Assembly (NCBI RefSeq): GCF_900111645.1
Contig: NZ_FOHQ01000004.1
Location: 124,001-188,000 of the forward strand
Direction: 5' to 3'
Length of the DNA stretch: 64,000 bases
From: Methanococcoides vulcani
GTDB taxonomy: Archaea; Halobacteriota; Methanosarcinia; Methanosarcinales; Methanosarcinaceae
The translations under genes and the position numbers were made by a program. Below, one piece after another: positions 1 to 64,000 of this stretch. Position 1 is the first letter of the stretch, and each line of letters starts with the position of its first letter. Under the pieces are notes generated by a model. It saw only the letters and a list, made by a program, of their open reading frames with translations. It had not been told where the DNA came from and did no database searches.

Positions 1-420
1 CTTACCATGCGTGAGCCGGGTTCAAGAGTGTTGACAAAGGGTCGTATCATCGATGTCGTACCTGCAAAGGTCCCTCGTGTGATCGGTCATAGTGGTTCCA
101 TGGTCTCGATCCTTAAGAAAGAGTCGAATTGTGATGTGTTCGTAGGAAAGAACGGCCGTATCTGGATCAACGGAAAATCAGATGATATGGATCATCTGGC
201 GGCTGCTATTGAAATGATCGAACGTGAATCTCATATATCCGGTTTAACGGATAAAATAGGCAGGTTCCTGAGGAATGAACCGGAAGAGGTTGCGGAGTCG
301 GATGCGGATGAGCTGATAGAGGAAGAAAGGTCAACTCTGCCCGCAAAAGAAGACAACGTTACAGAAGAAACCTGTCGTAAGGTCGATGCACTCCTTGATG
401 ATGAAGTGGATGAGGCATGA
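1..420 (+). CDS. rrp4: Exosome RNA-binding subunit Rrp4 (3' part)
   Basis: The frame is open from the window edge, so the 5' end is missing. The visible part starts in the S1-like region and continues into a KH-type RNA-binding domain (around RVIGHSGSM and the IWINGK strand), followed by an acidic tail rich in Glu and Asp. Rrp4 forms the RNA-binding cap of the archaeal exosome on the Rrp41/Rrp42 ring. It is followed by rrp41 and rrp42, the standard exosome superoperon order. The identification rests on the KH region and this context. Confidence 0.93.
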   Translation, partial: LTMREPGSRVLTKGRIIDVVPAKVPRVIGHSGSMVSILKKESNCDVFVGKNGRIWINGKSDDMDHLAAAIEMIERESHISGLTDKIGRFLRNEPEEVAESDADELIEEERSTLPAKEDNVTEETCRKVDALLDDEVDEA

Positions 421-470
421 ACAAGACCTGCTGAACTATGGGAGAAAAGAGATGAAATTGGAGATTGAAT

Positions 471-1496
471 ATGAGTGATAAACCGGAAAAATTTATTGAT
501 GAAAACGGGATTCGCCTTGACGGTAGGCGTGTCGATGAGATCCGCCCTATGACCGTTGAGATGGGCGTACTCACAAGGGCAGATGGTTCATGTTATCTTG
601 AATGGGGTAATAACAAGGTTCTTGCTGCAGTTTATGGTCCAAGGGAACTTCACCCACGCAGGCTTCAGCGCCCTGGTGAAGCGCTTGTCAGATACAGGTA
701 CAATATGGCAGCATTCTCCGTTGAGGACCGCATACGTCCTGGTCCAAGCAGGAGAAGCACTGAGATATCCAAAGTAAGTGGAGAAGCATTCGAACCTGTT
801 GTTATGAAGCAGTTTTACCCATCTGCTGTTATCGATGTGTTTGCAGAGGTCCTTCAGGCCGATGCAGGAACAAGGACAGCTGCTATCAATGCTGCAACAC
901 TTGCATTGGTGGATGCCGGTATCCCTATGAAGGGACTGGTGGCTGCCTGTGCTGTCGGTAAGGTGGACGGTCAGCTTGTGCTTGACCTTAACAAACCTGA
1001 GGACAACTATGGTGATGCAGATCTGCCTATTGCAATGACCGAAGATGGTGACATTACTCTCTTGCAGATGGATGGAAACCTGACCGTTGAGGAGGTCAAC
1101 AAGGGTATCGAGATGGTCAGGGAAGGCTGTGAGCAGATATTTGCAATACAGAAAGCCGCTCTTCTGGAAAGGTTCGGCACTGCTGAAGAGGAAGAGGTCC
1201 TTGAAGATGCTGAGCTTCAGGCTGAGCTCATGTCCGAGGAAGAAGAAGTTTCTGAAGCAGCTGAAGAAGAGGATGCTGTGGAAGAAAGTGAAGACCTTGA
1301 AGCTGCAGAAACCGAAGATCCTGAAGATGTTGAGGTCGAAGAAGCTGAAGCCATGTTCGAAGAAGACGTCACTGAATTTGAAGTGAACGAGGAAGAGGCC
1401 GAGGAAGAAGCAGCAGAAGTAAATGAAGAAGACATCGCTTCAGAGCCAGAGGGCGAGGAGTCCACTGAGGAAGAGGGTGAGAAATATGAGCAATGA
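471..1496 (+). CDS. rrp41: Exosome catalytic subunit Rrp41 with long acidic tail
   Basis: This is the phosphorolytic RNase PH-family subunit of the archaeal exosome. The core (about residues 1-238) has the family pattern: IRLDGRRVDEIRPM at the N-terminus, the basic RPGEALVRYRYNMA segment, and DAGTRTAAINAATLALVDAG. The ATG at 471 is preferred over a TTG two codons upstream because GGAG lies 7 nt before it. The protein is 341 aa, about 100 longer than usual, because of a C-terminal tail (about 240-341) made almost entirely of Glu, Asp, Ala, Val and Ser. It overlaps rrp42 by 11 nt, so translation is probably coupled. Confidence 0.96.
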   Translation: MSDKPEKFIDENGIRLDGRRVDEIRPMTVEMGVLTRADGSCYLEWGNNKVLAAVYGPRELHPRRLQRPGEALVRYRYNMAAFSVEDRIRPGPSRRSTEISKVSGEAFEPVVMKQFYPSAVIDVFAEVLQADAGTRTAAINAATLALVDAGIPMKGLVAACAVGKVDGQLVLDLNKPEDNYGDADLPIAMTEDGDITLLQMDGNLTVEEVNKGIEMVREGCEQIFAIQKAALLERFGTAEEEEVLEDAELQAELMSEEEEVSEAAEEEDAVEESEDLEAAETEDPEDVEVEEAEAMFEEDVTEFEVNEEEAEEEAAEVNEEDIASEPEGEESTEEEGEKYEQ

Positions 1497-2268
1497 AGCT
1501 GTATCAAGACTTAAAAAAGATTTTATATTCAACCTGGCTCTCAAGGGTCAGCGTGAGGACGGTCGTGCATTCGATGAGATGCGTGACATCAAACTTGAGA
1601 CCAATGTTATAGACAAAGCAGAAGGTTCTGCAAAGGTCTATTACGGCGATACCCAGGTTATTGTAGGTATAAAGCTTCAGGTCGGTACACCTTTCCCGGA
1701 TTCTGCTGATAAGGGTGTTATAATCACCAGCATGGAATTGAATCCGATCGCTTCACCAGACTTCGAGGCAGGTCCTCCAAGACCGAAAGCTATCGAAATG
1801 GCACGCGTGGTCGACCGTGGTATCCGTGAATCAGGCGCAATTGATTTAAACAAGTTGTGTATTACGGAAGGAGAAGAGGTCTGGATGGTCTTTATAGACG
1901 TCCATGTCTTGAACGACAGCGGAAACCTGCTGGATGCAGCATCACTTGGTGCAATTGCAGCTCTCATGACAGCAACCATCCCGGCAGAACGCGAAGGCCG
2001 TGGAGAGGATACAAAGATGCCTATTCGTGAGATGCCTGTATCACTTACCTTTGTTAACGTTGGAGGTGAGTATTTCATTGATGCAAGCAACAACGAGGAG
2101 TCGATCTGTGATACAAAGGTCACTATCGTTTCCAACCAGGATGGTTCGATCTGTGCCATGCAGAAGAGCGGCGCAGGTTCGCTTTCAGAGGAAAAGTTCC
2201 TGAAAGCTGTTGAAAAATCATGTGAAATAGGCGCTAAGATAAGGGAGGAGTACCTCCTTAACATATGA
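1486..2268 (+). CDS. rrp42: Exosome structural subunit Rrp42
   Basis: This is the non-catalytic RNase PH-like subunit that alternates with Rrp41 in the hexameric exosome ring. The 260-aa product starts MSNEAVSRLKKDF and has the family features LKGQREDGRAFDEMR, KVYYGDTQVIVGIK and the PDFEAGPPRPKAIEMARVVDRG stretch. The ATG at 1486 has GAGGGTGA just upstream and lies inside the end of rrp41. The frame is open further upstream, but that is only out-of-frame rrp41 sequence. Its length is normal for the family. Confidence 0.96.
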   Translation: MSNEAVSRLKKDFIFNLALKGQREDGRAFDEMRDIKLETNVIDKAEGSAKVYYGDTQVIVGIKLQVGTPFPDSADKGVIITSMELNPIASPDFEAGPPRPKAIEMARVVDRGIRESGAIDLNKLCITEGEEVWMVFIDVHVLNDSGNLLDAASLGAIAALMTATIPAEREGRGEDTKMPIREMPVSLTFVNVGGEYFIDASNNEESICDTKVTIVSNQDGSICAMQKSGAGSLSEEKFLKAVEKSCEIGAKIREEYLLNI

Positions 2269-2362
2269 GTTTGATCGATGCTCATCGTAGCAGTTCATGA
2301 CGATTATATCCGATCATTATAAGCTCTATTATTAAGGAATCCACATCAAGGAGACGATTATA

Positions 2363-2650
2363 ATGGCAAAAAAATACACAAAGAAAGGACGTGTGTCCCG
2401 GTCTGCAGGAAGGTTCGGCACACGCTATGGAAGAAGAGACCGTAAGTTGGTTGCGGATCTTGAAGAAAAGATGCACATGCCACACAAGTGTGCAAACTGT
2501 GCACGCCTGACTGTAAAGAGAGTTGGGACCGGCATCTGGAAATGTAAAAAGTGTGGATATACCTTTGCAGGTGGCACATACCTTCCAACTACTACAGTAG
2601 GTAGTACTGTAATGAGGTCTGTTAAGAAAGCCACTGAACAGGTTGAGTAA
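2363..2650 (+). CDS. rpl37ae: Large ribosomal subunit protein L37Ae
   Basis: This 95-aa basic protein has the four-cysteine zinc ribbon of L37Ae: CANC around residues 43-46 and CKKC around 61-64. The N-terminus is rich in Lys/Arg/Gly ([19 protein letters not shown]). An AGGAG-like element (AAGGAGACG) precedes the ATG. It follows the exosome genes in the conserved archaeal superoperon and is closely followed by rpoP. The roughly 95-nt gap after rrp42 may hold a separate promoter. Confidence 0.97.
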
Positions 2651-2654
2651 TCAT

Positions 2655-2795
2655 ATGGACTACAAGTGTACTCGATGCAAGCGCCCGGTCGAGATCGACT
2701 ATCAATATACCGGTATCCGCTGTCCTTATTGTGGACACCGGATACTTGTAAAGGAAAGGTCGCAGGCATCGATCAAAACAGTAAAAGCCGAGTAA
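2655..2795 (+). CDS. rpoP: RNA polymerase subunit P (Rpo12)
   Basis: This 46-aa zinc-ribbon protein starts [20 protein letters not shown] and ends with a second Cys pair (CPYCGHR), the compact fold of archaeal RNA polymerase subunit P (eukaryotic Rpb12/Rpc10). It begins 4 nt after the L37Ae stop, so the two are surely co-transcribed. It is the usual superoperon neighbour. Confidence 0.95.
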
Positions 2796-2801
2796 GAAGT
2801 C

Positions 2802-3269
2802 ATGTTAATAACGTCTTCTCGCAAACCTTCTGTCAATACTCGCACTTTGTGCAAGTATTTGGCATCTTTTTTTAATTGTGAGTATCTGACCCGGGGTAAA
2901 ATGGGTCTTGCTGACGTTATGTCCTATTCCGACGACACTCATGTAGTAGTGGTTGGTGATTATCACGGAAGTCCCGGCAGTCTCATGTTCTATGATGAAG
3001 AAGTAGCAGAGTGTTTATCCATTCGCATGAGTATGTTCTATCCTGATGGTTACAAATTTTCCAATCTCAAATCCATGGAACCTTTTCTAATGGGTAATGG
3101 TGAACTTGGAAATATGTTGTCACTTTACTTTGGCATTCCTCAGGACGAATGCGATGGAATGGCCAAATGTATTCGGGTAGAAGATGACCGGATGGAGTTC
3201 CTGTATTCCGGCAAGTTACTTTTCAGACTCAATGTAAAGAGCTACAGGGTTTCGGAGGCAGCCGATTGA
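2802..3269 (+). CDS. Brix-domain ribosome biogenesis protein
   Basis: The 155-aa product starts MLITSSRKPSVNTRTLCKYLA, the typical opening of archaeal Brix/Imp4-type proteins, and ends in a strand-rich RFRLNV-like segment. Brix-domain proteins act in large-subunit rRNA maturation. It begins 6 nt after rpoP and its stop overlaps the start of the Pcc1 gene. This position between rpoP and pcc1 is standard in euryarchaeal superoperons. Confidence 0.88.
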   Translation: MLITSSRKPSVNTRTLCKYLASFFNCEYLTRGKMGLADVMSYSDDTHVVVVGDYHGSPGSLMFYDEEVAECLSIRMSMFYPDGYKFSNLKSMEPFLMGNGELGNMLSLYFGIPQDECDGMAKCIRVEDDRMEFLYSGKLLFRLNVKSYRVSEAAD

Positions 3270-3520
3270 AGCTATTTTCGGAATCTGTTATAATGATGGA
3301 TAATGCCGAAGCTGTCTACAGGTCTATCCTGCCTGAGCTGGAGACCACTGTAACTGACAGGTCTTCTGTCAATGTAGAGGTCCGGAATTCTTCTCTTGTT
3401 ATGTGCGTAAGTGCCGATGATATAATTTCCATGCGTTCCACATTGAATACGTGGCTCCGCCTTGTGCAGATCGCACATGATGTATGTGTGGTCGGCAAGA
3501 GTGCCTGTAAAGGTATATGA
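3266..3520 (+). CDS. pcc1: KEOPS complex subunit Pcc1
   Basis: This 84-aa protein fits Pcc1, the small dimerising subunit of KEOPS, which makes the t6A modification of tRNA. The middle (SVNVEVRNSSLVMCVSADD) and C-terminal helix (RSTLNTWLRLVQIAHDV) match the short alpha/beta Pcc1 fold. The TTG start at 3266 overlaps the preceding TGA, and GGAGG lies 7 nt upstream, which decides the start. It sits between the Brix and prefoldin genes as in other archaea. Confidence 0.87.
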   Translation: MKLFSESVIMMDNAEAVYRSILPELETTVTDRSSVNVEVRNSSLVMCVSADDIISMRSTLNTWLRLVQIAHDVCVVGKSACKGI

Positions 3521-3603
3521 GATGCCTGCCTTTTGTTTTACCTTATTCGTGATAGAAACATTAAAATCATTTCAGGTTTATTGACTGGTCAGGTGAAACC
3601 AAA

Positions 3604-3957
3604 ATGAGTTCAGAAATACCCCCACAAGTACAGAACCAGCTTGCACAATTGCAGCAGGTTCAGCAGCAGGCGCAGTCTCTTGCAATGCAGAAGAACCAGA
3701 CGGCTTCTATGCAGAAAGAGTCCGAAATGGCGCTTGAAGAGCTTGAAAAGCTTTCAGACGATGCTGTTGTTTACAGGGCTGTAGGAGATCTTCAGATCCA
3801 GTCCACCAAGGAAGAGACCGTAACAAAGCTCAAAGAGAGACTTGATACACTTTCATTGAGGCTTCAGTCACTATCCCGTCAGGAAGAGCGCATCTCAAAG
3901 CGTTTTACCCAGCTCCAGGAACAACTTCAGCAGGCAATGGGTACACAGGGACAGTAA
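3604..3957 (+). CDS. pfdB: Prefoldin subunit beta
   Basis: The 117-aa protein is an almost continuous coiled coil: a Gln-rich N-terminal helix, a short hairpin around DAVVYRAVGDLQIQ, and a C-terminal helix with heptads. This is the beta prefoldin layout. Prefoldin is the hexameric chaperone that hands unfolded proteins to the thermosome. It follows pcc1 after about 80 nt and is followed by the DHH gene, as in related genomes. Confidence 0.95.
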   Translation: MSSEIPPQVQNQLAQLQQVQQQAQSLAMQKNQTASMQKESEMALEELEKLSDDAVVYRAVGDLQIQSTKEETVTKLKERLDTLSLRLQSLSRQEERISKRFTQLQEQLQQAMGTQGQ

Positions 3958-4020
3958 TCCTTGTAAACCCGCCGATTATCTTTTCCAGACCGTGTTCTGC
4001 GAGAAAGATGAGAGGTAGAA

Positions 4021-4986
4021 ATGCAGGTTGATGAAGTTGGCTTTTACAATCGACTTCTGGATTATCACAACATCTTATATCTATGCCACCGTAATGCCGA
4101 TCCCGATGCTATAAGTAGTGCATTTGCACTCTCTGAAGCAATAGGGGGGACCGTAGGTCTGGTAGATGGTAGCAACAGAGTTGCATCCCTTCTTGTTGAT
4201 AAGCTGGAGATCGATGTAGTAGAAAGTCCAAATCCAGAAGATTATGATCTGGTAGTGGTAGTAGATACATCTACCAGCGCACAGCTTAATGATATCAAAC
4301 TTTCTAATTACTGCGTGATAGACCATCATGCAACTACTGCACTTACGGAAAATGCTGCTTTTTATCTTCACCGCAATGCTACATCAGTGGCGGAGATCGT
4401 TTATGATGTACTCAATTGCATGGGTGCTCCAATCATGCACCGACTGGCATTGGGCCTGATGGCAGGAATCGTTACGGATACCGGTCATTTCAAGCACGCT
4501 ACAAGCAAGACCTTCAAGACATTTGGTAAGATCATCGAGTCAAGTGGTGTGGAGTATGCGGAAGTGCTTGACCTGATGGCTTCAACTCCCCAGGACGTCT
4601 CAATGAGGATCGCAATGCTCAAGTCTGCTTCACGTGCAAGTATCGAGCGTATTAGTGACTGGCTTGTGGTAACATCCAATGTAAGTTCCTTTGGCGGCTC
4701 TGCATCCTCCATGCTGATTAATATTGGCGGAGATGTTGCTTTTGTTGGCACTGCCCGCGGTGATAGCATAAGGGTGAGTGGTCGTGCAAAACGTGATGCT
4801 GTAAATGCAGGAGTTAATCTTGGTAAGATCATGGAAGAGATCAGCGGTCACTATGAAGGTACCGGTGGAGGTCATGCCGGTGCAGCAGGCATCGATGTCG
4901 TTGCCGATATGGACACTGTTCTTTTTGAATGCGTCGAGTCGGTAAGAGAAATTTTGAAGGATAAGAAAAACCCGTTGAGTTTATAA
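4021..4986 (+). CDS. DHH/DHHA1 phosphoesterase, NrnA/RecJ-like
   Basis: The 321-aa protein shows the metal-binding motifs of the DHH superfamily: HRNADPDAISSAF (about 23-35), VVVDTSTS, the signature DHHATT (about 101-106) and GIVTDTGHF. A C-terminal DHHA1 domain ends in GTGGGHAGAAG. Such enzymes hydrolyse short oligonucleotides or pAp-like substrates using Mn. GAGAGGTAGAA precedes the ATG. It ends the superoperon. The exact substrate cannot be read from the sequence. Confidence 0.9.
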   Translation: MQVDEVGFYNRLLDYHNILYLCHRNADPDAISSAFALSEAIGGTVGLVDGSNRVASLLVDKLEIDVVESPNPEDYDLVVVVDTSTSAQLNDIKLSNYCVIDHHATTALTENAAFYLHRNATSVAEIVYDVLNCMGAPIMHRLALGLMAGIVTDTGHFKHATSKTFKTFGKIIESSGVEYAEVLDLMASTPQDVSMRIAMLKSASRASIERISDWLVVTSNVSSFGGSASSMLINIGGDVAFVGTARGDSIRVSGRAKRDAVNAGVNLGKIMEEISGHYEGTGGGHAGAAGIDVVADMDTVLFECVESVREILKDKKNPLSL

Positions 4987-5035
4987 GTGGTTATGACAAA
5001 CCCTCATCAATATTAATCAACAATAGCGTGATAAT

Positions 5036-6340
5036 ATGATAGAATACTGGAATCCACAGATCGAGAGAATGCCTGTTGATGAGTTAAAAAAAGTACAGGA
5101 ACAGAAATTATGCCAGCTCGTGAAATATGTTTATGAGCATTCTCCTTTTTACAAAAAGAGATTCGATGATGCAGGTGTAAAACCTGAGGACATACAAACA
5201 CTGGATGATGTTACAAAGCTACCATTCACATTCAAGAAAGATCTGAGGGACACTTATCCGACAGGTATGTTCTGTGTTCCGAACAACAAGCTTGTACGCT
5301 TCCACGTTTCATCAGGGACTACCGGTAAGCCTACCGTGGTCGGTTACACCGATAATGATATTAAAGCATGGTCAACTTCCCTTGCACGTGCATTGACCTC
5401 TATTGGTGTAGGAAGGGACGATGTCATGCAGATAGGTTATGGCTATGGTCTTTTCACAGGTGGTCTTGGTATGCACTATGGTGCAGAGGAAGCCGGATGT
5501 ACTGTTCTTCCGACCAGCTCTGGAAATACCGAAAGGCAGATCGAACTTATGCAGGATCTTGGGTCCACTGTCATTGCATGCACTCCTTCATATCTTTTGT
5601 TCATGATCGAAGCTGCAAGGGATGCCGGCATCAGCTTCTAGGATGATACAAAGCTTCGCGTGGGTGTACTGGGTGCCGAACCATGGTCAGAAGAGATGCG
5701 TAAGAGGATCGAGGATTCCACGGGCATCAAAGCCTATGATATATTCGGAACATCCGAACTTAGTGGTCCTCTCTTCACTGAATGTCAGTCTCAGAATGGT
5801 ATCCACATATGGGCAGACCAGTTCCTTGTAGAGGTCATTAACCCTGATACTGGTGAACCTGTAGCAAATGGTGAACGTGGTGAGCTTGTGATCACAACAC
5901 TTGTGAAGGAAGCATTGCCGCTTATCAGGTACAGGATCGGTGACATAACTGTGCTGAACTGGGATGAATGTGAATGTGGTCGTACACACCCACGTATCAT
6001 GCGTGTACTGGGTCGTGCTGACGACATGCTTATCGTTCGTGGCATCAATGTCTTCCCGGGACAGGTAGAATCCGTTCTTATGAATATCCCTGAGGTAGGC
6101 GAGCACTTCATGATCATCGTTGACAGGATCAATGAACTGGATATTATGAAAGTTCAGATCGAAATGACTGACGCTGCTTTCAGTGACAAGGTCACGGATA
6201 TCATGGATCTTGAGAAGAAGGTGGGTGCAGCTCTTAAGAGCGTACTGAACATTGCTGTCAAGGTGGAGCTTGTTGAGCATGGGTCATTGCCACGTTCAAT
6301 GGGTAAGGCAAAGAAAGTTATCGATAACAGAAAGATATAA
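5036..6340 (+). CDS. paaK: Phenylacetate-CoA ligase with in-frame amber codon
   Basis: This adenylate-forming aryl-CoA ligase is split by a TAG at 5639-5641 with no frame change. Reading through gives 434 aa, normal for PaaK, with residue 202 as the amber position. Before it lies the P-loop SSGTTGKPTVVGYT. After it come GAEPWSEEMR, YDIFGTSE, RYRIGD and the hinge GRADDMLIVRGINVFPGQ. Both halves look fully conserved, which argues against a decayed gene. Methanosarcinaceae can read UAG as pyrrolysine, so a full-length Pyl202 protein is plausible. The alternative is a recent nonsense mutation giving a useless N-terminal fragment. It is paired with an ACT-domain gene, as PaaK often is in archaea. 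Confidence 0.88.
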
Positions 6341-6385
6341 AACTTTAGAAGGAGTCATTCTAATAGAACTTAAGGGGTTGATCTC

Positions 6386-6823
6386 ATGGAAGAGAAAATG
6401 ATCAAACAGATCTCATTATTTGCAGAGAACAAGCCGGGAAGGCTTGCAAACATTGCTGAGACGTTTAAGGAATCCGGCATTAACATTCGCGCTTTTACTA
6501 TTGCCGAAGCCGGAGACTTCGGTATAATCAGGATGGTTGTAGATAATCCCGATTCAGCTCATAAAGTACTCCATGATGCAGGATTTACTGTATCCGAGAC
6601 AAATGTTCTTGGTGTGGAGATGGAGGATATGCCCGGCCAGCTTGCCATGATCGCAGATGTTCTCAGTGAAAAAGACATCAACATCGATTATGCTTATGCC
6701 TTTGTCACAAAGACCGAGAAAGCATTCCTTATCGTGCGCGTAAATGACATCAGGGGTGCTGTCAAGGCTCTTGATGGCGCAAACATCCGTCTGCTCGATA
6801 TGAGCGACGTGCATGACATTTAA
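6386..6823 (+). CDS. Tandem ACT-domain protein
   Basis: The 145-aa protein consists of two ACT domains: residues about 5-70 (QISLFAENKPGRLANIAETF) and about 75-142 (VEMEDMPGQLAMIADVLSEK). ACT domains bind amino acids or similar ligands. Stand-alone double-ACT proteins often follow PaaK genes in archaea, perhaps sensing aromatic amino acids when aryl acids are activated. The gap to paaK is 45 nt, so they are probably one transcript, ended by the hairpin just downstream. Confidence 0.9.
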   Translation: MEEKMIKQISLFAENKPGRLANIAETFKESGINIRAFTIAEAGDFGIIRMVVDNPDSAHKVLHDAGFTVSETNVLGVEMEDMPGQLAMIADVLSEKDINIDYAYAFVTKTEKAFLIVRVNDIRGAVKALDGANIRLLDMSDVHDI

Positions 6824-6833
6824 GTGGATAGAA

Positions 6834-6865
6834 GCACCGATCGGTGCACATCCCTTTTTCCTTTT
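6834..6865 (+). terminator. Hairpin and T-rich terminator after paaK-ACT
   Basis: A perfect inverted repeat GCACCGA/TCGGTGC (6834-6847) is followed by a T/C-rich run (CCCTTTTTCCTTTTTT). It sits 11 nt after the ACT gene stop. Confidence 0.75.
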
Positions 6866-6925
6866 TTACTTTAATTTACTTTCTTTTTCCATCTCTTTCT
6901 TTTTGACTTATATATGTCAGTAATG

Positions 6926-6935
6926 TTTTTATATC
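6926..6935 (+). promoter_or_regulatory. TATA-like element for a probably leaderless mRNA
   Basis: The run TTTTTATATC ends about 20-25 nt before the ATG at 6955, so the transcription start would fall at or next to the start codon. No ribosome binding site precedes that ATG, which fits a leaderless transcript. This is inferred from spacing only. Confidence 0.5.
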
Positions 6936-6954
6936 AGCTTTTCAAATTTCGTGC

Positions 6955-7302
6955 ATGGATGATAATTCGATTAAAAATTGGGAAGCTTTGTTAAAAGGGA
7001 AACTTCATGGTGCTCACTCAACCGTTATAGGTGAGCGTCAGGGGAAAAAGATCCTCGGTATCATAAGCCAGCACGAAGAGGTCAAGAGCATCATTCCATC
7101 CGTTATAACCGTCAAAGGAAAGAGCTCTCCTGGCGGGAATCTTACTGCAAAGGTCCTGCGTCCTGATGAAAGGGGTAATCTGCGTATGCTTTTGTCCCAC
7201 GGCACTTCCTCACAGGAAATAAGGATCGTTACGACCGTTGCTACTCGCGATGAAGGTGAGCGTGTGATGGAAGAGCTTAACGCCATGCTTTTTGATATCT
7301 AA
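6955..7302 (+). CDS. Conserved hypothetical protein (possibly DUF2103)
   Basis: This is a 115-aa soluble protein without cysteines. The segment KLHGAHSTVIGERQGKKILG followed by an alternating strand/helix pattern recalls the DUF2103 family of small archaeal proteins, but I am not sure of this. No catalytic motif is visible. It lies 18 nt before the methanogenesis marker 12 gene and is probably co-transcribed with it. Confidence 0.6.
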   Translation: MDDNSIKNWEALLKGKLHGAHSTVIGERQGKKILGIISQHEEVKSIIPSVITVKGKSSPGGNLTAKVLRPDERGNLRMLLSHGTSSQEIRIVTTVATRDEGERVMEELNAMLFDI

Positions 7303-7320
7303 TATTTCAAGGTGTTAGTT

Positions 7321-8298
7321 ATGTTCATCGGGGTTGATCACGGTACCAATGCAATGCGTTTTGCCGGGGTCTGTGAAGGCGATGTAAAAACTTTCGAACT
7401 ACCGCGTTCAGAAGTGGCACACATGTCCGGACCGGAGATCCTTGAATCTGTAACTTCCAATCTGGAGGTCGATATTTCGGATATTGAACTTGCTGCTGTT
7501 ACCTATTCTATGGGTGATGGCATAGTTGCCATTGAAGACCTTAAGATGGTATCATCTCGTGGAGTTGTAAGCATCGAGGGTGTCGGCAAGAAGACCGGTG
7601 CAGGAACCCGTGTTTTTGATGCGATCAAAGAATCCGTTATACCTGCGGTATTGATCCCCGGGATCCATTCGAAAAGCAACACTGACTCCCGTATGAACGT
7701 TTTTTCACATTCAACGAGTCCGGAAAAGATCGGGATCGCATACAATGCGCACTGCAAAGGTGTGGACGATCTGGTGGTTTCCGATATTAGCTCCAATACT
7801 GTGACCGTCGGTGTTTGTGGGGGGAAACTTGTAGGTGCTATTGATGCCTGCATATTTGCTCCGGGGACTCAGCACGGTCCTCTTGACCTTGAAGCTATCA
7901 GGGATGTCGATGCAGGCAAATGCAGTGCAAATGATGCTTTCATGAATGCCGGTGTATTGAGCCGCAGCCCTTATTCCAGTGTTGAAGAGCTTCTCAGGGC
8001 CCTGAAAGACAAAGAGGATGAGGCTGTACTTGCAATGGATCGCATTTCACTTTTCGCAGCCATGGAGATCGCTGCAATGCAGGTACTGATGGAGGACCAT
8101 GGGGCAAGAGGCAAGGTGTTCCTTGCTGGTTCCATGGGTGAAGATGAATTTGTCGTGGATAGGATCGGAAGGCATCTGGGTGTGAAACCTGATGTACTTG
8201 GTAAATGGAGTGCTTCCATTGGCTGTGCAGAGATCGCTCGTGACATCGCCGGTGGAGCAGATCGTATACTTGGACTTGATGTCCATTTTAGTTTCTAA
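7321..8298 (+). CDS. Methanogenesis marker protein 12
   Basis: The 325-aa protein starts MFIGVDHGTNAMRF, a phosphate-1-like motif of the ASKHA (hexokinase/Hsp70-like) fold, and contains FAPGTQHGPLDLEAIR and AGSMGEDEFV. This matches the marker 12 family, found almost only in methanogens and of unknown biochemical role. The ATG at 7321 is chosen because GGTG lies 6 nt before it; a GTG at 7312 is the alternative. The protein is presumably cytoplasmic. Confidence 0.87.
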   Translation: MFIGVDHGTNAMRFAGVCEGDVKTFELPRSEVAHMSGPEILESVTSNLEVDISDIELAAVTYSMGDGIVAIEDLKMVSSRGVVSIEGVGKKTGAGTRVFDAIKESVIPAVLIPGIHSKSNTDSRMNVFSHSTSPEKIGIAYNAHCKGVDDLVVSDISSNTVTVGVCGGKLVGAIDACIFAPGTQHGPLDLEAIRDVDAGKCSANDAFMNAGVLSRSPYSSVEELLRALKDKEDEAVLAMDRISLFAAMEIAAMQVLMEDHGARGKVFLAGSMGEDEFVVDRIGRHLGVKPDVLGKWSASIGCAEIARDIAGGADRILGLDVHFSF

Positions 8299-8307
8299 TT
8301 CCACTCT

Positions 8308-9108
8308 TTAGTAAAGTTCAGGTCTCCGGTCACCAAAGACCGGAATTGCTTTTCTCGTATCTTTTATCATTTCAGGATCAATCTCATGAATGATGAAGCA
8401 CTCTTTATCTTTTGCATCTGCCAGAACGTTTCCAAGGGGATCAAGGATCATAGTGGCTCCAAAGAACGTGGAGCTGGGATCTGTGCCAGTTCTATTGCAG
8501 GCAATATGGTATGTCTGGTTCTCAATAGAACGCGCTGTTGCAAGTGATCTCCACTGGTATTCCCTTGGGTTTGGGAACTCTGCAATGGTTACAAGGATAT
8601 CAGAACCGGCGATTGCCAGTTTTCTTGCAATTTCCGGAAAACGCATCTCATAACAAATCTCCATTCCGATGGTAAGATCATAGCTTTTAAGGCGGATCGG
8701 TTCGATCTGGTCGCCGGGTGTGAAATAGCCTTTTTCCCTTCCAAAAAGATGCGTTTTAGTGTATGTTCCTGCAAGATCGCCGTTCTCGATACAGAAGCCC
8801 ATATTCGTAAAGTGATCATTTTCCTTTTCTTCTTCTTTGTCGTGTTTCTGTATTATGGAACCGATCATAACGCAGGAATTCTGTTCAGAGAAATCGCTTA
8901 GCTTTTCGATCGTAGGGCAGGGTTCTGATTCTCCGGCGTTGTCCAGGTCTTCATAGCAGAATCCGGTAGAGAACACTTCGGGGAGTACTATGAGCCCTGC
9001 ACCCTGTGAAATTGCATTTTCAGACAGTCTGAGTGCTTTTTTGATGTTGTCCTGTTTTTTGCAATGGGAAATGTCCATCTGGATGGCTGCGGCCTTTATA
9101 GGTTTCAC
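8308..9108 (-). CDS. Carbon-nitrogen hydrolase (nitrilase superfamily)
   Basis: The 266-aa protein carries the Glu-Lys-Cys triad of the nitrilase superfamily: Glu in LIVLPEVFSTGF, Lys in TYTKTHLF, and Cys in IGMEICYEMRFPE. It resembles omega-amidase/NIT2-like amidohydrolases. It lies convergent to marker 12 (stops 9 nt apart) and divergent from mmp9. Candidate substrates are omega-amides such as 2-oxoglutaramate; the specific one cannot be decided here. Confidence 0.9.
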   Translation of the reverse strand: MKPIKAAAIQMDISHCKKQDNIKKALRLSENAISQGAGLIVLPEVFSTGFCYEDLDNAGESEPCPTIEKLSDFSEQNSCVMIGSIIQKHDKEEEKENDHFTNMGFCIENGDLAGTYTKTHLFGREKGYFTPGDQIEPIRLKSYDLTIGMEICYEMRFPEIARKLAIAGSDILVTIAEFPNPREYQWRSLATARSIENQTYHIACNRTGTDPSSTFFGATMILDPLGNVLADAKDKECFIIHEIDPEMIKDTRKAIPVFGDRRPELY

Positions 9109-9222
9109 TTTATGTCCTCTCTTCCTTTTAGATTGATTCTCTTGCTCTCTGTATATATCAATTTGTTCTGTAACGTTACATTAATATGGAACTACTTTCT
9201 TTTACAGCCCAAATTAAGCTAA

Positions 9223-10386
9223 ATGAACCTTTATGAGGCTATTATTGTGAGTGATGAACTTTTTGATCTGCAGATTGGTTATGTCAAATTCAGCAACCCC
9301 ATAGCCCTTGCGCCAATGGCGGGTGTTACTAACAGTGAATTTGCAAACAATTATGCAAAGAATGCCGGTCTTGCTGTGATCGGCGGCTATAATCTGGATG
9401 GGGAGACAAATATAGCGGCTAAGACGCTTGTTGGGAAAGGTCGGGATGAGTTCATAACCGATACTCCGCTGGAATTTTTGGAAAATGAAGCTAAAGCTAT
9501 CAATATTGGTGGTGCTGTTGCCTTTAATGTCAGAAGTACGACCCTTGAACCATTGCTCAAAGCTGCTGAGATCATAAAAAATGCCGGCGGGATCCTTGAG
9601 CTGGATGCTCATTGCAGACAGGATGAAATGATCTCAATCGGTGTTGGTGAAGCACTGATGACAGATATACCAAGACTTGCAGAATGGATATCTAAGATCA
9701 AGGAAACAGGTGTTGTCCTTTCTGTGAAGGTAAGGGCAAATGTGGTCGATGATATAGCTCTTGCAAGGACTATTGAAAATGCTGGTGCTGATATACTTCA
9801 TCTGGATGCTATGAAGGAAGGCGCAGGTGCGGATCTTAGTGCGATACTGCGTATCCGTGACTCTACAAGGTTATTCCTGATAGGCAACAATTCCATTCTT
9901 GATTTTGATGATGCTAAAGAGATGTTCTCAAGAGGTGCTGACATGGTCTCCGTTTCAAGAGGCGTGCTTCAGGACCCGTATCTTATTGATCATCTTGTTG
10001 AGGAAGTATCTCTGCTTCAGGAGCAGATCGGTTGGTATAATTCACCCAAGCATGTCTGCCGTGGTGAAGGGGATCTAAGGGGACTTGCATTCTGTTGCCT
10101 GCCCGTTAAACCCTGTGCTGTGCACAACAAGGCAGGACAGCTTGGATACAGTCCTAAGGAATTTGCCAACATCAAGATGGAGTTTGCTAAAGGCACCCCT
10201 CTTGAATTTGGGGATAGTACCTGTTTTGGCAGTCTTGTTTGGTGTTGTAAGATCTCAAAACCCTGTTATTTAAGGGATGGAGTTCTTGATCTGCTTGATC
10301 TTTCTGCAGCAGATTACATGAAACTGAAGAAAGACCTTGCAACTTATATACTAGATAATGCTAAAAAACCTGTGAATGAATTTTAA
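9223..10386 (+). CDS. Methanogenesis marker protein 9 (DUS-like TIM barrel)
   Basis: The N-terminal two thirds form a dihydroorotate/dihydrouridine-synthase-like TIM barrel (NPIALAPMAGVTNSEF; SVSRGVLQDPYLI). The last third is the marker 9 domain with many cysteines: HVCRGEGDLRGLAFCCLPVKPC and STCFGSLVWCCKISKPC, probably ligating a metal cluster. The family is restricted to methanogens and its reaction is unknown. A GTG at 9247 preceded by GAGG is a plausible alternative start to the ATG at 9223. It overlaps the next gene by 11 nt, so translation is probably coupled. Confidence 0.87.
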   Translation: MNLYEAIIVSDELFDLQIGYVKFSNPIALAPMAGVTNSEFANNYAKNAGLAVIGGYNLDGETNIAAKTLVGKGRDEFITDTPLEFLENEAKAINIGGAVAFNVRSTTLEPLLKAAEIIKNAGGILELDAHCRQDEMISIGVGEALMTDIPRLAEWISKIKETGVVLSVKVRANVVDDIALARTIENAGADILHLDAMKEGAGADLSAILRIRDSTRLFLIGNNSILDFDDAKEMFSRGADMVSVSRGVLQDPYLIDHLVEEVSLLQEQIGWYNSPKHVCRGEGDLRGLAFCCLPVKPCAVHNKAGQLGYSPKEFANIKMEFAKGTPLEFGDSTCFGSLVWCCKISKPCYLRDGVLDLLDLSAADYMKLKKDLATYILDNAKKPVNEF

Positions 10387-11347
10387 TTATCACGGGTCAA
10401 CATCCAATGGACTGAGCTGCAGCGGGAAGTCTGCAGCATCATATATTGCACGTTGTGCCCAGCTTGCAATGATCCTGGAGGTCTCAGCTTCTCCCAAACC
10501 GGGAAATATAGACCGTCACCATGATTACGATGACACCAGGTACGAGCACTTCCTTGCATCTGCTGTAAGCATCTATCCTGTGATTGAAGATGCAGCCAGA
10601 GGATGCACAGGTATTGGTGAGAGCTTAAAAGATGCTGTTTGCCAGAGCAATTCCTGGCAGGCTGGCGGTAACACACATTTCGGTGCATTTCTTCTCCTTA
10701 TCCCGCTTTCTATGGCTGCAGGGGAACTTCTGGAAAAGGATGGGCCTTTCGATGTGGATCAGCTTATCAGTCGCGCCCATGAGATCGTAATGTCAACGGA
10801 TACAGACGATGCCCTGGATTTCTACAAATGTTTCAGTTCAGCGGGCGTGCGCGTAATTGATGTGGATGAGTTCGATCTTCAGGATGAAGGGTCGCTGGGC
10901 TCATTGAAGGAAAAAGGGGTTACCTTATACGACCTGATGGTGATGTCACAGGGTTATGATCAGATAGCCAATGAGTGGGTCAATGGATTCAAAACATGTG
11001 CATATTGTGCACAGACGATCACTCGCTTAATGACCGTTCATGATGGTGAAGATTCTATTCCTGACATAAATCAGGTCATCGTTTATACATTTTTGAAGTT
11101 GCTCTCGGAAAATCCGGACACGTTCATCCGGACAAAGACTAATATAGAAACAGCGGAAAATGTTTCTATGCAAGCAAAGTATATTATTTCAAAAATAGAG
11201 AATAACGATTACAAAATGTCTTTATTCTGGGGCGACATCGAGAGTTTCGATGCGGAACTACTTGATCGAAAAATAAATCCGGGATCTACCGCAGATATGA
11301 TCATAGCAGGCATTTTCATAACGTTGCTTGGGGGTTTGAGATTCTAA
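10376..11347 (+). CDS. CitG-family protein (triphosphoribosyl-dephospho-CoA synthase-like)
   Basis: The 323-aa protein has the CitG/MdcB hallmarks: EVSASPKPGNIDRHHDYDD near the N-terminus and a later WQAGGNTHFGAFLLL. In bacteria this family makes the prosthetic group of citrate lyase or malonate decarboxylase. Neither enzyme is seen here, so in methanogens it may serve a different cofactor. It overlaps mmp9 by 11 nt and its stop touches the DUF447 start. This tight coupling suggests a shared pathway. Confidence 0.85.
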   Translation: MNFNYHGSTSNGLSCSGKSAASYIARCAQLAMILEVSASPKPGNIDRHHDYDDTRYEHFLASAVSIYPVIEDAARGCTGIGESLKDAVCQSNSWQAGGNTHFGAFLLLIPLSMAAGELLEKDGPFDVDQLISRAHEIVMSTDTDDALDFYKCFSSAGVRVIDVDEFDLQDEGSLGSLKEKGVTLYDLMVMSQGYDQIANEWVNGFKTCAYCAQTITRLMTVHDGEDSIPDINQVIVYTFLKLLSENPDTFIRTKTNIETAENVSMQAKYIISKIENNDYKMSLFWGDIESFDAELLDRKINPGSTADMIIAGIFITLLGGLRF

Positions 11348-11943
11348 TGGCAAAAATTGATCTTGATACATTTGGTATAAATGAAGGCATTAGTGAAATG
11401 ATAGTGACCACCTACCAGGGCTGGTCTCCAAATGCTGCTCCAATGGGTATCATTCGTAAAGACGATGAGTTACTTGTGCGACTTTTTAAAGGCTCTACCA
11501 CATATAACAATGTCATGGCAGAGCATATGCTTGTGGCAAACCTTGTCTATGATCCCCTCCTTTTTGTGCGTACCACCTTTGGTAATGTCGATAGTTCCGA
11601 ATTCGAAGTTTTCACTCACGATGAACGCGGTTTTGCAGTGCTTAAGGAAGCAGTGTCCTGGGCGGTTTTTGAATGTGTTGACATGAAGGAAACATCTGAA
11701 GCACTGGTGGCAAAATTAAAACCCCTCCATGCACGGATGAACAAACATGTTTTTAGATCGGTAAACCGCGGATTCAATCTCGTTATCGAATCATGTGTGC
11801 ATGCGACACGCTATGAGCTGACAAATGATGAAAAATACATGAGGCTCATCAAGGCTTATTCCTGCACTGTGAACAAATGTGGCGGTAAAGCTGAAAAGGA
11901 TGCAATGAAGTTTCTTCTGAACTACCTTGGGGAGAAAAAGTAA
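11347..11943 (+). CDS. DUF447 family protein (FMN-binding split barrel)
   Basis: The 198-aa protein opens with GINEGISEMIVTTYQGWSPN and continues AAPMGIIRKDDELLVRLFKG, typical of DUF447. The family has a flavin-reductase-like split barrel and may bind FMN. The start shares its A with the stop of the CitG gene. CitG and DUF447 genes are common partners in organisms with H4MPT-type cofactors, so a cofactor role is reasonable but unproven. Confidence 0.83.
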   Translation: MAKIDLDTFGINEGISEMIVTTYQGWSPNAAPMGIIRKDDELLVRLFKGSTTYNNVMAEHMLVANLVYDPLLFVRTTFGNVDSSEFEVFTHDERGFAVLKEAVSWAVFECVDMKETSEALVAKLKPLHARMNKHVFRSVNRGFNLVIESCVHATRYELTNDEKYMRLIKAYSCTVNKCGGKAEKDAMKFLLNYLGEKK

Positions 11944-11946
11944 CGT

Positions 11947-12414
11947 ATGTCTGATAACTTCATGGACGTTGCCGTGGAGGAAGCACGCAAAGGCATGCAA
12001 AATAATGAAGGTGGTCCTTTCGGAGCTGTTATTGTAAAGAACGGAAAGATCATATCAAAGGCACACAACAAAGTGCTTGGCACCAACGATCCCTCTGCAC
12101 ACGCTGAAATAGTTGCGATACGCGAAGCTTCTTCAATTCTTGAAAACTTCGACCTTTCCGGTTGTGAGCTATATGCTACTACCATGCCCTGTCCCATGTG
12201 CCTTTCAGCCATATGCTGGGCGCGCATCAGGAAAGTATATTATGGTACCAGTACCGATGAAGTTGCTTCCATAGGCTTTGATGATGGTATGATCTATGAT
12301 ATTCTGAGAAAAGGTGCTTCAGCATCCGTATTGGAAAAAACCAATGTCGAATGTGAAAGCTGCCGCAAATTGCTGGATGAATGGGAGAAAAAACCGGATA
12401 AGATGATGTATTGA
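11947..12414 (+). CDS. Nucleoside/guanine deaminase (CDA superfamily)
   Basis: The 155-aa zinc enzyme has HAEIVAIREA (zinc His and proton-shuttle Glu, about residue 50) and the zinc cysteine pair in TTMPCPMCLSAICWAR. GGPFGAVIVKNGKII and the C-terminal helix resemble guanine deaminase of the CDA fold more than the tRNA adenosine deaminase TadA. GGGGAG lies 12-17 nt upstream. Its stop is adjacent to the stop of the convergent TPR gene. Confidence 0.87.
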   Translation: MSDNFMDVAVEEARKGMQNNEGGPFGAVIVKNGKIISKAHNKVLGTNDPSAHAEIVAIREASSILENFDLSGCELYATTMPCPMCLSAICWARIRKVYYGTSTDEVASIGFDDGMIYDILRKGASASVLEKTNVECESCRKLLDEWEKKPDKMMY

Positions 12415-13320
12415 TCACTTCCCGGGTTTCGGTTCATATTCAAGTGTTTCTTTTGCTTCTTCCTGCCTTCCAAGTTTTAAGAGCATCTCTGCTTTGTTCT
12501 CACGTGCAGCGTTGAAATCCGGTTCAATGTGAAGTGCATTAGTGAAAGCCGTTAATGCATCCTCATCCCTGCCGACCTCTGCCAGGCAGTTGCCTAGGCA
12601 ATACCATGCATCCGGGAATGCTTTTTTTATTTCAAGTGCGCTTCTGTATGCTTCGATAGCTTCTTCCTGCCTTCCCAGTTTATCGAGGGTATTTGCTTTA
12701 GCATACCATACTCCGGCAGCATTTGTCTTTAATGTGGGGTCGGGATCTATGTTCAGGAGGGAATAGCGTGGGAACTCGAAATTCATTATGCCTGCATATT
12801 CGATAGCCTTTTCATATGCTTCAAGTGCATCTTCAAAACGTTCTATTTGATAGAGGGCATTCGCCTTGCAGTACCATGCATCAGGTAATTCCGGTTGCAT
12901 CTCAATGGCCTTATCAAGTACCTCAAGTGCCTCTTCATATCGACTTATGCTGAACAGAACAAAGCCTCTGCTGAATATGATCCTTGGGTCTTCGGGACTT
13001 TTACTTAGTGCCTCATCGATGATCTCAAGTGCATCTTCATATCGTTGAAGTTTGAAAAGAATAAAACATTTGTTGAACCGGGCATCTCTTGCTTTTTTCT
13101 CGATTCTCTTTGCTTCTTCTTCCATGTCACTTTCCAGCAACATTTGCTGTGTCTCTTCCAACATAGCTGCAGCTTCATCATATTTTTCCAGTGCTTCTTC
13201 ATAGCGTCCCATTTCAAAAAGAACGTAGCCTTTTCCAAATACGCTCTCTGCTGATTTCTCCATCTGCTTTAGCTTTCGCCTGTCAGATGTTTGACTAAAT
13301 ATATCCTTGAAAATGCCCAT
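12415..13320 (-). CDS. Cytoplasmic TPR-repeat protein
   Basis: The 301-aa protein has at least six tetratricopeptide repeats, seen as repeated FEMGRYEEALEKYDEA, FKLQRYEDALEIIDEA, DAWYCKANALYQIERFEDALEAYEKA units. There is no signal peptide or membrane segment, so it is likely a cytoplasmic protein-protein interaction scaffold. The partner is unknown. It is a single-gene transcript reading away from the tandem repeat at 13.4 kb. Confidence 0.9.
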   Translation of the reverse strand: MGIFKDIFSQTSDRRKLKQMEKSAESVFGKGYVLFEMGRYEEALEKYDEAAAMLEETQQMLLESDMEEEAKRIEKKARDARFNKCFILFKLQRYEDALEIIDEALSKSPEDPRIIFSRGFVLFSISRYEEALEVLDKAIEMQPELPDAWYCKANALYQIERFEDALEAYEKAIEYAGIMNFEFPRYSLLNIDPDPTLKTNAAGVWYAKANTLDKLGRQEEAIEAYRSALEIKKAFPDAWYCLGNCLAEVGRDEDALTAFTNALHIEPDFNAARENKAEMLLKLGRQEEAKETLEYEPKPGK

Positions 13321-13382
13321 ACGTTGAATTAGAATAAGGCTGTTGATATAGTTTTTGCAGAATGATGTCCGTTTTATGTCTT

Positions 13383-13481
13383 GTTAACCGTAGTTATCGT
13401 GTTAATCGTAATTATTGTGTTAGCCTTAGTTATCTTGTTAATCGTAATTATTGCGTTAACTGTGTTTATCGTATCAATTAT
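13383..13481 (+). repeat. 18-bp tandem repeat, five units in exact register
   Basis: Five consecutive 18-bp units begin at 13383, 13401, 13419, 13437 and 13455, followed by a partial unit. The consensus is GTTAATCGTAATTATTGT, and each unit divides into two similar 9-mers. One forward frame (ATG at 13362 to TGA at 13484) stays open across the array and would give about 40 aa with a hexapeptide like VNRNYC. No ribosome binding site is obvious. It lies between the divergent TPR and PAS/GAF genes, so it may be regulatory. Confidence 0.85.
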
Positions 13482-13661
13482 TGATTTTTGACCGATTAAG
13501 GCAAATCATTTTCTAAAATACAACATACTTATAAAGAACAGAATGAATTTTTGTATTTTCTTTGTATTAATGTATAAATAGGTTCAATCTCTAATTGATA
13601 GTTACAAACCATTGGGGTCGATCACATTACTGCCGGAAAAACGAATGTAAATAAGGCAAAA

Positions 13662-16205
13662 ATGCCTTTTCTTGATGCAGAATCCATGGAAGAGGTCTTT
13701 TCATCCGTGGTCAACTCAAGTCCTGCAGTGGTCTTTGTCTGGAGGGAGGATGAAGGCTGGCCGGTGGATTTTGTTTCAGAGAATATTTCTCAGTTCGGTT
13801 ATGATCCGGAGGAATTTACTTCCGGTAAACTCCGATATGTTGATATTTTACATCCTGATGATGCAGGCATGGTCATGTCCGAAGCGTCCCGGCATGTTAG
13901 TAAGGAAGATACAAGCTTTGATCTAAGGTATCGTATTCTCACCAGATCAGGGGATGTCAGGTGGGTGGATGAAAGGACATCTGTCCATTATGACGATTCT
14001 GGTAAGCTCAAGTTCTATCACGGTATTGTTGTTGATATAACTGAACAGAGGATGGATGATATTGCGCTGCTGGATGGTGCACTGGAGATGAAGAACACAC
14101 TGGAATCGGTCATAAATTTCAGTCCCGTTGTTGTGTTCTTATGGCGTGCTGAAGAAGACTGGCCGGTTGAGTTCGTTTCGAAGAACATTGATATGTTCGG
14201 TTATTCGGTGGAAGATTTCACCTCGGGAGAACTTGTTTATGGTGATATTGTACACCCGGACGACATCGATCGGGTACGTGCAGGTGTTTCTAAATCGACT
14301 GAAGGCGGTTACTCTGATTTCTTCCAGGAATACAGGATATTGACAAGGTCGGGCGAAGTTCGCTGGGTGGATGAGAGGACACATCTTCATCACAATTCAA
14401 AGGGCGAGGTCACATATCTTCAAGGTATTATCGTTGATATCACCGGGCGTAAGAAGATCGAAAATGTGCTGCACACTGAAGAGATGCGTATCGAGGCCCT
14501 GTTGAACTTATATCAGATGACAGATTCATCCGTTCAGGAGATCATCGATTTTTCGCGGGAAGAGGCAGTCAGGCTTACTGGAAGCCAGGTTGGCTATCTT
14601 GCTTTTTTAAGTGAAGATGAAAAAACGATCACGATAGACTCTTGGTCTGAAGAAGTGATGAAGGAGTGTTCACTGAAAGATAAAAAGCCGGAGTCCCACG
14701 TTGATCATGTTGGTCTTTGGGGTGAGTCGCTAAAACAGAAACTTCCTATTATTATCAATGATTATTCTGCAGAGAATCCTTCCAAAAAAGGCTATCCTGA
14801 AGGCCATATGGATATAAAGAGATTCCTGAGCATTCCAATATTTGAAAGGGATCGTGTTGTTGCCCTTGTTGGTCTGGGTAACAAGAGTGAGGATTATGAC
14901 CTGTCCGATGTAAGGCAGGTTACACTACTGATGAATGGTATGTGGAATATCCTCTTACACAAAAGTGCAGATGAGGAACTTCGCCGTTCCCTTGATATTC
15001 AGAAGATCCTGGGTGATGTAATAAAAAGCAGTCCTGCTGTTGTATTCTTATGGCGTGCTGAGGAGAACTGGCCTGTTGAGTTCGTGTCAGAAAATGTTTC
15101 CCAGTTCGGATATTCTGTTGATGATTTTATCTCGGGCAAACTTGTATATGGTGATATAGTCCACCCCTATGATCTGGAACGCGTGCAGAAAGAACTTGCC
15201 AAGAGGGTGGATGCAGGCTTCATGGACTTTAATCAGGAGTATCGCATATTCACTAAGTTCGGAGATGTACGCTGGGTTGATGAAAGGACTTTCATCAAAC
15301 ATGACGAGGCTGGAAATGTAAGGTACTTGCAGGGTATTATCGTGGATGTTACGGATCGGAAACATTCCGATGACTTCATGCATGTACAGCTTGACCTTGA
15401 TACGGTCCTTAGCTCTGCAAACACAATTGAGGAAACCTTTGAGCAGATGCTGAGCTTCAGCCTGAAGGTCGACCCGGTGGATTCCGGCAGATTCTATCTT
15501 TTGGACGATGTAACGGGTGACTTGAAGCTTGTTGCACACGAAGGTCTGTCGGAGCGTTTTGTGAAAGATACTTCCGTTTTCCCAAGGAACTCTGTCCAGA
15601 ACCGTCTGGTCATGACCGGTCAGCCTGTTTACAAACATCATTCTGAACTGAATGCTATTGGTACCGGAGAGAAACTCCGGTATGAGGGGCTTCATGGTGC
15701 TGCTATAATCCCCGTGAAACATGAAGGCAAGGTTATAGCAGCGCTTTGTCTTTCATCACACAGTGAATATGAGATCCCTGATAATTCGCGCAGTTCCCTT
15801 GAAACGATAGCTAACCAGATTGGTATTGCTATCTCCAAAATGCGATCTTCATCTGGTATTGCTCAGAAATATAAAGATCTTCGATCCCTTGTTGATATGA
15901 TGGACGAGTTGATGGTCGTGATGGATGTGGAAGGTTATGTCCTTTATGCCAACAAGGCCGTAGCAGACTACCTGGGATTTTTGGAAGATGATCTTTCTGA
16001 TATGCATTATCTAGAACTGCACCCAGATTCCGAATGGGATCGGGTGGATTCTGTTCTGTCGAAAGTGAAGGTGGGCAAAACGATCGTGTTCGAGACATCT
16101 ATGGTAGGTGCTGAAGGTCCTTTGCATAAGGTTGAGTCAAGGCTTATGTGCGGCGAATGGTCCGATCAGCCCTGTGTGATATCGACATCACGTTTTCTTG
16201 ATTGA
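13662..16205 (+). CDS. Multi-PAS/GAF sensor protein without output domain
   Basis: The 847-aa soluble protein has the order PAS (about 10-135), PAS (145-270), GAF (280-435), PAS (445-565), GAF (575-725), PAS (735-845). Three PAS domains share the pattern VVFLWR..E.WPVEFVSEN..QFGY, with RWVDER before the PAC strand. No H-box, ATPase, GGDEF or effector domain is present, so it senses without a recognisable output of its own. It is a paralogue of the gene at 30296-32674, sharing the last PAS, GAF and PAS blocks. A partner kinase or regulator is likely but not identified. Confidence 0.88.
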   Translation: MPFLDAESMEEVFSSVVNSSPAVVFVWREDEGWPVDFVSENISQFGYDPEEFTSGKLRYVDILHPDDAGMVMSEASRHVSKEDTSFDLRYRILTRSGDVRWVDERTSVHYDDSGKLKFYHGIVVDITEQRMDDIALLDGALEMKNTLESVINFSPVVVFLWRAEEDWPVEFVSKNIDMFGYSVEDFTSGELVYGDIVHPDDIDRVRAGVSKSTEGGYSDFFQEYRILTRSGEVRWVDERTHLHHNSKGEVTYLQGIIVDITGRKKIENVLHTEEMRIEALLNLYQMTDSSVQEIIDFSREEAVRLTGSQVGYLAFLSEDEKTITIDSWSEEVMKECSLKDKKPESHVDHVGLWGESLKQKLPIIINDYSAENPSKKGYPEGHMDIKRFLSIPIFERDRVVALVGLGNKSEDYDLSDVRQVTLLMNGMWNILLHKSADEELRRSLDIQKILGDVIKSSPAVVFLWRAEENWPVEFVSENVSQFGYSVDDFISGKLVYGDIVHPYDLERVQKELAKRVDAGFMDFNQEYRIFTKFGDVRWVDERTFIKHDEAGNVRYLQGIIVDVTDRKHSDDFMHVQLDLDTVLSSANTIEETFEQMLSFSLKVDPVDSGRFYLLDDVTGDLKLVAHEGLSERFVKDTSVFPRNSVQNRLVMTGQPVYKHHSELNAIGTGEKLRYEGLHGAAIIPVKHEGKVIAALCLSSHSEYEIPDNSRSSLETIANQIGIAISKMRSSSGIAQKYKDLRSLVDMMDELMVVMDVEGYVLYANKAVADYLGFLEDDLSDMHYLELHPDSEWDRVDSVLSKVKVGKTIVFETSMVGAEGPLHKVESRLMCGEWSDQPCVISTSRFLD

Positions 16206-16252
16206 CTTCCTTCCAATTGATCATTTGTTGTGTGTCGAAACAAAACAACCAG

Positions 16253-16262
16253 TCTTTATATA
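16253..16262 (+). promoter_or_regulatory. TATA-like element upstream of exported protein gene
   Basis: CTTTATATAG lies about 80 nt before the ATG at 16344, in the right place for a promoter with a leader of some 55 nt. Identified by sequence resemblance only. Confidence 0.4.
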
Positions 16263-16343
16263 GGATCATGTAGATAGGATGTTCCAACTTTTAAAAAAGT
16301 GCTTTTATTAAAGTGCTTATAATGTTTATCCCGGAGTGTATAA

Positions 16344-17189
16344 ATGAATCAGAAATATATAGCGATCTTTTTAGCGGTCATTATGGTAATGTCCATACTA
16401 ACTTTATTTATCCCTGGAAATTCGAATCAGGCAAATGGGGACAGTTCATCTATAGAAGCGGCCAGCTTTGATTCCATACCTGGCAAACACGTGGATTACG
16501 AATTGAACTCTCTTAGTGATGGGCTTACGGTGACAGCTGAGGATGCTGTTGTTGTACAGTATTCTGATATACAGGCGATCAGGGGCACTCCTCTTGAGTT
16601 AATAACAGGAAATACATCACAGCTTGACGGTCTTTACGGAGCACAGGTCAATAAGGTGTACATCGCACAATACATTGATGAAACAGGTTTCTATATGAAT
16701 GAAATTTCTCCGCAGGTCGTAGCGTTCCCATATTACCTATCACCGGATCTCTACAATGGATACCAGCTCCTATCCCGTGGTAACAATGTTTATGATGTGG
16801 TTGGTGAGCCAATGCTTTTCGGGGATAAAGTTAGGCTTGAGCAAGTTTTGGATTCTATAGAAGAAAATGAAAAAACCATTTCTCAGTTTGACAGAATCAT
16901 GGAATTCGTAGAACCTGGAGCTCAGAGACAGTTATTGATAATACCGGAAGATAGCGTTGCAGATCAGTATTACTTCGAGTTGAAAATGCTTGACGAAATG
17001 AATTATTCACGAACTAACATTTATCTTAATCCTACTAATGGTACGATAGAGAATGTTACTGCCCTTGCAGATAATAGTTCTGAACGTAATTTGGTCTATG
17101 ATGTTTACTTTGAAGACGATATTCTGAAGACAACCATCACGTCAGATCTCTCTGGAATTTATTCTTTGGCTATGGAGCCTGCATGGTGA
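16344..17189 (+). CDS. Exported or membrane-anchored protein of unknown function
   Basis: The 281-aa protein starts with a strong hydrophobic segment (IAIFLAVIMVMSILTLFI, about 6-23) that could be a signal peptide or an N-terminal anchor. The rest is hydrophilic, with several N-glycosylation sequons (for example NTS, NYS, NGT, NVT, NSS). This fits a protein on the outer face of the membrane. I recognise no domain. The gene ends in a hairpin terminator that includes its stop codon. Confidence 0.7.
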   Translation: MNQKYIAIFLAVIMVMSILTLFIPGNSNQANGDSSSIEAASFDSIPGKHVDYELNSLSDGLTVTAEDAVVVQYSDIQAIRGTPLELITGNTSQLDGLYGAQVNKVYIAQYIDETGFYMNEISPQVVAFPYYLSPDLYNGYQLLSRGNNVYDVVGEPMLFGDKVRLEQVLDSIEENEKTISQFDRIMEFVEPGAQRQLLIIPEDSVADQYYFELKMLDEMNYSRTNIYLNPTNGTIENVTALADNSSERNLVYDVYFEDDILKTTITSDLSGIYSLAMEPAW

Positions 17190-17210
17190 GATATTTTCTC
17201 ACCTTTTTTC
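17185..17210 (+). terminator. Hairpin terminator overlapping a stop codon
   Basis: GGTGAGA/TCTCACC with a 5-nt loop (17185-17203) runs directly into TTTTTTC. The TGA stop of the exported protein gene lies within the left arm. Confidence 0.75.
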
Positions 17211-17877
17211 TTTGTTGATGGTTTTTTTGTGATGAGATCATAAATTAGAATTTCGTTTTTAAAGCTTACCTCTTTTTTCTATAAGACCTCGCCCCCCAAA
17301 AAACATCAGCTCTGGGCAATAGGTCCATATAACATAAATTTGGTCAGTCTCGTGAAGGATATTTATACTTTGTATAAAGGAACGGTGTTGGTAAGAGAAT
17401 GTGTCAATTTGCCGGTTGTTACATTTTCTTAATATTGACGATATAGCACAGCATGTTGAAAATAACCATCATTCCAATAAAGACTGGCATTTTAGATATC
17501 GTGTTTCTTCTATGATAAAACTCACCGTTGTCAAGTGTTTCAGAAAACTTTATATTACGGCAAACTTTGTAGTTTACCAAATGATGTTGCTTGCGAATTT
17601 GCAGAATAATATCAATAATCTGAATTCATTTGCAAATTACGTTTGAGAAAAATGCTTATCAAATTAGAATGGAATAAATTATGAGCTAATTTGATAATCT
17701 CCTCGGTCAAAGCGCATTTTGGCGCAAGCTATATATGTGACTGTGGCGATTCATACCAAATACTTCAGCGTATGTAAGTATTGTTCCATTCGGGAAAATA
17801 ACTTGCTGCGTTTAAGTGAATTACAATGAATAATGACAAGCCGCAGCATAAGAAGCGGTTTCGAAGGAGAATTTAAT
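17211..17877 (+). promoter_or_regulatory. Long upstream region of the L7Ae cluster
   Basis: There is no convincing gene in these 670 nt. A perfect 12-bp inverted repeat TTATCAAATTAG/CTAATTTGATAA (17656-17667 and 17686-17697, 18-nt spacer) lies 35 nt upstream of a TATA-like CTATATATG at 17731. The latter would give a leader of about 120 nt for the L7Ae mRNA. The inverted repeat could be an operator or an RNA stem; neither is proven. Confidence 0.5.
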
Positions 17878-18231
17878 ATGGCAAAATTTGACGTTCCTGA
17901 CGAATTAGCAGATAAAGCACTTGAAGCAATCGAACTCGCAAGAGATACCGGAAAGATCAAGAAAGGTACAAACGAAGCAACAAAGGCTATCGAGAGAGGC
18001 ATTACAAAGCTTGCTGTCATTGCAGATGACATTGAGCCAGCAGAAGTTGTTGCTCATATTCCAGCTCTTTGCGAGGAAAAGAACACACCATACATTTTTG
18101 TAAAACAGCAGAAAGAACTTGGTGCAGCCTGTGGCATAGGTGTCGGCTGTGCAGCTGTTGTGATCACTGATGCAGGAAAGGGCGGCGAACTTGTAGAAGA
18201 CGTTGCACAGAAAATCAGTGCACTCAAATAA
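17878..18231 (+). CDS. rpl7ae: Ribosomal protein L7Ae
   Basis: The 117-aa protein has the L7Ae core: [38 protein letters not shown] and [13 protein letters not shown]. It binds kink-turns in 23S rRNA, C/D and H/ACA guide RNAs and RNase P RNA. AAGGAG lies 9 nt before the ATG at 17878; a longer reading frame upstream is not needed. S28e, L24e and Ndk follow with short gaps, the conserved archaeal order. Confidence 0.97.
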
Positions 18232-18253
18232 ACGGTAACCGGAGGCATCTCAA

Positions 18254-18469
18254 ATGGCAGATGATGATACAGGCTTTGCAGCCGAGGTTATCGATGTGAT
18301 CGGCAACACCGGTATGCATGGTGAAGCAAGCCAGATCCAGTGCAGGGTTCTTGAGGGTCGTGACAAAGGCAGGATCATTACAAGAAACTGTGTCGGTCCG
18401 GTAAGGATAGGCGATGTGTTCATGCTTATGGAGACATCCAGAGAGGCTAAGAAATTAACTACCAGGTGA
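18254..18469 (+). CDS. rps28e: Ribosomal protein S28e
   Basis: The 71-aa protein has the diagnostic [40 protein letters not shown] and a conserved C-terminus [10 protein letters not shown]. It is part of the small subunit near the mRNA exit. CCGGAGGC lies just upstream of the ATG. The next gene starts within 6 nt of its stop. Confidence 0.97.
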
Positions 18470-18474
18470 TGATA

Positions 18475-18663
18475 ATGGAACAGAGAAAGTGTTCATTTTG
18501 CGGTGAGATACTTGAGCCGGGAACCGGCATCCTTTTCGCAAAAAAAGATGGCTCTTCCTATTATTTCTGTTCTTCAAAATGCAAGAACAACTTCGGTCTT
18601 GGAAGACTTCCAAGGCGTACTGTTTGGACAGAGCAGGGCAGAGCATATCTGAAGAAAGCATAA
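18475..18663 (+). CDS. rpl24e: Ribosomal protein L24e
   Basis: This 62-aa zinc-ribbon protein has [13 protein letters not shown] near the start and [16 protein letters not shown] later, the TRASH-like C2-C2 motif of L24e. The ATG at 18475 is preferred over in-frame GTG/ATG codons at 18466-18471 because GGTGAT precedes it at a suitable distance. It is translationally close-coupled to S28e. Confidence 0.96.
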
Positions 18664-18676
18664 GCGGGTGTGTCTG

Positions 18677-19126
18677 ATGGAAAGAACTTATGTTATGATC
18701 AAGCCTGATGGCGTTCAGCGCGGTCTTGTCGGAGATATCCTTTCAAGGATCGAGAAGAGAGGGCTTAAGCTCGTAGCTCTGAGGATGAACGTAATGGAAG
18801 AGGCTACTGCAAAGGAGCACTATAAAGAGCACTCCGAGAGGCCATTCTTTGGTTCCCTCGTTTCATATGTGACCTCAGGACCATCCGTTTCAATGGTTGT
18901 AGAAGGCAAGGATTCTATCAAGATCATGCGTGCCGTCAACGGTGCGACAAATCCTGTAGAAGCATTACCAGGCACCATCCGTGGTGACTTCGCTATTGAG
19001 ACCGGAAGGAACATTGTCCACGCATCAGATGCTCCGGAATCAGCAGAGCGTGAGATCGCTCTTCACTTTGAAGAGTTTGAGATCACAGGCTATTCCAGGA
19101 TCGATGAAGGACAGCTTTACGAGTAA
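18677..19126 (+). CDS. ndk: Nucleoside diphosphate kinase
   Basis: The 149-aa enzyme transfers the gamma-phosphate between nucleoside triphosphates and diphosphates through a phosphohistidine. It has [19 protein letters not shown] at the N-terminus and the active-site block [18 protein letters not shown]. The ATG at 18677 follows GGGTGTG; a GTG at 18668 is less likely. Length is normal. It ends the L7Ae-S28e-L24e-Ndk cluster. Confidence 0.97.
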
Positions 19127-19217
19127 GCTTAAAAGGATCGAACCATCGACAACTGAATGATATTCTGAAGCGTCAGGTCGGACCACAGTTCCGGCCTGTC
19201 GTGGATGTCATATTCAA

Positions 19218-19250
19218 AGGGTCATATTGACCCTGGGTATATTTTTTATC
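19218..19250 (+). terminator. Hairpin and T-run between ndk and aIF5B
   Basis: AGGGTCA/TGACCCT with a 3-nt loop (19218-19234) is followed by GGGTATATTTTTTATC. A second, weaker inverted repeat (CAGGTCGGA...TCCGGCCTG) lies about 25 nt upstream. The element probably separates the ndk transcript from aIF5B. Confidence 0.65.
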
Positions 19251-19291
19251 ACTGATCTGATCAATAAGATAATTCCAAAGGGAGCTGCACT

Positions 19292-21067
19292 ATGGCTGTA
19301 AAGGATGACTTAAGAACCCCTATCGTATGTGTAATGGGGCATGTGGATCACGGAAAGACCTCATTGCTCGATAACATCCGCGGAAGTGCGGTTGTGTCCG
19401 GAGAAGCTGGTGCTATAACCCAGCATATCGGTGCAACCGAGGTTCCGATTAGGTCCATTGTGGATAAATGTGGAAATCCCGGTTTACTGGACCAGTTCGT
19501 TGTTCCGGGCCTTTTGTTCATTGATACTCCCGGCCATCATGCTTTTACGACCCTTAGGAGTCGTGGCGGGGCTCTTGCAGACCTTGCTATTGTTATAGTG
19601 GATATCAATGAGGGCTTCAAGCCCCAGACCATTGAAAGCCTGCATATATTGAAGCAGCACAAAACTCCTTTTGTAGTGGTTGCCAACAAGATCGACAAGA
19701 TACATGGCTGGAACCCGCAAAAAGATTCTCCTTTCATGGCATCCTACAACAAGCAAAGCGAGCATGTGAGGACCAGTCTGGACAACAAGTTCTATGAGGT
19801 TATCGGTGAGCTTTATAATCATGGTTTCAGCTCGGACCGATACGACCGGGTGGCCGATTTCCAGCATAATATTGGTGTCATACCTATCAGTGCTATTACA
19901 GGGGAGGGAATTCCTGACCTTCTGATGGTACTTCTGGGACTGGCACAGAGATTCCTGGAATCCAACCTGCATTACGATGCAACAGGTCCTGGTGTCGGAA
20001 CCGTACTCGAAGTAAAAGAAGAACGTGGTCTTGGAACCACTATAGATCTTATACTTTATGACGGAACACTGAAAAAAGGCGATACTATCGTAGTTGGAAG
20101 CCTGGATGAGCCTATACAGACAAAAGTGCGTGCAGTGCTGAAACCTCGTGTCCTTTCCGAGATCAATGTGGAGGACAAGTTCAAGCAGGTCAGCAAAGTT
20201 ACAGCTGCTATTGGTGTAAAGATCTCAGCTCCGAATCTCGATGGAGCCCTTTCAGGCGGTTCTGTGAGGGTAGCAACTCCTGAGACCCTTGAGACGGTTG
20301 TTGAAGAAGTTCGCAGTGAGGTTGAGGCCGTTCAGATCGACACTGACCAGAGCGGTATAACCATCAAAGCAGATACGATCGGATCTCTTGAAGCTCTCGT
20401 AAACGAGCTGAAGAAAGAAGATATTCCTATTCGCAAAGCAGATGTTGGTGATATCTCTAACAGGGATATTGTGGAAGTTTCAGCTATTGAAGACCCATTC
20501 CACTCTGTGATAGTTGGATTTAATGTTAATATTCTTCCTGATGCAAAGGAGAAGTTACGATCTACAGGTGTCAAACTGTTCATGAACGATGTCATATATC
20601 GTCTTATTGACGATTATAAGGACTGGATCAAAGAGCAGCGTGCACTGTCTGAGAAGACGATCTCCGAGACGATCATCAAGCCAGGAATGTTCACCATCAT
20701 GCCGGATTGTACGTTCCGGCAGAGCAAACCGGCTGTTGTAGGTGTAAGGATCATTGGTGGTGTTGTCAAGACCAAGGTCGACATAACCAATGAAGATGGC
20801 ACTGTCGTAGGTACTATAAAAGGCCTGCAATCCCGGGGAGAGAATGTTAGCGAAGCGCGCACTGGCATGGAGGTTGCTATGAGTATCGAAGGCCCAACCG
20901 TGGGAAGGCAGATACACGAAGGCGACATCCTGCATGCGAATATACCTGAAAGACATGCCAAGGTCCTTGAGCATGAACTTTACGATTCACTTTCGGCGGA
21001 CGAATTAGACGCAATGGATGCATTTCTTGAGATCAAAAGAAGGGACAATCCCTTCTGGGCGAAATAA
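19292..21067 (+). CDS. infB: Translation initiation factor aIF5B (IF2-like)
   Basis: The 591-aa GTPase promotes subunit joining and initiator tRNA placement. It has G1 GHVDHGKTS (about residue 16), G3 DTPGHHAF, and G4 NKID, followed by domains II-IV with KPGMFTIMPDCTFRQSKPAV near the C-terminus. The length and lack of a long N-terminal extension fit the archaeal eIF5B-type factor rather than bacterial IF2. GGGAGC precedes the ATG. Confidence 0.96.
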   Translation: MAVKDDLRTPIVCVMGHVDHGKTSLLDNIRGSAVVSGEAGAITQHIGATEVPIRSIVDKCGNPGLLDQFVVPGLLFIDTPGHHAFTTLRSRGGALADLAIVIVDINEGFKPQTIESLHILKQHKTPFVVVANKIDKIHGWNPQKDSPFMASYNKQSEHVRTSLDNKFYEVIGELYNHGFSSDRYDRVADFQHNIGVIPISAITGEGIPDLLMVLLGLAQRFLESNLHYDATGPGVGTVLEVKEERGLGTTIDLILYDGTLKKGDTIVVGSLDEPIQTKVRAVLKPRVLSEINVEDKFKQVSKVTAAIGVKISAPNLDGALSGGSVRVATPETLETVVEEVRSEVEAVQIDTDQSGITIKADTIGSLEALVNELKKEDIPIRKADVGDISNRDIVEVSAIEDPFHSVIVGFNVNILPDAKEKLRSTGVKLFMNDVIYRLIDDYKDWIKEQRALSEKTISETIIKPGMFTIMPDCTFRQSKPAVVGVRIIGGVVKTKVDITNEDGTVVGTIKGLQSRGENVSEARTGMEVAMSIEGPTVGRQIHEGDILHANIPERHAKVLEHELYDSLSADELDAMDAFLEIKRRDNPFWAK

Positions 21068-21152
21068 ATATAATATATATGTCTGTTAGACATATACCAG
21101 ATTCAAATTAATTAAACAATAGATAAATATTACTAATATTTGGAGGCAAATC

Positions 21153-21560
21153 ATGGCAGATTTTAAAGTTGTAGTTTCAGATCCAAAAACCAAGACCTAC
21201 CAGTTCGATATCACTGGTGCTGAATCAAACCAGTTCATCGGTAAGGCTATTGGCCAGACCGTAGATGGCTCAACAGTAGGTCTGGATGGATACACCCTGA
21301 CCATCACAGGCGGTACCGACAACAGTGGTTTCGTAATGACCCCTGACCTTCCTGGTTCAAAAAGACAGAAGGTCCTCATTGCAAAAGGCGTCGGTTATTC
21401 AGCAAAATCAAAAGGTGTACGCCGCCGAAAGTTCCTTCGTGGAAGAGAAGTCGCGACCGATATTACCCAGATCAACACAAAGGTTACTGCATACGGTGAT
21501 AAGACCATTGAGGACATCCTCGGTGGCGGTGCAGAGGCTGAAGCACCTGCAGAAGAGTGA
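21153..21560 (+). CDS. rps6e: Ribosomal protein S6e
   Basis: The 135-aa protein has the S6e core: KTYQFDITGAESNQFIGKAIG and the basic VRRRKFLRGREVATDITQIN. It ends in an acidic/Ala-rich tail. It follows aIF5B after 85 nt (with TTTGGAGGC before the ATG), a frequent pairing in archaea. Confidence 0.96.
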   Translation: MADFKVVVSDPKTKTYQFDITGAESNQFIGKAIGQTVDGSTVGLDGYTLTITGGTDNSGFVMTPDLPGSKRQKVLIAKGVGYSAKSKGVRRRKFLRGREVATDITQINTKVTAYGDKTIEDILGGGAEAEAPAEE

Positions 21561-21590
21561 TCCTTTCACTCTTTTTCTATCTTTTTTTTA
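21554..21590 (+). terminator. Hairpin terminator after S6e
   Basis: AGAGTGA/TCACTCT (21554-21572) spans the S6e stop and runs into CTTTTTCTATCTTTTTTTT. This is a strong intrinsic-type terminator. Confidence 0.75.
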
Positions 21591-21680
21591 ATTTATTTTA
21601 TTAATTAATCTATTTTATTAAAAGATTAATTTTATTAATAAATTCATTTCGTTAAAAAATTTAATTCATTAATAGATATG
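21585..21680. repeat. AT-only degenerate repeat
   Basis: About 95 nt made almost only of A and T with recurring TTTATTAAT and TTAATTxATT words on both strands. It lies between the convergent S6e and coiled-coil genes. It holds no coding capacity and could act as a bidirectional terminator zone. Confidence 0.55.
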
Positions 21681-21707
21681 TTCTATTGATCGATCAATTC
21701 CTTACTT

Positions 21708-23009
21708 TTATTTTGATCTTGTATATTTTGGTGAATCCAGCCCAACATCGATGAGCACTTTTTTCCTGACGAGGCCATCTATGAATTTTTTAGCCCCGCT
21801 CAAGTTAAGCCCGGAATGTTCCATAACATCATTGAGGTCAAAGTACTCCTCATCTTCAATGAGTTGGTCCACTATCTCTGTCAATTTAGGCCGGGTTCCA
21901 TTTGTGGAATGCCAGAATGCAAATTTCCGGTTATTTTCATCAGTTTCATTGTATACAAGATCGTCTTCTACAAGGTCGTAGAGGAAAAATCCCAGTCTCT
22001 GATGTGAATATGTCCTTAGCCAGTCCTTTATGCTTTGATCCCAGGAACTGTTGATAAAACACAGGCTCATGTACTGGTTTTGTTCGATGGTACTTGCTTT
22101 TGCCTGTATCATCTCGATGATATCTCTTTTATCATCAATGGATTTCCAGTAGTTATCGACGATAAGCATTGGTGTTTTGAACCTGCCTTCCTTTATGGAG
22201 CCACGCACACTTCTTTTTGATAGTTCGACCTTCCATTGCTTGTCTGCAATGTATTCTCCATCATAAGATACCTCTGGATGCTGTTTCTCAAATTTTTGCT
22301 CCAGAATATTAATGTAACTGTAAAGTTTTGAAAGGACTTCTGTATCAAGTTCATCTTTTTTAATAGGGACCTGTGCGTCATCCGGGATCGATGTTTCATC
22401 TTCAATATCCTCAGTTGAGCTGATTTTGATCTCGGTGGGGGAAGATTCAGATATTTCAAACAATTCAGTTTTGTCTTCTGCAGGGGATTTTTCCTCAGCT
22501 TCCTTCTGATCTTTCTCTCTTCTCTCCTTTTCTTCCCTTCCCCTTTCTTCTCTTTCAGCTTGCTTTTTACTTATGATCCTGTTCTCGTATTCGCTCAGGT
22601 TCTTGTCTGTAAGTTCGATCCTGTGGCTAAATCCCATCTCCATTTTATCCACTAGGTCACTGATGGCAAAGACATCGACATTCTCACCGGTAGCAAGGGC
22701 ATTCTCCACTTCCTGAAGCAGCATCGTAGGGGTGTCTACGAATCTTTCTTCGTTCTCATAGAACTCATCAATGTTGCCGTTGTGACTTCCGAAGGAGTCA
22801 AGTTGTTTTTTTTCCGCTTCTGATATCAGTACTGTTATCCTCGTCCGAAGCTGTCGAAGTTGTGAAGTAGCGGCTGAATCCTTTTGTTGATATGTCTTCT
22901 GGATCAGTTTTTCGATGCGCGAATGCGTGTTCTTCAGGAGTTCATGCACTTTTTTCCTGTTTTCTTCCTGCAATGTTGTAGGGTGGGATTCCAGATCCAT
23001 ATCGTTCAC
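21708..23009 (-). CDS. Coiled-coil protein of unknown function, linked to an AAA+ ATPase
   Basis: The 433-aa soluble protein is charged and helical in its first half, including a Glu/Lys/Arg-rich stretch around 150-175 and an acidic linker to about 225. An alpha/beta domain follows (about 235-375: EVSYDGEYIADKQWKVELSK, MLIVDNYWKSIDDKRDIIEM). The C-terminus (FDLNDVMEHSGLNLSGAKKF) looks like a winged helix. I recognise no named family. It starts 9 nt after the AAA+ fragment, so it was probably made as an ATPase partner and may now be orphaned. Confidence 0.7.
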   Translation of the reverse strand: MNDMDLESHPTTLQEENRKKVHELLKNTHSRIEKLIQKTYQQKDSAATSQLRQLRTRITVLISEAEKKQLDSFGSHNGNIDEFYENEERFVDTPTMLLQEVENALATGENVDVFAISDLVDKMEMGFSHRIELTDKNLSEYENRIISKKQAEREERGREEKERREKDQKEAEEKSPAEDKTELFEISESSPTEIKISSTEDIEDETSIPDDAQVPIKKDELDTEVLSKLYSYINILEQKFEKQHPEVSYDGEYIADKQWKVELSKRSVRGSIKEGRFKTPMLIVDNYWKSIDDKRDIIEMIQAKASTIEQNQYMSLCFINSSWDQSIKDWLRTYSHQRLGFFLYDLVEDDLVYNETDENNRKFAFWHSTNGTRPKLTEIVDQLIEDEEYFDLNDVMEHSGLNLSGAKKFIDGLVRKKVLIDVGLDSPKYTRSK

Positions 23010-23018
23010 TCTCTGCTA

Positions 23019-23396
23019 TTAGTGGAATAGCTCTCTAAAGACTTCTTCTTCGCCACTTTTCTTTATTTCACGTTTTGCTTCGGAATACCAGCTGGTGATC
23101 GAAGGTTTCCTTTGCTCCAGTACTTTGATGAAATCATCCATCTTTATCTTCCGGGGTTCTGCACCACGAAGTGCCTCTCCAAGCGGAATGTCAGCGGCTT
23201 CTTTGCAAATAGCTGAAATGTCTGCTCCCGAATATGATCCGGTCATCTCTGCCAGTTTCTCTACGTTGACATCATCATCGATCGGTCTTTTCTTCAGGTT
23301 GATCTTGAAGGCAAGATGGTAAGCATAGTGTGTCCGGTACTTCGGGTCAGGCAGATCGATGAACCTTCCTGGAGGTCGGTAGTCAATACCCTCATT
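23019..23396 (-). pseudogene. AAA+ ATPase, C-terminal fragment
   Basis: The frame is open from just after an in-frame stop at 23397-23399. It begins YRPPGRFIDLPDPKYR, the arginine-finger end of an AAA+ module, then VNVEKLAEMTGSYSGADISA (sensor 2) and a helical C-terminus. Walker A and B and the N-terminal domain are absent. The ATG at 23244-23246 lies inside the sensor 2 helix and cannot be a true start. At the same point the zinc-ribbon gene on the other strand also loses homology, so this looks like a rearrangement breakpoint. Confidence 0.75.
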
Positions 23397-23882
23397 TCAG
23401 CAGAAGAAGATTCTAAAGACCTTGAGATCCCTGCAGAGAACCTGTTCGATATTGCTACACGGGTTCTCAAGGATATGAACATGTACATGATCGAGCCGGA
23501 GATCACATCAACACCTCGCCTTTTTACGGGAGTTGCAAGGTTCTATGCTGAAGGTGTTAGTGGTTTGAAGTATGCCTCATATGTTGAAGTTGTAGGCAAG
23601 AGCCGATCACGCCTTATATTGAGAGCATGGGCTGAAAAAGAAGACGCACTTACCGGTTTCTATCATAAGATGCTGGAAGAGATCGAAAAGAGAACCGATA
23701 TCAAACTTTTTGTTGATGAGGGTTCTGCACAATACAATATAAGCACTACCAATATTACTGATAGTCTTATCCAGCGTTCTACTATAGGTTCGGAATCTGA
23801 AGTCCGAAAGTGCCCGGCTTGTGGAAAAGAAGTAAAGGATAATGCAAAGTTCTGTGAAGAATGTGGGGAAAGGCTGGACTGA
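23316..23882 (+). CDS. Zinc-ribbon protein, probably 5'-truncated
   Basis: The credible part starts near 23394 (ISAEEDSKDLEIPAENLFD) and continues with an alpha/beta domain (ARFYAEGVSGLKYASYVEVV) and a C-terminal zinc ribbon CPACGKEVKDNAKFCEECGE. The first 25 or so codons from the ATG at 23316 are antisense to the AAA+ fragment and are unlikely to be real. No good start lies between 23391 and 23470. Function unknown; similar proteins use the ribbon for regulation or assembly. Confidence 0.6.
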   Translation: MVSIVCPVLRVRQIDEPSWRSVVNTLISAEEDSKDLEIPAENLFDIATRVLKDMNMYMIEPEITSTPRLFTGVARFYAEGVSGLKYASYVEVVGKSRSRLILRAWAEKEDALTGFYHKMLEEIEKRTDIKLFVDEGSAQYNISTTNITDSLIQRSTIGSESEVRKCPACGKEVKDNAKFCEECGERLD

Positions 23883-24019
23883 ACAGGCAGACTATTTCTG
23901 GTCTGCAAATCCCCCTTCCTTATTTTTTTCTTTTTTTCACTGAAAAAACATATAACTTATGCATTTGATTCTTACATATCATTTACTTTATATATTTTAT
24001 AATTTGAAAAGGTGGTTCG

Positions 24020-25411
24020 TTGTCAAAATATCCGGAGTTGGCCATAAAGAAAATATGTGCCCAGAGAAAAACACTGTTGTTGCCAGTGTCACTTTTACTT
24101 TTGTTTGCATTATTAATAAGTCCTGCAAATGCCTCTACTGTATCTGAATGGGTGGCAAGCGGGAACGATATGCTTGAAGAAGGAGATTACGAAGGCGCAT
24201 TGAACGCATTCGATTATGCTATCTCATTACACCAGACGCATCCTGCCGCATGGTTAGGTAAAGGTGATGCATACTATCATCTTGGGAACTATGAGGAAGC
24301 CGTTACAGCTTACGATAAAGCTCTCCTGTACAATCCTGATTCCATGGGTGCATATGCAGGCAAAGCAGATTCTCTCATAAGGCTTGGAATGTATGACGAA
24401 GCATGGGACATCTATGATGAAGCAACGGCGATGGGTGGTGATGATGCCCAGATCTGGTATCGAAAGGGACGGATCCTTTACGAGTTCAGCCAGTATGGTG
24501 AGTCTCTTGAAGCATACGATACATCCTTATCCATTGATCCGGGTTTCGTGTACTCATATTCCGGCAAGGGCTATTCACTTCTTGAAATGAACAGGTATTC
24601 GGAAGCCCTCGATAATTTTGAATCGGCAATTGAGTTGAATGAGGATTATCTGGTTGCATGGGTAGGCAAGGGTGATGCACTCTATGGCCTTGGACTTTAT
24701 GAAGACGCTATTAATGCTTACGACCATGCGATCTCAGAAGATTCTGAATATGCTTCTGCCTGGTCCGGAAAAGGCTATTGTCTCTATGAGATGGAAAAAT
24801 ATGAGCAATCGATAGATGCTTTTAATGAGGCAATATCTATTGAGCCGGATTATGTTAATGCCTTAAGCGGTAAAGGTTTTGCACTCTTTGCTCTTGGTGA
24901 TTATGAGAAGGCCATCGAAGTATTCGATGCAGCAATAGAGGCCGACAGCACCTATGCAAAAGCATGGGCCGGAAGAGGGGATGCTTATTCTGAGCTTGGT
25001 TTTCTTGAAGATGCCCTGAGCTCTTATGAAAGGTCAGTTGAACTCTTCGCAGGAGATGTGGATGTACTTTACAACCTCGGGCGTGTGCTATATGACCTTG
25101 GTCGGTACGAAGAGGCCCTCGAAGCTTTTGGATCAGTTATTGAGGTTGATCCTGATCATTCTCTTGCACTTGTTGGCCAGGGCTATAGCCTGTATGAGCT
25201 TGAGGAGTACGACGAGGCACTGGAGGCATTCGAAGATGCATTAGTTATCGATTCTGAGGATGAGGGCGCTATTGGTGGCAAGGAAATGACCGAGACTCAG
25301 CTCAGGATGGGATGGGTAAGAAGTCCGTTCTCGATCGCAGTAATTTTGCTTGCTTTCTCTGCACTTGTGATCTATTTCGTTTACAGGAAAAAAAAGCAGG
25401 ACACAGAATAA
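24020..25411 (+). CDS. Membrane-anchored extracellular TPR protein
   Basis: The 463-aa protein has an N-terminal signal/anchor ([21 protein letters not shown], ending near residue 39), about ten TPR units from 45 to 420 (for example AWLGKGDAYYHLGNYEEAVT), and a C-terminal membrane helix (SIAVILLAFSALVIYFVY) followed by a Lys/Arg anchor. The repeats should face outside the cell. The TTG start at 24020 follows GGTGG at about 6 nt. Role unknown, probably a binding scaffold at the surface. Confidence 0.88.
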   Translation: MSKYPELAIKKICAQRKTLLLPVSLLLLFALLISPANASTVSEWVASGNDMLEEGDYEGALNAFDYAISLHQTHPAAWLGKGDAYYHLGNYEEAVTAYDKALLYNPDSMGAYAGKADSLIRLGMYDEAWDIYDEATAMGGDDAQIWYRKGRILYEFSQYGESLEAYDTSLSIDPGFVYSYSGKGYSLLEMNRYSEALDNFESAIELNEDYLVAWVGKGDALYGLGLYEDAINAYDHAISEDSEYASAWSGKGYCLYEMEKYEQSIDAFNEAISIEPDYVNALSGKGFALFALGDYEKAIEVFDAAIEADSTYAKAWAGRGDAYSELGFLEDALSSYERSVELFAGDVDVLYNLGRVLYDLGRYEEALEAFGSVIEVDPDHSLALVGQGYSLYELEEYDEALEAFEDALVIDSEDEGAIGGKEMTETQLRMGWVRSPFSIAVILLAFSALVIYFVYRKKKQDTE

Positions 25412-25484
25412 TAGATACAGATCTATTATTCTCATTTTAACTTTTTCTAACGTTCTAAGCTTATTCGATCGTCCACCTATGCCA

Positions 25485-26831
25485 TTATGATCTCATTCTG
25501 GCAATTTCTTTCCTTGTGATAAGCACTGCGACCACGCAGGCAAGGAAATCTGATATTGGAAAAGATATCCATATGCCGTTGAGGCCGAAGAACAAAGGTA
25601 ATATGAGCACCAATGGCGGCAGGAATATGATCTGTCTGGAAAGTGTCACGACAAGTGATTCTTTTGATTTTCCCATTGATTGCAATAGAGCTGTTGCGAC
25701 CACCTGGTAACCAATGAATGGCATCATAAGGAATGAGATCTTCAGGGCCGCGATACCCATGGATATTAACTCTGGGTCATCACTGAAAACACGCATTATC
25801 TGTTCCGGTATCAGGAACACTATGATGGTGCTTACGATACACATTGCTGTAACAATGTAATTTGAAAGGGAGATGGTCTTCCTGACCCTTGCATACTCAT
25901 TAGCTCCGTAGTTGTATCCTACTATCGGTTGTATTCCCTGCTTTATTCCGATAATTGGCATGAGTGTCAGCATGAATACCTTAATGATGATACCAAAGAC
26001 CGCGATCGATACATCTCCTCCGTATAACAGCAGGCTCTGGTTGAAAAGAAGGAAGAGAGCACTTTCCACTACATTGAATATGAATTCAGACATTCCGATG
26101 GAAATGGTCTCGCCAAGTATCTCTGTATCAGGTATCATGTATGCAAAAATAAGATTTAACCTGCTCAGGCTGCTTGCGTAATAGTAGGCCACCATGACGC
26201 ATCCGACCAGCTGTGAGATCACCGTGGCAATGGCTGCACCTTTTATTCCCATTCCGAACTCGAAGATGAACAGGGGGTCCAGGATGATGTTCGTAACGCT
26301 GGAGACCAGCATGATAGCCATTGCAAACTTTGTATTTCCTTCTGCACGGATAGCATTGCTCATGGCTGCAGAGAATGTGAAGAACGTCGTTCCAATGACA
26401 ATATACTTCGTGTACTCGCTGGCAAAAGGAAGTACAATATCAGAAGCTCCAAAGACCTTTAGCATGGGGTCGAGGAATATCAGGCCAAGAGCTGTAAAGG
26501 CTACACTGGCGGTGACTACCAGTGTTACCATATTAGCAACGGTTCTCTCAGCTTTTATTATGTCTTTTTTCCCCAGCGCCCTTGAGATAATAGACGAGCC
26601 CCCGATACCGACTCCCAGAGCGATTGCCATCATGAGGATCTGTACAGGAAAAGCTACGGATATGCCGGCGATGCCCAGCATGCTTTGCTCTCCCAGTCCC
26701 CTTCCGACGAAAATTGTGTCTACAAGGTTATATAAGGCCTGTACAAGCAATCCTACTATAGTGGGTACAGAGAGTTTGACTATGAGGTTGCCTATGGATT
26801 CATTCCCAAGCATTGCATCGTTCTTGTGCAT
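25485..26831 (-). CDS. MATE family efflux transporter
   Basis: The 448-aa integral membrane protein has twelve predicted membrane segments in two similar halves. It starts with the MATE-like NLIVKLSVPTIVGLLVQALYNLVDTIF and contains GIGGSSIISRALGKKD and GIKQGIQPIVGYNYGA. MATE proteins export drugs or metabolites in exchange for Na or H ions. It appears monocistronic; the roughly 400 nt upstream are shared with the divergent BCCT gene. Confidence 0.92.
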   Translation of the reverse strand: MHKNDAMLGNESIGNLIVKLSVPTIVGLLVQALYNLVDTIFVGRGLGEQSMLGIAGISVAFPVQILMMAIALGVGIGGSSIISRALGKKDIIKAERTVANMVTLVVTASVAFTALGLIFLDPMLKVFGASDIVLPFASEYTKYIVIGTTFFTFSAAMSNAIRAEGNTKFAMAIMLVSSVTNIILDPLFIFEFGMGIKGAAIATVISQLVGCVMVAYYYASSLSRLNLIFAYMIPDTEILGETISIGMSEFIFNVVESALFLLFNQSLLLYGGDVSIAVFGIIIKVFMLTLMPIIGIKQGIQPIVGYNYGANEYARVRKTISLSNYIVTAMCIVSTIIVFLIPEQIMRVFSDDPELISMGIAALKISFLMMPFIGYQVVATALLQSMGKSKESLVVTLSRQIIFLPPLVLILPLFFGLNGIWISFPISDFLACVVAVLITRKEIARMRS

Positions 26832-27229
26832 TATCTGAATTCTCTTTCAGGTCGATTCAAAGGAATAACAAGAAAGAGAATTTCTTTTACTTATACTTAG
26901 TTGGATTTTCCTATCAATATGGCAAGGGATCAAAAACAGTGATTATTTATTTAATTCATTGACAAAGGAAGTAATTATAGATATTAAATAAAAATATTAT
27001 CATATCATAGAATTCCAACTCCATAAAAATTTAGCGTACAAAAAATTGACGTTACCTATATCCCCGCACTTTTCTTAACCGTTTATCTTCTTCTGGAAGG
27101 TTGAAGCTGTACATTAGGGTTCATTATAATACTTAAATGGTATAAGCTCATTATGTAAATTATCTGCTTAAAAAATTCATTGAAAATTGGACTGATAATA
27201 TTTAGTTTTGCTAAAGGAGATATTGTATA
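26832..27229. promoter_or_regulatory. Divergent promoter region, MATE and BCCT genes
   Basis: AT-rich, no gene. A TATA-like CATTATAATAC at 27122 lies about 105 nt before the BCCT start, and AAAGGAG lies just upstream of the ATG at 27230. The implied leader is about 80 nt. I see no clear operator. Confidence 0.45.
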
Positions 27230-28747
27230 ATGCCCAAAGAAAAATTGGCATGTGATCCACATAAGGAAGCGTGTAATTTCAATCCTGCAGTTTTTTATTC
27301 TGCCTTGGGATTGGCCATACTGTTTGTGATCTGGGGAGCAGTATTTCCTGGTTCCATGCGATCTGTTTCTAATCTTGCACTGAGATTTATAATCGATCAA
27401 TTCGGTTGGTTGTACCTGTTTGCAGTGTTTGGATTTTTGATCTTTGTAATAGCGATTGCTTTGAGCAAATATGGAAGCATTAAGTTAGGTAAAGACGATG
27501 ATGTGCCAGAATATAGCACATTTTCCTGGATAGCCATGCTGTTTACTTCAGGTATGGCTATTGGTCTTGTTTTCTGGAGTATTGCAGAACCCATAACACA
27601 CTTTACGTCTCCCCCCTTCGGGTCTGCCGAAACCCCGGAGGCAGCCACGTTGGCTCTGCGTTATGTTTTCTTCCACTGGGGTTTGCATCCATGGGCTATC
27701 TACAGCCTTGTGGGCCTTTCTTTGGGTTATTTCCAGCACCGTAAAGGTCTTCCAATTCTTATCAGCTCCGTTTTCTATCCTATATTGGGAGATCGCATAT
27801 ATGGGCCAATGGGCCATGTTATCGATGTCCTGGCGGTATTTGCCACAATTTTCGGCCTGAGCACGTCTTTGGGTCTGGGTACCCTGCAGATCAGCAGTGG
27901 TCTGAATTTCTTATACAATATACCTGATTCTGATTTTGTTCACTTGTTGATCGTTGGTGTAATGACAATCATCTTCACCGGAGCAGCTGTTTTAGGTATC
28001 GAAAAAGGGATCCAGTTCATTGCTGAAAGAATTTTTTATCTGGCTTTGATACTGATGGGATTCCTCCTTGTATTTGGACCTACGACATTCATATTTGACA
28101 TGTTAACAAATACGACCGGGTCTTACCTACAAAACATCTTGTCCATGAGTTTGTGGACCGATCCTGTAATAAAAAGCGGTTGGCTTGGTAGCTGGACTCT
28201 GTTCTACTGGGCATGGTGGATATCATGGGGACCTTTCGTAGGCCAGTTCATTGCCAGAATTTCCAGAGGCAGAACCATTCGTGAATTTGTTATCGGGGTC
28301 CTTATAGTTCCGACTGCATTCAGTTTCTTGTGGTTGGGAATTTTCGGTTCGACTGCTCTTGAAATAGAATTGTTTGGTAATGGTGGCATTGTTGAGGCTG
28401 TTTCGCAAAACGTGGCATCTGCCTTATTTGTTACATTGGCCAACTATCCCCTGTCATCAATAACTTCAATTATTGCTATCGTCCTGGTTGCCGGGTTCTT
28501 TGTCACTTCAGCAGATGCAGGGACCTATGTTGTAGCCATGCTCACTTCCAATGGTAGCTTAGAGCCAAAGGACAGTGTAAAAGCCATTTGGGGTATCATT
28601 TTGGGCTCGGTGGCATCTGTTCTTCTGGTGACAGGTGGGCTGGTTGCATTGCAGACCGCGGCCATTGTAGCGGCTTTCCCATTCATGTTCGTGATGATTG
28701 CAATGGTTTATTCCATTATCAAAGCTATAAGTTCAGAAAAGGTCTAA
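27230..28747 (+). CDS. BCCT family betaine transporter (first copy)
   Basis: The 505-aa carrier has the twelve-helix BCCT layout. The signature WAWWISWGPFVGQFIARISR-GRTIREF (around residue 325) supplies the aromatic and Gly residues of the betaine site. Later come SADAGTYVVAML and helices 10-12. The N-terminus carries the unusual CDPHKEACNFNP, with two cysteines kept in the second copy. It probably takes up glycine betaine or a similar trimethylammonium compound by ion symport. Unlike the second copy it has no methyltransferase gene next to it, so it may serve osmoprotection. Confidence 0.93.
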   Translation: MPKEKLACDPHKEACNFNPAVFYSALGLAILFVIWGAVFPGSMRSVSNLALRFIIDQFGWLYLFAVFGFLIFVIAIALSKYGSIKLGKDDDVPEYSTFSWIAMLFTSGMAIGLVFWSIAEPITHFTSPPFGSAETPEAATLALRYVFFHWGLHPWAIYSLVGLSLGYFQHRKGLPILISSVFYPILGDRIYGPMGHVIDVLAVFATIFGLSTSLGLGTLQISSGLNFLYNIPDSDFVHLLIVGVMTIIFTGAAVLGIEKGIQFIAERIFYLALILMGFLLVFGPTTFIFDMLTNTTGSYLQNILSMSLWTDPVIKSGWLGSWTLFYWAWWISWGPFVGQFIARISRGRTIREFVIGVLIVPTAFSFLWLGIFGSTALEIELFGNGGIVEAVSQNVASALFVTLANYPLSSITSIIAIVLVAGFFVTSADAGTYVVAMLTSNGSLEPKDSVKAIWGIILGSVASVLLVTGGLVALQTAAIVAAFPFMFVMIAMVYSIIKAISSEKV

Positions 28748-29170
28748 GCATTATAAGATTCAAGACGCTGGTGCTCCGGGAGAGGATTGAAAGGTTGGTA
28801 CCAGCACTTTATTCCTTTTTATTTTCAACTTTGTTCTTTTGCTTACCTTTTTCTTTTTGGTCTTGTAAAACTCTTTCAATTCCCATATTTTACACAAATA
28901 ACATACTGAATTTGGTGTATCTATTAATAAAAAAGTTTACTTGCCTAGATATATATTTTCCTCCAGAGGCACATTGCATCCTATACAACTCCATGCAATG
29001 AACCTTTTGATCACCATATCTCCCGTTCATTATAAAATATGCAAATATCGGAAATTGTTTCATAGATTGGAGTTCATATATTATTTGTAAGACGAACTTG
29101 CTGCAATCCATAGGACTAAATAGTCCGATATTCCACAGATAGAACAGAACGATCTGATCAGGTGAAACAC
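28748..29170. other. Intergenic region with three inverted repeats
   Basis: No convincing gene. Downstream of the BCCT gene, GCTGGT...ACCAGC (about 28770-28808) precedes a T-rich tract and may terminate transcription. CATTGCAT/ATGCAATG (28972-28979 and 28993-29000) and GGACTA-AA-TAGTCC (29113-29126) lie upstream of the carbonic-anhydrase-like gene and could be regulator sites. Confidence 0.45.
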
Positions 29171-29701
29171 ATGCTATTAAAATTCAGAGACAAGGAACCT
29201 CTTATAGCTGAAACTGCTTTTATTGCAGATTCTGCAGATATAATAGGAAATGTAATTGTAGGTGACGGATCAAGCATCTGGTTCAATGCGGTTATCCGGG
29301 GGGATCTGGACAGGATACATATCGGAAACCGTACAAGCATCCAGGACAATGCCATGATCCATACCGACCCTCCCTTCGGAGTCGAGATCGGAGATGACGT
29401 ATCCGTAGGTCATGGAGCAGTATTGCATAGCTGCAAGATCGGGAACAATGTGCTCATTGGCATGAATTCTACAATTCTTTTCGGAGTCGAGATCGGAGAG
29501 AATTCCATCGTTGGCGCCAATGCACTCGTTCCTCCGGGAAAGAAAATCCCGCCTAACAGCGTTATCACAGGAGTTCCCGGAAAGGTCAGAAGGGAAGCCA
29601 CACCGGAAGATGTTGCCATGATAAAGGAAAATGCAGCATTATATGTGGAATTGGCAGCGGAATATAAGAAGCAGCAGAAGAAAGAGGGTACGAAGTACTA
29701 A
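29171..29701 (+). CDS. Gamma-carbonic-anhydrase-like hexapeptide protein
   Basis: The 176-aa protein is a left-handed beta-helix built of hexapeptide turns ([40 protein letters not shown]). It keeps NAMIHTD and GHGAVLHSC, the histidines that bind metal in gamma-class carbonic anhydrases (Cam/CamH type). It probably hydrates CO2, although some relatives are inactive. The ATG at 29171 follows GGTGA; a GTG at 29162 is the alternative. A RimK remnant begins at its stop codon. Confidence 0.85.
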
Positions 29702-30121
29702 TAAATGTACTGCGGGCTTACATGAATATAAGATCCCATAAATCTTCCATATACTATAAAGGTGAAGAACTTGAAAGCTTTGATGCAGTTATTCCTCGTA
29801 TAGGTGCATCTGTGACCTTTTATGGTACTGCAGTACTTCGACAATTTGAAATGATGGGCGTGTACCCGTTGAACGAATCGGTTGCTATCACCCGTTCCAG
29901 AGACAAACTCCGCTCTTTGCAGCTGCTTTCCCGCAAGGGCACAGGCCTACCTGTGAAAGGTTATGTAAGTAAACCTGACGACATCAAGGATATGGATCAA
30001 GATGGTAGGCGGTGTACCTCTTGTTGTCAAACTGCTTGAAGGTACACTGGGCATTGGTGTAGTACTGGCAGAAACACAAAAAGCTGCAGAAAGTGTGATA
30101 GAAGGTTTCATGGGTTGGTGA
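29698..30121 (+). pseudogene. RimK-like ATP-grasp ligase remnant
   Basis: The sequence reads [47 protein letters not shown] and [14 protein letters not shown], unmistakably the N-terminal half of a RimK-type alpha-L-glutamate ligase. A frameshift near 29993-30000 moves the homology to another frame ([20 protein letters not shown], ending FMGW and a stop at 30121). The first 30 or so residues and the whole catalytic C-terminal half are missing. The homology starts right at the stop of the hexapeptide gene, so deletion joined the two. Confidence 0.85.
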
Positions 30122-30295
30122 AAATGCTTCTACATAATAGCAAATGGTTGTAGCAATTTGTGTTAGAATGAAAATTCTGATTGACTCAATTAAACTAAGA
30201 ACACTTATATTTATTTTAAGCACCAAAGTTGGTTTACCACATTTATACATAATATTAAGATAATATAATACTCCACACATGAGGATGCTACCCAT

Positions 30296-32674
30296 ATGAA
30301 ATCCAACTTAGAGAACAGCGAGCTGGAATGGCTTCACAAAAATAGCCGTATGTTTGCAATTTTATGGAAACCTGTAGGTAATTGGGCAGTGGAATTTGTT
30401 TCAGAGAATATTAATCAATATGGATATGCACAAGAAGAGTTCTCATCTGGAAAAATGATGTATCGTGACATAATATATCCTGAAGACATTGAGATGATCA
30501 ACTTTGCGTTATTAGAATGTAGGAAAAATAAAGATGAGCAGTTCCTTGATCTGGAATACAGGATAATAAGCAGGTCCGGAAAATTGCACTGGGTTGCAGA
30601 AAGATCGATTCTGATACGTGATAATAAAGGCAACATAATTAATATTCGAGGTCTGGTCCTTGACATTACTGAACATAAGAATGCCGAACTGGAACTTAGG
30701 ATGTCAGAGGAGAAATATGTCACACTTGTAGAAAAGGGAAATGATGGAATAATAATTGTACAGGATGATACTCTAAAATTTGTAAATTCTAAAATATGTG
30801 AACTTCTGGGATATGAAAGAGAAGAGTTACTGGGTGGAGATGTTTTGGATCATGTGCCTGTCGATTATAAGCGCATGATCTCAAAAAGGTACAACAAGAC
30901 CTTAAATGACAAAATGAATGTCCGCCGTAATAGTGAAGCGGAGTTTTTAACGAAACAGGGTAACAGATTTCCTGTAGAAATCAGTTTTTCATATATTCAC
31001 CATGAACTTAAGCCTGCAGTCGTCATGACTATTAGGGATATTTCCGAGAGAAAGCGTGCTGAAATAGAGCTTAAGGACTCGGAAAAAAAATATTCCACAC
31101 TTGTGGAAAAAGGAGATGACATGATCGTCATCGTTCAAAACGACAGTCTCGCTTTTTCAAATCCAAAATTTAGGTCTGTAACAGGCTATCAAAAAGATGA
31201 GGCAATTGGTAAGCGTTTCTCGGAATTCTTTTCAAAAGGATATCGCAAGATGATAGGTGAACGTTTCAGGGGTGATATGGCTAAGAACTGGACTTCTCCT
31301 CGTAAGTACGAAGTAGAACTAATTTCTAAGGACAACGAGAAGATAGCTGCTGAATTGAATTCATCCATCATCGAACATGAGGGTAAACCAGCATATATGG
31401 CAATAATAAGGGATATTCGGGAACAAAAGGAAAGGGAAAGACAACTTCTTGAATTCCTGGAAATGCAGAAACTTTTGGTAAATGTGATCAACGATAGCCC
31501 TACGATCATATTTATATGGCGGCCTGAAAATGACTGGCCGGTGGAATTCGTTTCCGAGAATATATCTCAATTTGGCTATTCCGTAGAAGATTTTACTTCG
31601 GGGAATGTATTGTATGGGGATATAATACACCCTTACGACATTGAAAATATAAAAACAGAAGTATTGCGATCCAATCAGGAGGGAAGGAATTTCTCATACG
31701 AGTACAGGATATTTACAAAATCAGGGGAAGTCCGATGGGTCGATGAAAGATCGATCTACAAACGTGATGAAAAGGGGGATGTGGAATACATACAGGGTAT
31801 TATTGTTGATATTACTGATCGCAAGAATGTAAATGACTTCATTCGTATTGAAGCCGAAGTCGGAGATTTCTTCAGCCCCGCAGGAGATATGAAAAGCGTA
31901 TTTGAACAGTTTCTTGAGTTTACATTGCAGATAGATAAGATAGATTCTGGGGCATTGTATCTTGTGGACGATCTGACAGGGGAACTAAGCATAGTGGCAC
32001 ACAGAGGATTATCCGCCAATTTTGTAAAAAGTACACGGTATTACAATCCTAACTCAATTAATGGCAAATTGTTCACAACAGAATATCCAATATATAAGTT
32101 ATATTCTGAGATAGATGCATTAAATAAAGATGAAGATCTAAGTTATGAAGATCTGAAAGCTACAGCAATAATCCCTATCAAACATAACAGGAAGATAGTT
32201 GCTGTGCTGTTTCTGGCATCCCATATTGAATTTGAGATCCCGTCAGATATCCGTAGTTCCCTCGAAACTGTTTCTATGCAGGCAGGGGCAGTTATTGGTA
32301 ACATCAGGGATAGGCCACAAATGCAAAAAAGCACAGATATTTCCCAATATCTGATCGATTCTTTGGAAGATCTTTTTTTTGTTATTGATATGGATGGATG
32401 CATACTCTACACTAATCAGTATTTCGACGATGTTATGGGCTATGTGAAAGATGAATTGATTGGCATGAGCCTTCTTAAGCTCTATCCACAAAATAAGGCA
32501 CTTGAAGCAGCTTCAGTGCTTGCGGATATTATAGCTGGAAAAAAAGCTATCTCTAATATACCCATGGAATCACATGATGGAAGCATTGTTCTAGCAGAAA
32601 CTAAATTCACAAGGGCAAAATGGAATGGCAAAGATGTATTGGTTGGACTTGGTCGTGAGCTTATTTATAGATGA
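30296..32674 (+). CDS. Multi-PAS/GAF sensor protein without output domain (second copy)
   Basis: The 792-aa soluble protein has four PAS domains (about 8-125, 135-250, 260-375, 385-510), one GAF (520-675) and a final PAS (690-790). The PAS blocks share WPVEFVSENISQFGYSVEDF and RWVDER with the 13662-16205 gene, and the GAF has DSGALYLVDDLTGELSIVAH. No kinase, receiver or other output is present. A sensor histidine kinase follows on the opposite strand. It could signal by binding a separate kinase. Confidence 0.88.
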   Translation: MKSNLENSELEWLHKNSRMFAILWKPVGNWAVEFVSENINQYGYAQEEFSSGKMMYRDIIYPEDIEMINFALLECRKNKDEQFLDLEYRIISRSGKLHWVAERSILIRDNKGNIINIRGLVLDITEHKNAELELRMSEEKYVTLVEKGNDGIIIVQDDTLKFVNSKICELLGYEREELLGGDVLDHVPVDYKRMISKRYNKTLNDKMNVRRNSEAEFLTKQGNRFPVEISFSYIHHELKPAVVMTIRDISERKRAEIELKDSEKKYSTLVEKGDDMIVIVQNDSLAFSNPKFRSVTGYQKDEAIGKRFSEFFSKGYRKMIGERFRGDMAKNWTSPRKYEVELISKDNEKIAAELNSSIIEHEGKPAYMAIIRDIREQKERERQLLEFLEMQKLLVNVINDSPTIIFIWRPENDWPVEFVSENISQFGYSVEDFTSGNVLYGDIIHPYDIENIKTEVLRSNQEGRNFSYEYRIFTKSGEVRWVDERSIYKRDEKGDVEYIQGIIVDITDRKNVNDFIRIEAEVGDFFSPAGDMKSVFEQFLEFTLQIDKIDSGALYLVDDLTGELSIVAHRGLSANFVKSTRYYNPNSINGKLFTTEYPIYKLYSEIDALNKDEDLSYEDLKATAIIPIKHNRKIVAVLFLASHIEFEIPSDIRSSLETVSMQAGAVIGNIRDRPQMQKSTDISQYLIDSLEDLFFVIDMDGCILYTNQYFDDVMGYVKDELIGMSLLKLYPQNKALEAASVLADIIAGKKAISNIPMESHDGSIVLAETKFTRAKWNGKDVLVGLGRELIYR

Positions 32675-32775
32675 AATTTAAGTATTTGTTAGACAAAACA
32701 CAGTCACACCCTTGTGTTTTTTGTTGCAAACCTACACAGGTGACTTCTTATTATTAAATTTATAGAAGATTAGTT

Positions 32776-32805
32776 GAATTTAGGGTAGAGGATTTCTACA
32801 GAGCC
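32776..32805 (+). repeat. Dispersed repeat R1, copy 1
   Basis: The 19-bp core AGAGGATTTCTACAGAGCC (32787-32805) is preceded by GAATTTAGG. The core recurs at 34867-34885 in the same orientation and, one base shorter, inverted at 63046-63063. Copies 1 and 2 bracket the sensor kinase gene at 32898-34598. Confidence 0.8.
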
Positions 32806-32897
32806 AAAATTACACCATTTTCTGAAAAATTTATATTAAATTCAATTTTAAGCTTAAAACTAAGCCCAGAGCAGTTTAAATTAAAGAGCAGGATCTT

Positions 32898-34598
32898 TCA
32901 CTTAGGCAATGTTACATGAACTGTCGTACCTTTACCTTCCTCACTCTCGATCCATATATTTCCTTTATGCCCTTCAACAATGTTTTTGCAGATATACAGA
33001 CCCAACCCAGTTCCTCCGTACCTGCGCCTGATTGAAGCATCGACCTGATAAAACCTCTGGAACAGATTGGGCATCAACTCCTTTTTAATACCGATTCCAG
33101 TATCGCTTACTATAATATGCACGTTTTCATCTTCTTCAATTGCGGATACAGTTATCAAACCCCCAGAGGGTGTAAACTTTATTGCATTGTCTAAAATACT
33201 GGTCAAGATGTTGGTCAATTTGCCTTTATCACCATTTATCAGAGGTAAATCACCGGGGACATTTCTTTCGAGTGACAAATGCTTCTTCTTTATTTCCAAA
33301 AACATATCCTGAATCGCATCATTAATAATTTCTGCAATCTGAACTTTCTCAAATGCATATTCAATAGCTCCGGCTTGCACTTTACTTATGAATAATAGGG
33401 AGTCCACCAAATGCCTGAGCCGTTCAGAATTACGTAAAACTGTATCCAATGCTTTTTTTTGCTCATCGTTAATTTCACCTAACGATCTATCATCTACAAG
33501 TTCACTGTAGCCGGTTATAGAAACAAGAGGTGTTTTGAGTTCATGACTTACATTTGATATGAACTCGTCCTTCATTTTATCAAGGGATTTAAGATCCTCG
33601 TTTGCTTTTTGCAGCATCTCTTCTGCCCGCTTGCGTTCGACGATATCTGCCATTAGCTCTTCGTTTTTATCAGACAGTTCAGCTGTTTTTCTCTTGACCT
33701 GGGTATTCAGGACAGCACTTGCAGCTATGAAAAACAATAATAGTCCTCCTCCAAACCCAACTGCCAGCTTAATCCATCCGGGGATCTCAAATTCCACCAC
33801 ACTTGCAAGCCATTTATTTTGCGATTGATAGTAAATCGATTCCCTATTACCTTTCAGTGCAACCATGTGCTTATCTATGGTTTCGAGAATTTCCTTGTTT
33901 TTTCCCTTGGGCACCGCAAAACGCATTTCTATTGGAGAAAATATTATAGGAGTTTCATAAACATCATAGTCTTTTTTCTGTGGGGGATTGTATAACCTGG
34001 GGATAATTCCAGCATCAGCTGTTTTATTTTCAAGATACCCAAACACTGTTGGATAATCATCAGCTTCGATAAAGTTGCAACTGATACCAAATTGTTCTGA
34101 ATAGGGCTGGAAACTCAGATAGTATATGTCCTCTCTGAGGCCAATCACGGTTTTCTGATCCAGATCAAGGATAGATTGGATCTCAAGATCGGATCGTGTG
34201 TAGATCTGACCCCAGTCTAAAACCACAGCCTCATTTGTAAAATCGAATCTTTCCCCTCTTTCTTCAGAGTATGCTATGGCTACCAGAAGATCAATTTCAC
34301 CGGTCTCAAGTCTTTCAAGGCATTCTGCCCAAGGACACGGAACATATTCGATATTCCATCCTTCTTTTGAGGCGATGTGTTCAAGGATATCAATATAGAA
34401 GCCTCTGATCATTCCGTCATCATCTGTAAAGACCACCGGTTCATATTGATAGACTCCAACCCTTATTGTTTCCCCTTTGGCATCAACCGGATAACTCGAT
34501 ACAGATAAAAGGCAGATTACAAGGATGGCCAAAATTACAAGTTTATTTGGTCCAATAAGATAACTCGAAAATTTACAATTGTCAATCATTTCCCCCAC
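32898..34598 (-). CDS. Membrane sensor histidine kinase with periplasmic-binding-type domain
   Basis: The 566-aa protein has an N-terminal membrane segment (LVILAILVICLLSVSSYPV, about 20-38), an extracellular family-3 solute-binding domain (about 43-268: VGVYQYEPVVFTDDDGMIRG), a membrane helix (about 275-297), a coiled linker, HisKA with EFISNVSHELKTPLVS (phospho-His about 357), and HATPase motifs DNAIKFTP, DTGIGI and GTGLGLYIC. It should bind an amino-acid-like ligand outside and autophosphorylate. No response regulator is adjacent. The gene is bracketed by direct copies of repeat R1. Confidence 0.93.
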   Translation of the reverse strand: MGEMIDNCKFSSYLIGPNKLVILAILVICLLSVSSYPVDAKGETIRVGVYQYEPVVFTDDDGMIRGFYIDILEHIASKEGWNIEYVPCPWAECLERLETGEIDLLVAIAYSEERGERFDFTNEAVVLDWGQIYTRSDLEIQSILDLDQKTVIGLREDIYYLSFQPYSEQFGISCNFIEADDYPTVFGYLENKTADAGIIPRLYNPPQKKDYDVYETPIIFSPIEMRFAVPKGKNKEILETIDKHMVALKGNRESIYYQSQNKWLASVVEFEIPGWIKLAVGFGGGLLLFFIAASAVLNTQVKRKTAELSDKNEELMADIVERKRAEEMLQKANEDLKSLDKMKDEFISNVSHELKTPLVSITGYSELVDDRSLGEINDEQKKALDTVLRNSERLRHLVDSLLFISKVQAGAIEYAFEKVQIAEIINDAIQDMFLEIKKKHLSLERNVPGDLPLINGDKGKLTNILTSILDNAIKFTPSGGLITVSAIEEDENVHIIVSDTGIGIKKELMPNLFQRFYQVDASIRRRYGGTGLGLYICKNIVEGHKGNIWIESEEGKGTTVHVTLPK

Positions 34599-35086
34599 GA
34601 TTTAAAACCGACATTCATTGGAATAACATACTGAAGCGTCTTTATCTATATTATAGAAACATAGAACATATATTTATTGGATTGTAGAATTGATCAATAG
34701 GAAATACCATATGGCAGACCCATTAGAGAATTGTATATTTACCACAAAAAACAAGAGCCTTTTTACATTCCATAGGCTCAAACTCCTTAAAGAATAATTC
34801 ATTCAAAGATTAAAAGATGAGCAGCAAATAAAAACTAGAAAACACAATTTTAGGTTCTTACATTAAAGAGGATTTCTACAGAGCCCAAATATGTTATGTG
34901 TAATTACAGTCAAATCTCTTCATTCATACTACATTTTGCCATAAATGCAGTTTGAAAATTGGAACTATGCAAACCTATATGTGACATCGGTATATGTCAT
35001 ATTAGCTATATGGAGATTTTTTGAACTATCCCTGATTGCAGGCGATTTTGTCAAGGTACATACCTCCACACCCTACCGGTGATTTG
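34599..35086. other. Leader/intergenic region before corrinoid protein gene
   Basis: No gene is evident; a 28-codon ORF at 34711-34797 has no support. The region holds repeat R1 copy 2 and a TGACAT...ATGTCA inverted repeat near 34982-35000. TATA-like words just downstream suggest the corrinoid gene promoter lies within the last 100-150 nt. Confidence 0.4.
34867..34885 (+). repeat. Dispersed repeat R1, copy 2
   Basis: Identical 19-bp core to 32787-32805, same orientation, about 270 nt upstream of the kinase start. The preceding GAATTTAGG half of copy 1 is not conserved here. Confidence 0.8.
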
Positions 35087-35815
35087 ATGAAAACTGGAAA
35101 AGAGATTACTCCCGAGGAGATGGCAGCAGATCTTTATCCATCTGACACAACTGAGCGCAGAATCGCAGAAGCAGTTTTTAATGGTGATGAAGACGAGGTC
35201 ATCAGCTGTCTCAAAGAAGCTATTGATTCCGGAAGCGATCCATTGTCCTTAATAGATAAAGGGCTTCTAGCTGGAATGAGTATTGTTTCGTCACTCTATG
35301 ACAGAGATATGCTTTACTTGCCGGATATTATAATGGCTTCAAATGCAATGAAAGATGGAATCGAATATTGTAAAGAAAGATCCGGAAAAACACCTGAGCT
35401 TAAAGGAAAAGTTGTATCTTATGTAGTAGAAGGTGATATCCATGATATTGGCAAGAAAATTGTGGCTGCACTTCTCGTAGCAAAAGGATTTGAAGTAATT
35501 GACCTTGGTAGCGATGTTCCCGTAAATGAGGTGATAGATTCTGTAAAAAGGGAACATCCGATCATGTTGACAGGTACGGCGCTCATAACTATGGCAAGGT
35601 ACTCTTTCAAGGAGGTTAATGACAAGCTGCTTGAAGAAGGTATAAAAATCCCATTCTTGTGCGGTGGAGGGGGAGTTAATAGGGATTTTGTATCCAGCCT
35701 TGAGCTAGGTGTGTATTGTGAGGATGGAGTGAATGTGCCAGAAATAGCAGAAGATATCATTAATGGCGCAACTATAAAAGAATTAATACGTAAATATGTG
35801 ATATTTAATATATAA
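35087..35815 (+). CDS. Corrinoid protein of the MtbC/MtgC family (first copy)
   Basis: The 242-aa protein has an N-terminal methyltransferase cap (helical, about 10-105) and a C-terminal cobalamin-binding Rossmann domain with DIHDIGKKIVAALLVAKGF, where DxHxxG supplies the lower-ligand His. Such proteins carry the methyl group from a substrate-specific methyltransferase to coenzyme M. The ATG at 35087 follows GGTGA; a TTG at 35036 would add 17 residues. It is more diverged than the copy at 39739 and lacks an adjacent methyltransferase on its own transcript. Confidence 0.9.
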   Translation: MKTGKEITPEEMAADLYPSDTTERRIAEAVFNGDEDEVISCLKEAIDSGSDPLSLIDKGLLAGMSIVSSLYDRDMLYLPDIIMASNAMKDGIEYCKERSGKTPELKGKVVSYVVEGDIHDIGKKIVAALLVAKGFEVIDLGSDVPVNEVIDSVKREHPIMLTGTALITMARYSFKEVNDKLLEEGIKIPFLCGGGGVNRDFVSSLELGVYCEDGVNVPEIAEDIINGATIKELIRKYVIFNI

Positions 35816-36470
35816 CTATTGTGACGTCAATACGATTCGCAAATCCATACTCATTCTAGAATCTATCTACAATCGTATCTAATTTCCTTACTAAATTATT
35901 AGGTAGTGATTAAAATAGTTCCTATGGAATATTTGTTATCTAGCAAAAACAGTGTCAGTGCCCGTGAAAAAAATCTATCATTTAATGTATAACATTTGGT
36001 AATTATTTGCACAACATCTTTATTTTTTTTGTCTAAATGTTCTTCTATATAACTCTCATGCTTGAAGGGTGCTTACTTTTTTGGAACTATCTGCAAATTG
36101 TTGAACAAACGCAATCTAGCCACACTGTATAATATAATTCAGGTTCGATATTGATACTTTATAATCGATTTGTTTTTATATAATGTGCCAAAACCTCTTG
36201 ATATGCTTCTATATAAGCATTTCCATTTGTAGTGATTGAAATTTTATTTGCAGTTATCTTTTTAAATCAGAAAAAGCAAAGCGTGCGCCGCAATTATTCT
36301 TATTACTTTCATGGAAACTAAAACTCTCATGACCAATGTTCTTATATATTGGGACCTGTGGAAAAATAGCCTTATATAGTGTGCAGGCAGCCATTAGATT
36401 AGGTTCTGATGAACCATGAAATAGGTGTAATTACAAAATATTAAACAAATGTTATTTGAGGTGAAAATTG
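35816..36470 (+). promoter_or_regulatory. Long upstream region of the betaine locus
   Basis: These 650 AT-rich nt hold no gene. TATA-like CTTATATATT (36341) and CTTATATAG (36371) precede the BCCT gene, giving a leader of about 70-100 nt. There is a palindromic TGACGTCA at about 35822 and ATGCTT/AAGCAT (36203-36220). Long upstream regions are usual for methylotrophic methyltransferase operons. GAGGTGA directly precedes the ATG at 36471. Confidence 0.5.
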
Positions 36471-38006
36471 ATGGCTGAAAATGATTCGTCTATCGAAGAA
36501 GGATATGTTTGCGATCCACATAAAGAAACATGCAGGATCAATCCGATTGTGTTTTATGTGTCCCTGGTAATAGCAGGTGTATTCGTATTGTGGGGTGCAA
36601 TTAACCCTGAATCACTTAATGTTGTTTTCAACGCTATATTAGGTTTTACGATTGATACTTTTGGTTGGTTATACTTGGTTGCAGTTTTGTTCTTCCTAGT
36701 GTTCGCAGTAGGAATAGCCATGAGCAAATATGGCAAGATCAAATTAGGTAAAGACGATGATGAACCTGAGTACAGCAATTTTGCATGGCTGGCTATGCTC
36801 TTTACATCAGGAATGGGAATCGGTCTTATGTTCTGGAGTATTGCCGAACCCATGTATCATTATTTAGCTCCTCCAGTTGGGCAGGGCAGCACCCCCGAAG
36901 CTGCTGAATTGGGAATGCGTTATGTTTTCTTCCACTGGGGTCTGCACGCATGGGGTATTTTCACACTTGTAGGGCTTGCACTGGCTTACTTCCAATACCG
37001 CAGAGGAATGCCCGGACTTATTAGTTCAGTTTTCCATCCGATCCTTGGAGACCGCATACATGGTCCTATTGGAAATGCCATTGATATTCTTGCAGTATTT
37101 GCAACGATTTTCGGACTGGGCACATCCCTTGGACTGGGAGCTTTGCAGATCAACACCGGTCTGAACTTCATGTTCAACGTCCCCATCGGCGGCACTATAC
37201 AGGTAATAATTATTGCATTGGTCGCAATCCTCTTTACTGGCGCAGCAGTTGCCGGTATTGAAAAAGGAATTGAGTTCATTGCTAAATGGACAGTTTATTT
37301 CGCACTTGGATTAATGGCATTCCTATTCATATTCGGTCCAACCACATTCATCCTCAATATGCTGACAAGTACCACTGGATCATACTTCAACGAATTCTTT
37401 ACGATGAGCTTGTGGACAGATGCAATCGAACAGAAAGGTTGGGGCGGTAGCTGGACCATATTCTACTGGGCATGGTGGATCGCATGGGGACCATTCGTTG
37501 GTCAGTTCGTTGCAAGGATCTCAAAAGGAAGAACTATCCGAGAATTTGTTGCAGGAGCACTTCTTGCACCAACAGCATTCAGCTTTGTCTGGCTTGCAGT
37601 ATTTGGTGGTAACGCACTCGGACTTGAGATCTTCAGTGGAGCCGGAATCGCCGATGCGGTTAATACAAATCTTGCATCAGCAGTGTTTGTCACCCTATCC
37701 AACTACCCAATACCAATGATAACATCGATCGTTGCAATCATCCTGGTCATTGGATTCTTTGTAACATCAGCAGATGCAGGAACTTTCGTTCTAGGTATGC
37801 TTACTTCTAATGGTAGTATGGAGCCTTCAGGCAAGGTGAAGGGCATATGGGGAGTTACAATCGCCAGTGTAGCAGCAATTCTCCTTGTCACAGGGGGATT
37901 AACGGCTTTGCAGACAGCATCGATCGCAGCAGCATTCCCATTCATGTTCGTGATACTGGCAATGTGTTATTCTTTGCTGAAAGCTCTGAAAGAGGACCAC
38001 TCCTAA
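36471..38006 (+). CDS. BCCT family glycine betaine transporter (second copy)
   Basis: The 511-aa carrier is a close paralogue of the 27230 gene, with CDPHKETCRINP at the N-terminus, the BCCT signature WAWWIAWGPFVGQFVARISK-GRTIREF and SADAGTFVLGML. It lies 30 nt before the MttB-family methyltransferase, so uptake of the methylated substrate, most likely glycine betaine, is its expected job. GAGGTGA decides the ATG at 36471 over a TTG just upstream. Twelve membrane helices are predicted. Confidence 0.95.
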   Translation: MAENDSSIEEGYVCDPHKETCRINPIVFYVSLVIAGVFVLWGAINPESLNVVFNAILGFTIDTFGWLYLVAVLFFLVFAVGIAMSKYGKIKLGKDDDEPEYSNFAWLAMLFTSGMGIGLMFWSIAEPMYHYLAPPVGQGSTPEAAELGMRYVFFHWGLHAWGIFTLVGLALAYFQYRRGMPGLISSVFHPILGDRIHGPIGNAIDILAVFATIFGLGTSLGLGALQINTGLNFMFNVPIGGTIQVIIIALVAILFTGAAVAGIEKGIEFIAKWTVYFALGLMAFLFIFGPTTFILNMLTSTTGSYFNEFFTMSLWTDAIEQKGWGGSWTIFYWAWWIAWGPFVGQFVARISKGRTIREFVAGALLAPTAFSFVWLAVFGGNALGLEIFSGAGIADAVNTNLASAVFVTLSNYPIPMITSIVAIILVIGFFVTSADAGTFVLGMLTSNGSMEPSGKVKGIWGVTIASVAAILLVTGGLTALQTASIAAAFPFMFVILAMCYSLLKALKEDHS

Positions 38007-38036
38007 AAGATATACTCTATGATAAGAGGTGTTTAA

Positions 38037-39464
38037 ATGTTACCAAAATTAGATGTGCTAAGCCCTGAACAGGTGGAAGCTATTCATGAACATACTATGA
38101 AGATACTGGAGGAAGTCGGGCTCGATTTCCTCTACGAGCCTGCACTTGAGGTCTTTAAGGCACATGGGCAGAGGGTTGAAGGGAATAGAGTTTATTTTGA
38201 CAGAGGGTTTATAGAGGAGCAAATAAAGAAAGCTCCATCTCAGTTTACTTTACATGCTCGAAATCCCGAAAACGATCTTGTTTGTGGTGGAGACAACATA
38301 ATCTTCATGCCTGGATATGGTGTTTCATTTATTTACGAAGCTGATGGAACTCGCCGTGATTCTGTCATGGAAGATTATGATAACTTTGTAAAACTGGCAG
38401 GCGCCAGTGAGAATCTTCACATGACCGGAGGCAATATCGCTGATCCAAGCGACATAACTGAAGAAATTCGCCATTTGAAGATGTTGTACAGCTCTATCAA
38501 AAATTCAGATAAGTGTTTTATGGGCAGTGCTTCAAACAGGGAAAGGGCTGAAGATGTTATTGAGATGACGGCAATCCTTTTCGGTGGAAAAGAAGTTATT
38601 AAGGAAAAGCCGGCGATCATCTGTTTGATCAATTCGATCACTCCGCTTAAATTTGATGATTATATGGCGGGTTCACTGATGGCTTATGCCGAAGCCGGTC
38701 AGCCTGTTGTCATTGCAGCTTTGGTAATGGCTGGTTCGTCAGGTCCTGCATCAATAGCAGGATCTCTTTCCCTGCAAAATGCTGAAGTTCTGGCAGGCAT
38801 TGCTCTGGCACAGTGCGTAAATCCGGGAACTCCGGTAGTTTATGGATCATCCTCAGCGATCACGGATATGAAAACAGGTGCATTATGCATTGGAAATCCG
38901 GAATGTGCGCTGTTCACATCGGTCTGTGCTCAAATGGGAAGGCACTACGGAATACCTACCCGTAGTGGCGGTGGTCTGACAGATTCTAAGGTAGTGGATG
39001 CACAGGCAGGCTATGAATCAATGATGACACTCATGAATGCAGGTGTTACTGGTATCAACTATGTACTTCACACAGCCGGTATACTTGAGGGATACATGGC
39101 AATGTCATATGAGAAATTCATAGTCGATGATGAAATTGCAGGTATGGTACTTCGCTACCTCAAAGGGATCGACTTTTCGGAAGAGGCGTTTGCTTTTGAT
39201 GTGATCAAAAAAGTTGGACCAGGGGAACATTTCCTGGCACAGAAACACACCAGGAAATACTACCCTATTGAACTTCGCGATGCTGATCTAAGTGACAGGC
39301 TGCCGTATACTGACTGGGTAAAGGCTGGTCTGGATACTCTTCAGCGTGCAAATAAACAGTGGCAAGATGTGCTGGATAATTATGAACCACCAGAACTTGA
39401 TACGGCTGTTGATGAAGCTCTCCAAAAGTTTATGGAGAAACGCACTGCTGAATTAACAAAATAA
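38037..39464 (+). CDS. mtgB: MttB-family glycine betaine:corrinoid methyltransferase (no pyrrolysine)
   Basis: The 475-aa protein belongs to the trimethylamine methyltransferase (MttB) superfamily, with LSPEQVEAIHEHTMKILEEV at the N-terminus and GSSSAITDMKTGALCIGNPE mid-protein. It has no in-frame TAG, unlike pyrrolysine MttB. Characterised non-Pyl members (MtgB) demethylate glycine betaine to dimethylglycine and methylate a corrinoid protein. The betaine carrier just upstream and the corrinoid gene downstream support that role. A related quaternary amine is possible. AGAGGTG precedes the ATG. Confidence 0.9.
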   Translation: MLPKLDVLSPEQVEAIHEHTMKILEEVGLDFLYEPALEVFKAHGQRVEGNRVYFDRGFIEEQIKKAPSQFTLHARNPENDLVCGGDNIIFMPGYGVSFIYEADGTRRDSVMEDYDNFVKLAGASENLHMTGGNIADPSDITEEIRHLKMLYSSIKNSDKCFMGSASNRERAEDVIEMTAILFGGKEVIKEKPAIICLINSITPLKFDDYMAGSLMAYAEAGQPVVIAALVMAGSSGPASIAGSLSLQNAEVLAGIALAQCVNPGTPVVYGSSSAITDMKTGALCIGNPECALFTSVCAQMGRHYGIPTRSGGGLTDSKVVDAQAGYESMMTLMNAGVTGINYVLHTAGILEGYMAMSYEKFIVDDEIAGMVLRYLKGIDFSEEAFAFDVIKKVGPGEHFLAQKHTRKYYPIELRDADLSDRLPYTDWVKAGLDTLQRANKQWQDVLDNYEPPELDTAVDEALQKFMEKRTAELTK

Positions 39465-39738
39465 AGTAGGTTCATTTCAAGAAGCTGATCTACTGACTGA
39501 AAAGCAACCCGGTCGTTGATGCTAATTCGCTGGTATCAACTTCTTTTTCTTTAATTTCGAAAAATTGATGGTTCAAAAACAGCCGTAGATCTTGCAGACG
39601 AAAAACCAGGATGAATATTGGAAGATCACTGACCTTATGTTTTTGATACTGATATTGTGAAAGATATGATAGTCTTGTTGCAGGAAAGAACAGAATTCCT
39701 GCAACAAATTAAATAAATTGAAAAAAGGAGATTACAAT
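39465..39738 (+). promoter_or_regulatory. mtgB-mtgC spacer with strong stem-loop
   Basis: A perfect 12-bp inverted repeat TTGTTGCAGGAA/TTCCTGCAACAA (39675-39686, 39696-39707, 9-nt loop) ends 31 nt before the corrinoid start, and AAAGGAG lies at 39724-39730. It may stabilise or process the mRNA so that mtgC is made in excess. A 27-codon open stretch ending at the AAATAA near 39716 covers the hairpin and could be a remnant. Confidence 0.6.
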
Positions 39739-40389
39739 ATGGTTACACAAGATGAAATTAACGCAAAAGCAAAAGCTGCAGTCATGGATTTCGATGACGA
39801 AGCAGTAGAAGAAATATGTGAAGAAGCAATCGATGCAGGAGTCGATGTAGTATCCCTTATTCAGGACGGTCTTACTGCAGGTATGAACGAAGTAGGAGAC
39901 CAGTTCGAACAGGGTACTCTTTTCCTTCCACACGTAATTGCAGCATCCGAAGCAATGAGCGCTGGTGTCGCAGTACTTACCCCAGTCCTTGAGGCACAGG
40001 GTGGGGCTGTAAAATCAAAGGGAACAATCGTCATCGGTACCATCGAGGGTGACATCCACTCCATCGGTAAGGACATTGTTGCAACAATGCTCAAGATCGC
40101 TGGATTCAAGGTCGTTGACCTCGGCAGGGACGTTGCAATCGGTACATACGTCGATGCAGTCAAGGAACACAAGCCACTTGTAATCGGTTCTTCCGCACTT
40201 ATGACCACAACAATGGTCCTTCAGATGCAGATCGAAGAGCAGCTTAAGGAAGCTGGAATCCGTGACTCTGTCATGACCATGGTCGGTGGCGCACCTGTCA
40301 CACAGGACTGGGCAGACAAGATCGGCTCAGACATCTACGCTGAGAACGCGACAGATGCAGTCGTTAAATGTAACGCAGCTGCTGAGTGA
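39739..40389 (+). CDS. mtgC: Corrinoid protein for the betaine methyltransferase
   Basis: The 216-aa protein has the methyltransferase cap (DEINAKAKAAVMDFDDEAVE, about 4-85) and cobalamin domain with EGDIHSIGKDIVATMLKIAG (DxHxxG His). It accepts the methyl group from MtgB on Co(I) and passes it to a coenzyme M methyltransferase, not found in this window. The ATG at 39739 has AAAGGAG 8 nt upstream. Codon use is visibly more GC-biased at third positions than in the upstream genes, typical of a highly expressed gene. Confidence 0.93.
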   Translation: MVTQDEINAKAKAAVMDFDDEAVEEICEEAIDAGVDVVSLIQDGLTAGMNEVGDQFEQGTLFLPHVIAASEAMSAGVAVLTPVLEAQGGAVKSKGTIVIGTIEGDIHSIGKDIVATMLKIAGFKVVDLGRDVAIGTYVDAVKEHKPLVIGSSALMTTTMVLQMQIEEQLKEAGIRDSVMTMVGGAPVTQDWADKIGSDIYAENATDAVVKCNAAAE

Positions 40390-40408
40390 TCGATAGTCAC
40401 AAATGAAA

Positions 40409-40440
40409 GATAGATCCACATTGGATCTATCCATTATTTT
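40409..40440 (+). terminator. Hairpin terminator after mtgC
   Basis: GATAGATCC/GGATCTATC (40409-40417, 40423-40431, 5-nt loop) is followed by ATTATTTTC. It lies 20 nt after the mtgC stop. The remaining 310 nt to the next gene hold nothing recognisable. Confidence 0.7.
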
Positions 40441-40749
40441 CTGATAACTCCTCCCTCCAATTCGATCTTCCTCATATTTTCAGGTATTATAACTTCCTGT
40501 TTCCCCACCAAAATAAAAATATGAGGGAGATCTCTTTTAAGGTATTTTTAAACTTTCAAAGTTAAATACGGCTACTTTCATGACATGTAGTCCTGGAAAT
40601 GGTACAGGAAACTTATGCAGATGCAACTTTGTTGACTTATACTACAATTCTACAAATTCACATTCCATCGTCGTTTGAAAAAATGTGCAATAGGATCAGC
40701 AAAATGAAAAATAAACACTATTTGTATCCATCTTTTCAATGATCTCATC

Positions 40750-41625
40750 TCATTTCCCATTTTCCTTTTCTGCAAGAAGTACCGCAAATAGGATCATCAA
40801 TATTCCTGCAAACTGCCATATGGATAATATTTCATTAAAAACGGATATTCCGATAGTTGTTGCAACAACGGGTTCTACTGCTGCTATGATGGATGCTTTG
40901 CTGGCCTCCACGTAGTGAAGACCTTTTGTATAAAGGACATATCCCAGTACGGTCGGAATAAGGCCAAGACCAAATATGTAAAACAATGTGTCGATGTTAT
41001 GAGAAACAGTGATCACAGCTCCCATTCCACTAATGGGAAACAGGCCAATGGTTGCGGTAACAAACGTATAGGTTATAACGGTCATAGGATCATATTTTTC
41101 AAGGGCGGCTTTTCCTAATATAGTGTAAAGGGCATAACCAAAACCAGACCCCAGACCTATGAGAAGCATGCTGGTCGAGAGTAAGACCCCCCCTGATGGA
41201 AGATAACCTGATATGAGAACGCATCCGGCAACAGCTACGGTTAATGCAAAGATCTTGATCGAAGAGAGTCTTTCTTTAAAGACCATTCGGGACATGAGCA
41301 GTACAAAGATGGGAGCAGTGTAGAGAAGGATTGCTGCTATTGCAACAGAAGCTTCTCGGATGGTTGTGAAATAACACCAGTTAAAAAAAACAAGGCTGAA
41401 AATGCCAGTCCCGATAAAATAATAGGTGTCAGAAAAGCGGATGTTAAAAAGTTCCCTATTTGTAAGGCCTATGTATACGAACATGATCAAAGCTGCGCTT
41501 AGAACCCTGAGAAACACAATTTCCAGGGCTGAAAATCCTGCTTCATAAAGAGCATTGACAAAAATTGAGATCGATGCCCAAAATGCGGCACCTGTTCCAA
41601 TTAAAGCATATGAATGTTTTTTCAT
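40750..41625 (-). CDS. EamA/DMT family transporter
   Basis: The 291-aa protein has ten membrane helices in two EamA repeats. It opens SYALIGTGAAFWASISIFVN and contains EVASVAIAAILLYTAPIFV-like and VEASKASIIAAVEPVVATTI segments, the ends of each repeat. These carriers move amino acids or metabolites. It lies convergent to mtgC. The substrate is not deducible. Confidence 0.9.
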   Translation of the reverse strand: MKKHSYALIGTGAAFWASISIFVNALYEAGFSALEIVFLRVLSAALIMFVYIGLTNRELFNIRFSDTYYFIGTGIFSLVFFNWCYFTTIREASVAIAAILLYTAPIFVLLMSRMVFKERLSSIKIFALTVAVAGCVLISGYLPSGGVLLSTSMLLIGLGSGFGYALYTILGKAALEKYDPMTVITYTFVTATIGLFPISGMGAVITVSHNIDTLFYIFGLGLIPTVLGYVLYTKGLHYVEASKASIIAAVEPVVATTIGISVFNEILSIWQFAGILMILFAVLLAEKENGK

Positions 41626-41957
41626 GTGTTATTCTCGTGTTCATAGACTTACCAAACATAGAAATATGTTTCTCTTTGAGAGGACTGTCTTTGAATTTGG
41701 GATTTGTTGGTGTTATTTTGAAATACTGCAATTTTCTCAAGAATAAGAATGTAAAGAACATATTTAGCTACAATCTGAGCAGGAATGTCACGATAATTTT
41801 AATAAGAGATGAATAGGTTCACAAAGGAATTTTACATACATTTTAAATATCATACATTCGTTGAATATAATGTAGTTTAAGATTAAAAATCTTATAATTG
41901 CCTTTTTTGTACATGAATTATTTATTTTATTAATGGCATTGTTTACATGGGGATATT
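41626..41957. other. Intergenic region before thioredoxin-like gene
   Basis: Divergent promoter space of 330 AT-rich nt. TATA-like TTTTAAATATC near 41840 could serve the thioredoxin gene. No gene or repeat recognised. Confidence 0.35.
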
Positions 41958-42350
41958 ATGCAGGATGAACTTATCGTAGAAGCAACCGATGGTAATTGGG
42001 AAGAGCTAGTTGAAAGGGAATCACTTCCAGTAGTGGCAATGTTCTATCTTACAACATGTCCACATTGCAAAGCAATAGAACCATATTTTCAGGATTATGC
42101 CGGGGAGTTCAGTAGATCCTGCAAATTTGTCAGGATCGATGCAGAGCAGAGTCCCTGGACTGCGGAAAGATATGGTGTAGAAGGAACACCCACGTTCGTA
42201 TTTCTCTGTGGGGGCACTGTGATACAGGGGCTTGCCGGAGTGTCTCATCCTTCAATACTCAAGAGTAATATCGAGGATTTCATTAAAGAAGGATCGACAT
42301 GTGCTGCGAACATCACAAAACTGAAGTACGATATCTCTTTGTATGAATGA
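41958..42350 (+). CDS. Thioredoxin-like protein (CPHC active site)
   Basis: The 130-aa thioredoxin fold has the redox motif TTCPHCKAIEPYF (about residue 34), unlike the usual CGPC, and the cis-Pro segment GVEGTPTFVFLCGG. It has no signal peptide, so it probably works in the cytoplasm reducing disulfides or shuffling them. An AGGATG-like sequence surrounds the start; the ATG follows GGGGATATT. It ends at a bidirectional terminator. Confidence 0.87.
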   Translation: MQDELIVEATDGNWEELVERESLPVVAMFYLTTCPHCKAIEPYFQDYAGEFSRSCKFVRIDAEQSPWTAERYGVEGTPTFVFLCGGTVIQGLAGVSHPSILKSNIEDFIKEGSTCAANITKLKYDISLYE

Positions 42351-42487
42351 AAGTTCAGGATCACGATCGATGTTAAATAAACATCGTAAGAGAATTGTCA
42401 ATATAGAATATTGTAACCTAATTGTAACCTGATAATAGACAGGATCCTAAAATAAAATTATCTGGTCAAGCGCTAAAAATAGAATAT

Positions 42488-42512
42488 TAAAGGGTCCTTT
42501 AAGGACCCTTTA
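42488..42512. terminator. Bidirectional hairpin terminator
   Basis: TAAAGGGTCCT/AGGACCCTTTA with a 3-nt loop between two convergent genes (thioredoxin-like and acyl-CoA synthetase). The symmetric form suits termination from both sides. Confidence 0.8.
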
Positions 42513-42526
42513 GATCGATCTTTGAT

Positions 42527-44170
42527 TTAATTTTTCTTGTTTTCAAGAAGTTCTGTTGCCATCTCACGCAGTTTGAACTTCTGAACTTTACCACTGGCTG
42601 TCATCGGATATTCATCAACTATGAATATGTGCTTTGGAACCTTGTAGCGTGCGATCTTTGTCAAGCTGTGATCTCGTATGTCCTCAGGTGTGAGATTAGA
42701 ATCATCGTTAAGAACTACGAATGCACCTACTATCTCTCCATATTTTTCATCAGGTATTCCGACCACCTGTGCATCTTTAATTCCATCAATGGTGTAGAGG
42801 AACTCCTCGATCTCTCTCGGGTAGATGTTCTCTCCACCGCGGATGATCATGTCCTTTATCCTTCCGGTAATGCGGTAATAGCCCTCCTCATCCACTGTTG
42901 CCAGGTCACCACTGTGTAACCAGCCATCTTTATCAATGGCCTTTTCGGTCATTTCAGGCATCTTGTAGTAGCCTTTCATCACATTGTAACCACGGCAGCA
43001 TATCTCACCCTGTTCGTTTGGTTTGACAATTTCCCCGGTCTCAGGGTCCACGATCTTGACCTCGATATGATCCATTGAAGTACCTACGGTTCCTACACGA
43101 CGTTCAATGGTATCATCAGTGCTTGTCTGGGTGAAAACAGGAGATGCCTCTGTCAGACCGTAGGCAATGGTGATATCCTTGCAGTTCATGTCATCGATGA
43201 CCTTCTTCATAGCCTCGATCGGGCATGGTGAACCTGCCATTATGCCGGTTCTCAGGGAAGACATATCGAACATTTCGAACATTGGGTGTGAGAACTCTGC
43301 GATGAACATTGTAGGCACACCATAAAGTGCTGTACATTTCTCTTTCTGTACTGCAGCAAGTACAAGAAGTGGGTCGAACAGTTCTATCATTACAAGGGTT
43401 CCGCCATGGGTGAGGGTTGCAAGAACACCGAGTACGATACCGAAACAGTGGAACAGCGGTACCGGCAGGCACAGCCTGTCCTCTTTGGTGAATTTTTGCC
43501 TTTCACCGATGTAGTATCCGTTGTTAAGGATGTTCTTGTGTGTAAGCATGACACCTTTCGGGAATCCGGTGGTTCCTGAAGTGTACTGCATGTTAATGGC
43601 ATCTTCACAGTTCAGTGTCTTCTTGATCCGGTTCAGCTCGTCGCTGTTGGTGTGTTTTCCGAGGAGGAGCATCTCAGTAGTGTTGTACATTCCCCTATGT
43701 TTTTCCTGCCCGATGAATATGACACTTTCAAGTTTTGGATATTCCTCGCTTTTCAGATTGCCTCTCTTGCAGGTCTTCAGCTCAGGTACCAGTTCGTAGA
43801 CCGTCTCCACATAATCGACATCCCTGAAATGGTCAACGATCGCAAGCATCTTCATGTCTGACTGTTTCATGACATAGGCAAGTTCATGGCTCTTGTATGC
43901 GGTGTTCACTGTTACAAGTACAGCACCTATCTTTGCAGTTGCAAATGTGAAGGTAAGCCAATCAGGGACATTACGTGCCCATATGCCGACATGGTCGCCT
44001 TTTGTGATCCCCAGGGACAAAAGTCCTTTTGCAAGGTCATCGACCCTTTCATTGAACTCCCGGTATGAAAAACGCAGGTTTCGGTCAGGATAGACCATAA
44101 AGTCCCTGTCCGGGTCTTTTCTAACCTGTTCCTCAAAGAACTCACCAATAGTAGATTTAGTAAATAGCAT
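42527..44170 (-). CDS. AMP-dependent acyl-CoA synthetase
   Basis: The 547-aa ligase has the AMP-binding P-loop [20 protein letters not shown], the YGLTEASP motif, [17 protein letters not shown] and the hinge [18 protein letters not shown] with the C-terminal catalytic Lys in [12 protein letters not shown]. It resembles medium-chain or FadD-like fatty acyl-CoA synthetases. It activates an organic acid with ATP and CoA. It is the last gene of an operon with a thioesterase and an XRE-cupin regulator; the acid is unknown. Confidence 0.93.
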
Positions 44171-44206
44171 GATCTCAGGTCCTCTATGTTCTGTTATTCG
44201 TTTTTA

Positions 44207-44608
44207 TTACTCTGTGATGAGGTGTTCGCTTAATGCTTCCCTGATGGTCCCGGTCAAGGGAATAGACTTCTTGTTGATGAAATCATAATGTACCAGAACT
44301 GCAGTTCCCCTGGTCCTTAACTCTCCTCTTTGCCAGGCTTCATGTAGTAATGTGAAGGAAGAATTGCCAATTTTCTGGACATAGGTCCTTATTTCAACAT
44401 CACCGTCAAAGAACATCTCTCCAAGAAAATCAAAGTCTATCCTTGCCATGATCAGGTTCCATTTCCCAAGGGTCAGGTCAAGGGTAGGACTGAACATTCT
44501 GAATATGGGATTTCTTGCCTCTTCGAACCATCCCGGAAGTACAGTATTGTTGACGTGTCCCAGACCATCGATGTCGCCAAATCGCGGTGCCACAGTTGTA
44601 ACGAACAT
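44207..44608 (-). CDS. Acyl-CoA thioesterase (hotdog fold, 4HBT)
   Basis: The 133-aa protein has the 4-hydroxybenzoyl-CoA thioesterase-like pattern RFGDIDGLGHVNNTVLPGWF, with the catalytic Asp region near residue 13, and YVQKIGNSSFTLLHEAW later. It hydrolyses acyl-CoA to acid and CoA. Lying between the regulator and the acyl-CoA synthetase, it may balance or proofread the acyl-CoA pool. Confidence 0.9.
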   Translation of the reverse strand: MFVTTVAPRFGDIDGLGHVNNTVLPGWFEEARNPIFRMFSPTLDLTLGKWNLIMARIDFDFLGEMFFDGDVEIRTYVQKIGNSSFTLLHEAWQRGELRTRGTAVLVHYDFINKKSIPLTGTIREALSEHLITE

Positions 44609-44618
44609 TTCTTATCCC

Positions 44619-45197
44619 TTAGATAGGTGTGTAGACTACTGCCAGTATCTTTGCTTCTGTTCCTGCTGCGTGGACATCATGTGGTACAACGGAGTCATAG
44701 TAGATGCTATCCCCTACGGTCAATGTGTAGTTTTCCTTTCCATATGTCACTTCTATGTTGCCGTTAAGCACGTAGATGAACTCTTCTCCCTCATGGGATG
44801 ATAATTCGTGCTCCTCTTCATTCTTGAAAGGGTGAACATCAATGATGAATGGTTCCATGTTCCTTGCCTGCTTGTCTGCTGCAAGTGAATGGAAATCGAG
44901 TGCACTTTCTTCAGAGTTTTTGGATTTTCCGGAAAAACGAACTACGTTGGTTGAAGCTCCATTTCGTACGACAACAGGACCTGTCTGTGGCATATCATCA
45001 AGGAATGTGCCCAAGCGTACTCCCAGTGCACGTGCGATCTTCAAAAGAGGTGTCAATGATGGAATCAGCTCACCTGCTTCAAGTTTCTCTATAAGTTCCA
45101 CACTGCTCTGACTTTCTTTGGCCAGCTCTTCCACGGTCATCTCCTGATTCTCACGGAACTGGCGTATCTTCTCTCCGACGCTGTTTTTTTCTGTCAA
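44619..45197 (-). CDS. XRE-family regulator with C-terminal cupin
   Basis: The 192-aa protein has an N-terminal helix-turn-helix ([20 protein letters not shown], about 8-65) and a C-terminal cupin ([19 protein letters not shown], about 115-190). The family regulates carboxylate or amino-acid metabolism by sensing a small ligand in the cupin. The TTG start at 45197 is chosen because GAGGTGA lies 7 nt before it; the frame is open upstream. It heads the thioesterase/acyl-CoA synthetase operon, so it probably controls it. Confidence 0.9.
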
Positions 45198-45333
45198 TGT
45201 ATTCACCTCTTTTGCGCAGATCAACGCAAATAAATGGTATTTCAAATTAGAATCGTAACTTAAATAGGTATCTGTTATGGTTTACAGGCAACGTTTATAA
45301 TATATTGAAAACCAAATATCATTGTGAATTCAC

Positions 45334-45768
45334 ATGAAAAGTAAAATGCTGATATTGATATTGGTGCTATCATCTTTATTGATGGCAGGATGTATTGGGG
45401 ACAATGGGGACATAACTGAGGAAGAGAACGAAACTCCTGTTGATGTTCCTGATGAGAACATCTCAGAAGATGATGTTCTTGTTGATGAGAACGGAGAGGT
45501 CATTGAGCCACAGGTCTACGTAATAAGGCTGGATAGGTATACCGCATTACCCAATTATCTTGAGATCAATAGAGGGGATACGGTCTACTGGAGAAATGAG
45601 CAGAGCGAGAGAAAGCTGATATTTGAGGTTATAAGTGAAGATGGCCTTTGGGAAGAGCAGAGGATCAATTACGGAATGCAGTTCAATTACACCTTCACCG
45701 AGGCAGGAACGTATAATTTCAGTGTCCCTCCATGGCACAGTATGAACAGTACCGTTATCGTTAAATGA
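45334..45768 (+). CDS. Cupredoxin-like lipoprotein
   Basis: The 144-aa protein has a signal peptide with lipobox LLMAGC (Cys about residue 20), an acidic linker and a cupredoxin-like domain ([20 protein letters not shown] to [17 protein letters not shown]). Only one His (WHSM) remains of the usual copper ligands and the Cys ligand is absent, so copper binding is doubtful. It would be anchored to the outer face of the membrane. Its stop is close to the Trm1 start. Confidence 0.75.
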
Positions 45769-45791
45769 TGGCGGGCTGTACAGCGTGCAAT

Positions 45792-46958
45792 ATGCAGATG
45801 AAGAGCACAAAGGTCACCGAAGGTAATACTACGGTCCTTGTACCGGTACCTCCTGAAGGCGTATCATTCCCGCCATCAGAGGCACCGGTATTCTACAATC
45901 CTCATATGGAACTGAATCGCGATATCTCCGTCGCAGCTACTTTAGCGTATGCAAGGAGACTCTCATTCCAGAAGGATATCGGGATCGAGGACATAAGCTA
46001 TGTTGATACCATGTCCGCATCAGGTATCAGGGGACTCAGGATCGCAAACGAAGTTGGTGTTTCAACAACTTTGAACGATTGGAGCGATGATGCCTTTGAG
46101 CTTATTCTTGAGAATATTGAACTGACCGGTCTATCGGAGACCGCAGAAGCCACATGCAAGAATGCGAATGTGCTGATGCATGAGAGAAGGTTCAATATTG
46201 TGGACCTCGATCCTTTTGGGAGTCCTGCACCTTATCTGGATGCTGCGACAAGGTCAGTTGTTCATCTTCTTGAGGTCACGGCAACCGATACAGCTCCACT
46301 TTGCGGTGCACATTTTAATTCAGGAATGCGAAAATACGCTTCTGTGCCATTGAATAATGAGTTCCACAGCGAGATGGGCGTGCGTATACTTCTTGGTAAA
46401 GTCGCAAGGGAACTTGCAAAGCATGACAAAGGCATGACCCCGCTTCTTTCGCATGCTACAAGGCATTACGTCCGTGCCTATCTTCAGGTTAAAAAAGGCG
46501 CTAAACAGGCCGACAGGTCCCTCAGGGAACTTGGATTTCTTGCCTATTGTGAGAAATGTGGTCAAAGGAGATTTTTCTATGGTCTGGCTGTTGCGATCGA
46601 TGACAAATGCCCTTCATGTGAAAGCAATATGCAGATCGCGGGTCCTCTATGGCTGGGACAACTGCATGAAAAGGAGTTCTGTGATGAGGTCCTGGCAGAG
46701 ATGGAATCTCTGGATCTCGGTAAGAAAGAGCAGGCAAAGAAGATCATTGTTGCCTGTCGGGATGAATTTGACATGCCTTTCTTCTATGATCAGCATCTGA
46801 TATGCAAAAGGATCGGTATTTCAGCGCCTGCAATGGATGCTTTTGTCGAAGCCCTTCGGGAAACAGGTGCCAGTGTTTCAAGAACACATTTTAGCGGCAC
46901 CTCTTTTAAGACCGATGCAGATCTTGATCGCATAAATGATGTCCTTAGATCACTGTAA
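45792..46958 (+). CDS. trm1: tRNA (guanine26-N2)-dimethyltransferase Trm1
   Basis: The enzyme makes m2(2)G26 in tRNA using SAM. It has the methyltransferase fold ([39 protein letters not shown] with the DPFG motif) and a C-terminal zinc-like cluster ([17 protein letters not shown]). The start is uncertain: ATGs occur at 45765, 45792 and 45798, none with a good Shine-Dalgarno, and the last two fit family starts (KVTEGN). Length is normal. Confidence 0.93.
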
Positions 46959-47075
46959 GCCAATGGGATTACACTATCAAATATTATCATATACTATCGA
47001 TGTACTATAGAAAGTAATATATATCAAATTAGATAATGATTGTTTAGTTCGAAAAATATAGAACTACTTATATAT

Positions 47076-47675
47076 ATGTATTCAGAGGAGATTAGATTGG
47101 CAAAGGAAAACCCGGAATATCTGTTCTTGCAGGAGAAGCCAACACTTGCTTTACTGGCTATCTGGTTCTATGGAAGGACATATGCCTCTGTTATTACAAA
47201 AGAGATCAATTCCACATTCGCACACACAACAAAGATACTGTCAAGAATGGAAGAGGATGGTCTTGTAGTATTTTCTGTTGAAGGGCGGATCAAGTATGTT
47301 GAGTTGACCGAAAAAGGGCACAATGTCGTTTCTCTCCTGAAGGAACTTGTCATCTCTTTGGGTGGAGAGCTTCCGGATGAATACGATCTTGAGGGCAGGC
47401 ATGAGGTTAGTGGTGATGAACTTGATCCGACTTCTGCTGAGATCCTGGACAGGATCAATAAGTTGCGCCTCAAGGTTGAGAGCATTTACAAGGAATTGGT
47501 GGATTCTGATGCTGATGCTGAGACCGCCAAAAGAAAACTTGGACCATTTAGCCGTGAACTGGCGATGATAGGTGATGTGATCGATTCTTCCGAAACGCCT
47601 GTCGATGATGATGTCATCAGTGCCTTTAATGCTACAAGGGAAGTATTCCTATCCCTTCTGAACAAAAACGGTTAA
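47076..47675 (+). CDS. Winged-helix (MarR-like) regulator
   Basis: The 199-aa protein has a winged helix in its first half (SVITKEINSTFAHTTKILSR as recognition helices, VFSVEGRIKYVELTEKGHNV as wing) and a helical C-terminal domain. The ATG at 47076 is chosen for a possible short leader from the TATA-like AATATATATC (47017); a TTG at 47040 is an alternative. It precedes DUF2110 by 24 nt. Target and ligand unknown. Confidence 0.75.
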   Translation: MYSEEIRLAKENPEYLFLQEKPTLALLAIWFYGRTYASVITKEINSTFAHTTKILSRMEEDGLVVFSVEGRIKYVELTEKGHNVVSLLKELVISLGGELPDEYDLEGRHEVSGDELDPTSAEILDRINKLRLKVESIYKELVDSDADAETAKRKLGPFSRELAMIGDVIDSSETPVDDDVISAFNATREVFLSLLNKNG

Positions 47676-47699
47676 ATGCTTGCTGTTCAATGAGTAGCC

Positions 47700-48389
47700 A
47701 TGGAAACAGCAATTTTGACTATCAAACTATACGCTAATTTAGAACGTGCATTAAGCTCTGCAGCGTTCATGCTGGAAAACGAACTTAAGGATATTGATGC
47801 CACCGTCGAGGTTTCCGTAAATTCTGAAGGCTGGCTTCAGGCAAATGTTTCAGGCGAGGATGAAGTATTTGCGGCTAATTTCCTGATCGATAAATACGGC
47901 ACTCCTGTTACCAAAGTAGAAAATACTATTGTCTACAAGGGCTCTATTTCTTCAATTGATGATGAAGGGATAACTGTTGATGTCGGTGTTACTGTAAAGC
48001 TCCTGCCGGAGGCTCTAAAAGCTCTTGGCGTGGGTACTGTTTCACAGATAGCATCCCGCTTTGGCTTGATCCCGCATCTCCCTGTTTCTGTCAGGATCGA
48101 AGGGCAGGATGGTGTGGTTACAGGCCGTTTTACTAAGGACCAGCTCGATCTTTTCTGGGGCTGGAAAAAAGCTGCTACTGACAGGCTTATTGTGAACTCT
48201 GTGACACGATCTGAACTGAAAAGTGCGATAAAGAAGAAGGGTCATGGTAGGGATATCTACGGCATCGAAAGGATTGGCCTGCTGGAAAATATAGTGGTCT
48301 GCCGTGAGAAAACCGATGGTCCGGGAATTGTAGCGGAAATAGGTCCTCTGGTAAAGGCAGATATAGGTGTAATAAGGGGCACTCACTAA
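47700..48389 (+). CDS. DUF2110 family protein
   Basis: The 229-aa protein matches the archaeal DUF2110 family: METAILTIKLYANLERALSS at the start, then EGITVDVGVTVKLLPEALKA and GWKKAATDRLIVNSVTRSEL. It may contain an RNA-binding (TRAM/OB-like) section around residues 75-135 (KGSISSIDDEG). Its role is not established; a translation- or RNA-related one is possible. Confidence 0.8.
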   Translation: METAILTIKLYANLERALSSAAFMLENELKDIDATVEVSVNSEGWLQANVSGEDEVFAANFLIDKYGTPVTKVENTIVYKGSISSIDDEGITVDVGVTVKLLPEALKALGVGTVSQIASRFGLIPHLPVSVRIEGQDGVVTGRFTKDQLDLFWGWKKAATDRLIVNSVTRSELKSAIKKKGHGRDIYGIERIGLLENIVVCREKTDGPGIVAEIGPLVKADIGVIRGTH

Positions 48390-48390
48390 T

Positions 48391-49125
48391 TCATTGCATC
48401 ACGAACAGGCAGTGGTCATCGCCATTGCCATGACATTCGATCTCCACAAGATTACATTGCATGTTAAGTTTCTGGTATATTATTCCCTGAAGAAGTCCTT
48501 CACCAAAAGAGCAGAGTTTTTGTCCGATGTCAGGTGCGCTTTTGCACACAAAGCAATCATCGATCTGTATTGCCAGGGGGTCATAGGATGGAACAGAAAG
48601 GTATCCGAGCTTGTGCGTCTCCCAATAATCTGCGACTTCTTCAAAAAGTCCTTCAATGTATGTGGATGTAAAATTTTCAGCGACCCTCATGCCGACATCC
48701 TGTCCGATAGTTTCCATTATTGGCCTGTGGTTGATACCCTGGGCCTCAAAGCCGCTTTGCACTGCATGAAGAATGGATGTTAGAAGTTCTCTTTCATTAT
48801 CGAATGTGGTCGTAAATTTTTTCAGTGCTGCATGGTAGTGTTCCACGATGGGCTTCTGTGAGCATGCTGCATACTGGGAACACATCACATAGGTCTTCTT
48901 GCGTTTGTCCTTTGGATCGATCCTTTCTTCAAGAAGGTTATTTTGCTTAAGGTCACTCAGGTGCACGGAGATCGTGGATTTTGCTTTTCCTGTGTATTTT
49001 ACGATCTCATCGAACGATCTTGAACTATCTTTCAATAGCTCCATTATCTGGAGCTTTACCGGACCCTCAATGGCAATAATGCCATCCCTGTTTGAAAATA
49101 GTGCAGTGTGACCTTCGCCTTTCAT
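48391..49125 (-). CDS. msvR: MsvR-family redox regulator (HTH plus V4R)
   Basis: The 244-aa protein has an N-terminal ArsR-type winged helix (VKLQIMELLKDSSRSFDEIV, about 20-80) and a C-terminal V4R domain (about 120-244) rich in cysteines (DDCFVCKSAPDIGQKLCSFG, VEIECHGNGDDHCLF). This is the layout of MsvR, a methanogen-specific redox-responsive transcription factor. The cysteines would sense oxidation. Its promoter has an MsvR-like palindrome immediately upstream of the TATA box, suggesting autoregulation. Confidence 0.87.
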   Translation of the reverse strand: MKGEGHTALFSNRDGIIAIEGPVKLQIMELLKDSSRSFDEIVKYTGKAKSTISVHLSDLKQNNLLEERIDPKDKRKKTYVMCSQYAACSQKPIVEHYHAALKKFTTTFDNERELLTSILHAVQSGFEAQGINHRPIMETIGQDVGMRVAENFTSTYIEGLFEEVADYWETHKLGYLSVPSYDPLAIQIDDCFVCKSAPDIGQKLCSFGEGLLQGIIYQKLNMQCNLVEIECHGNGDDHCLFVMQ

Positions 49126-49145
49126 ATCTATTAATTGCTTAATGG

Positions 49146-49173
49146 AATATATATAAGTTCGGTAGTATCCGAA
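49146..49173 (-). promoter_or_regulatory. msvR promoter with probable MsvR operator
   Basis: On the minus strand a TATA-like TTATATATAT (49147-49156) lies 22-31 nt before the msvR start, so the mRNA is probably leaderless. Directly upstream lies TTCGGTAGTATCCGAA (49158-49173), a TTCG-N8-CGAA palindrome resembling described MsvR boxes. Confidence 0.65.
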
Positions 49174-49386
49174 TGATTTTCTGGAAATCTGGTCTTTACA
49201 TGATGTTTATATGCTCCTTACATTGCAATTGATGATTCTTCTGCTATTGATATTGTATTGATATTAATGTCGGTCTTTCTTTTCAATCCGATCTTTCCAG
49301 CTTTCAGGTTGCCTGTTCTTTGTATCTATGATCGACTTGTTTGACCGTTAGTTTATTTTCCTCCTACGATAGATTCAGGCAGGTCT

Positions 49387-50415
49387 ATGAAAGCAGTAGT
49401 AGTCCCTGTCAGAGATGTGGAAAAAGTAAAAGCTGAACTTATTTCCATGGATGTTCTGGATAAAGAGAGAAAGATACGGATAGTTGAACATCCGGATGGC
49501 AAATTTGCTGAGATCCCGGTAATTTCTTATGTGGATGGATCTGATATTGATGGATTTGATGTTGTTGAACAGGAAGGGCCGGATTTCTATCGTCATGCCA
49601 TGTCCCTGAAAGAGCATTTGAGTGGCCTTATACCTGAAGAACTGCTTGGCATTGTCCCCTCAGGTTGGCAGGTGCTTGGTGATATTGTGATCGTGAGCAT
49701 TCCTGAAGAACTTCAAAGCTACAGGGAGGACATCGCAAGGAAGCTCCTTGATATAAACCCGAGGTGCAGGTGTGTATTGCAGGACTTTGGCATCAAAGGC
49801 ACTTTCAGGGAACCCGAACGTGAGATTATCATCGGTGAGGAAACTGAGACCATCCAGAAGGAGCATGGATGTTCTTTCAAACTGGACGCTACTAAGATCA
49901 TGTACTCAAAGGGCAATCTTGCTGAAAGAAAACGCATGAGCAAGCTCGGTAAGGACGAGGTTGTAGTGGATATGTTCGCGGGTATCGGTTACTTCTCGAT
50001 CCCTCTTGCAGTTCATGGGAAACCCAAAAAGGTCTATTCCATTGAGCTGAATCCGCTCTCCTACAATTACCTGCTTGAGAATATAAGGCTGAACCACCTT
50101 GAAGGAATTGTTCAGGCCATTAATGGTGATTGTGGAAAGGTCACGCCTCAGGGAATTGCTGACAGGGTGATCATGGGTTATGTGGGAACCACTCATCACT
50201 ATCTGGACAAGGGCATTGGAGCCATCCGAAAGGAAGGTGGAATGCTCCATTATCATGAAACCACTCCTGAAGTTCTTGTCTTTGAGCGTCCTATTCAGAG
50301 GATCAAAGATGCTGCTTCTGCTCTTGGCAGGGACGTTGAGATACGTGCATGCCATCGTATCAAGAAGTACTCTCCCGGGGTCTGGCATGTTGTGGTGGAT
50401 GCTTTCATTAAATGA
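49387..50415 (+). CDS. taw2: tRNA wyosine biosynthesis enzyme Taw2
   Basis: The 342-aa class I methyltransferase-fold protein has VVVDMFAGIGYFSIPLAVHG (SAM-binding), YSIELNPLSYNYLLENIRLN and GGMLHYHETTP. The last motif and the GYVGTTHHYL block fit Taw2, which transfers the aminocarboxypropyl group of SAM to the wyosine base at G37 of tRNA-Phe, rather than the m1G37 enzyme Trm5 with its NxPP-like motif. About 260 nt upstream, shared with msvR, hold its promoter. Confidence 0.87.
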   Translation: MKAVVVPVRDVEKVKAELISMDVLDKERKIRIVEHPDGKFAEIPVISYVDGSDIDGFDVVEQEGPDFYRHAMSLKEHLSGLIPEELLGIVPSGWQVLGDIVIVSIPEELQSYREDIARKLLDINPRCRCVLQDFGIKGTFREPEREIIIGEETETIQKEHGCSFKLDATKIMYSKGNLAERKRMSKLGKDEVVVDMFAGIGYFSIPLAVHGKPKKVYSIELNPLSYNYLLENIRLNHLEGIVQAINGDCGKVTPQGIADRVIMGYVGTTHHYLDKGIGAIRKEGGMLHYHETTPEVLVFERPIQRIKDAASALGRDVEIRACHRIKKYSPGVWHVVVDAFIK

Positions 50416-50528
50416 TGGCTGATCAGCTATTATTAATGCCGTTCCAACTGATGGCAGGGGATGGAGAATAAGGAATTGTAAGAACAAGAAAAAGAAAAGT
50501 AAAAGAGAGTAAATGGTGTGTTCTTAGT

Positions 50529-51002
50529 TCACACCTTGATGGTACTTATGGATATATCGGAATCAATGACATAGTCAAAGTCGATTGGACCGATCCAGCA
50601 CTGGGTCTCGAACATTGACTGGAAACAGACCCCGATCACGAGTGTGTTCTCAGCGTCTTCAAGAATGCTGTCCAGAGTTTCTTTCATTTCATCAACGTCA
50701 ATCTTCATCTTTGGCATTGCAAGTCCTCCGAGAAGAACGATCGTGTCTGCATGATGGTCAATATCATCGCCGATCTGCATGCCGCTTGGTGTGGATACTA
50801 TTGCTTTTGCCTCGTGGTGCCTGATGTCGGGAATGAAACCGACCTCAATTGGTGTATCCCTTATCACGTATGCCATAAGTTCCGCAAAAGGTGTGCAAAA
50901 ACCAGCGGTTCCGATGAACATAACTCTTTTTGAATCCTTCACAATCTCTCTGAAAGATGTCAGCAGTCCGCCGATACCACTGGCGTTATTGATAACTTCC
51001 AT
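50529..51002 (-). CDS. DUF2124 family protein
   Basis: The 157-aa Rossmann-like protein (SKRVMFIGTAGFCTPFAELM; HHADTIVLLGGLAMPK; TLVIGVCFQSMF) fits DUF2124, often found beside mch in methanogens. The ATG at 51002 has GGAGG 5 nt before it on the minus strand; the longer frame is not needed. It is separated from mch by 60 nt and is probably on the same transcript. Function unknown. Confidence 0.83.
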   Translation of the reverse strand: MEVINNASGIGGLLTSFREIVKDSKRVMFIGTAGFCTPFAELMAYVIRDTPIEVGFIPDIRHHEAKAIVSTPSGMQIGDDIDHHADTIVLLGGLAMPKMKIDVDEMKETLDSILEDAENTLVIGVCFQSMFETQCWIGPIDFDYVIDSDISISTIKV

Positions 51003-51062
51003 GATTCCTCCAATAAAAAAAGAAGTATACAGCCGGAAAGGCTGTATGTGCAATTATTGAAC

Positions 51063-52034
51063 TTATACGTTCTTGATCCCGAATGATTCGAGAAGGATGC
51101 CAGGGTTGATGCGTCCGCTTGTGAATGACTTCTTGGTTGCAAGATCGTTGATGGTGATCTTTGCAGGAGCGAACATACCGGCATCTACCTTAAAGAAGTC
51201 GAAACCTGCTTCCTTGAAGGTTGTGTAGAATGGCTTACCGAAGTCCCTGGATGTGCTGGATGGTGCCTTCTTCACGAAGTCTTCGAGCTTCTCTGCGTCT
51301 CCGTATTCAACGGTGTAGTAGGTCTCACCACAGTAGATGATACAGTCATTGGTTGAACCCATGCACTTTGTGTCATCTCCGACAATAGGTGCGATAGGTG
51401 CGACACCGAATCCGCTTTTGATGGTGTTGATGTCGAAACCGATGGATTCCAGCTTGTGGATACCTGTCTCAACGACCCTTGCGGAGATCTGTACAGAACC
51501 TGCAATTGATGAGGTTGGTGCAACTGCGATGTAAACATCCTTTGGATCGATGCTGCAGTGCTTTGCGATGTACTCAACGATCTCTTCGGTAGGGAGCTTG
51601 TCGGATTCCATAACGAGAACTGCTGCATCTGCATCGTCCTTGTAGCCGATCTCTTCATAGAGCTCTTTTGGCTTGAGTCCAAGACCCCTTGCAGGACCTG
51701 ATCCCATTCCAAAGTAGTCGCCTACTGAAATTCTCCATCCTGCATACTGGGATGCCATGCATGCTACTGTTGGGTGGTCTGTAGCAACCTGGATAGCAGG
51801 TACTGCAAGGCCATCCAGATCGACCTTTGTGTATGAGATCTCTGCAAGGTCTGCAAGGCAGAGGCGTGAGAGGTACATACCTGCATCATATCCACCCTCA
51901 ACATTGACACCACAGTCAATGATGGTAGCGCCGTTCTCAAGTTCCTTTGATTCGACCTTGATCTCATCTTCCCAGTCTAACATTTCATCAATGATAGCTA
52001 ATCCCTTTTCGTTGACACTTATCACATTTATCAC
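51063..52034 (-). CDS. mch: Methenyl-H4MPT cyclohydrolase
   Basis: The enzyme interconverts formyl- and methenyl-tetrahydromethanopterin in methanogenesis. The 323-aa product has [38 protein letters not shown], and [20 protein letters not shown], all typical of Mch. A GTG at 52034 opens the frame; a GTG at 52025 giving MISVNEKG is equally possible because family members usually start near there. In betaine growth it serves methyl oxidation. Confidence 0.96.
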
Positions 52035-52113
52035 TCTATATAGTTTGGTGTCAATGATTGGGTCGGTTAGAATATGAATTTATCGGTATCTGAAAAGTGT
52101 TTGAAGGAGAATT

Positions 52114-52206
52114 ATGGCATCGGTGTACGTGATTTCCGGAGGTGGCATGTTCTATAACTATATGCTCGGGGGTGGCGTATTACATGAAAAAGAAAGCAAA
52201 GGGTGA
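52114..52206 (+). CDS. Small ORF opposite mch, possibly frameshifted
   Basis: The ATG at 52114 has a strong GAAGGAG 5 nt upstream, and the product is 30 aa (MASVYVISGGGMFYNYMLGGG and a few more). A run of five Gs (52169-52173) lies near the point where an alternative frame continues with GVAYYMKKKAKGDMLFQNLL and a further 25 or so residues. If the two belong together, the gene is a small hydrophobic protein broken by a 1-nt shift. Not recognised. Confidence 0.4.
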   Translation: MASVYVISGGGMFYNYMLGGGVLHEKESKG

Positions 52207-52306
52207 TATGCTGTTCCAGAACCTTCTCAGCCTCTTCCATGGGCATTCCACTTTTCACAGCAAGAGCAAAGTCCTTATAATCGGAGTTGAATTAAATTTT
52301 TGTATT

Positions 52307-52663
52307 TCACATTCCCATTACATCAGATGGTAAATAGCCATCAACAGCATCTAAAACATTCCAAAAGGCCTTTGCGTCCCCGATATTATCAAAGAAAAAC
52401 ACCTTATCATTGTAAGAGGTCATAAAGAATATCACACCAAAAGCCATCTCTTGATTGTAGGGTACAGGAGCTTCTCCACCCATATGACAATACTCGATAT
52501 ATTCCGTAGCGGGCTCCACAAAAAGCTTTCCTTCGGGTGAATACTTTCCACCATAGCAGTAATCACAGCGTTCACTTAGGAACTTCTTGTAAGCCTCAAC
52601 AGCTTCTTCAAACTTCTCATTGTCAATTCCAAAGTTCACAATCTCTATCTTCTGTTCTCTCAT
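52307..52663 (-). CDS. Small acidic protein of unknown function
   Basis: The 118-aa product starts MREQKIEIVNFGIDNEKFEE, after GGGATG on the minus strand, and has a CDYCYGGKYSPEGKLFVEPA segment followed by mostly hydrophobic and acidic residues. There is one close pair of cysteines. I do not recognise a family. It lies in an area of gene remnants, and the frame looks intact. Confidence 0.6.
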   Translation of the reverse strand: MREQKIEIVNFGIDNEKFEEAVEAYKKFLSERCDYCYGGKYSPEGKLFVEPATEYIEYCHMGGEAPVPYNQEMAFGVIFFMTSYNDKVFFFDNIGDAKAFWNVLDAVDGYLPSDVMGM

Positions 52664-52779
52664 AACTTTACATCCCTTTTCTGAGGGTATGTAGGCTATA
52701 AGCATATATAATTATTTGAGTATTTGGATAATTATATACTATTTCATTTTATTCTATTTATTTTAAAATAGTTCGGACC

Positions 52780-52920
52780 TCAAGCTTCTACAAAATACAA
52801 ATGCTGCTTATCCGGACAATACATATCCAACTCAATCTTCATCTTCTGAATCAGATCACAACAATACTTCGCAGCAACTCCAAAATGCTTCTTCAGTAAT
52901 TTGCAGAACTCATCAGTCAT
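52780..52920 (-). pseudogene. C-terminal fragment ending QHLYFVEA
   Basis: This 46-codon frame (MTDEFCKLLKKHFGVAAKYC, CPDKQHLYFVEA) has no strong ribosome binding site. Its DNA end is repeat R2, found again at 61816 and 63099, where the reading DRQHLYFV or SRQHLYFV recurs. This looks like the surviving 3' end of a family of genes. Function unknown. Confidence 0.45.
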
Positions 52921-53012
52921 GATGCCATCATACAAGCAATATCTAAGAAATAAAAATACAAAGCACAAACTCTTCTCAACTAAAACACTAAAAAAAGCAT
53001 AACAAAAAAAGA

Positions 53013-53028
53013 AGGATGCCACACCATC
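53013..53028 (-). terminator. Hairpin terminator, copy of the one at 63.6 kb
   Basis: GGATG-CCACAC-CATCC read on the minus strand is followed by a T-run (TTCTTTTTTTG). It is nearly identical to the element after the winged-helix gene at 63589-63606. Confidence 0.6.
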
Positions 53029-53049
53029 CCCCTTTCATAAATCTCTTCT

Positions 53050-53145
53050 TCAGACTTCCCTGTGGTGCTCGGTTGCTGCTAGGAGACCAATGCCGGTTTC
53101 CGCAAAGTGTTCGGTAACCTTGTTCGTAATATCTATCAACCTTCT
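53050..53145 (-). pseudogene. 3' fragment of a winged-helix gene
   Basis: The 31-codon frame ends GLLAATEHHREV, matching the C-terminus (DLLSATEHHRES) of the intact winged-helix protein at 63626-63943, and the downstream terminator is duplicated too. An in-frame TAG stands just upstream at 53146-53148. It overlaps the last codons of the membrane protein gene. It is a degraded partial duplicate. Confidence 0.7.
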
Positions 53146-54248
53146 CTATCTGACTCTTCTTCTTCTCCTTCCTCTTCCTCATTGATCTGCTGCACATCAA
53201 ACACAGGTATCTCCACTTCAGGATACCATTGCTGCAGGAATGAGAGCATGTGATACTTCATGAATACCCTTGCAGGCAGGGCGATAAATGCAATCAGGAA
53301 TATGAGGAAGACCAGCTCGATCAGGATTATCGGTACAAGGATTATCCCTATGGCGAGATATGATCCGGGCAGGACTGTTGAGAGGATAAAGTAGAACAAC
53401 AGGTCTGCGAACAATAGGAAAAGGCCCACTGCAATTATCACTATCAATAAAAGGATGCCTACTACGATCGCAATTCCAATCCCAAGTAGGATCCTGCCGA
53501 ACCAATAGGCGAAGATCTGTTTCCAGTCTTTCCTGAACTGTCCGAAGACGTTGGCAAATGCGCGGAAAATACCGGTATCTGTGTAGATGGCAACAGGTAT
53601 TGAGAGGTTGATGAATGAGCTGATGATGCTTCCGATTATTGCTACTAGCAGGATTATGCCGACCAGCAGGAATATTGTGGAAAGGATGGCCATTCCTATG
53701 GTTTCTGCAATGTTCTCTCCTGATGAAGATATCAATGGCAGTATTAAGGGGAGGGCCATGATCGCAATGATGATAAGCAGGATAATGCCGTACAATAGCC
53801 TGAATGTGAACAGTCCCAGACCTTTCCTCAGGTACTTGCGGGAGTATTCCCAGAATTTTACTTCGTTGCTTACCAGGGAGTCAACGAATACGAATTCCAT
53901 TACGCTTGAGACATATGTGAAGAACAGGATCAGGGCAAATATGAAGACTATTATTGCGATTATCAGTCCCAGGTTCGGGGCGCTGGTGGGAATCAGGTCG
54001 CCAATTCCTGCGAAAGCTTCGGCGAAGCTATCGGTCGGACCTAAATCCGGGAGGGTGTAATCGTTAGACGAATATCCATCGCCACCGCCTCCTCCGCCGT
54101 TTCCGCCGTTGTAATTGCCTCCGCTACCGCCGATAAGCATAACGATGATAACGAGTTTCATCCATTTCCAGAAATCAAAAGGTTCGAACAGGCATTTCTT
54201 AGTTCTTGCATATGCCCGGTCTACGGCGTCTACGACATACCATCTCAT
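53136..54248 (-). CDS. Polytopic membrane protein with glycine-rich loop
   Basis: The 370-aa protein resembles archaeal DUF7544-type proteins: a short amphipathic N-terminus (RWYVVDAVDRAYARTKKCLFEP), a membrane segment, a Gly/Asn-rich loop (about 40-60), then about six further membrane segments and a cytoplasmic tail ending in Glu/Asp. The hydrophobic helices are Ile/Leu-rich. Function unknown. It is monocistronic. Confidence 0.75.
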   Translation of the reverse strand: MRWYVVDAVDRAYARTKKCLFEPFDFWKWMKLVIIVMLIGGSGGNYNGGNGGGGGGDGYSSNDYTLPDLGPTDSFAEAFAGIGDLIPTSAPNLGLIIAIIVFIFALILFFTYVSSVMEFVFVDSLVSNEVKFWEYSRKYLRKGLGLFTFRLLYGIILLIIIAIMALPLILPLISSSGENIAETIGMAILSTIFLLVGIILLVAIIGSIISSFINLSIPVAIYTDTGIFRAFANVFGQFRKDWKQIFAYWFGRILLGIGIAIVVGILLLIVIIAVGLFLLFADLLFYFILSTVLPGSYLAIGIILVPIILIELVFLIFLIAFIALPARVFMKYHMLSFLQQWYPEVEIPVFDVQQINEEEEGEEEESDREG

Positions 54249-54456
54249 AAAAAGAAATTGGTAATGTTGTAATAAATAATTGATGGTGCGTTATTTTGAA
54301 ATTGGTGGGATCGTTGGAGTGGAGTGCTGTTTGATTTCAATGCTTGATTTTGGTTGGAGTTCATCACCGTTGATTAAAATTTGATAGTCGCAACATATAT
54401 ATCTCACATCCACAATATCTATTAATTACTGGAAATTGTGTGAATAAGGCGTTGAA

Positions 54457-54948
54457 ATGAAAACAGCAAAAAAAGAATTTGAGAATCTTGTGTATCAAGG
54501 GATGAAATCCTACGGACTTGATGAACTTTCCTCTAAATTGCTTGCAATACTTTATTCTGCACCAGATCCACTAACTTTAGAAGAGCTTTCTGCAATGACC
54601 GGGTATAGTTTTTCAGCAGTTAGTGCGGAAATGAAAATGCTTAGTGGAATTAAATTAGTGGAAAAAACAAAGAAATCCGGTTCAAAAAAATTGTACTTCT
54701 CAGTTCAAAGAGATATGCTGACAATGACCATTAATGCAGTAAGATCCAAGAATGAATTCATGGTCAGTCCTGCGCTTAAAGATCTTCCTGCAATAATTGA
54801 AAGATGTAAAAATAGTAAAGCAGGGGACTCAGAAGAAACGCTCAAAATAATCGAAGATTATTATCAACAAATGATCGCATTAGATCTAATTTTAAAAAAT
54901 CTTGTTGAATTTACAGAAAAGATTCGAAGTGGGGAGAATAAAGCATGA
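54457..54948 (+). CDS. MarR/GbsR-like winged-helix regulator
   Basis: The 163-aa protein has a winged helix (LTLEELSAMTGYSFSAVSAE as recognition region, KSGSKKLYFSVQRDM as wing) and a C-terminal coiled coil, the GbsR-like MarR layout. It begins an operon: its last codons overlap the start of the COG1361 gene. It probably regulates the downstream export system. Confidence 0.85.
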   Translation: MKTAKKEFENLVYQGMKSYGLDELSSKLLAILYSAPDPLTLEELSAMTGYSFSAVSAEMKMLSGIKLVEKTKKSGSKKLYFSVQRDMLTMTINAVRSKNEFMVSPALKDLPAIIERCKNSKAGDSEETLKIIEDYYQQMIALDLILKNLVEFTEKIRSGENKA

Positions 54949-56174
54949 AGCAGAATACAAAACTAACATATTTGCTCTTATTAGTTTTTGCAGTTATCTT
55001 GGCAGGAACCGCTACTGCTGAATCATTTACTGCCGGGGAGATATGCGTAGAAGCACAGATACAGGAAATAAGCCCAAATCCGGTAGACATCGATGAAGAA
55101 TTCACCCTGGCTATTGATCTTGAGAGCTGTGGTTCTAAAGCTCCTGAAGATATTACCTTTGAAATAATCAGCATCCCTTCGGATATCATCGTTACAGAAG
55201 ATCTGGTCACTACAATTCCTAAATTATATTATAGTACAAGTGAAAGGCACCTGGTGTATCACATGAGGACAACTCCTGATGCTAATCCTGGTCCTCATAT
55301 CATAAAGATGAAGTTAACATATCCAAATATAAATCTTGAAACAACAAAATATTATGATATTGAAGTGAGGGTTACAGGTGAAGATGCAGAACCAAGAATA
55401 TCTTCTGTCGAGACTAATCCTGAATATATCTATGAGGGAGATACGGTTGACTTAAAATTGGGCATAGAGAACTTTGGTGAAGCTATTGCAAAATCCGTAT
55501 CGGTTAGTCTGGATCATGAGTTTGAAGGGATCAAGAACTCTACCATCGGAACTCTTGACATGAATGGCACCCAAACTGCATTGTTCAAGTTCAAAGCAGA
55601 CAGGTCCGGGGAGTTTGAGATACCTGTTATTATTTATTATGAAGATGATTTTGGCAAGCAAAAAGATGAATATGACATTAAGATAACCGTGCTTGACAAA
55701 AAAGGAAGTTTGAATCTTGCATCTGTGAAGGTCGCTCCTGTTCTTCCTTACATGGGTGATACTGTAGAATTGACCATGAGAGTTGAAAACTCTGGTGACA
55801 GGACAATAAATTCAATAAGGGTATATGCTGACCATCCGTTCAAAGGACTAAAAGAATCCTTTATAGGAACTCTTGATCCGAATGAAGACGGGCCTGCAGT
55901 GATCACTTTCATAGCTGATGAAGCAGGGGAATACGAGATCCCTGTGACCATAACGTATATTGATGATTTTGGAGAAGAACAGATCGAAACGAAGATCAAC
56001 ATTATTGTCCTGGAAAGTAATAGTGGAGCAGGAACAGTTGCAATCGTATTGATCGTCTTAGTGGTCATTGGAGGACTGATCTACAATAATTACAGAACAA
56101 AAAAGTCAAAGGATGAGATAATCAAGCAGTTAATGGAAGGCAGTGATAACTCTGCTGACAACAAAGAAGAATGA
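54945..56174 (+). CDS. COG1361-type extracellular CARDB-domain protein
   Basis: The 409-aa protein has a signal peptide (TYLLLLVFAVILAGTATAES, cleavage about 26), three immunoglobulin-like CARDB repeats (about 30-130, 150-255, 258-355, each with NxGE/D...I.SV.V...PF.G), a C-terminal membrane helix (GTVAIVLIVLVVIGGLIY) and a short cytoplasmic tail. It faces outward and is tied to an ABC transporter. Such proteins may deliver the substrate or anchor the complex. Confidence 0.88.
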   Translation: MKQNTKLTYLLLLVFAVILAGTATAESFTAGEICVEAQIQEISPNPVDIDEEFTLAIDLESCGSKAPEDITFEIISIPSDIIVTEDLVTTIPKLYYSTSERHLVYHMRTTPDANPGPHIIKMKLTYPNINLETTKYYDIEVRVTGEDAEPRISSVETNPEYIYEGDTVDLKLGIENFGEAIAKSVSVSLDHEFEGIKNSTIGTLDMNGTQTALFKFKADRSGEFEIPVIIYYEDDFGKQKDEYDIKITVLDKKGSLNLASVKVAPVLPYMGDTVELTMRVENSGDRTINSIRVYADHPFKGLKESFIGTLDPNEDGPAVITFIADEAGEYEIPVTITYIDDFGEEQIETKINIIVLESNSGAGTVAIVLIVLVVIGGLIYNNYRTKKSKDEIIKQLMEGSDNSADNKEE

Positions 56175-56186
56175 GAGGTCTCCAAT

Positions 56187-57398
56187 ATGATCAACGATAT
56201 CAGGGTTGGAGCTCTCATTGCATCAAGCAGTATAAAAAGAGGGAACAAAAAAACACTAATGTTCATAGTTTTTGTTCTCTCGCTCATTTTTATGAACTTA
56301 GTGTTCCTCCCATCAATGATAGGGGGAATGATGGTTCTATTTACTGGATATATGCAGGACTACCCTTTCGGGGATGTTGTCATTGAACCATCAGGCGATA
56401 ACACCTACATCAACAATGCTGATAGCGTCTTGCAGAAGGTAAGGGCTGTCGAAGGAGTAAGGGCCGCAACAAAGAGATTGGATGTGGGGGCATCGATCGA
56501 GCATAAACAGAATGTTGTGGGAGTAACTGTAACGGGTTTGCTTCCCACGGAAGAGTATGAAATTTCGCGATACCCGTATATTATCAGTGAAGGGGATTTT
56601 TTAGGGGATCTTTCCCGGGATGAGATCATCATTGGTGCTGCAATCGCAGGCACAAGTCCAGTTTTTGGAGAAATATATGATGACCTGGGTGAAGTTAGGG
56701 CAGGATCGCTTGTTGAAGTAACATACAGCAATGGCGTAAAAAGGACCTATAAGGTCAAAGGCATCATGGAAGGAACATTTGAACTTGTTGACCTTAATGC
56801 TCTGGTTCACTACAAAGAGATCGAAGATGTGTATGGTCTGGAAGGGAGCAAAGCTACCAGTGTGGTTGTGAGGGTTGACAAGCAGGGGACTGAAGAACAG
56901 GTTCAGGATAAAATCAGAGAAGCCGGGGTGAATGAGCAGGTCTTCACATGGGCTGATAAATCAGAGACCCTCATAAAGCAGGCAATGCAAAGTATGGGGG
57001 CAATAGATGCCATGTCAAAGTTTGTGAGCCTGATCGTGGGTGCAGCACTGATCCTCATCATAATCTATATCAACGTGCTTCACAGGAAAAAAGAGATAGG
57101 TATTTTAAAAGCAGTAGGCATTACCCCAAGATCAATAGTGTTGTCCTATGCGTTCCTTAGCATGTTCTATGTTTCCTTAGGGATACTTGCAGGATTGGTT
57201 TTATACCTCTCACTTATGCTTTACTTCCAGGCAAATCCGGTAATATTTTACGAAACCATGGAAATTAGGCCCGTGATAGATCCTATGCTGCTGATCCAGA
57301 GCATGGTTACCATGCTTACACTATCAGTGATAGCCGGCACACTTCCTGCATGGAGTGTATCAAAGGAGAGCATACTCAAAGCCATATGGGGTCGATAA
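56187..57398 (+). CDS. MacB/FtsX-type ABC transporter permease
   Basis: The 403-aa protein has an N-terminal membrane helix (LMFIVFVLSLIFMNLVFLP, about 27-45), a large extracellular MacB-PCD domain (about 60-270) and three C-terminal helices of the FtsX fold (LIVGAALILIIIYINVLHRK-KEIGILKAVG). This architecture couples ATP hydrolysis to periplasmic work, such as lipoprotein or peptide extraction. It follows the COG1361 gene and precedes its ATPase by 3 nt. Confidence 0.92.
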   Translation: MINDIRVGALIASSSIKRGNKKTLMFIVFVLSLIFMNLVFLPSMIGGMMVLFTGYMQDYPFGDVVIEPSGDNTYINNADSVLQKVRAVEGVRAATKRLDVGASIEHKQNVVGVTVTGLLPTEEYEISRYPYIISEGDFLGDLSRDEIIIGAAIAGTSPVFGEIYDDLGEVRAGSLVEVTYSNGVKRTYKVKGIMEGTFELVDLNALVHYKEIEDVYGLEGSKATSVVVRVDKQGTEEQVQDKIREAGVNEQVFTWADKSETLIKQAMQSMGAIDAMSKFVSLIVGAALILIIIYINVLHRKKEIGILKAVGITPRSIVLSYAFLSMFYVSLGILAGLVLYLSLMLYFQANPVIFYETMEIRPVIDPMLLIQSMVTMLTLSVIAGTLPAWSVSKESILKAIWGR

Positions 57399-57401
57399 AA
57401 A

Positions 57402-58103
57402 ATGATCATAGTGAAAAACCTGAAAAGATATTATGGGACAGGGGAAACTGCTGTCAAGGCTCTCAGGGGTGTTTCATTTGAAATAAAGAAAGGGGAATTT
57501 GTAGCGATAGTAGGTGCGTCCGGTAGTGGAAAAACGACTCTGCTAAGGATATTGGCATTATTGGACGACGCAACAGAAGGGGAATATACCATTCGGGGAT
57601 TACAGGTTTCCAGCTTGCCTGAAGCAGAAAGGAGTTATTATAGGCTGACGCAGGTTGGTTATATATTCCAGGATTATGCACTCATAAATGAAATGAGCGC
57701 TGCGGAAAATGTTTACGTGCTTTCCATGATGGAAGGAAAATCAAAAAAGGAATCTTATGAGACTGCTCTTGAAGCATTAGATAGGGTTGGTTTAAAAGGA
57801 AAACATAACAGGATTCCTGATGAATTATCTGGTGGGGAAAAGCAGAGAGTGGCAATCGCAAGAGCCATAGCAAAAAAGCCGGACATATTGTTTGCTGACG
57901 AGCCGTGTGCAAACCTGGATACTACCAACTCAAGACAGGTGCTGGATGTGTTCAAAGAGCTGAATGAAAAATATGGCCAGACAATTGTAATGGTAACACA
58001 TGAATCATGGCATATTGAGTATGTTGACAGGGTGATTACCCTCGAAGATGGTATTTTAATTAGCGATGAGAGAATAAACGAAAAAGAGGTGAATAAAAAA
58101 TAA
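57402..58103 (+). CDS. LolD/MacB-type ABC transporter ATPase
   Basis: The 233-aa ATPase has Walker A GASGSGKTT (about 36-44), Q-loop YIFQDYALINEM, signature LSGGEKQRVAIARA, Walker B ILFADEP and the switch His in MVTHE. It powers the MacB-type permease upstream. The start is 3 nt after the permease stop, so the two are coupled. Confidence 0.95.
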   Translation: MIIVKNLKRYYGTGETAVKALRGVSFEIKKGEFVAIVGASGSGKTTLLRILALLDDATEGEYTIRGLQVSSLPEAERSYYRLTQVGYIFQDYALINEMSAAENVYVLSMMEGKSKKESYETALEALDRVGLKGKHNRIPDELSGGEKQRVAIARAIAKKPDILFADEPCANLDTTNSRQVLDVFKELNEKYGQTIVMVTHESWHIEYVDRVITLEDGILISDERINEKEVNKK

Positions 58104-58200
58104 ATCCTAAAGAACCTCTTTCATTTTATAAAAATTTAAATTTTTGTTAATATCATTTTTTCTGGCAACCGTATGAAATATGGTTTACTTCACGAAAAGA

Positions 58201-58209
58201 CTTATATAA
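58201..58209 (+). promoter_or_regulatory. TATA-like element of the TRAM gene
   Basis: CTTATATAA lies about 155 nt before the start at 58364, implying a leader of about 130 nt. Long leaders are a feature of cold-responsive genes in this lineage. No further evidence. Confidence 0.45.
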
Positions 58210-58363
58210 CATCATTACTTGGTAGGAGTGCTTTTAGAGGCAAAAACTAATTTAATAAATTATAGGTCTAGATGGTATTTCCTTAACTGTATTTACTGTT
58301 TTTTCGTATGTTTACTAGAGTCTGTTTATTATCTTTTTAAGCACTTTAAAGGAAGTGAAATAT

Positions 58364-58567
58364 TTGTTCAACAACATGGAATCAACTGCTCCAGTAGAAG
58401 CTGGCGAAACATACGACGTAACAATTGAAGATACCGCAAGAGAAGGCGATGGAATCGCTAGAGTAAGCGGTTTTGTGATCTTTGTCCCAAGCACAAAAGT
58501 TGGCGATGAAGTAACAATCAAAGTTACCAAAGTAATGAGAAAATTCGCATTTGGCGAACTCGTTTAA
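58364..58567 (+). CDS. TRAM-domain RNA-binding protein
   Basis: The 67-aa protein is a single TRAM domain (VEAGETYDVTIEDTAREGDG to KVGDEVTIKVTKVMRKFAF). In Methanococcoides such proteins bind RNA and behave as cold-responsive RNA chaperones. A TTG start at 58364 (MFNNMESTAP) is preferred because AAAGGAAGTG lies 8-10 nt upstream and relatives begin MF. GTG 58355 and ATG 58376 are alternatives. Confidence 0.9.
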   Translation: MFNNMESTAPVEAGETYDVTIEDTAREGDGIARVSGFVIFVPSTKVGDEVTIKVTKVMRKFAFGELV

Positions 58568-58959
58568 TTACTCTAATTAATTAAACACGTTTGGAATTTC
58601 AAGTTTTTGATCTTCCATTCTTATTTTTCTTACATTTTTATTATTTTTATCTGGACATTTTGTCCTGTTAAACATTTACTTATCAGAATCAACAAGCAAA
58701 AAGTGATCGATCATTTACTCATGAGGGAGATACAAGTATACATATGGTAACTTTTAATGATCGGACCTATAGAATCTGCTTTGTGATTCCTGTTTGATAT
58801 TATTAAAAGTGTTCAATAATATTATCATTAAATTCATAGGCCTTTACTGTGCGCAATTAACTGTAAGGGTTTACCCATAAATCAGCATGATCTTTTCTTA
58901 TCAGATAAGATGAGTCGGATCAATTTCCAACGAGTTTTAACTTTAACCCGAGGTATAAC
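58568..58959 (+). promoter_or_regulatory. Long upstream region of the DEAD-box helicase gene
   Basis: No gene in 390 AT-rich nt. TATA-like AAATTCATA near 58830 would give a leader of about 110 nt, similar to the cold-induced helicase mRNA reported in Methanococcoides burtonii. An AAGATGAG-rich stretch precedes the start. Confidence 0.4.
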
Positions 58960-60387
58960 GTGTCATTTGATAATCTAAATTTAATATTCCCGCTTCAGCG
59001 GGCATTGTCCGAGGAAGGATATACTACACCTACTCCTATACAGCAACTATCCATACCCCATCTGTTGAATGGCAGGGATATGATAGGTATCGCTCAGACA
59101 GGTACAGGCAAGACAGCTGCATTCATATTGCCAATTCTTCATAATATGTCTGCATCCTACAAGGCGCCACGTCCGAGATTTCCACGAGTGCTCGTGCTTG
59201 CACCCACAAGGGAGCTTGCAGCACAGATCGGGGATAGTTTTGCCACGTATGGCAAATTCACCCGTTTCAAGCATACAGTGATATTCGGAGGTGTTGGTCA
59301 GACACCACAGGTAAGAGCTCTTTCAAAGGGTGTAGATTCCCTTGTAGCAACTCCTGGCAGACTCTTGGACCTGATACAGCAGGGACATGTCAACCTTTCA
59401 AATGTGGAATATTTTGTACTTGATGAAGCTGACAGGATGCTTGACATGGGCTTTCTCAATGATGTGTACAAAGTTGTTGGCATGCTGCCAAAAAAGCGTC
59501 AGTCACTTTTCTTTTCAGCTACCATGTCCCCGGAGATATCCACGCTTGCCAGAAAACTGCTAACGAATCCTGCGCATGTAGAGGTTACCCCGCAGGCAAC
59601 AACTGTTGAACGCATAGACCAGTTCATCTTTTTCACGGATTCAGAGGACAAGAACGAATTACTTTTGCACTTACTAAGGGGCAAGCATCTGGAGTGTGTT
59701 CTCATATTCACACGTACAAAGCACCGTGCTAACAAGGTCACTGAGATGCTTAACAAGAACAATGTCCCTGCCGGTGCTATTCATGGCAACAAGTCCCAGA
59801 CCCACCGTACAAAAACACTTCAGAGCTTCAAGTCCGGACAACTGCGTGTACTGGTTGCAACAGACATAGCTGCCCGTGGAATCGATATCGAGGACATATC
59901 ACATGTAATAAACTATGACCTGCCGAATATCCCTGAGAGCTATGTGCACCGTATAGGACGTACAGCAAGAGCAGGAGCTGACGGAACAGCATACTCTTTC
60001 TGCGCAGCCGATGAGCGTGACTTCCTTCGTGATATCGAAGAACTCACCAATATGGAGATCGAGGTCGCTGAACACAATTATCATTCTGAAAAGGCGAAGA
60101 ATGCCACCGGTGATGCAGCAAAGCCAGCTCCAAAACAACAGAGGGGACGAAAGGGAAGTACCGGAGCTAAAGGCAGAGGCAGAGGCAAAAAGGGAGAAGG
60201 TAAAGCTAAAAAAGGAGATAGCAAAGCTAAAAAAGGAAATGTCAAGGCTAAAAAGGTAGAAAGCAAAGCTGGGCGATCAGAAAATCCCAATAGAGGCCAG
60301 GGTAGGAATCAGACAAAGAAAAAGTCTGGTCAAAACCCAAATAGAAGCTCTGGTCGGAATTCAGGTAAGCCCAGAAACCAGCAGTAA
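58960..60387 (+). CDS. deaD: DEAD-box RNA helicase with basic C-terminal tail
   Basis: The 475-aa helicase has the Q motif, motif I AQTGTGKT, PTRELA, TPGRL, DEAD (VLDEADRM), SAT and HRIGRTARA. Its C-terminus (about 375-475) is a Lys/Gly/Arg/Asn-rich disordered tail made of repeats like KGEGKAKKGDSKAKKGNVKA. It unwinds structured RNA. The GTG at 58960 gives MSFDNL. The close TRAM gene suggests a joint RNA-maintenance job in the cold. Confidence 0.95.
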   Translation: MSFDNLNLIFPLQRALSEEGYTTPTPIQQLSIPHLLNGRDMIGIAQTGTGKTAAFILPILHNMSASYKAPRPRFPRVLVLAPTRELAAQIGDSFATYGKFTRFKHTVIFGGVGQTPQVRALSKGVDSLVATPGRLLDLIQQGHVNLSNVEYFVLDEADRMLDMGFLNDVYKVVGMLPKKRQSLFFSATMSPEISTLARKLLTNPAHVEVTPQATTVERIDQFIFFTDSEDKNELLLHLLRGKHLECVLIFTRTKHRANKVTEMLNKNNVPAGAIHGNKSQTHRTKTLQSFKSGQLRVLVATDIAARGIDIEDISHVINYDLPNIPESYVHRIGRTARAGADGTAYSFCAADERDFLRDIEELTNMEIEVAEHNYHSEKAKNATGDAAKPAPKQQRGRKGSTGAKGRGRGKKGEGKAKKGDSKAKKGNVKAKKVESKAGRSENPNRGQGRNQTKKKSGQNPNRSSGRNSGKPRNQQ

Positions 60388-60410
60388 TTGAGCATTTTCT
60401 TTCGTCAGGT

Positions 60411-60428
60411 CCATGAATCAATTCATGG
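60411..60428. repeat. Perfect inverted repeat after the helicase gene
   Basis: CCATGAAT-CA-ATTCATGG lies 24 nt after the helicase stop. No T-run follows, so whether it terminates transcription is unclear. Confidence 0.5.
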
Positions 60429-60514
60429 GCCGAAACTGCTATTATTTGCTACTGACCTTACACCCGCCTAATACCAAAGGCTTCGGCTTTATCTGAAAAA
60501 TGAAAGTGATCTAA

Positions 60515-60871
60515 ATGAAGCGTATCATTCAGTTCGCCATAATTCTTGCTATATGCTTTATGGGTGATCTCATCCATAATTTCTTTAATCTTTCCATTCC
60601 TGGAAGTGTGCTGGGAATGCTGCTATTACTGGCCCTTTTACTAACTGGTATCCTCAAGCTATCCATGATAGAAGATGTAAGCAACTTCCTGCTGAAGCAT
60701 CTTTCATTTTTTTTCATACCGGCGGCTGTGGGGCTGATTACCTGTTTCTCCATACTTGAAGGAAAATGGACTGCCCTGTTGTTCATATCCGTAGTCTCGA
60801 CCATCATCATTGTAGTAGTGACCGGCATAACAGTACAGATTCTGATGAAAAGGAGGCAATCCTTTGAGTGA
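60515..60871 (+). CDS. lrgA: LrgA/CidA family membrane protein
   Basis: The 118-aa protein has four membrane helices and the LrgA pattern GDLIHNFFNLSIPGSVLGML. In bacteria LrgA/CidA are holin-like proteins later linked to small-acid transport. An overlap of 8 nt with lrgB confirms the pair. Confidence 0.9.
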   Translation: MKRIIQFAIILAICFMGDLIHNFFNLSIPGSVLGMLLLLALLLTGILKLSMIEDVSNFLLKHLSFFFIPAAVGLITCFSILEGKWTALLFISVVSTIIIVVVTGITVQILMKRRQSFE

Positions 60872-61568
60872 ACTTATTTCTTCTCTGGTGAGATCTCCGA
60901 TCTTTGGCATAGGGATATCTCTATTAACATTCTATGCAGGTAGCTTGCTCTACAAGAAGACAGGTTCTCCCCTACTAAACCCTCTTGTGCTGAGCATGCT
61001 GGTGATAATGGCTTTTCTACTAAGCTTTCATATCACCTTTGATGATTACAACAGGGGAGGACAGTTCATATCTTTCTTCCTTGGGCCTGCTACGGTCATC
61101 CTGGCTGTGCCTCTGTATAAGAAAATTAGTATTTTTAAGGAGAATGTCATTCCAATTCTTGTAGGGATAATTGTAGGCTCGACAGCAGGTATTGTGAGCA
61201 TAATCGTCATGTGCAAGATGTTCGGGCTTGATCATCTACTAAGCATCTCCATGATTCCCAAATCTGTTACAACGCCCATCGGAATCGAGATATCGAACCA
61301 GCTTGGTGGTATACCATCCATAACTGTTGCAGGCATCATCTTCACAGGAATAGCAGGCATTCTGCTGGGTCCTCTGATCTGCAAGTTGTTCAGAATAGAA
61401 GACAAGGTAGCGATCGGAATTGCCATAGGAACCTCGTCCCATGCCCTCGGCACGACCAAGGCAGTTGAGATGGGAGAGGCCGAGGGAGCCATGAGTGGGC
61501 TTGCGATAGGCATTGCCGGATTGGTGACGGTGTTCCTTGCTCCGATACTGGCTAAGATCCTGCTGTGA
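60864..61568 (+). CDS. lrgB: LrgB family membrane protein
   Basis: The 234-aa protein has about seven membrane helices and the LrgB motifs SMIPKSVTTPIGIEISNQLG and GTSSHALGTTKAVEMGEAEG. It works with LrgA; pyruvate or glycolate transport has been proposed for such pairs in other organisms. The TTG start at 60864 follows AGGAGG about 8 nt upstream. Confidence 0.92.
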   Translation: MSELISSLVRSPIFGIGISLLTFYAGSLLYKKTGSPLLNPLVLSMLVIMAFLLSFHITFDDYNRGGQFISFFLGPATVILAVPLYKKISIFKENVIPILVGIIVGSTAGIVSIIVMCKMFGLDHLLSISMIPKSVTTPIGIEISNQLGGIPSITVAGIIFTGIAGILLGPLICKLFRIEDKVAIGIAIGTSSHALGTTKAVEMGEAEGAMSGLAIGIAGLVTVFLAPILAKILL

Positions 61569-61573
61569 AATAA

Positions 61574-61801
61574 GTTAGTAGCTTTCCAATAATTCCAGCA
61601 ATAATAATTGCTATTACTTCCCTGGTCGGATCCGTTTTTTATGGGCATGGCATGAACTCTGACTTCGGCATTGGATCGATAATAATATTCCCTATCCTCT
61701 ACGGCATCATAGGACTTATCTTAGGTATCATCATGGCAGCCATATACAATTTTGTAGCTGGTATCACAGGTGGTTTGGAGATTGAGGTCGAGAACGATTA
61801 A
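61574..61801 (+). pseudogene. Small membrane protein, N-terminally truncated
   Basis: The open frame right after lrgB reads PILYGIIGLILGIIMAAIYN followed by FVAGITGGLEIEVEND. This resembles the second helix and tail of a small membrane protein family common in archaea. There is no start codon before the first helix (the earliest ATG is at about 61647) and the N-terminal part is missing. It is a remnant joined to the lrgB end. Confidence 0.6.
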
Positions 61802-61815
61802 TGATCAATATTGCT

Positions 61816-61837
61816 AACAAAATACAAATGCTGTCTA
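61816..61837 (+). repeat. Dispersed repeat R2, copy B
   Basis: The 19-bp core ACAAAATACAAATGCTGTC lies about 30 nt past the stop of the histidine kinase gene. It matches copy C at 63099-63120 (one change, same orientation) and copy A at 52789-52806. Reverse reading gives SRQHLYFV. Confidence 0.75.
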
Positions 61838-61867
61838 CTAAAGCAGTTGCATTCGAGCTAATATTAA

Positions 61868-62965
61868 TCAACTGGATGTATTTTCGAAATTTGTTGGTAT
61901 ACTAAACCCGAAGGTACTTCCTTTTCCAACTTCACTTTCTACCCAAACCTCACCACCATGCATCTCTACAAAATATTTCACAAGAGCAAGACCTAGGCCT
62001 GTGCCACTATATTCCTTTGAGAGTGATGAATCCACCTGACTAAAAGGATTGAACAGTTTCTCCTGATCATTTGATGAGATGCCTAAACCGGTGTCTTCTA
62101 CAAAAATAGAGGTCTGCTCATTCGATGTGTTCACTCCTATTGTCACAGATCCTCCCTTATCGGTAAACTTAATAGCATTGTTTACAAGGTTATAGAGAAT
62201 CTGCCTGAATTTTACTGAGTCCGCCACTATTAGGGGATTTTCGATATTGAAACTACATTTCAGTTCGATGTCCTTCTTTTTTGCAAGAGGCACCATTGTC
62301 GCTTTTATTTCATTGATGACGTCGTGAATAGCAAACTTTTCAGGGAAAAGTTCCATCTTACCAGCTTCGATCTTTGATAGATCCAGCATATCATTGATCA
62401 GTTCTAAAAGATGCTTACCACTTTTATTAACATTATGTAGATAGCGTTTCTGAATTTCATTCAAGGCACCAAAGTCCTCACTACAAAGTATATCCGAGAA
62501 TCCGATGATTGAATTGAGAGGGGTTCTTAGTTCATGGCTCATATTTGTGAGAAATTCCGATTTGGCCCAGTTAGCAGCCTCCGCAGCAAGTTTGGAATTG
62601 AGCATTGCTTCTTCTGCTTTCTTGCGGTCGGTTATATTTCTGACAACGGCTAGAATTGCAGGACTTCCTTTGTATTCGATTGGACGAATATTAAGTTCAA
62701 TTGGTACTAAAGAACCGTCTTTGCATCTGCACATAGTTTCGACAATTCCGCCTCCCTGATTCAATTTTCCAAACATTTGCTCATGTAATTTTTCTCTAAA
62801 TTCCGGGGGTGTTATATCCATTCCCGTCATTTGTAGTAATTCATCCTTTTGATATCCCAAATCATCACAAGTAATCTGGTTTACTTCCAAAAAACGTCCT
62901 TCAAGATCATAGATAAGAATTCCATCGTTTACGGAATTAAAAATAGTTTCAAAAAGTTTCTCCAT
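61868..62965 (-). CDS. PAS sensor histidine kinase
   Basis: The 365-aa soluble kinase has a PAS domain (about 5-115, DGILIYDLEGRFLEVNQITC, PAC about 80-125), HisKA with KSEFLTNMSHELRTPLNSII (phospho-His about 147) and HATPase motifs LVNNAIKFTD, VEDTGLGI and GTGLGLALV. No response regulator lies nearby. It is bracketed by direct copies B and C of repeat R2. The ATG at 62965 has no strong ribosome binding site. Confidence 0.92.
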   Translation of the reverse strand: MEKLFETIFNSVNDGILIYDLEGRFLEVNQITCDDLGYQKDELLQMTGMDITPPEFREKLHEQMFGKLNQGGGIVETMCRCKDGSLVPIELNIRPIEYKGSPAILAVVRNITDRKKAEEAMLNSKLAAEAANWAKSEFLTNMSHELRTPLNSIIGFSDILCSEDFGALNEIQKRYLHNVNKSGKHLLELINDMLDLSKIEAGKMELFPEKFAIHDVINEIKATMVPLAKKKDIELKCSFNIENPLIVADSVKFRQILYNLVNNAIKFTDKGGSVTIGVNTSNEQTSIFVEDTGLGISSNDQEKLFNPFSQVDSSLSKEYSGTGLGLALVKYFVEMHGGEVWVESEVGKGSTFGFSIPTNFENTSS

Positions 62966-63045
62966 TTATTCCCACCAGCACATAAGACTAAAACAAATTT
63001 CCAATAAAGTATCTATATCAGTAAATATATAGATTTCCTAAAAGC

Positions 63046-63063
63046 GCTCTGTAGAAATCCTCT
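63046..63063 (-). repeat. Dispersed repeat R1, copy 3 (inverted)
   Basis: GCTCTGTAGAAATCCTCT is the reverse complement of the R1 core at 32787 and 34867; on the minus strand the GAATTTAGG half precedes it (63065-63074). It lies 80 nt upstream of the PAS kinase start. Confidence 0.8.
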
Positions 63064-63098
63064 TTCCTAAATTCGAACTTTAAAATATTTCACGCTTT

Positions 63099-63120
63099 TA
63101 CAAAATACAAGTGCTGTCTA
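63099..63120 (+). repeat. Dispersed repeat R2, copy C
   Basis: Core ACAAAATACAAGTGCTGTC. On the minus strand it reads DRQHLYFVKA then a stop, the same tail as the fragment at 52780. It lies about 135 nt upstream of the PAS kinase start. Confidence 0.75.
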
Positions 63121-63337
63121 TCGTGCTTTGCATTACATGAAGCAATTGAAAACGTTTTGCAGTTTAAGATCAGACCTTAGAGGGTAAATATACCAAAAGT
63201 CCATTCGATTGGAATAGTTCGATTTATGGTAATCTATCGGGAGTGTCATTTTCACGTAGTAAATTAAGAAGAAGGAAATCCCAAGATTAAAAAGAGTTTG
63301 ATCAACTACGATCTTTAATTGTGGAGGTAATGATACT

Positions 63338-63474
63338 ATGACAGAAGAAAATAATCAAGATCTAGGGCTGAATTGGAGGACGGGCGAATATACGATTCCG
63401 ATACACCTGTGACTGACAAGGATAGGAAAGCAGCACAGGCTTTGTGGGATGAGCTTACAGGGGACCAGGAATAA
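63338..63474 (+). pseudogene. Short frameshifted gene
   Basis: An ATG at 63338 follows GGAGG (10 nt) and opens MTEENNQDLG. The likely continuation lies in another frame from about 63370 (ELEDGRIYDSDTPVTDK, then RKAAQALWDELTGDQE) to the TAA at 63472-63474. One base is gained or lost between the two. The joined product would be about 45 aa, acidic, of unknown function. Confidence 0.5.
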
Positions 63475-63588
63475 GGCCACAATGATCCAAGGGGACAACG
63501 ACCACATCACCGTGTGGGTAAAAATAGGCATACCTAGGTAATACTCAATGCTGCAAAATACTACAAAAAAACAAATACTCAAAAAAGA

Positions 63589-63606
63589 AGGATGCCACAC
63601 CATCCT
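63589..63606 (-). terminator. Hairpin terminator of the winged-helix gene
   Basis: AGGATG-CCACAC-CATCCT; on the minus strand it is followed by TTCTTTTTT. It lies 20 nt after the winged-helix gene stop. Confidence 0.75.
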
Positions 63607-63625
63607 CCTTCCATCAATCGCTTCT

Positions 63626-63943
63626 TCAGGATTCCCTGTGGTGCTCGGTTGCTGACAGCAGGTCAATGCCGGCGTCAGTGAGCCTGTAGATGTCTTCTTT
63701 GATCACTACGATATTGGCATTTTTCAGGAAATCCATGTGATACTTGAAGGCGTTATCGTCAACCTCTACCTCTTTCTTGAGTTGTTCTTCCGGTTTCCCG
63801 AAAACTCCTATGGCGCCGACCATCTTCCTTCTTATGGGGTGGGATGCGGCTTTGTCAAGCATTTCATGCTCTTTCTTTACCCTTTCTCCTTCTGAAGGTT
63901 TCTGCATTATCAGATCATCAAGTTCATCGTAATCGTCTTCCAT
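63626..63943 (-). CDS. Small winged-helix DNA-binding protein
   Basis: The 105-aa protein has an acidic start (MEDDYDELDDLIM) and an ArsR-like winged helix (DKAASHPIRRKMVGAIGVFG, NAFKYHMDFLKNANIVVIKE as recognition helix, DIYRLTDAGIDLLS as wing). It probably regulates transcription. AGAGGTGAAA precedes the start. A degraded duplicate of its 3' end and terminator is at 53013-53145. Confidence 0.8.
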   Translation of the reverse strand: MEDDYDELDDLIMQKPSEGERVKKEHEMLDKAASHPIRRKMVGAIGVFGKPEEQLKKEVEVDDNAFKYHMDFLKNANIVVIKEDIYRLTDAGIDLLSATEHHRES

Positions 63944-64000
63944 TTACTTTTCACCTCTTCAGTTGAGCGAAGGTATCTATAATGATTAATCATTTATAAC
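63944..64000 (-). promoter_or_regulatory. Promoter region of the winged-helix gene
   Basis: On the minus strand GAGGTGA lies 7-13 nt before the start and TATA-like TTATAAATGA is at about 63989-63998, giving a leader of 20-30 nt. Confidence 0.45.

Follow-up and report, generated by a model that had tools for sequence, protein, structure and literature searches.

A probable composite glycine betaine methanogenesis locus in Methanococcoides vulcani, with an MttC-like carrier and a putative PAS/MtaC regulatory pair

Gene content of the locus

We describe a locus in the window (the whole stretch of 64,000 nucleotides of Methanococcoides vulcani DNA that was analysed) which we regard as probably a composite locus for methanogenesis from glycine betaine (GB), in which a bacterial-type MtgB works with a carrier copied from MttC and a PAS/MtaC pair regulates the operon. 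Its core consists of three genes on the forward strand, opuD (36471-38006), mtgB (38037-39464) and mtgC (39739-40389). Upstream lie a forward-strand gene for an MtaC-type corrinoid protein (35087-35815), a reverse-strand gene for a sensor histidine kinase with an extracellular solute-binding (SBP_bac_3) domain (32898-34598) and a forward-strand gene for a multi-PAS/GAF protein of 792 aa (30296-32674), the last two assigned by Pfam. A sequence-only reading of this DNA had described a BCCT carrier, an MttB-family enzyme without pyrrolysine and a corrinoid protein in that order, with a second corrinoid gene just upstream, and all of these are present. It overlooked the PAS/GAF gene, as far as which the functional unit extends, and the origin of MtgC as a copy of MttC. 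The likely start codons are the ATGs at 35087, 36471 and 39739, not TTGs further upstream.

The whole gene set is found in the same order in two other archaea, M. seepicolus LLY and Methanolobus vulcani B1d, and the arrangement is therefore not a product of chance. The genome is a 2.31 Mb Methanosarcinaceae genome whose nearest relatives are Methanococcoides (M. seepicolus LLY). The search covered one genome per species; the LLY assembly is fragmented and some of its contigs are duplicated.

MtgB and the betaine operon

MtgB belongs to the COG5598/MTTB fold family (PF06253, 570 bits). Glycine betaine demethylation by this enzyme is strongly supported by its 86% identity to the proven Methanolobus vulcani B1d enzyme MV8460, its 93% identity to the enzyme of M. 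seepicolus LLY, which grows on betaine, and the retention of all the predicted GB-site residues (Y94, N199, R309 and H345). Its best PDB match is 9yce, a 'glycine betaine methyltransferase'. Pyrrolysine read-through is ruled out, since there is no in-frame TAG. The genome carries a third gene of the MttB family (G000:C10:37223-38623, L002), which likewise has no TAG and is about 30% identical to MtgB.

The closest characterized system is opuD-mtgB-mtgC of B1d (MV8455-MV8460-MV8465), with the same genes in the same order at 79-86% identity. Creighbaum et al. (2019, PMC6855144) report that MV8460 methylates cobalamin with glycine betaine, that the complete GB:CoM pathway was reconstituted in vitro, and that GB methyl transfer used MtaA and RamM, proteins of the methanol side. 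Given the 86% identity to the proven enzyme and the shared gene order, the core of the locus is therefore already known. Betaine supports growth of M. seepicolus, with a yield of about 0.75 CH4 per betaine (PMC8547467), and its mtgB locus shows complete synteny with the window from the PAS gene to the EamA gene.

In sequence MtgB has a bacterial affinity, grouping with bacterial enzymes: it is 65-68% identical to those of Acetobacterium and its relatives (67% for Acetobacterium) versus 30-35% to archaeal MttBs. The bacterial MtgB-MtgC systems (Desulfitobacterium, Acetobacterium) resemble the window in having the corrinoid gene directly downstream of mtgB, but their corrinoid partner is from a different subfamily, and the PAS/MtaC pair was not found at the bacterial loci examined. 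MtgB of this kind is present in only three of 112 Methanosarcinaceae genomes, and a 393-genome sample of the phylum added a single relative at 43% identity. The published COG5598 tree includes two archaeal MtgBs only, those of B1d and Methanococcoides vulcani SLH33 (PMC6855144).

The BCCT carrier exceeds the threshold of NF047988, the glycine betaine BCCT equivalog (733 bits, cut-off 650), and is 95% identical to OpuD of LLY and 85% to that of B1d. The leader in front of opuD (36360-36470, forward strand) is conserved with B1d (72% over about 112 bp) and holds a TATA-like TTTATATA, which is consistent with a separate transcript for opuD-mtgB-mtgC. Promoter DNA common to the GB operon and the mta operons was sought, with no convincing match. 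Another BCCT carrier, sharing 65% identity with OpuD, is encoded at 27230-28747 of the window, and B1d likewise has a similar second copy immediately upstream of its PAS gene (L013 583-1974). On the other side, an EamA-type transporter gene on the opposite strand (40750-41625) follows the locus in each of the three archaea (87-92%); further EamA genes, only distantly related, adjoin Methanolobus mta loci.

By family, OpuD would import glycine betaine, and MtgB, by its identity to the B1d enzyme, would demethylate it once, to dimethylglycine, with Co(I) of MtgC as the methyl acceptor. Methyl-MtgC would then be demethylated by a CoM methyltransferase of the MtaA/MtbA type and re-reduced by a Ram protein, both encoded elsewhere in the genome, where we find three MtaA/MtbA-family proteins and two full-length Ram proteins. 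A carrier of the MttC type would suggest MtbA and RamA, whereas B1d used MtaA and RamM.

Origin of MtgC

The MtgC of the window is 95.8% identical to the genome's own MttC, whose gene follows the TAG-containing mttB on contig C5, versus 92.6% to the MtgC of LLY, and only 41-43% to bacterial MtgC at Acetobacterium loci. It falls below both NCBIfam MtgC cut-offs (NF047995, 186 of 310 bits; NF047996, 178 of 370 bits); with archaeal MtgC missed by both models, automatic annotation will therefore label it as a corrinoid protein of the dimethylamine or a generic kind. In our tree the three archaeal MtgCs, that of B1d included, are interleaved with Methanococcoides MttC (clade 100/99). A single clade of the three archaeal MtgCs is disfavoured (AU p 0.023), and a grouping of B1d MtgC with Methanolobus MttC is rejected (AU p 0.001).

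The DNA similarity between mtgC and mttC is confined to the coding region, beginning some 15 bases ahead of the ATG and ending at the stop, and the flanks of mtgC are orthologous between the window and LLY. Among informative sites of the four genes, 25 pair mtgC with mttC within a genome, none pairs mtgC with mtgC and two pair crosswise. In LLY, dS between mtgC and mttC is 0.055, versus 0.283 between mtgC of the window and of LLY (0.24 for mtgB). Homogenization of mtgC with the resident mttC is thus seen in two Methanococcoides genomes, LLY mtgC having been homogenized with LLY mttC and not with mttC of the window genome. B1d differs in that its MtgC is a diverged MttC of the Methanococcoides type, while that of the window is near-identical to the host MttC. 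These patterns are most simply explained if mtgC has repeatedly undergone gene conversion by mttC (or been repeatedly replaced by it): the native MttC would have been duplicated behind mtgB and held MttC-like thereafter.

As long as MtgC remains so nearly the same as MttC, MtgB has to accept an MttC-type surface. MttB and MtgB can therefore probably share corrinoid proteins, and cross-use of carriers with MttB is a direct prediction. The derivation of B1d MtgC from the Methanococcoides branch suggests that the cassette passed from Methanococcoides to Methanolobus. Between the window and LLY, dS is 0.08 for opuD (36471-38006 versus L014 6276-7811) and 0.18-0.32 for the PAS, MtaC-like, mtgB and mtgC genes, as against 0.65 and 1.6 for the two mtaC genes, which suggests that the cassette has recently spread by lateral transfer among Methanococcoides.

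The MtaC-like protein and its PAS/GAF partner

The phylogeny of the two corrinoid proteins, which the sequence-only reading had proposed as a check, places the downstream one in the MttC clade and the upstream one with the methanol (MtaC) type. The best model for the upstream gene is NCBIfam MtaC_Meth (363 bits, below the cut-off of 420); by this score and by the tree, a second MtgC/MttC is rejected. Its predicted fold resembles MtaC of the methanol:CoM methyltransferase (2i2x_B, TM 0.92, 56% identity in the structure match), with which it shares the His ligand motif. Unlike that MtaC it has no MtaB partner, it is linked to a PAS gene and its LMTTTM motif is changed.

With its orthologues from B1d and LLY it forms a clade (100/100 in a 62-row MtaC tree), which joins 16 MtaB-less, PAS/GAF-adjacent MtaCs of methanol loci from the genera g10 (Methanolobus) and g11 (99/99). 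A separate set (100/99) holds the 27 MtaCs that have no PAS gene next to them; almost all of these are followed immediately by MtaB. Among the 112 Methanosarcinaceae genomes, the three with MtgB are the three with the MtaC-like protein (72-100%; next 62%), although the three GB loci may go back to a common origin and their co-occurrence is therefore not three independent observations.

The GB members keep the cobalt-ligand motif DxHxxG and the GG. The third Thr of LMTTTM, present in all 59 other MtaCs compared, is replaced in the GB members by Ala or Gly (Ala in the window) followed by Arg or Lys. In 1y80, 7xcn, 3ezx and 8ssd this column holds Ser or Thr, and it aligns with Ser810 (E. coli MetH numbering), the serine in methionine synthase's His-Asp-Ser ligand triad. 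The dN/dS of the gene is 0.11 with LLY and 0.16 with B1d, and it is therefore maintained under purifying selection. Methanol-locus members of the same clade retain the Thr motif and could be catalytic. We infer that the GB protein, though still a corrinoid protein, no longer takes part in methyl transfer and has been retained for sensing.

The sequence-only reading had allowed either regulation or pairing with another methyltransferase for this protein. The MtaC fold, the intact His ligand motif, the purifying selection and the two MtaB genes elsewhere in the genome, on another contig, would all suit a working methyl carrier for MtaB (methanol) or another methyltransferase, placed upstream only to ensure co-expression. 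We think this unlikely: MtaB is absent beside the gene at all three GB loci and at those of its 16 clade relatives, the MtaB-linked MtaCs fall in the other clade, the linkage is always to a PAS gene instead of MtaB, and the motif otherwise invariant has changed. Since the protein is MtaB-less, PAS-linked and co-inherited, regulation is favoured over such pairing.

Co-inheritance with mtgB in all three archaea would also fit a part in betaine catabolism itself, for example as a second acceptor for MtgB or by taking on a subsequent methyl group (dimethylglycine), and so as a link to MtaA and RamM; these serve the GB pathway of B1d, and their use there therefore leaves room for a metabolic role (PMC6855144). 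We consider this role improbable. MtgB has a dedicated MttC-type partner, the MtaC-like protein was not needed when the pathway was reconstituted, a ratio of 0.75 CH4 per betaine indicates a single demethylation (PMC6855144, PMC8547467), and the clade relatives stand at methanol loci without betaine genes.

Regulation is also suggested by the neighbouring PAS/GAF gene, which has orthologues at 91% in LLY and 70% in B1d; the next relatives (49-55%) are PAS proteins encoded beside mtaC. A Pfam search of the PAS/GAF protein found no kinase, DNA-binding or recognised output domain. The PAS tree repeats the grouping of the MtaC tree, with the GB member among PAS proteins of MtaB-less mta loci (99/99). 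The gene order matches as well: at the g11 methanol loci PAS is followed by an MtaB-less mtaC, about 630 bp and mtaCB, and at the GB loci by the mtaC-like gene, 644-786 bp and opuD-mtgB-mtgC. The matching orders and trees indicate a two-gene module that has been inherited together. An MtaB-less MtaC and a multi-PAS/GAF gene ahead of mtaCB recur in many Methanolobus and related genomes (methanol loci L137, L139, L142, L151 and L157), an arrangement apparently undescribed. In Methanococcoides there is also a PAS-adjacent mtaCB; a degenerate MtaB as its explanation is unsupported, the Zn-ligand positions Glu/Cys/Cys being kept.

In the Methanococcoides GB loci a histidine kinase gene stands between the PAS and MtaC-like genes. 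The kinase is 91% identical in LLY (next 55%) and missing from the B1d locus; found in the two Methanococcoides loci only, it is therefore not a required part of the set.

That the order is the one seen at g11 mta loci, gap included, could also mean that opuD-mtgBC was inserted into an mta locus and that the PAS and MtaC-like genes are its remnants, with no present role. This seems very improbable to us in view of the dN/dS of the MtaC-like gene and of the PAS gene (0.22), the intactness of both genes in two genera, and the fact that the MtaC relatives at mta loci are already MtaB-less.

From the composition of the locus, its clades, the co-inheritance, the purifying selection and the changed residue, all of them read from the sequence, the PAS/MtaC pair is likely a regulator of the betaine operon. 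As a copy of the two-gene module that stands ahead of mtaCB operons, it would regulate the operon that follows. The PAS protein would then be informed of corrinoid or methyl status by the MtaC-like protein, which would carry no methyl flux itself. The B1d locus has the PAS and MtaC-like genes upstream too, which find no mention in the passages of PMC6855144 that were searched; in PMC8547467 the name mtaC occurs solely in the legend to a figure of mtgB clusters. The literature available without subscription yielded nothing relevant on a PAS-linked or MtaB-less MtaC, or on MtgC together with MttC.

More broadly, and with somewhat less than even confidence, we speculate that methylotrophic methanogens possess a regulatory module of a multi-PAS/GAF protein and a catalytically retired MtaC, in which the corrinoid protein senses methyl or cobalt state and controls the methyltransferase operon that follows, and that this module moved from a methanol locus to an imported betaine demethylase running on the host MttC.

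Conclusions

Three things go beyond the sequence-only reading: the origin of MtgC, the PAS-linked, MtaB-less MtaC module and the altered Thr residue. In the published view (PMC6855144), methanogens could gain betaine metabolism by taking up a methyltransferase and its cognate corrinoid protein as a pair, and no productive pairing of non-cognate methyltransferase and corrinoid protein has been reported. The locus contradicts the cognate-pair view, in that an mtgB of bacterial affinity appears to have been fitted to the host MttC, with the two carriers apparently kept alike by gene conversion. The sharing of corrinoid proteins between MttB and MtgB becomes directly testable, and an mtgB fitted to MttC would lower the barrier to new methyl substrates. 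If the MtaC-like protein is indeed a regulator, methanogens would have a further, novel means of sensing methylotrophic substrates.
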